From Cyanobacteriota bacterium (lineage in GTDB: Bacteria > Cyanobacteriota > Cyanobacteriia > PCC-6307 > Cyanobiaceae), in assembly GCA_026389255.1 (NCBI GenBank), contig JAPLIF010000267.1, positions 1 to 12,826 of the forward strand: a DNA stretch of 12,826 nt. Direction: 5' to 3'. Below, piece by piece: positions 1 to 12,826 of the stretch (positions are counted from its first letter, which is position 1; each line of letters opens with the position of its first letter). The notes beneath the pieces were generated by a model. That model saw only the letters and a program-made list of their open reading frames with translations. It did not search any database and was not told the DNA's origin. A program made the position numbers and the translations under genes.

Positions 1-1
1 G

Positions 2-109
2 ATTGTCCTGAACGAAGGGGAACGCTGCCCAGGGGAGAAAAAATTGCTGCCGGAGATCGCCGGCAGACTCATCACCTACCAGCCCATGAGCAAAGCATCA
101 TCGGTGTAG
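2..109 (+). CDS. Possible 3' end of an unidentified gene (partial)
   Basis: An open frame enters from the left edge and stops at TAG (107-109), giving about 35 residues that end in AGRLITYQPMSKASSV. Third codon positions are mostly G or C, as in the neighbouring GC-rich gene, which is the main reason to list it. I do not recognise the peptide and can assign no function. Against it, the frame runs across the inverted repeat that best explains the tRNA-Ser terminator on the other strand, and it would converge on the tRNA gene with only five bases between. It may be chance. The upstream sequence is needed to decide. Confidence 0.3.
   Translation: MVLNEGERCPGEKKLLPEIAGRLITYQPMSKASSV
38..66 (-). 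terminator. Intrinsic terminator downstream of tRNA-Ser
   Basis: Read on the minus strand, CTGCCGG (66-60) and CCGGCAG (53-47) form a perfect 7-bp, GC-rich stem with a 6-base loop, followed by CAA and six T (43-38). It lies 48 bases past the 3' end of tRNA-Ser and in its direction, so it probably ends the tRNA transcript, and also that of murF-alr if the two are co-transcribed. Confidence 0.8.
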
Positions 110-114
110 GGCAA

Positions 115-203
115 CGGAGAGGGAGGGATTCGAACCCTCGACAGAAGTTGCCTCCTGTAACTCCTTAGCAGGGAGCCGCTTTCGACCACTCAGCCACCTC
201 TCC
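115..203 (-). tRNA. tRNA-Ser, anticodon GCU
   Basis: The minus strand folds into a complete class II tRNA of 89 bases. The acceptor stem GGAGAGG (203-197) pairs fully with CCTCTCC (122-116), and the discriminator base is G, as expected for serine. The anticodon stem GCTCC/GGAGT encloses the loop CTGCTAA, giving anticodon GCT, which reads AGC and AGU. The long variable arm ACAGGAG-GCAA-CTTCTGT is the serine identity element, and the T arm GAGGG-TTCGAAT-CCCTC is perfect. The 3' CCA is not encoded and must be added after transcription. The gene lies 53 bases downstream of murF-alr in the same direction and has its own terminator at 38-66. Confidence 0.97.
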
Positions 204-256
204 AGTGGCTTGATAACTGTACCTGAACAGCCACCGGTGCCACCGGGTCCTCTCCC

Positions 257-2668
257 TCAGTCGTTGCGGAAAATGCGCTGCACCCTCCTGCTGTCGACAT
301 TGACAAGCAGCTCGTAAGGAATGCTCCCAGCACTGGCGGCCACCTCCTCGGGTCGGAGAACCTGGCCCTGGTGGCTGCCAAAAATCAGCACTTCATCCCC
401 CACGGCCGCATCGGGAACAGCCGTGAGATCAACCGCCATCGAGTCCATCGACACCCTGCCCAGGATCCGGGCCCTCTGGCCCTGGACCAGAACCGCACCC
501 GTATTCGATAGGCGCCAGGGCACGCCATCGTTGTATCCGGCCGCCACGATGCCGATCCTCTGCTGCTCTTGCTCAACGACATAGGAGCCGTTGTAGCCCA
601 CCCGTTGACCGCGGGGCCATACAGCCACCTGAGCGAGGCGACTCACAAAGGCCAGCGCCTGCTCCAGTTCAATGGCCCCAGCCACTTCAGACGAAGGGGC
701 AATACCGAACAACCCCAGGCCCAACCGCACCATGTCGTAGCGAGCCCCTGGGAAACGAACGGCGGCGGAGGTGGCGGCGGCATGAATGCAAAGGGGTTCG
801 TCCCCTTCGGACCGGATGGCGGCCACCACCTGATCAAAACGGGCCAATTGCTGCTCGCTATGGCGATCAGCGGCCTGATCGTCGGCCCCGGCGAGATGGG
901 TCATCACGCCCCGCAATCGCACCACCCCAGAGCCGCGCAAGAGTCGGGCCGCCGCCAAAGCCTCTTCGGGAGGCACGCCAAGTCGTCCCATCCCCGTATC
1001 GACCTCGAGGTGCACGTCACACTCGGCCCCCATGTCCCGGAGGGACTCGACCAGGGACCGAGCCAAGGGAAGCGAATAGACAACAGGGGTGAGGCCACAG
1101 CGAACAACCTTGTCGACCTCCTCCCGGTCCATCAGCATGACCAGGATCGGGAGGAGGACTCCGGCACGACGGGCCAACGCGCCCTCATCAGCCGTAGAGA
1201 CACCGATCCAATCCACCCCGCTTGCCTGCAAGGCCAGCGCCAGCCGAGGCAATTCTGTGCCGTAAGCCCAGGCCTTGAGGACAGCCAGGATTGCCACCCT
1301 GGGGCCCGAAAGAGCTCGGAAGCGAGCCACATTTTCCCGGATGGCGCCCAGATCAATGAACAGCCTCCGGGGCGCCATGGATTCCCAGATGGCTGGCGCC
1401 GCCGCCTCAAGTCCCTCAGCGGCAGCTGCCTTCATCAACACAAGGTCCCCGGGTTGGGCCAGATCCCGGACTTGTTGCCGCAGACCTTGCCAATCAGGCA
1501 CCTTGAGAAGCGAGGCCTTTGGACGCAACGACAACCAGCCTGCGCAGGTGGAACCACTGGCGGCGTGGGGCAGAAGAAGGAGGTGCGTGAAGCCGCGCTC
1601 GGCAGCGACCCGACCGATCAAGCCATGCTCGCGGTGTTCCCGGGCACCGAGATCGGCCATGCCACCAAAGACAAACAGACGCCGATGGCCGGTGCTTGGG
1701 GTTGCGGCGACGGTATCCAGGGCCGCCTGGACCGAAAGGGGATCACTGCTGGCAGTGTCGTTGATGATGGTGATTCCCTCAGGTGTGCACCAGGTCTCCA
1801 TGCGGGTCGGCCCAATCAGAAGATCCTCGACCAAGGGCAGGGAACGGGTCCGCACTGGCAAGGTCAACTGCTGATCGGCGAATTGCAGGGTGAGGGCGAA
1901 ACCGGTGGCGGTGGGACGACGCGCGATGAGCCGGGGCCAGTCCCTGCCGGGATGGATCCGCTCGCAGGGCAGGGGCAGGTCCTCCAGCAGGGGATCAGCC
2001 GGGGCGATCAACCAATGGGAAGCGGGGAGATGACGGAAGAGCCCCATCTTTTCGCGGGCAATCGCCTCGCGGCTCCCGAAGGCGGCGAAATGGGCAAGTC
2101 CCACGTTCACAAGTACGCCGTAATCAGGCCGCAGGATGGCTTCGATGGCCTCCATTTCCCCCGGGGCCGAGATCCCGGCTTCAAACACACCGATCTGGCT
2201 ACCAGGCGGAGCACCAAGAACAGCCAGGGGAACCCCCACCTGGCTGTTCCAGCTGCCCGGGCTGGCCGTCACGCGGAAACGGGACGTCAGGCAGGCCACG
2301 AGGGCGTCCTTGACCACTGTCTTGCCATTGCTGCCGGTGATCGCGACCACCTGGGGCAGGTACTGGTTGCGATACCAGCCCGCAAGTGCCTGAAGGGCTG
2401 ACAAAGGATCATCCACCTCAAGCCGAGGTATGTCGGCCAAACCCATCCCACGGGCCACAAGCACGAGGGCAGCCCCAGCCCCAAGGGCCGCAGGCACAAA
2501 GTGATGGCCATCCTTTTGACGCCCTTTAAGAGCCACAAAAAGATCCCTTGGCTGGACCCGACGCGAATCGATCGCCACTCCATCAATCGCGATATCAGGG
2601 GCGGCATCGCGCAAGTCAGCACCCAGGATTCGAGCCAGGTCGCATCCTCGGGGCAGGGTCATCGCCAT
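257..2668 (-). CDS. Bifunctional MurF-type ligase / alanine racemase fusion
   Basis: Two consecutive peptidoglycan steps appear in one 803-residue cytoplasmic protein. The C-terminal half should racemise L-Ala to D-Ala with PLP; the N-terminal half should join D-Ala-D-Ala to the UDP-MurNAc-tripeptide. Residues about 1-430 are Mur ligase-like: DSRRVQPRDLFVALKG near 34-49, P-loop TGSNGKT at 111-117, FEAGIS near 162, the NVGLAH histidine near 193, AREKMGLF with the likely carbamylated lysine near 207, PTRMET near 287 and IND near 302. Residues about 435-803 are alanine racemase: PLP lysine in LKAWAYG (about 465), DTGMGRLG, YDMVRLGLGLFG, catalytic tyrosine in VGYNGSY (about 692) and GRVSMD. The fused order, NSQVGVPL, FEAGISAPGEM and MVRLGLGLFG resemble the Bacteroidetes MurF-Alr fusion; in most bacteria the genes are separate. 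The MurF part lacks a recognisable HNxxN helix. I chose the ATG at 2668; 2662 and 2722 are alternatives, and no strong ribosome site decides. GC content is visibly high. Confidence 0.92.
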   Translation of the reverse strand: MAMTLPRGCDLARILGADLRDAAPDIAIDGVAIDSRRVQPRDLFVALKGRQKDGHHFVPAALGAGAALVLVARGMGLADIPRLEVDDPLSALQALAGWYRNQYLPQVVAITGSNGKTVVKDALVACLTSRFRVTASPGSWNSQVGVPLAVLGAPPGSQIGVFEAGISAPGEMEAIEAILRPDYGVLVNVGLAHFAAFGSREAIAREKMGLFRHLPASHWLIAPADPLLEDLPLPCERIHPGRDWPRLIARRPTATGFALTLQFADQQLTLPVRTRSLPLVEDLLIGPTRMETWCTPEGITIINDTASSDPLSVQAALDTVAATPSTGHRRLFVFGGMADLGAREHREHGLIGRVAAERGFTHLLLLPHAASGSTCAGWLSLRPKASLLKVPDWQGLRQQVRDLAQPGDLVLMKAAAAEGLEAAAPAIWESMAPRRLFIDLGAIRENVARFRALSGPRVAILAVLKAWAYGTELPRLALALQASGVDWIGVSTADEGALARRAGVLLPILVMLMDREEVDKVVRCGLTPVVYSLPLARSLVESLRDMGAECDVHLEVDTGMGRLGVPPEEALAAARLLRGSGVVRLRGVMTHLAGADDQAADRHSEQQLARFDQVVAAIRSEGDEPLCIHAAATSAAVRFPGARYDMVRLGLGLFGIAPSSEVAGAIELEQALAFVSRLAQVAVWPRGQRVGYNGSYVVEQEQQRIGIVAAGYNDGVPWRLSNTGAVLVQGQRARILGRVSMDSMAVDLTAVPDAAVGDEVLIFGSHQGQVLRPEEVAASAGSIPYELLVNVDSRRVQRIFRND

Positions 2669-2766
2669 TGGGGTTGATCCCGGGGAAGATTGGGAAGGCC
2701 CTGTGACAAAGCACACCACCATCCTGCAGGACCCTGGCTAAGCTTTGGGCTGCCAAGGGGGCAGGC
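2669..2766. other. Divergent spacer between murF-alr and the HNH gene
   Basis: These 98 bases separate two divergently transcribed genes and should hold promoters for both. I cannot point to a convincing -35/-10 pair on either strand. A perfect 10-base palindrome TCCTGCAGGA sits near 2733-2742. On the plus strand, AAGGGGG lies just upstream of the HNH ATG and could serve as its ribosome binding site. If murF-alr used the earlier ATG at 2722, the spacer would shrink to 44 bases. Confidence 0.5.
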
Positions 2767-3267
2767 ATGGGCCATGTTCTCGTTCTGAATGCCTCCTACG
2801 AACCTCTCAACATCACCACATGGAAGCGTGCGGTGGTGATGTTGTTGAAAGGCAAGGCCGAGGGGCTTGAACATGACCCAACATTTTTGTTGCGGCCTGA
2901 TCAAATGCGACCCACCGTGATCCGACTTCGTCAGTTCGTTCGGGTTCCCTACCGTCAACTGCCCCTGACCCGGCGCAATATTTTCCAGCGCGACGGACAT
3001 GCATGTCAATACTGTGGGTATAAAGGAGACAAGCTCTCGATTGACCATATTCAGCCCCGCAGCCGTGGTGGCATCAACAGTTGGGACAATGTAACAACCG
3101 CTTGCCTTCCTTGTAATGTTCGCAAAGGTAACCGCACACCCCGGGAAGCCGGCATGGCCCTGGTTCGCCCCCCCCATCGGCCCTTGAGCAGTCTTAGCTT
3201 CGAAGCCAATCGCCAGATACGAGACGGAAGGAACAAAGAATGGGCAAAATATCTAATTGACGAGTAA
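2767..3267 (+). CDS. HNH endonuclease-family protein
   Basis: This 166-residue protein has the layout of the small HNH proteins found throughout cyanobacteria. The N-terminus VLVLNASYEPLNITTWKRAV is the family's typical opening. The nuclease core has Cys80-x2-Cys83, Asp93-His94 in SIDHIQPRSRGG, Asn108 in WDNVTTAC and Cys113-x2-Cys116-Asn117. This is the zinc-braced HNN form of the betabeta-alpha-metal fold, with His94 as presumed general base. All expected residues are present, so metal-dependent nucleic-acid cleavage is possible, but no target or physiological role is known to me. No restriction methyltransferase or intron is adjacent, so it is neither an obvious restriction enzyme nor a homing endonuclease. 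AAGGGGG shortly before the ATG supports the start. It converges on prfA with 17 bases between the stops, and I see no hairpin there. Confidence 0.93.
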   Translation: MGHVLVLNASYEPLNITTWKRAVVMLLKGKAEGLEHDPTFLLRPDQMRPTVIRLRQFVRVPYRQLPLTRRNIFQRDGHACQYCGYKGDKLSIDHIQPRSRGGINSWDNVTTACLPCNVRKGNRTPREAGMALVRPPHRPLSSLSFEANRQIRDGRNKEWAKYLIDE

Positions 3268-3284
3268 TTTTCCATACCCAATCA

Positions 3285-4400
3285 TCAACCATTAGCTCCC
3301 ATAGCCTCACTGGCAAGGTCCTCTAACTGGCGACTCTGTTCAGCCGCAATGCAGGCCTCAATAGGCTCCTGAAGCTGACCGGTAAGAACAGTATCCAGGG
3401 CAAAGTGACGATTAAGGCGGTGATCAGTGGCGCGATTATCCTTGTAATTATAGGTTCGAATCTTCTCACTACGATCACCACTTCCCACCTGGGCACGCCG
3501 TGCCGAACTCTCAGCAGCGTTAGCAACAGCAAGTTCCCGTTCATAAAGCTTAGCCCGAAGAATCTCAAAAGCCCGCTCGCGATTCTGCAGTTGACTGCGC
3601 TCCTGGGTACAAAAGACCCGAATCCCAGTGGGTTTGTGCAAAAGATCGACAGCCGTCTCAACCTTATTCACATTTTGCCCCCCTGCCCCACCCGATCTGG
3701 CTGTGCTGATCTCCAAATCTCCAGGCTCAATGTGCACTTCGACTGGATCCACCTCAGGCATCACCGCCACCGTGGCCGTTGAAGTATGGACGCGACCCTG
3801 GGATTCGGTGGCCGGGACCCTCTGGACCCGATGCACGCCAGCCTCAAATTTCAACTGGCTGTAAACACCAACGCCACGGATCGCAAGAATCAGTTCGCGA
3901 TACCCGCCCAGATCCGCCTCAGAAGCACTCAAGGGCTGGGTTATCCAGCCCCGGCTCTGGGCATAGCGCTCGTACATGCGAGCCAGATCACCAGCCCAGA
4001 GAGCCGCTTCATCGCCACCGGCACCAGCTCGAATTTCCAACATGACACTGCGCTCATCTCGGGGGTCGGAAGGAACCATGGCCAAGAGAAGTCTTTGGCG
4101 TAAACCAACCAACTCCTGTTCCAGATTTTCAATTTCTTCAGCAGCCAACTCGAACAGCTCTTGGCCTAAAGGATCGCCTCGATATTGACGTAAAAGGTCG
4201 CGGGCCTGATTTTGCTCCGTCTGCAATTGGAGCATTTTCTGATAATCAAGGACCATCGGCTCAAGCTTGGCCCGCTCCTTGGCGAGGGTTTGTAGTTGGC
4301 TGGGATTCGTCACCAGGGACGGATCGGCCAGTTGACGCTCCAAGGCTTCAAACGTGCGACAGGTCGTTTCCAATCGTTCGTTAAGCAGGGCTGAATCCAT
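3285..4400 (-). CDS. prfA: Peptide chain release factor 1
   Basis: Release factor 1 recognises UAA and UAG in the ribosomal A site and triggers hydrolysis of peptidyl-tRNA. With the ATG at 4400 ([11 protein letters not shown]) the protein has 371 residues, close to the family's usual 360. The codon-recognition tripeptide PAT is at about 196-198, within [18 protein letters not shown]. The catalytic GGQ is at about 240-242, in [15 protein letters not shown]. The N-terminal third is the helical domain, and [14 protein letters not shown] near 315-330 is typical of the C-terminal part. An in-frame ATG at 4424 adds eight residues but would overlap the poly-T tail of the upstream terminator, so the downstream ATG is preferred. 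Only 25 bases separate that terminator from the start, so expression needs read-through or a promoter overlapping the terminator region. No strong ribosome binding site is seen. Confidence 0.97.
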
Positions 4401-4425
4401 GGGCGGGCCTAGTTCCAGATACAAG

Positions 4426-4455
4426 AAAAAAGCCGGCTACCACAAGGCAGCCGGC
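4426..4455 (-). terminator. Strong intrinsic terminator after rpmE
   Basis: On the minus strand, GCCGGCT plus GCC (4455-4446) pairs with GGT plus AGCCGGC (4441-4432). The result is a 10-bp stem with one G-T pair and a TTGT loop, followed at once by six T (4431-4426). It begins 21 bases after the rpmE stop and is the clearest end of the ribosomal-protein transcription unit in the window. Confidence 0.92.
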
Positions 4456-4476
4456 CGCAGCAAGAAAACCTGAAGA

Positions 4477-4731
4477 TCAGGCCGATGCAGGTGGGGTTTT
4501 GGCTTCAGAAGATGCCGCTTCCGAGCCACCCATGCCGTACTTACGCATGAAACGGTCAACACGGCCTTCGGTATCAAGGATCTTCTGGGTCCCCGTGTAG
4601 AAAGGATGGTTGCCACTCCAAACATCCACGTGGAGCTCTGGTTTGGTGGAACCGGTGGTCATAATCACTTGACCGTTACAGATGACCTTGGCATCTGGAT
4701 ACCAAGTGGGATGGATGTCGGCCTTCGGCAT
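4477..4731 (-). CDS. rpmE: 50S ribosomal protein L31
   Basis: L31 bridges the large subunit and the small-subunit head. This 84-residue form starts MPKADIHPTWYPDAKVICNG and has the family core ELHVDVWSGNHPFYTGTQ, followed by DTEGRVDRFMRKYG. It keeps only one cysteine (position 18). The second pair normally preceding HPFYTG is replaced by WSGN, so this is the zinc-free type. The C-terminal tail GGSEAASSEAKTPPASA is low in complexity and probably disordered. The start lies 27 bases after the rpsI stop, and the gene is followed by the terminator at 4426-4455, so it is the last gene of the operon. The ATG fits the family's N-terminus. Confidence 0.96.
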   Translation of the reverse strand: MPKADIHPTWYPDAKVICNGQVIMTTGSTKPELHVDVWSGNHPFYTGTQKILDTEGRVDRFMRKYGMGGSEAASSEAKTPPASA

Positions 4732-4758
4732 GACTCTGGAAGTAGGAAGGGAAGGAAA

Positions 4759-5166
4759 TTAGCGTTTGGAAAACTGTGGTGCCTTACGGGCTTTCTTGAG
4801 ACCGTACTTACGGCGTTCCTTGGCTCGTGGGTCACGGCTGAGGTGCCCTTCGGCCTTCAGTGGTTTGCGGTTATCGGGAGAAAGATCACAGAGCGCCCGA
4901 GCCGCGCCTTGCTTAATGGCATCGGCTTGACCGGTCAGACCACCGCCCCGCACATTAACGAGCAGGTCGTACTGGGACTCCAGACCAAGCGTCTGAAGGG
5001 GAGCCTTGACCGAAGCCAGATAGACAGGGTTGTAATTGAGATAGTTGTCACCGGGGCGACCATTGATGGTGACGCTACCGGATCCGGGAACGACGCGAAC
5101 CCGAGCAACAGCGGTTTTACGGCGTCCCGTTCCCCAATACACAACACGGTTGGATGAACTGGTCAT
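4759..5166 (-). CDS. rpsI: 30S ribosomal protein S9
   Basis: S9 sits in the head of the small subunit, and its C-terminal tail reaches the P-site tRNA. The 135-residue product opens with [18 protein letters not shown] and ends with [12 protein letters not shown], the universally conserved basic tail whose last arginine approaches the tRNA anticodon stem. The middle [21 protein letters not shown] is also standard. The ATG at 5166 overlaps the rplM stop in an ATGA arrangement, so translation of the two is very likely coupled, as is common for the L13-S9 pair. Length and motifs are normal. Confidence 0.98.
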
Positions 5167-5615
5167 TGGGCTGAGGCGGAAGGATTGAGGGCGAGGATCT
5201 GGGGCTGCTGGGCGCCATGGGGATGCTCAGCGCCTCGATAAACCTTAAGCTTACGGAAAAGCTGGCGGCCGAGGGCATTGTGGGGCAGCATACCCTTGAT
5301 CGCTTTCTCGACGATGCGCTCGGGGAGGCGAGCTTGGAGATGGGCGAAAGTCTCAGTCTTCATGCCACCAGGACGACCCGAATGGCGCCGGTAGACCTTC
5401 TGAGTGGGCTTGTTGCCGCTGACACGGACCTTCTCAGCGTTGATAATGACAACAAAATCCCCCGTATCCATGTGGGGTGTGAAGGTGGGCTTGTTCTTGC
5501 CTCGCAGAACCTGTGCCACCTCACTGGCCAGGCGTCCGAGGGTTTGGTCTGCCGCATCCACTACAAACCATTGTCGGTCCAGGGATTCAGCAGAGGGTTG
5601 AGATGTCTTGTTCAT
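5163..5615 (-). CDS. rplM: 50S ribosomal protein L13
   Basis: L13 is an early assembly protein of the large subunit that binds 23S rRNA. The 150-residue protein has the family motifs in order: [62 protein letters not shown], and [13 protein letters not shown] followed by [12 protein letters not shown]. The ATG at 5615 is the first in frame that fits the family's N-terminus. Its stop overlaps the rpsI start by four bases. Upstream lies the longest within-operon gap (116 bases to the end of the open truA frame, up to 256 if truA really ends at 5872), so a local promoter or leader element here is plausible, though I could not define one. Confidence 0.98.
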
Positions 5616-5731
5616 GAAGCCAGGGTGGGCCCCGTTGGGGCATCAGGAAGGGGGTGTGGATCGGGTCAGGAAACCCATTTGCCAAACCATGGGCCAGGCG
5701 AAAGATGCCGCCTACGGCTCAAATCAATCTT

Positions 5732-6607
5732 TTACTTTACCTGATCACCTAGCCGATGATGCTCAACTGGTTTGCAGGAACAGCCAGGGTGGGACGGCCT
5801 GGGGCTTGAGCATGATGAGCCAGGCTCTCCTTGCGCCACGAGGGGCTTGAAACAACAAACTCGAAAGTAAGTCAGAAGACAACCGAATCGGCTTGTTCGT
5901 GCCAGCCAAAATAAAATCTCGGCTGAGTATCGTACCCTACGCCAACGGCTGGAAAAAGCATCCAGGGAAAGGGAGCACTCACCAACGGCAACAACCTGCC
6001 CCATCAATAAACGGACCATGCCGTAAAGGAATCCGCTGGCCTGAATTTCAGCAACCAACAAAGGCCCTTGGCGAACCAGGCTCACGTCCTGAACAGTTGT
6101 GCGTGAATGGGCTCGGTGACTTCCTGCCCGTTGAAAAGCTGCAAAATCGTGCTCACCAATAATATCTGAAAGCGCAGCTGCCATCAAGTTTTCATCAAGT
6201 CGTTTTTTATACCGATGCCAGCTCCAAGGTGCCAAAAAAAGATTGGGAATTTGTCCATTATAAATAGTATACCTATAGCGGCGATACTGGGCGCTGTAGC
6301 AAGCATGCCATGAGCTGTTGACCTCGGCTGCTGCTCGGATGCGAATTGATTGAGGTAGACGTCCATTGAGAGCAGCCGGCCAACGATGGGGAGGGATTGG
6401 ACCAGCGGAATCAAAATGGACGACTTGAGCCGCAGCATGAACACCAGCATCTGTCCTGCCGGCGGCAACAACCCTGTGGTGAACACCAGGTTCAAGTTGA
6501 GCTAATTTATCCTCTAACGCACATTGCACGGAAGAGGCATTGGTTTGGCGTTGCCAACCAGAAAATCGACTGCCGTCATATTGAAGGCAGAGAGCAATGC
6601 GACGAAT
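5732..6607 (-). CDS. truA: tRNA pseudouridine(38-40) synthase TruA, possibly degenerate
   Basis: TruA converts uridines 38-40 of the tRNA anticodon stem-loop to pseudouridine. The conserved core is clear. [12 protein letters not shown] and GWQRQ form the first strand and loop. [18 protein letters not shown] carries the catalytic aspartate, and RYRYTIYNG and [21 protein letters not shown] follow. Both ends are abnormal. The frame that encodes the N-terminus has no ATG, GTG or TTG between its upstream stop (6638-6640) and those motifs. An ATT at 6605-6607 stands exactly where a start is expected, five bases after the rplQ stop; the first canonical start, GTG at 6529, would drop the first strand. 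After RWRR (about 5936-5946) the sequence turns into a Ser/Cys-rich tail unlike the family, and the closing APAxGL motif is missing. The gene may be decaying, may start at a near-cognate codon, or may contain sequence errors. As drawn it has 291 residues. Confidence 0.75.
5752..5820. repeat. Imperfect inverted repeat between the truA core and rplM
   Basis: The arms 5752-5766 and 5806-5820 are inverted copies that match at 12 of 15 positions, including a perfect 8-base core (ATGCTCAA / TTGAGCAT). They enclose 39 bases, which contain a smaller CCAGG/CCTGG inverted repeat. In RNA this would be a branched or bulged hairpin. No T-run follows on the minus strand, so it is not a simple intrinsic terminator. 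It lies under the unrecognisable C-terminal stretch of the truA frame, about 140 bases before rplM. It could be an rplM leader structure, an RNA processing site or chance. Confidence 0.45.
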
Positions 6608-6612
6608 ATGGA

Positions 6613-6963
6613 TCAGACCAATTCGATAATTGCCATCTCAGCATTATCGCCACGACGGGGAACTGTACGAATAATCCGCGTGTAGCCACCGTTTCTATCA
6701 CCGTAGCGATCGGGGACTTTGTCGAAGAGGGCGTGAACGAGTTGCTTATCGTAGATGTAGCCAATCGCCCGGCGTCTTGAAGAAAGACTACCTTCCTTAG
6801 CCAAGGTGATCATGCGTTCAGCTTGATCACGGAGGGCTTTGGCGCGGGCTTTTGTGGTGGTGACACGACCTTCACGAATCAATTGGGTGGTTAGACCCCG
6901 CAACAAAGCTTTGCGTTGATCTGCGGGTCGTCCGAGTAAGGGGACGCGGCACTGGTGGCGCAT
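6613..6963 (-). CDS. rplQ: 50S ribosomal protein L17
   Basis: L17 lies near the polypeptide exit tunnel of the large subunit. With the ATG at 6963 the product has 116 residues, the normal bacterial length, and begins [20 protein letters not shown], the expected L17 opening. [19 protein letters not shown] and a [20 protein letters not shown] end region follow. A longer in-frame start at 7041 would add 26 unrelated residues overlapping the end of rpoA, so it was rejected. The stop TGA (6613-6615) is five bases before the presumed truA start, which suggests translational coupling. rpoA lies 31 bases upstream, the standard alpha-operon order. Confidence 0.97.
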
Positions 6964-6994
6964 GACGTTAAAGAGTGAGAGGGGAAAGCAGCCT

Positions 6995-7933
6995 TCAAGC
7001 CGTTGTGCGGCTTTGGGGGAGTGAGATGCCGATACGCTCAAGGGCTTCGATCACCTCGTCGGCAGACTTAGAACCGAAATTCTTAATCTCTAGGAGGTCT
7101 TCATAACTGAAGCCCATTAGATCTGATACAGAGTTGACCTGAGCACGCTTGAGACAATTGTAAGCCCTTACTGAAAGATTAAGTTCTTCGAGGGGGATTT
7201 GAGCCTCAGCTGTGGTCTCCGGCTCAAGTCCTGGATCCTCCGTAGTGGTAAGGGTTGCAAGGGGTTGGAAAAGGGATATCAACTGGTTTGCAGCTTGCGC
7301 CATAGCATCATCGGGAGTGATGCTGCCGTTCGTTTCGATCTCAAGCCTCAACCGTTCACGAGCCGAACCGCCTTCTCCTACAGCAGTCTCATCTACACTG
7401 TAGTTGACCCTACGAATAGGCATAAACACAGCATCAATCTGGAGTAGATCAATGGCGCTGGTCTCTTCATTGTGACGATCGACAGGTCTGTAGCCGATGC
7501 CTCGTTCAACATGAACTTCCATCTCAAGGCTATGGCCTTCAGCAACTGTGGCGATCGGTCGATCAGCATCAATGACTTGAACCTGGGATGAAAACTGCAA
7601 ATAGGAAGCAGTCACGGTGGCAGGTCCATTGACAACTAAGCGACCAATTTCTACCTCACGACTGCGACTGTTGACAGGAACAGACTTACAGTTAAGAAGA
7701 ATGTCCAGAACGTCTTCTCTGACCCCAGGAACAGTGGCGTATTCGTGGTTCACACCAGCGATACGGACGGCCGTGATGGCACTACCTTCTAAGCCGCCAA
7801 TCAAAATGCGGCGCAGGGCAGTGCCAAGGGTTGTGGCCTGACCTTTGTCCAGGGGACCGATCAAGAAGACGCCGATCTGGGAACGGTCATCGGCAACCTG
7901 ATGGTCAACGCGATCGATCTGGTATTGCAACAC
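6995..7933 (-). CDS. rpoA: RNA polymerase subunit alpha
   Basis: Alpha forms the dimer on which beta and beta' assemble; its C-terminal domain contacts upstream promoter DNA and activators. The 312-residue protein begins with a GTG codon at 7933 ([16 protein letters not shown]). The N-terminal assembly domain shows [31 protein letters not shown] and [27 protein letters not shown] and the [20 protein letters not shown] segment follow. A linker with several Thr and Glu near 230-245 leads to the complete C-terminal domain from about residue 249, with [20 protein letters not shown] and [18 protein letters not shown]. The motifs are cyanobacterial in character. It lies between rpsK (34 bases upstream) and rplQ (31 bases downstream). 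Confidence 0.98.
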
Positions 7934-7967
7934 GGTCTGGATGGCAGGGGTAAAACAGAATTCAGGA

Positions 7968-8360
7968 TCAGACGCGACGTCGCTTGGGGCGACGGCAGCC
8001 GTTGTGGGGCAGGGGAGTGACGTCCCGAATCAGAGTGATTTCTAGACCAGCAACCTGGAGAGCTCGGATCGCAGTTTCACGCCCGGAACCAGGCCCACGA
8101 ACCAATACCTCAATCTGGCGCATACCTTGCTCAAGAGCACGGCGACCAGCAGCCTCGGCGGCGGTTTGCGCCGCAAATGGTGTACCTTTGCGAGCTCCTT
8201 TGAAGCCGCTGGCTCCGGCTGAAGACCAACTGATCACCTCCCCCGCCGTGTCTGTAATCGACACGATGGTGTTGTTAAAGGTGCTTTGAATGTGGGCAAC
8301 TCCGTTGGGGACGTTGCGCTTGGCCTTTTTAGGGCCTGTTTTTTTGGCTGGCTTCGCCAT
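7968..8360 (-). CDS. rpsK: 30S ribosomal protein S11
   Basis: S11 lies on the platform of the small subunit, near the E site and the mRNA exit. The 130-residue protein has the lysine-rich N-terminus [20 protein letters not shown], the core [20 protein letters not shown] and [19 protein letters not shown], the RNA-binding [18 protein letters not shown], and the arginine-rich end [15 protein letters not shown]. The length is normal and the ATG at 8360 is the obvious start. The 76-base gap to rpsM upstream and the 34-base gap to rpoA downstream keep it in the same transcription unit. Confidence 0.98.
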
Positions 8361-8436
8361 GGCTTATGGCCTGCAGGGCAGGGATGGGTTCGGGGGAAAG
8401 GCTGGGGGAAGGAGGACTGATGCAGGGCCTAAAGGC

Positions 8437-8802
8437 CTACTTCTTCTTGCCGGCGACAGTTTTGCGAGCACCACGACGGGTACGGGCATTGGTACGGGTA
8501 CGTTGACCTCGTACAGGCAAACCCATGCGGTGGCGCCGACCGCGCAAACAACCGATGTCTTGGAGTCGTTTGAGGGCCAAGCCCACCTCACGACGAAGAT
8601 CACCTTCTAATGTGAAGGTTTCAGCAGCTCCGCGAAGTTTCTGGACATCAGCATCGCTGAGGTCCTTGACCCGAATGTCGGGACTGACACCGGCCTTGGC
8701 CAGAATCTTCTTCGCCCGGGTAAGACCGATCCCGTAGACATAGGTCAGGGAAATCTCGATCCGCTTGTCGCGGGGAATGTCAATACCGGCTATCCGTGCC
8801 AC
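8437..8802 (-). CDS. rpsM: 30S ribosomal protein S13
   Basis: S13 is in the head of the small subunit, contacts the P-site tRNA and forms bridges to the large subunit. The product starts at GTG 8802 and reads [20 protein letters not shown], the exact family N-terminus, for 121 residues. The helix-two-turn-helix region [18 protein letters not shown] and the basic end [18 protein letters not shown], followed by a lysine tail, are intact. The same frame is open for 59 more codons upstream, but that extension runs back through rpmJ in another frame and has no S13 similarity. The GTG start is therefore supported by homology rather than by a clear ribosome binding site. Confidence 0.97.
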
Positions 8803-8875
8803 TGGCGAAAGAAATCGAAGGAACTGGGGAAAAGTGATGTCACACCCAAAGGGTGACGGGAGGCCTTGAAGCAGT

Positions 8876-8989
8876 TCAGCCTTGACGCTGCTTGTGCTTG
8901 GGATTGGTGCAGATGACCATGACCCGACCGTGGCGACGGATGACGCGACATTTGTCGCACATCCGCTTGACTGAAGCACGCACCTTCAT
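8876..8989 (-). CDS. rpmJ: 50S ribosomal protein L36
   Basis: This very short gene encodes 37 residues, starting [20 protein letters not shown] and ending [11 protein letters not shown]. It is the standard L36 sequence, a small zinc-ribbon protein that helps hold 23S rRNA domains together. The zinc ligands Cys11, Cys14, Cys27 and His32 are all present, so this is the zinc-binding type, unlike the zinc-free L31 in the same operon. It lies 42 bases after adk and 73 bases before rpsM. The usual infA (and map) are absent between adk and rpmJ, as in other picocyanobacterial versions of this operon. Confidence 0.97.
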
Positions 8990-9031
8990 GGGCGGCGAGA
9001 CTCCGATTTGACAAACAAAAATACTACCACA

Positions 9032-9583
9032 TCAAGTGCCCAAGGAGAGTCTGATGTTGGCTGATACCTCGTCGACCGTTCCGGCAGCATCCACGGACAT
9101 CAAAAGTCCGAGCTGTTGGTAATGGTTGATCAAGGGGGCCGTCTGTTGATGATAAACCTCGAGACGGTGGCGAATCACAGCTTCGGTGTCATCAGCACGG
9201 CCGCGCGACAGCATGCGCTGGGAAAGGACCACATCAGGGAGTTCCATCAGGATCACTAATTCGATGGATTGGTTGAGCTGAAGCAACAGGGAATCAAGCG
9301 CCGTGGCTTGGCCAAGATTACGAGGGAATCCATCCAACAACCAACCCTGGGAATGGTCTTCAAGGCGATGACGAACGATGGCTAGCACAAGGGCATCGCT
9401 GACCAGCTCGCCCCTAGCCATTACCGCTTCCGCTTGCTGGCCTAGTTCTGTACCAGCAAGCACTTCGGCACGGAGCATGTCACCCGTGGAGAGGTGCAAA
9501 AGGTGATTATTGAAAGCTAGGCGCTGAGCTTGGGTACCCTTACCGGCACCGGGAGGACCCAGGAAAAGGAGACGTTGTTTCAT
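9032..9583 (-). CDS. adk: Adenylate kinase
   Basis: Adenylate kinase interconverts ATP plus AMP and two ADP, keeping adenylate pools balanced. The 183-residue protein has the P-loop GPPGAGKGT at 9-17, the AMP-binding STGDMLR at 32-38, LDGFPR at 83-88, and the arginine-bearing RGRADDTEAVIRHR at 127-140. The LID is the short form without the zinc-finger insertion, as in cyanobacterial enzymes of about 180 residues. The ATG at 9583 gives the normal start MKQRLLFLGPPG. The gene sits between secY (51 bases upstream) and rpmJ, its classic location, and is probably co-transcribed with the ribosomal genes. Confidence 0.97.
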   Translation of the reverse strand: MKQRLLFLGPPGAGKGTQAQRLAFNNHLLHLSTGDMLRAEVLAGTELGQQAEAVMARGELVSDALVLAIVRHRLEDHSQGWLLDGFPRNLGQATALDSLLLQLNQSIELVILMELPDVVLSQRMLSRGRADDTEAVIRHRLEVYHQQTAPLINHYQQLGLLMSVDAAGTVDEVSANIRLSLGT

Positions 9584-9634
9584 CGTTTGATTTAAAGCCC
9601 TGAAATAATAAATAGCAGAAGAGCTGAAGCCAAA

Positions 9635-10954
9635 TTAACCACGTACAATTCCCTCATATCTTTGGGAGATAACATAGGTTTGAACCTGCTTTGCGGTGTC
9701 AATAGCGACACCAACCAAAATCAACAGAGAGGTTGCGCCTATACCTTGAAAAGTCCTAACCTGAATTGCACCTTCAACTGCAGAAGGAATGATGGCTACG
9801 GCACCGAGGAATAAACCACCCAACAATGTTAATCGATTTCCTACATCGCCAAGGTAAGTAGCTGTTGCCGAACCAGGCCGAACACCAGGTATAGCGACGC
9901 CGTTTCTCTTTAAATTAGTGGCAATATCAAGTGGATTCACCGTAAGAGAAGCATAAAAGTATGAAAAACCTAAAATTAAGCCAAAATAGACTATGGCATA
10001 AACCCATGGCAAACTACTGTTAGGATTAAGATATCCCGCTAGTCGTATAAGCAAGGGATTGGAAGTAAAATTAGCCAGAGTAAGAGGTAAAAACAACATG
10101 GCCGAAGCGAAAATAATCGGCATGACTCCACCAGCATTGAGCTTTAAAGGGAGGTAACTTTGCCGAGCTGCCAGAACACCAGATCCACCAACTTGTCGTT
10201 TAGCGCTAACAATTGGAAGTCTACGGTTGCCTTCCTGAACAAGAATGATTCCGACAATAGTAAACAAGAAGATTAATAATAAGATCAAAATTCCGGTAAC
10301 AGTGCTGCGATCTCCACTTTGAGCTAGTTGTATCGTTGAGCCAAGAGCCCTAGGAAGAGTGGCAACAATATTGAGAAAAATAACAAGGGATGCGCCTTGG
10401 CCAGTCCCGCGTTCGGTTATCACTTCGCTAATCCACATCACAACCATGGAACCCGTGACAAGAGCTAAAGTGGTTTGGAGGACGAACAACCAGTCGGGCA
10501 AACCCGGAAGAGCGTACTGGCGAAGAATCAGTGCAAATACAAGACTTTGAATCATGCCCCAGCCGAGGGCAACGAATCGAGTAATTTGGGCGATCCTTCG
10601 TCGTCCTGCTTCACCCTCATTCTTCTGAAGATCTTCAAGGCTGGGCAGGGCAGCAGTTAGCAATTGGATAATGATCGAGGCATTAATAAATGGAAGAATG
10701 CCTAGACCAAAAATTCCTATTGTTGAAATGCCGCCTCCTGTGAAGATATCTAGAAAACCAATCAGTTGGCCACCGCGAGCCAAGAATTGCTGAAAGGCCA
10801 CCCGATCAATCCCGGGAACAGGGATGTAAACCCCCAAACGAACCAGCAATAAAAGACCAAGAGTGAGCAGGACTCTGTCCCGCAGACCTTTGGCCTGAAT
10901 GAGCTGGGTGAGAATTTCAGTGGCGCCTGGATTGCGACCCCGACTGAGAACCAT
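9635..10954 (-). CDS. secY: Protein translocase subunit SecY
   Basis: SecY is the channel-forming subunit of the Sec translocon. In cyanobacteria it serves both plasma and thylakoid membranes. The 439-residue protein shows about ten hydrophobic segments, starting with LLTLGLLLLVRLGVYIPVPG near 31-50. The plug and second helix region GGGISTIGIFGLGILPFINA lies near 73-92. The cytosolic loop ATNLKRNGVAIPGVRPG, which contacts SecA or the ribosome, lies near 346-362, and the C-terminus is TYVISQRYEGIVRG. No catalytic defect or truncation is seen. Its base composition is strikingly AT-rich compared with rpsE, rplR and murF-alr (one 60-base line at 10261-10320 has 20 G+C). rplO lies 63 bases upstream and adk 51 bases downstream. 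Confidence 0.98.
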   Translation of the reverse strand: MVLSRGRNPGATEILTQLIQAKGLRDRVLLTLGLLLLVRLGVYIPVPGIDRVAFQQFLARGGQLIGFLDIFTGGGISTIGIFGLGILPFINASIIIQLLTAALPSLEDLQKNEGEAGRRRIAQITRFVALGWGMIQSLVFALILRQYALPGLPDWLFVLQTTLALVTGSMVVMWISEVITERGTGQGASLVIFLNIVATLPRALGSTIQLAQSGDRSTVTGILILLLIFLFTIVGIILVQEGNRRLPIVSAKRQVGGSGVLAARQSYLPLKLNAGGVMPIIFASAMLFLPLTLANFTSNPLLIRLAGYLNPNSSLPWVYAIVYFGLILGFSYFYASLTVNPLDIATNLKRNGVAIPGVRPGSATATYLGDVGNRLTLLGGLFLGAVAIIPSAVEGAIQVRTFQGIGATSLLILVGVAIDTAKQVQTYVISQRYEGIVRG

Positions 10955-11017
10955 GGCGGTGAGGGATTAGGAGAGCAGATCAGACTTATAAGGAATGGAC
11001 CATTCCACCACCAATGA

Positions 11018-11476
11018 TCAATTGGTTACTTCACAGGAACCACCAGCAGCCTCAATCTTGGCCCGAGCACCAACGGTAAAGGCTGCAGCCTGCACATTGA
11101 GCTTGACCGACAGATCGCCGCTACCAAGCACCTTGAGCGCATACTTCGGACTTGTGACGAGACCGTCTTTGACGAGAGAATCTATCGTGACTGTAGATCC
11201 AGCCGATAGATCAGATAGATCGCCAACATTAATCACGGTGTAATAAGTCGGATTCACAAGCTCAAAATGCTTGAGTTTGGGGATCCGGCGATAAAGGGGC
11301 ATCTGGCCACCCTCAAAACCGGGACGAACAGGACGACCAGAACGGGACTTCTGGCCCCGCATGCCGAAACCGCAACTGGCGCCCTGGCCGGCAGCGATGC
11401 CCCGACCTTTACGCAGTTTGCGTCGCCGGGAACCTGGTTGGGGCTTGAGGGTGTTGAGGGAGAATGAGGATGTCAT
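11018..11476 (-). CDS. rplO: 50S ribosomal protein L15
   Basis: L15 is a late-assembly large-subunit protein that binds 23S rRNA through a basic, glycine-rich N-terminal arm. With the ATG at 11476 the protein has 152 residues, starting [20 protein letters not shown]. The arm contains [19 protein letters not shown] and [19 protein letters not shown]. The globular part ends [13 protein letters not shown], the normal L15 finish. GGAG lies seven bases before this ATG and favours it over an in-frame ATG at 11491, which would add MPEPP and crowd the rpsE stop. rpsE ends 20 bases upstream; rpmD (L30) is not present between rpsE and rplO, as is usual in cyanobacteria. Confidence 0.97.
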
Positions 11477-11496
11477 CGGGGGCTCCGGCAATGGGC

Positions 11497-12150
11497 TCAG
11501 GAGTAGATCTGTTCTAGGGAGATACCACGTTCTTTGGCAGTCTCCTTGTGGGTGCGCAGGGCCCCGAGGGCTTCCATGGCAGCACGGGCATTGTTCAGGG
11601 GTGTCTTGGATCCAAGACGCTTGGCCAGAACGTTCTTGATGCCGGCAAGTTCAAGAACCGTGCGGATCGAACCACCAGCAATAACGCCAGTCCCTGGTGC
11701 GGCGGGACGAATAAGGACACTCGCAGCGCCATCACGCCCACGGCTTTCGGTGGGTACTGAGCTGGTGCGGGTGAGGGGGACCTTGACCAGGTGTTTTTGG
11801 CCATCGGCGACACCCTTACGGACGGCACCGATCACATCGCCGGCCTTACCGACCCCGACGCCCACCTGGCCCCGTTCATTGCCAACGACAACGATGGCCC
11901 GGAAGCTCATCTTCTTGCCGCCCTTAACGGTTTTGGAGACACGTCGAATCTGAACGACCCGCTCTTGCCATTCGGAATCACGCTCTTGGCCACCGCGACG
12001 GTCGCCGCCGCGGCGTTGGCCACGACGATCACCGCCGCCGCCTTTGCCGTCACCGCGGCCTTGGCCCCGTCGTTCCTGACCATCGGCGCTAGGCACATCC
12101 GTGGCGGCAGGAATGTCGCCGGACTGAAGTTGTTGGTTGGTTTCGGTCAT
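11497..12150 (-). CDS. rpsE: 30S ribosomal protein S5 with Arg/Gly-rich N-terminal extension
   Basis: S5 lines the mRNA entry channel and affects decoding accuracy. The 217-residue protein is longer than the typical ~165 residues of non-cyanobacterial S5. The first ~58 residues form an extension, with an acidic/Gln-rich start and an RG/GGD-rich stretch near 26-55 such as [20 protein letters not shown]. The conserved protein starts at [19 protein letters not shown] and includes [39 protein letters not shown] and [14 protein letters not shown]. Similar low-complexity extensions occur in other picocyanobacterial S5, so it is probably lineage-typical. The ATG at 12150 is 14 bases after the rplR stop, with no strong Shine-Dalgarno. 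Confidence 0.97.
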
Positions 12151-12164
12151 GGTGAGCGGAGGAA

Positions 12165-12530
12165 TCAGAACTGAAGGCCCGCTTCCCGGGCGGCATCGGC
12201 GAGGGCCTTGACCCTGCCGTGGTACAGGTTGCCGCCGCGATCGAAGACCACCTGTTGGATGCCCTTGGCGAGGGCACGCTTGGCAACAAGCTGGCCCACA
12301 GCCACGGAAGCTTCACAAGTAGCACCGACGGCAAGGGCCGTACGAAGATCCTTGTCGAGGCTTGAAGCCGAGCAAAGGGTGCTCTGGGCATCGTCGTCGA
12401 TGACTTGAGCGTAAATGTGGTTGTTGGACCGAAATACCGCGAGCCGCGGACGCTCGGTGGTTCCGGATAGATAGCGACGCAGACGGCGATGGCGCTTCTG
12501 GGTCTGAAGTTTGCGGGAGAGAGTGGACAT
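12165..12530 (-). CDS. rplR: 50S ribosomal protein L18
   Basis: L18 binds 5S rRNA and anchors it in the central protuberance. The 121-residue protein has a basic N-terminus, [19 protein letters not shown], and the motifs [20 protein letters not shown] and [16 protein letters not shown]. It ends with the conserved [20 protein letters not shown] plus EAGLQF. The length is normal. The ATG at 12530 is 32 bases after the rplF stop, and rpsE follows 14 bases downstream, giving the standard spc-operon order. Confidence 0.98.
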
Positions 12531-12562
12531 GGGGATTCAGGGTATGAATGCTGGAGCCGAGC

Positions 12563-12826
12563 TCATTTCTTGCCGGTCTTACCCGCCTTGCGAAGAATTC
12601 GCTCACCTTCGTATTTGATGCCCTTGCCCTTATAGGGCTCCGGAGGACGAATGGCACGAACCTTGGCCGCCTCGTTACCAACAAGTTCCTTGTCCGCCCC
12701 GGAAACCAGGACAGTGGTGTTGTTCTCGACAGCGAAGGTGATGCCCTCGGGGGGCAACATCTCAACGGGGTGGCTGTAACCGGCACTAACCACCAACTTT
12801 CGACCCTGAACCTGAGCGCGGTAGCC
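12563..12826 (-). CDS. rplF: 50S ribosomal protein L6, 3' part only
   Basis: The frame enters from the right edge, so the first ~90 residues lie outside the window. The 87 residues present form most of the second L6 domain. They start [20 protein letters not shown], continue with [20 protein letters not shown], and end with the signature [20 protein letters not shown] and a lysine-rich tail. L6 binds 23S rRNA near the sarcin-ricin loop at the factor-binding site. The intact C-terminus and its position ahead of rplR leave little doubt about the identity. Confidence 0.97.

Follow-up and report, generated by a model that had tools for sequence, protein, structure and literature searches.

Proteins in which a MurF-type Mur ligase is followed by an alanine racemase (Alr) are a known, curated family, the bifunctional MurF/alanine racemases of model NF008897 (PRK11930), to which the fusions of the Bacteroidota belong. 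The protein encoded in the window, i.e. the whole stretch of 12,826 nt of cyanobacterial DNA analysed here, has the same domain order, and NF008897 is its best NCBIfam model, with an intact relative aligning over 8-819 of the 822 positions. The scores of 552 bits for the window protein and 588 bits for an intact close relative are far above chance but do not reach the cut-off of 804, which is passed by none of the 400 genomes drawn from the window's family and is passed by a Bacteroides control. Unlike the Bacteroidota fusions, the cyanobacterial fusion sits in the slot of the native alr gene, and its copies have lost the ligase-site Asn and Tyr-Asn which the Bacteroidota fusions keep (the Tyr as Phe in one of them).

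With stand-alone alanine racemases (TIGR00492, cut-off 168) the fusion has the complete catalytic set in common, scoring 275 bits in the window and 282 bits in an intact relative, but it differs from them in carrying a Mur module and is only 31-34% identical to the native alr product of the same slot. Similarly, it has the three-domain organisation, the P-loop and the metal ligands of stand-alone MurF (TIGR01143), but key adenine- and phosphate-side residues have been lost in its Mur half, and the cut-off of 288.6 is missed by the Mur half of the intact relative (286.1 bits) as well as by the window protein (253.6 bits). A full-text search of open-licence papers returned no cyanobacterial MurF-Alr fusion, and what appears to be new here is that such fusions form a cyanobacterial clade, that they have taken the place of alr exactly, as an allele of the same locus, and that their Mur site is altered. 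The locus is best read as one in which alr was displaced long ago, in its own slot, by a laterally acquired relative of the MurF-Alr fusions, the Mur half of which is no longer an ordinary ligase.

The gene lies on the minus strand in a stop-free frame of 821 codons (257-2722), and in the alignment with relatives a start at 2668 (MAMTLP) fits the start of many of them better than 2722 does. In the fusion protein, the Pfam domains Mur_ligase, Mur_ligase_M, Mur_ligase_C, Ala_racemase_N and Ala_racemase_C follow one another in this order, each above its own cut-off, and the motifs quoted in the original prediction are present in the translation, so that its claim of a single frame with a Mur ligase followed by an alanine racemase is borne out. 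The two halves meet at a WESMAPRR junction which is common to the aligned relatives. The features of the locus to which we refer are the following:

114..204, minus strand: tRNA-Ser (GCT), which bounds the exchanged slot on one side
257..2668, minus strand: MurF-like/alanine racemase fusion gene (open frame up to 2722; conserved start 2668)
257..1378, minus strand: alanine racemase half (Pfam residues 456-817; TIGR00492, 275 bits, cut-off 168)
1274..1276, minus strand: lysine of LKAWAYG, taken from known Alr structures to be the PLP lysine of the racemase (translation; present in all 26 fusion Alr halves)
1379..2668, minus strand: Mur half, with the N-, middle and C-domains of a Mur ligase (Pfam residues 46-433; ends at the WESMAPRR junction)
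1748..1759, minus strand: DTAS replacing the MurF DxYN motif (window residues 322-325; alignment)
1812..1813, minus strand: 72 nt (24 amino acids) missing compared to relatives, a probable assembly gap (alignment with relatives)
1823..1825, minus strand: Asp at window residue 300, where the Mur HNxxN motif has its second Asn (alignment)
2318..2338, minus strand: P-loop TGSNGKT of the Mur half (translation; TGS-GKT positions unchanged in all 25 fusions compared)
2767..3267, plus strand: divergent HNH gene, the other border of the exchanged slot
3285..4424, minus strand: prfA, next to HNH in all but one of the 13 fusion loci and in all six fusion-free loci examined

The genome from which the window comes is a 2.1 Mb draft in 376 contigs which is 79% complete, and the window DNA is 88% identical to that of close relatives. 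The 24 amino acids missing from the Mur half at 1812 are present in all 25 other fusions that cover the region, and an assembly gap is a likelier cause of this loss than a biological deletion because two other genes of the same assembly are also incomplete when compared to relatives: truA by 95 nt (5935), and the stand-alone murF, on contig C305, by 243 nt. Since the window copy is incomplete, intact relatives were used for inference. The three gaps of 72, 95 and 243 nt could also raise the suspicion that the fusion is itself an artificial join made in assembly, an outcome that had been allowed for in the original prediction. However, 25 other genomes contain this fusion as well, one of them assembled into a single contig and another into two, and the junction is conserved among relatives. 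With 26 of the 400 sampled family genomes, from three genera, carrying the fusion, an artificial join is ruled out for all practical purposes, and suspicion attaches only to the internal 24-amino-acid gap.

With respect to the distribution of the fusion within the family, 362 of the 400 genomes had any match at the threshold, and the per-genus counts refer to the genomes so listed: the fusion was found in 20 of 42 in the window's genus (g1), in four of 12 in g45 and in both of those in g66, being divided between two contig ends in one genome (G383). When 25 genomes from the window's genus were compared, the fusion was present in 12 and a stand-alone Alr in the other 13. Phylum-wide, three of 386 genomes carry it at the thresholds used, and all three belong to the window's family. 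The fusion-bearing picocyanobacteria are, as we assume, freshwater organisms. One scan of viral contigs for relatives yielded 15 stretches matching the pattern, none of which encoded a relative.

In the phylogeny of the Mur half, which comprised 53 of 59 rows after six fusions had been left out, the cyanobacterial Mur halves and the four Bacteroidota fusions form one clade (99/99), apart from all 29 stand-alone MurFs including the MurF of Phocaeicola, a genus that has both a fusion and a separate MurF. As long branches meet in this tree as well as in that of the Alr half, the analysis was repeated on 46 rows without the long Riemerella branch; the grouping with the Bacteroidota fusions was retained (99/97), and a grouping of the Mur half with native cyanobacterial MurF was rejected (p-AU 0.0035). 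Moreover, at five positions (V138, S158, S161, M191 and E225) one non-MurF residue is common to all four Bacteroidota and all 25 cyanobacterial fusions, whereas at least 27 of the 29 stand-alone MurFs agree on another residue. The profile scores speak against this, the Mur half scoring higher with the general MurF model (286 bits, cut-off 288.6) than with the fusion model (247 bits), although for native MurF the corresponding values of 346 and 117 bits are separated by a far larger gap. On balance, we take the non-native ancestry of the Mur half as shown.

The Alr half gives a different picture. In a tree of 68 out of 75 rows (left out were six near-duplicate or partial fusions and one row under the 300-aa limit), 33 rows of native cyanobacterial Alrs make up one clade (100/99), to which neither the fusions nor four Alrs from other classes of the phylum belong. 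The fusion Alrs group with those of Thermomicrobium, Streptomyces, Comamonas and Shinella and with one of these four, an Alr from a non-photosynthetic class (98/95), whereas the Bacteroidota fusion Alrs are placed elsewhere, together with three Firmicute and Fusobacterium Alrs (99/90). A grouping of the fusion Alr with the family's native alr from the same locus was rejected (p-AU 0.016); groupings with the Bacteroidota fusions, from which it falls apart in the tree, and with all native Alrs of the class were not (p-AU 0.162 and 0.18, respectively). In terms of profiles, the fusion Alr prefers the fusion model (331 bits) to the general Alr model (282 bits), as do both Bacteroidota fusion Alrs used as controls, while all eight stand-alone Alrs prefer the general model.

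Together these data bear on the possibility that the fusion is home-made, a native cyanobacterial murF and alr having been joined independently of the Bacteroidota. Its position in the native alr slot would suit such an origin, as would the p value of 0.18 that the Alr half retains with all native Alrs; yet native descent is rejected for the Mur half (p 0.0035) and, with regard to the same-locus alr, for the Alr half (p 0.016), the derived Mur residues are common to the Bacteroidota fusions, and the Alr half prefers the fusion profile, which leaves a home-made fusion as very improbable. Lateral origin and a cyanobacterial clade of fusions had originally been offered as alternatives; both hold, as descent from native murF and from the same-locus alr is rejected and the cyanobacterial fusions, carried by 26 of 400 genomes, form a clade of their own. 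The likeness to Bacteroidetes fusions that had been proposed stands for the Mur half by phylogeny and for the Alr half by profile, but the Alr tree, in which that half lies apart from the Bacteroidota fusions and outside the native clade, does not bear it out, nor does it reject a joint clade (p-AU 0.162). The simplest reading of these sequence relationships would be that the fusion arose once and came from a donor other than the few Bacteroidota sampled, although the Alr half may also be of separate origin from the Mur half. Because of the separation in the Alr tree, an identity of only about 27-29% between the cyanobacterial and the full-length Bacteroidota fusions, and a sample of only four of the latter, we do not claim a Bacteroidota donor.

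A comparison of the locus in relatives, which had been suggested together with the original prediction, showed that the fusion lies between the divergent HNH gene and tRNA-Ser(GCT) in all 13 fusion loci examined, with prfA adjoining the HNH gene except in G373, where it is about 5 kb away. In six of six fusion-free relatives the same slot holds, in the same orientation, the native alr described above. In an rpoB tree of 28 genomes (14 with and 14 without the fusion; a RpoB match was obtained in 28 of 30 genomes), six changes of fusion state are needed, of which at least four are forced by well-supported branches. In two cases, even sister genomes carry different alleles, namely G157 (fusion) and G109 (native), supported by 100/100, and G068 (fusion) and G175 (native), supported by 100/98. 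When the flanks of the locus in G157 and G109 were divided into 32 bins of 250 nt, identity was 78-95% in 28 bins and 62, 64, 69 and 75% in the remaining four; in the gene-adjacent bin on the HNH side, G157 is nearer to the fusion carrier G068 (80%) than to its sister G109 (69%).

Synonymous divergence in six pairs amounts to 0.55-0.84 for the fusion, 0.61-1.01 for prfA and 0.40-0.63 for rpoB, and exceeds 1, near saturation, in three pairs with G019. For the pair G157 and G068 it is lower in the fusion (0.29) than in prfA (0.48) and rpoB (0.38). Taken together with the rpoB tree and the flanks, these values indicate that the fusion is old in the group and that alleles have been exchanged since, which we infer to have taken place by recombination in the shared flanks. 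A recent import as judged by G + C content was considered and rejected, the fusion having 64% G + C, close to the 67% of the contig with the genome's own murF. Lower values occur nearby in prfA (55%) and secY (46%).

Concerning the remaining cell-wall genes, exactly one match over the Alr cut-off was found in each of 28 genomes, 26 of them with the fusion, and a profile search of these 26 returned no second racemase over the family cut-off; nine of them have an extra weak Alr match of 28-44 bits, far below the cut-off of 168. Judged by this single match, the fusion would be the cell's only recognisable biosynthetic alanine racemase. Of the 12 fusion genomes in the window's genus, all but one have a separate MurF among the matches listed, the exception being a draft that is 84% complete (G005); in Phocaeicola, too, a separate MurF stands beside the fusion. 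Ddl was found over the cut-off in five of seven genomes tested, three of which carry the fusion, and not in G001 or the window's draft, which may be due to incompleteness. For the window's own draft, the proposed search for stand-alone genes thus yielded a gapped murF on contig C305 and neither a second alr nor a ddl over the cut-off.

The residues of the Mur site were compared in 29 stand-alone MurFs, four Bacteroidota fusions and 25 cyanobacterial fusions, using the numbering of the relative in G019. None of the 25 cyanobacterial fusions has changed at the P-loop, at Glu182, Lys226 or Arg332, or at the DSR and DGH positions; His212 is kept in 24, with Asn in place of this otherwise invariant His in G157, and Asp347 is invariant in the 12 fusions aligned. 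In contrast, the second Asn of HNxxN is replaced by Asp in all 25 (N300D), and the Tyr-Asn of DxYN by Ala and either Ser (23) or Ala (two) (Y349A, N350S/A). At these three positions the stand-alone MurFs have Asn in 29 of 29, Tyr in 28 of 29 and Asn in 29 of 29, and the Bacteroidota fusions Asn in four of four, Tyr in three of four with one Phe, and Asn in four of four. In the description of the Mpl structure, a His and an Asn four residues on bind adenine, an Asp binds ribose, and the residue three after this Asp binds phosphate (PMC3060825). If these ligand roles are mapped onto the MurF positions, the mapping being ours, the cyanobacterial fusions would have lost the adenine-side Asn and the Tyr-Asn of the C-domain.

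Over the 186 of 276 fusion pairs in which dS was 0.15-0.9 in both halves, the Mur half had a median dN/dS of 0.36 and the Alr half one of 0.24. The range for the Mur half (0.12-0.48) is comparable to that for stand-alone MurF (0.22-0.41; 34 of 36 pairs kept, dS 0.12-0.9), and therefore the domain has been under purifying selection while its ligase site changed. In the racemase half, Lys508, Tyr512, Arg605, Arg691, Tyr735, Met784 and Asp785, which we take to be catalytic from known Alr structures, are found in all 26 fusions, and this half looks active as far as can be predicted. An AlphaFold model (four rows) had a mean pLDDT of 36 and was not used.

The explanation that we consider best, with a probability of roughly 0.6, is that the fusion replaced alr and its C-terminal half serves as the cell's racemase, with the Mur half being a non-ligating binding domain. 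According to this scenario, an ancestor of several picocyanobacterial genera would have received the fusion laterally long ago, and it would have taken over the slot of the native alr between the HNH gene and tRNA-Ser; thereafter, fusion and native alr would have persisted as alternative alleles of one locus, swapped via recombination in the shared flanks. The C-terminal half would interconvert L- and D-alanine, and the later steps up to the pentapeptide would fall to Ddl and the separate MurF. Although the Mur half retains its N-domain motifs and the ligands of phosphate and metal, the loss of the adenine-side Asn and of the C-domain Tyr-Asn makes it improbable that it works as a normal MurF ligase. 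Since selection still holds it, it is most likely a binding domain; as such it would bind UDP-MurNAc-peptide and/or nucleotide and position or regulate the racemase. More tentatively, it might be a sensor of wall precursors which binds UDP-MurNAc-peptide or nucleotide without ligating and thereby sets the activity or location of the racemase. If this were true, picocyanobacteria with the fusion allele would control their D-alanine supply by feedback at the enzyme level, and their sister strains with plain alr would not.

Two other functions of the Mur half have to be weighed against a binding role. The first would make the protein a working bifunctional enzyme, the Mur half being a second, perhaps condition-specific MurF coupled to D-alanine production. 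All 25 copies keep the P-loop, the Glu, the Lys and the Arg, and all but one the His, as would be needed in an active ligase; dN/dS is in the range of stand-alone MurF, the score on the murF model is only just short of its cut-off (286 against 288.6 bits), and the G005 draft shows no separate MurF among the matches listed; but Asn300, Tyr349 and Asn350, kept in stand-alone MurFs and Bacteroidota fusions, are missing from every one of the 25 copies, the matches listed include a separate MurF for 11 of 12 fusion genomes, and the otherwise invariant His is an Asn in G157. Such an enzyme is hence distinctly unlikely. The idea, put forward originally, that the fusion couples production of D-alanine to its use finds no support as it was stated, given that MurF takes the dipeptide made by Ddl, that the separate MurF just mentioned is listed for most fusion genomes, and that some conserved ligase residues have been lost from the Mur half.

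Conversely, the Mur half might be a structural relic that binds nothing relevant and is needed for folding, dimerisation or solubility of the racemase, in keeping with the loss of the ligase residues in every copy and with its faster change when compared to the Alr half. A passive scaffold would, however, not need the P-loop, the metal ligands and the DSR and DGH of the N-domain, all of which are kept in 25 of 25, so that we regard a relic as rather unlikely and prefer the non-ligating binding domain.

The locus clearly illustrates how a core cell-wall gene can give way, in its own position, to a larger and only distantly related homologue, with the incoming and the native gene then coexisting as alternative alleles even between rpoB-sister genomes. 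Such sisters offer natural pairs in which to test what is gained by a MurF-Alr fusion compared to a plain racemase, which is of interest for the Bacteroidota as well. The findings also suggest that a Mur ligase module tied to a racemase can lose ligase residues and yet stay under selection, and the label 'bifunctional MurF/Alr' should not be transferred untested to cyanobacterial fusions during annotation. Other Mur modules, too, have been joined to a neighbour in the pathway or retained as part of a different complex, as in the MurE-MurF fusions and the MurE-like proteins of plastids, the latter having a role in transcription. These differ from the cyanobacterial fusion in being without a racemase domain, and the similarity of the Mur half to them is weaker than to MurF; amongst the matches of the Mur half are the chains 8f5d and 8w9z.

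Two genes of the window's own draft genome (G000) are shorter than their counterparts in close relatives:

5732-6529 of the window, (-) strand: truA, with a gap at 5935
Locus L101 on contig C305: the stand-alone murF of G000, with a gap at about 2271

In truA, 95 nt are missing at this point, and the loss puts the C-terminal part of the gene out of frame; it is probably a gap in the assembly. In the stand-alone murF the missing stretch measures 243 nt and leaves the reading frame intact.

With respect to gene order, the fusion-carrying genome G373 (L094, 6224-12770) differs from the 12 other fusion loci examined in that its HNH gene does not adjoin prfA and is found about 5 kb away from it. 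In the fusion of G157 (L058 / L090), the position of the Mur histidine in the N-terminal Mur ligase module is occupied by Asn, while His is invariant in the other fusions compared.

In the plasmid database, the label 'vanT' is attached to murF-alr genes of Bacteroidota as well as to some ordinary alr genes (33-37% identity; L085-L088, L145-L147), which looks like over-prediction. On a plasmid of Anoxybacillus amylolyticus (L149, 1-1753), murF directly follows the D-Ala-D-Ala ligase gene.

In the rpoB tree of 28 genomes, the rpoB of G016 (L170, contig C89) adjoins genus g52 (G075) and not its own genus, a placement that might result either from transfer or from contamination of the bin.
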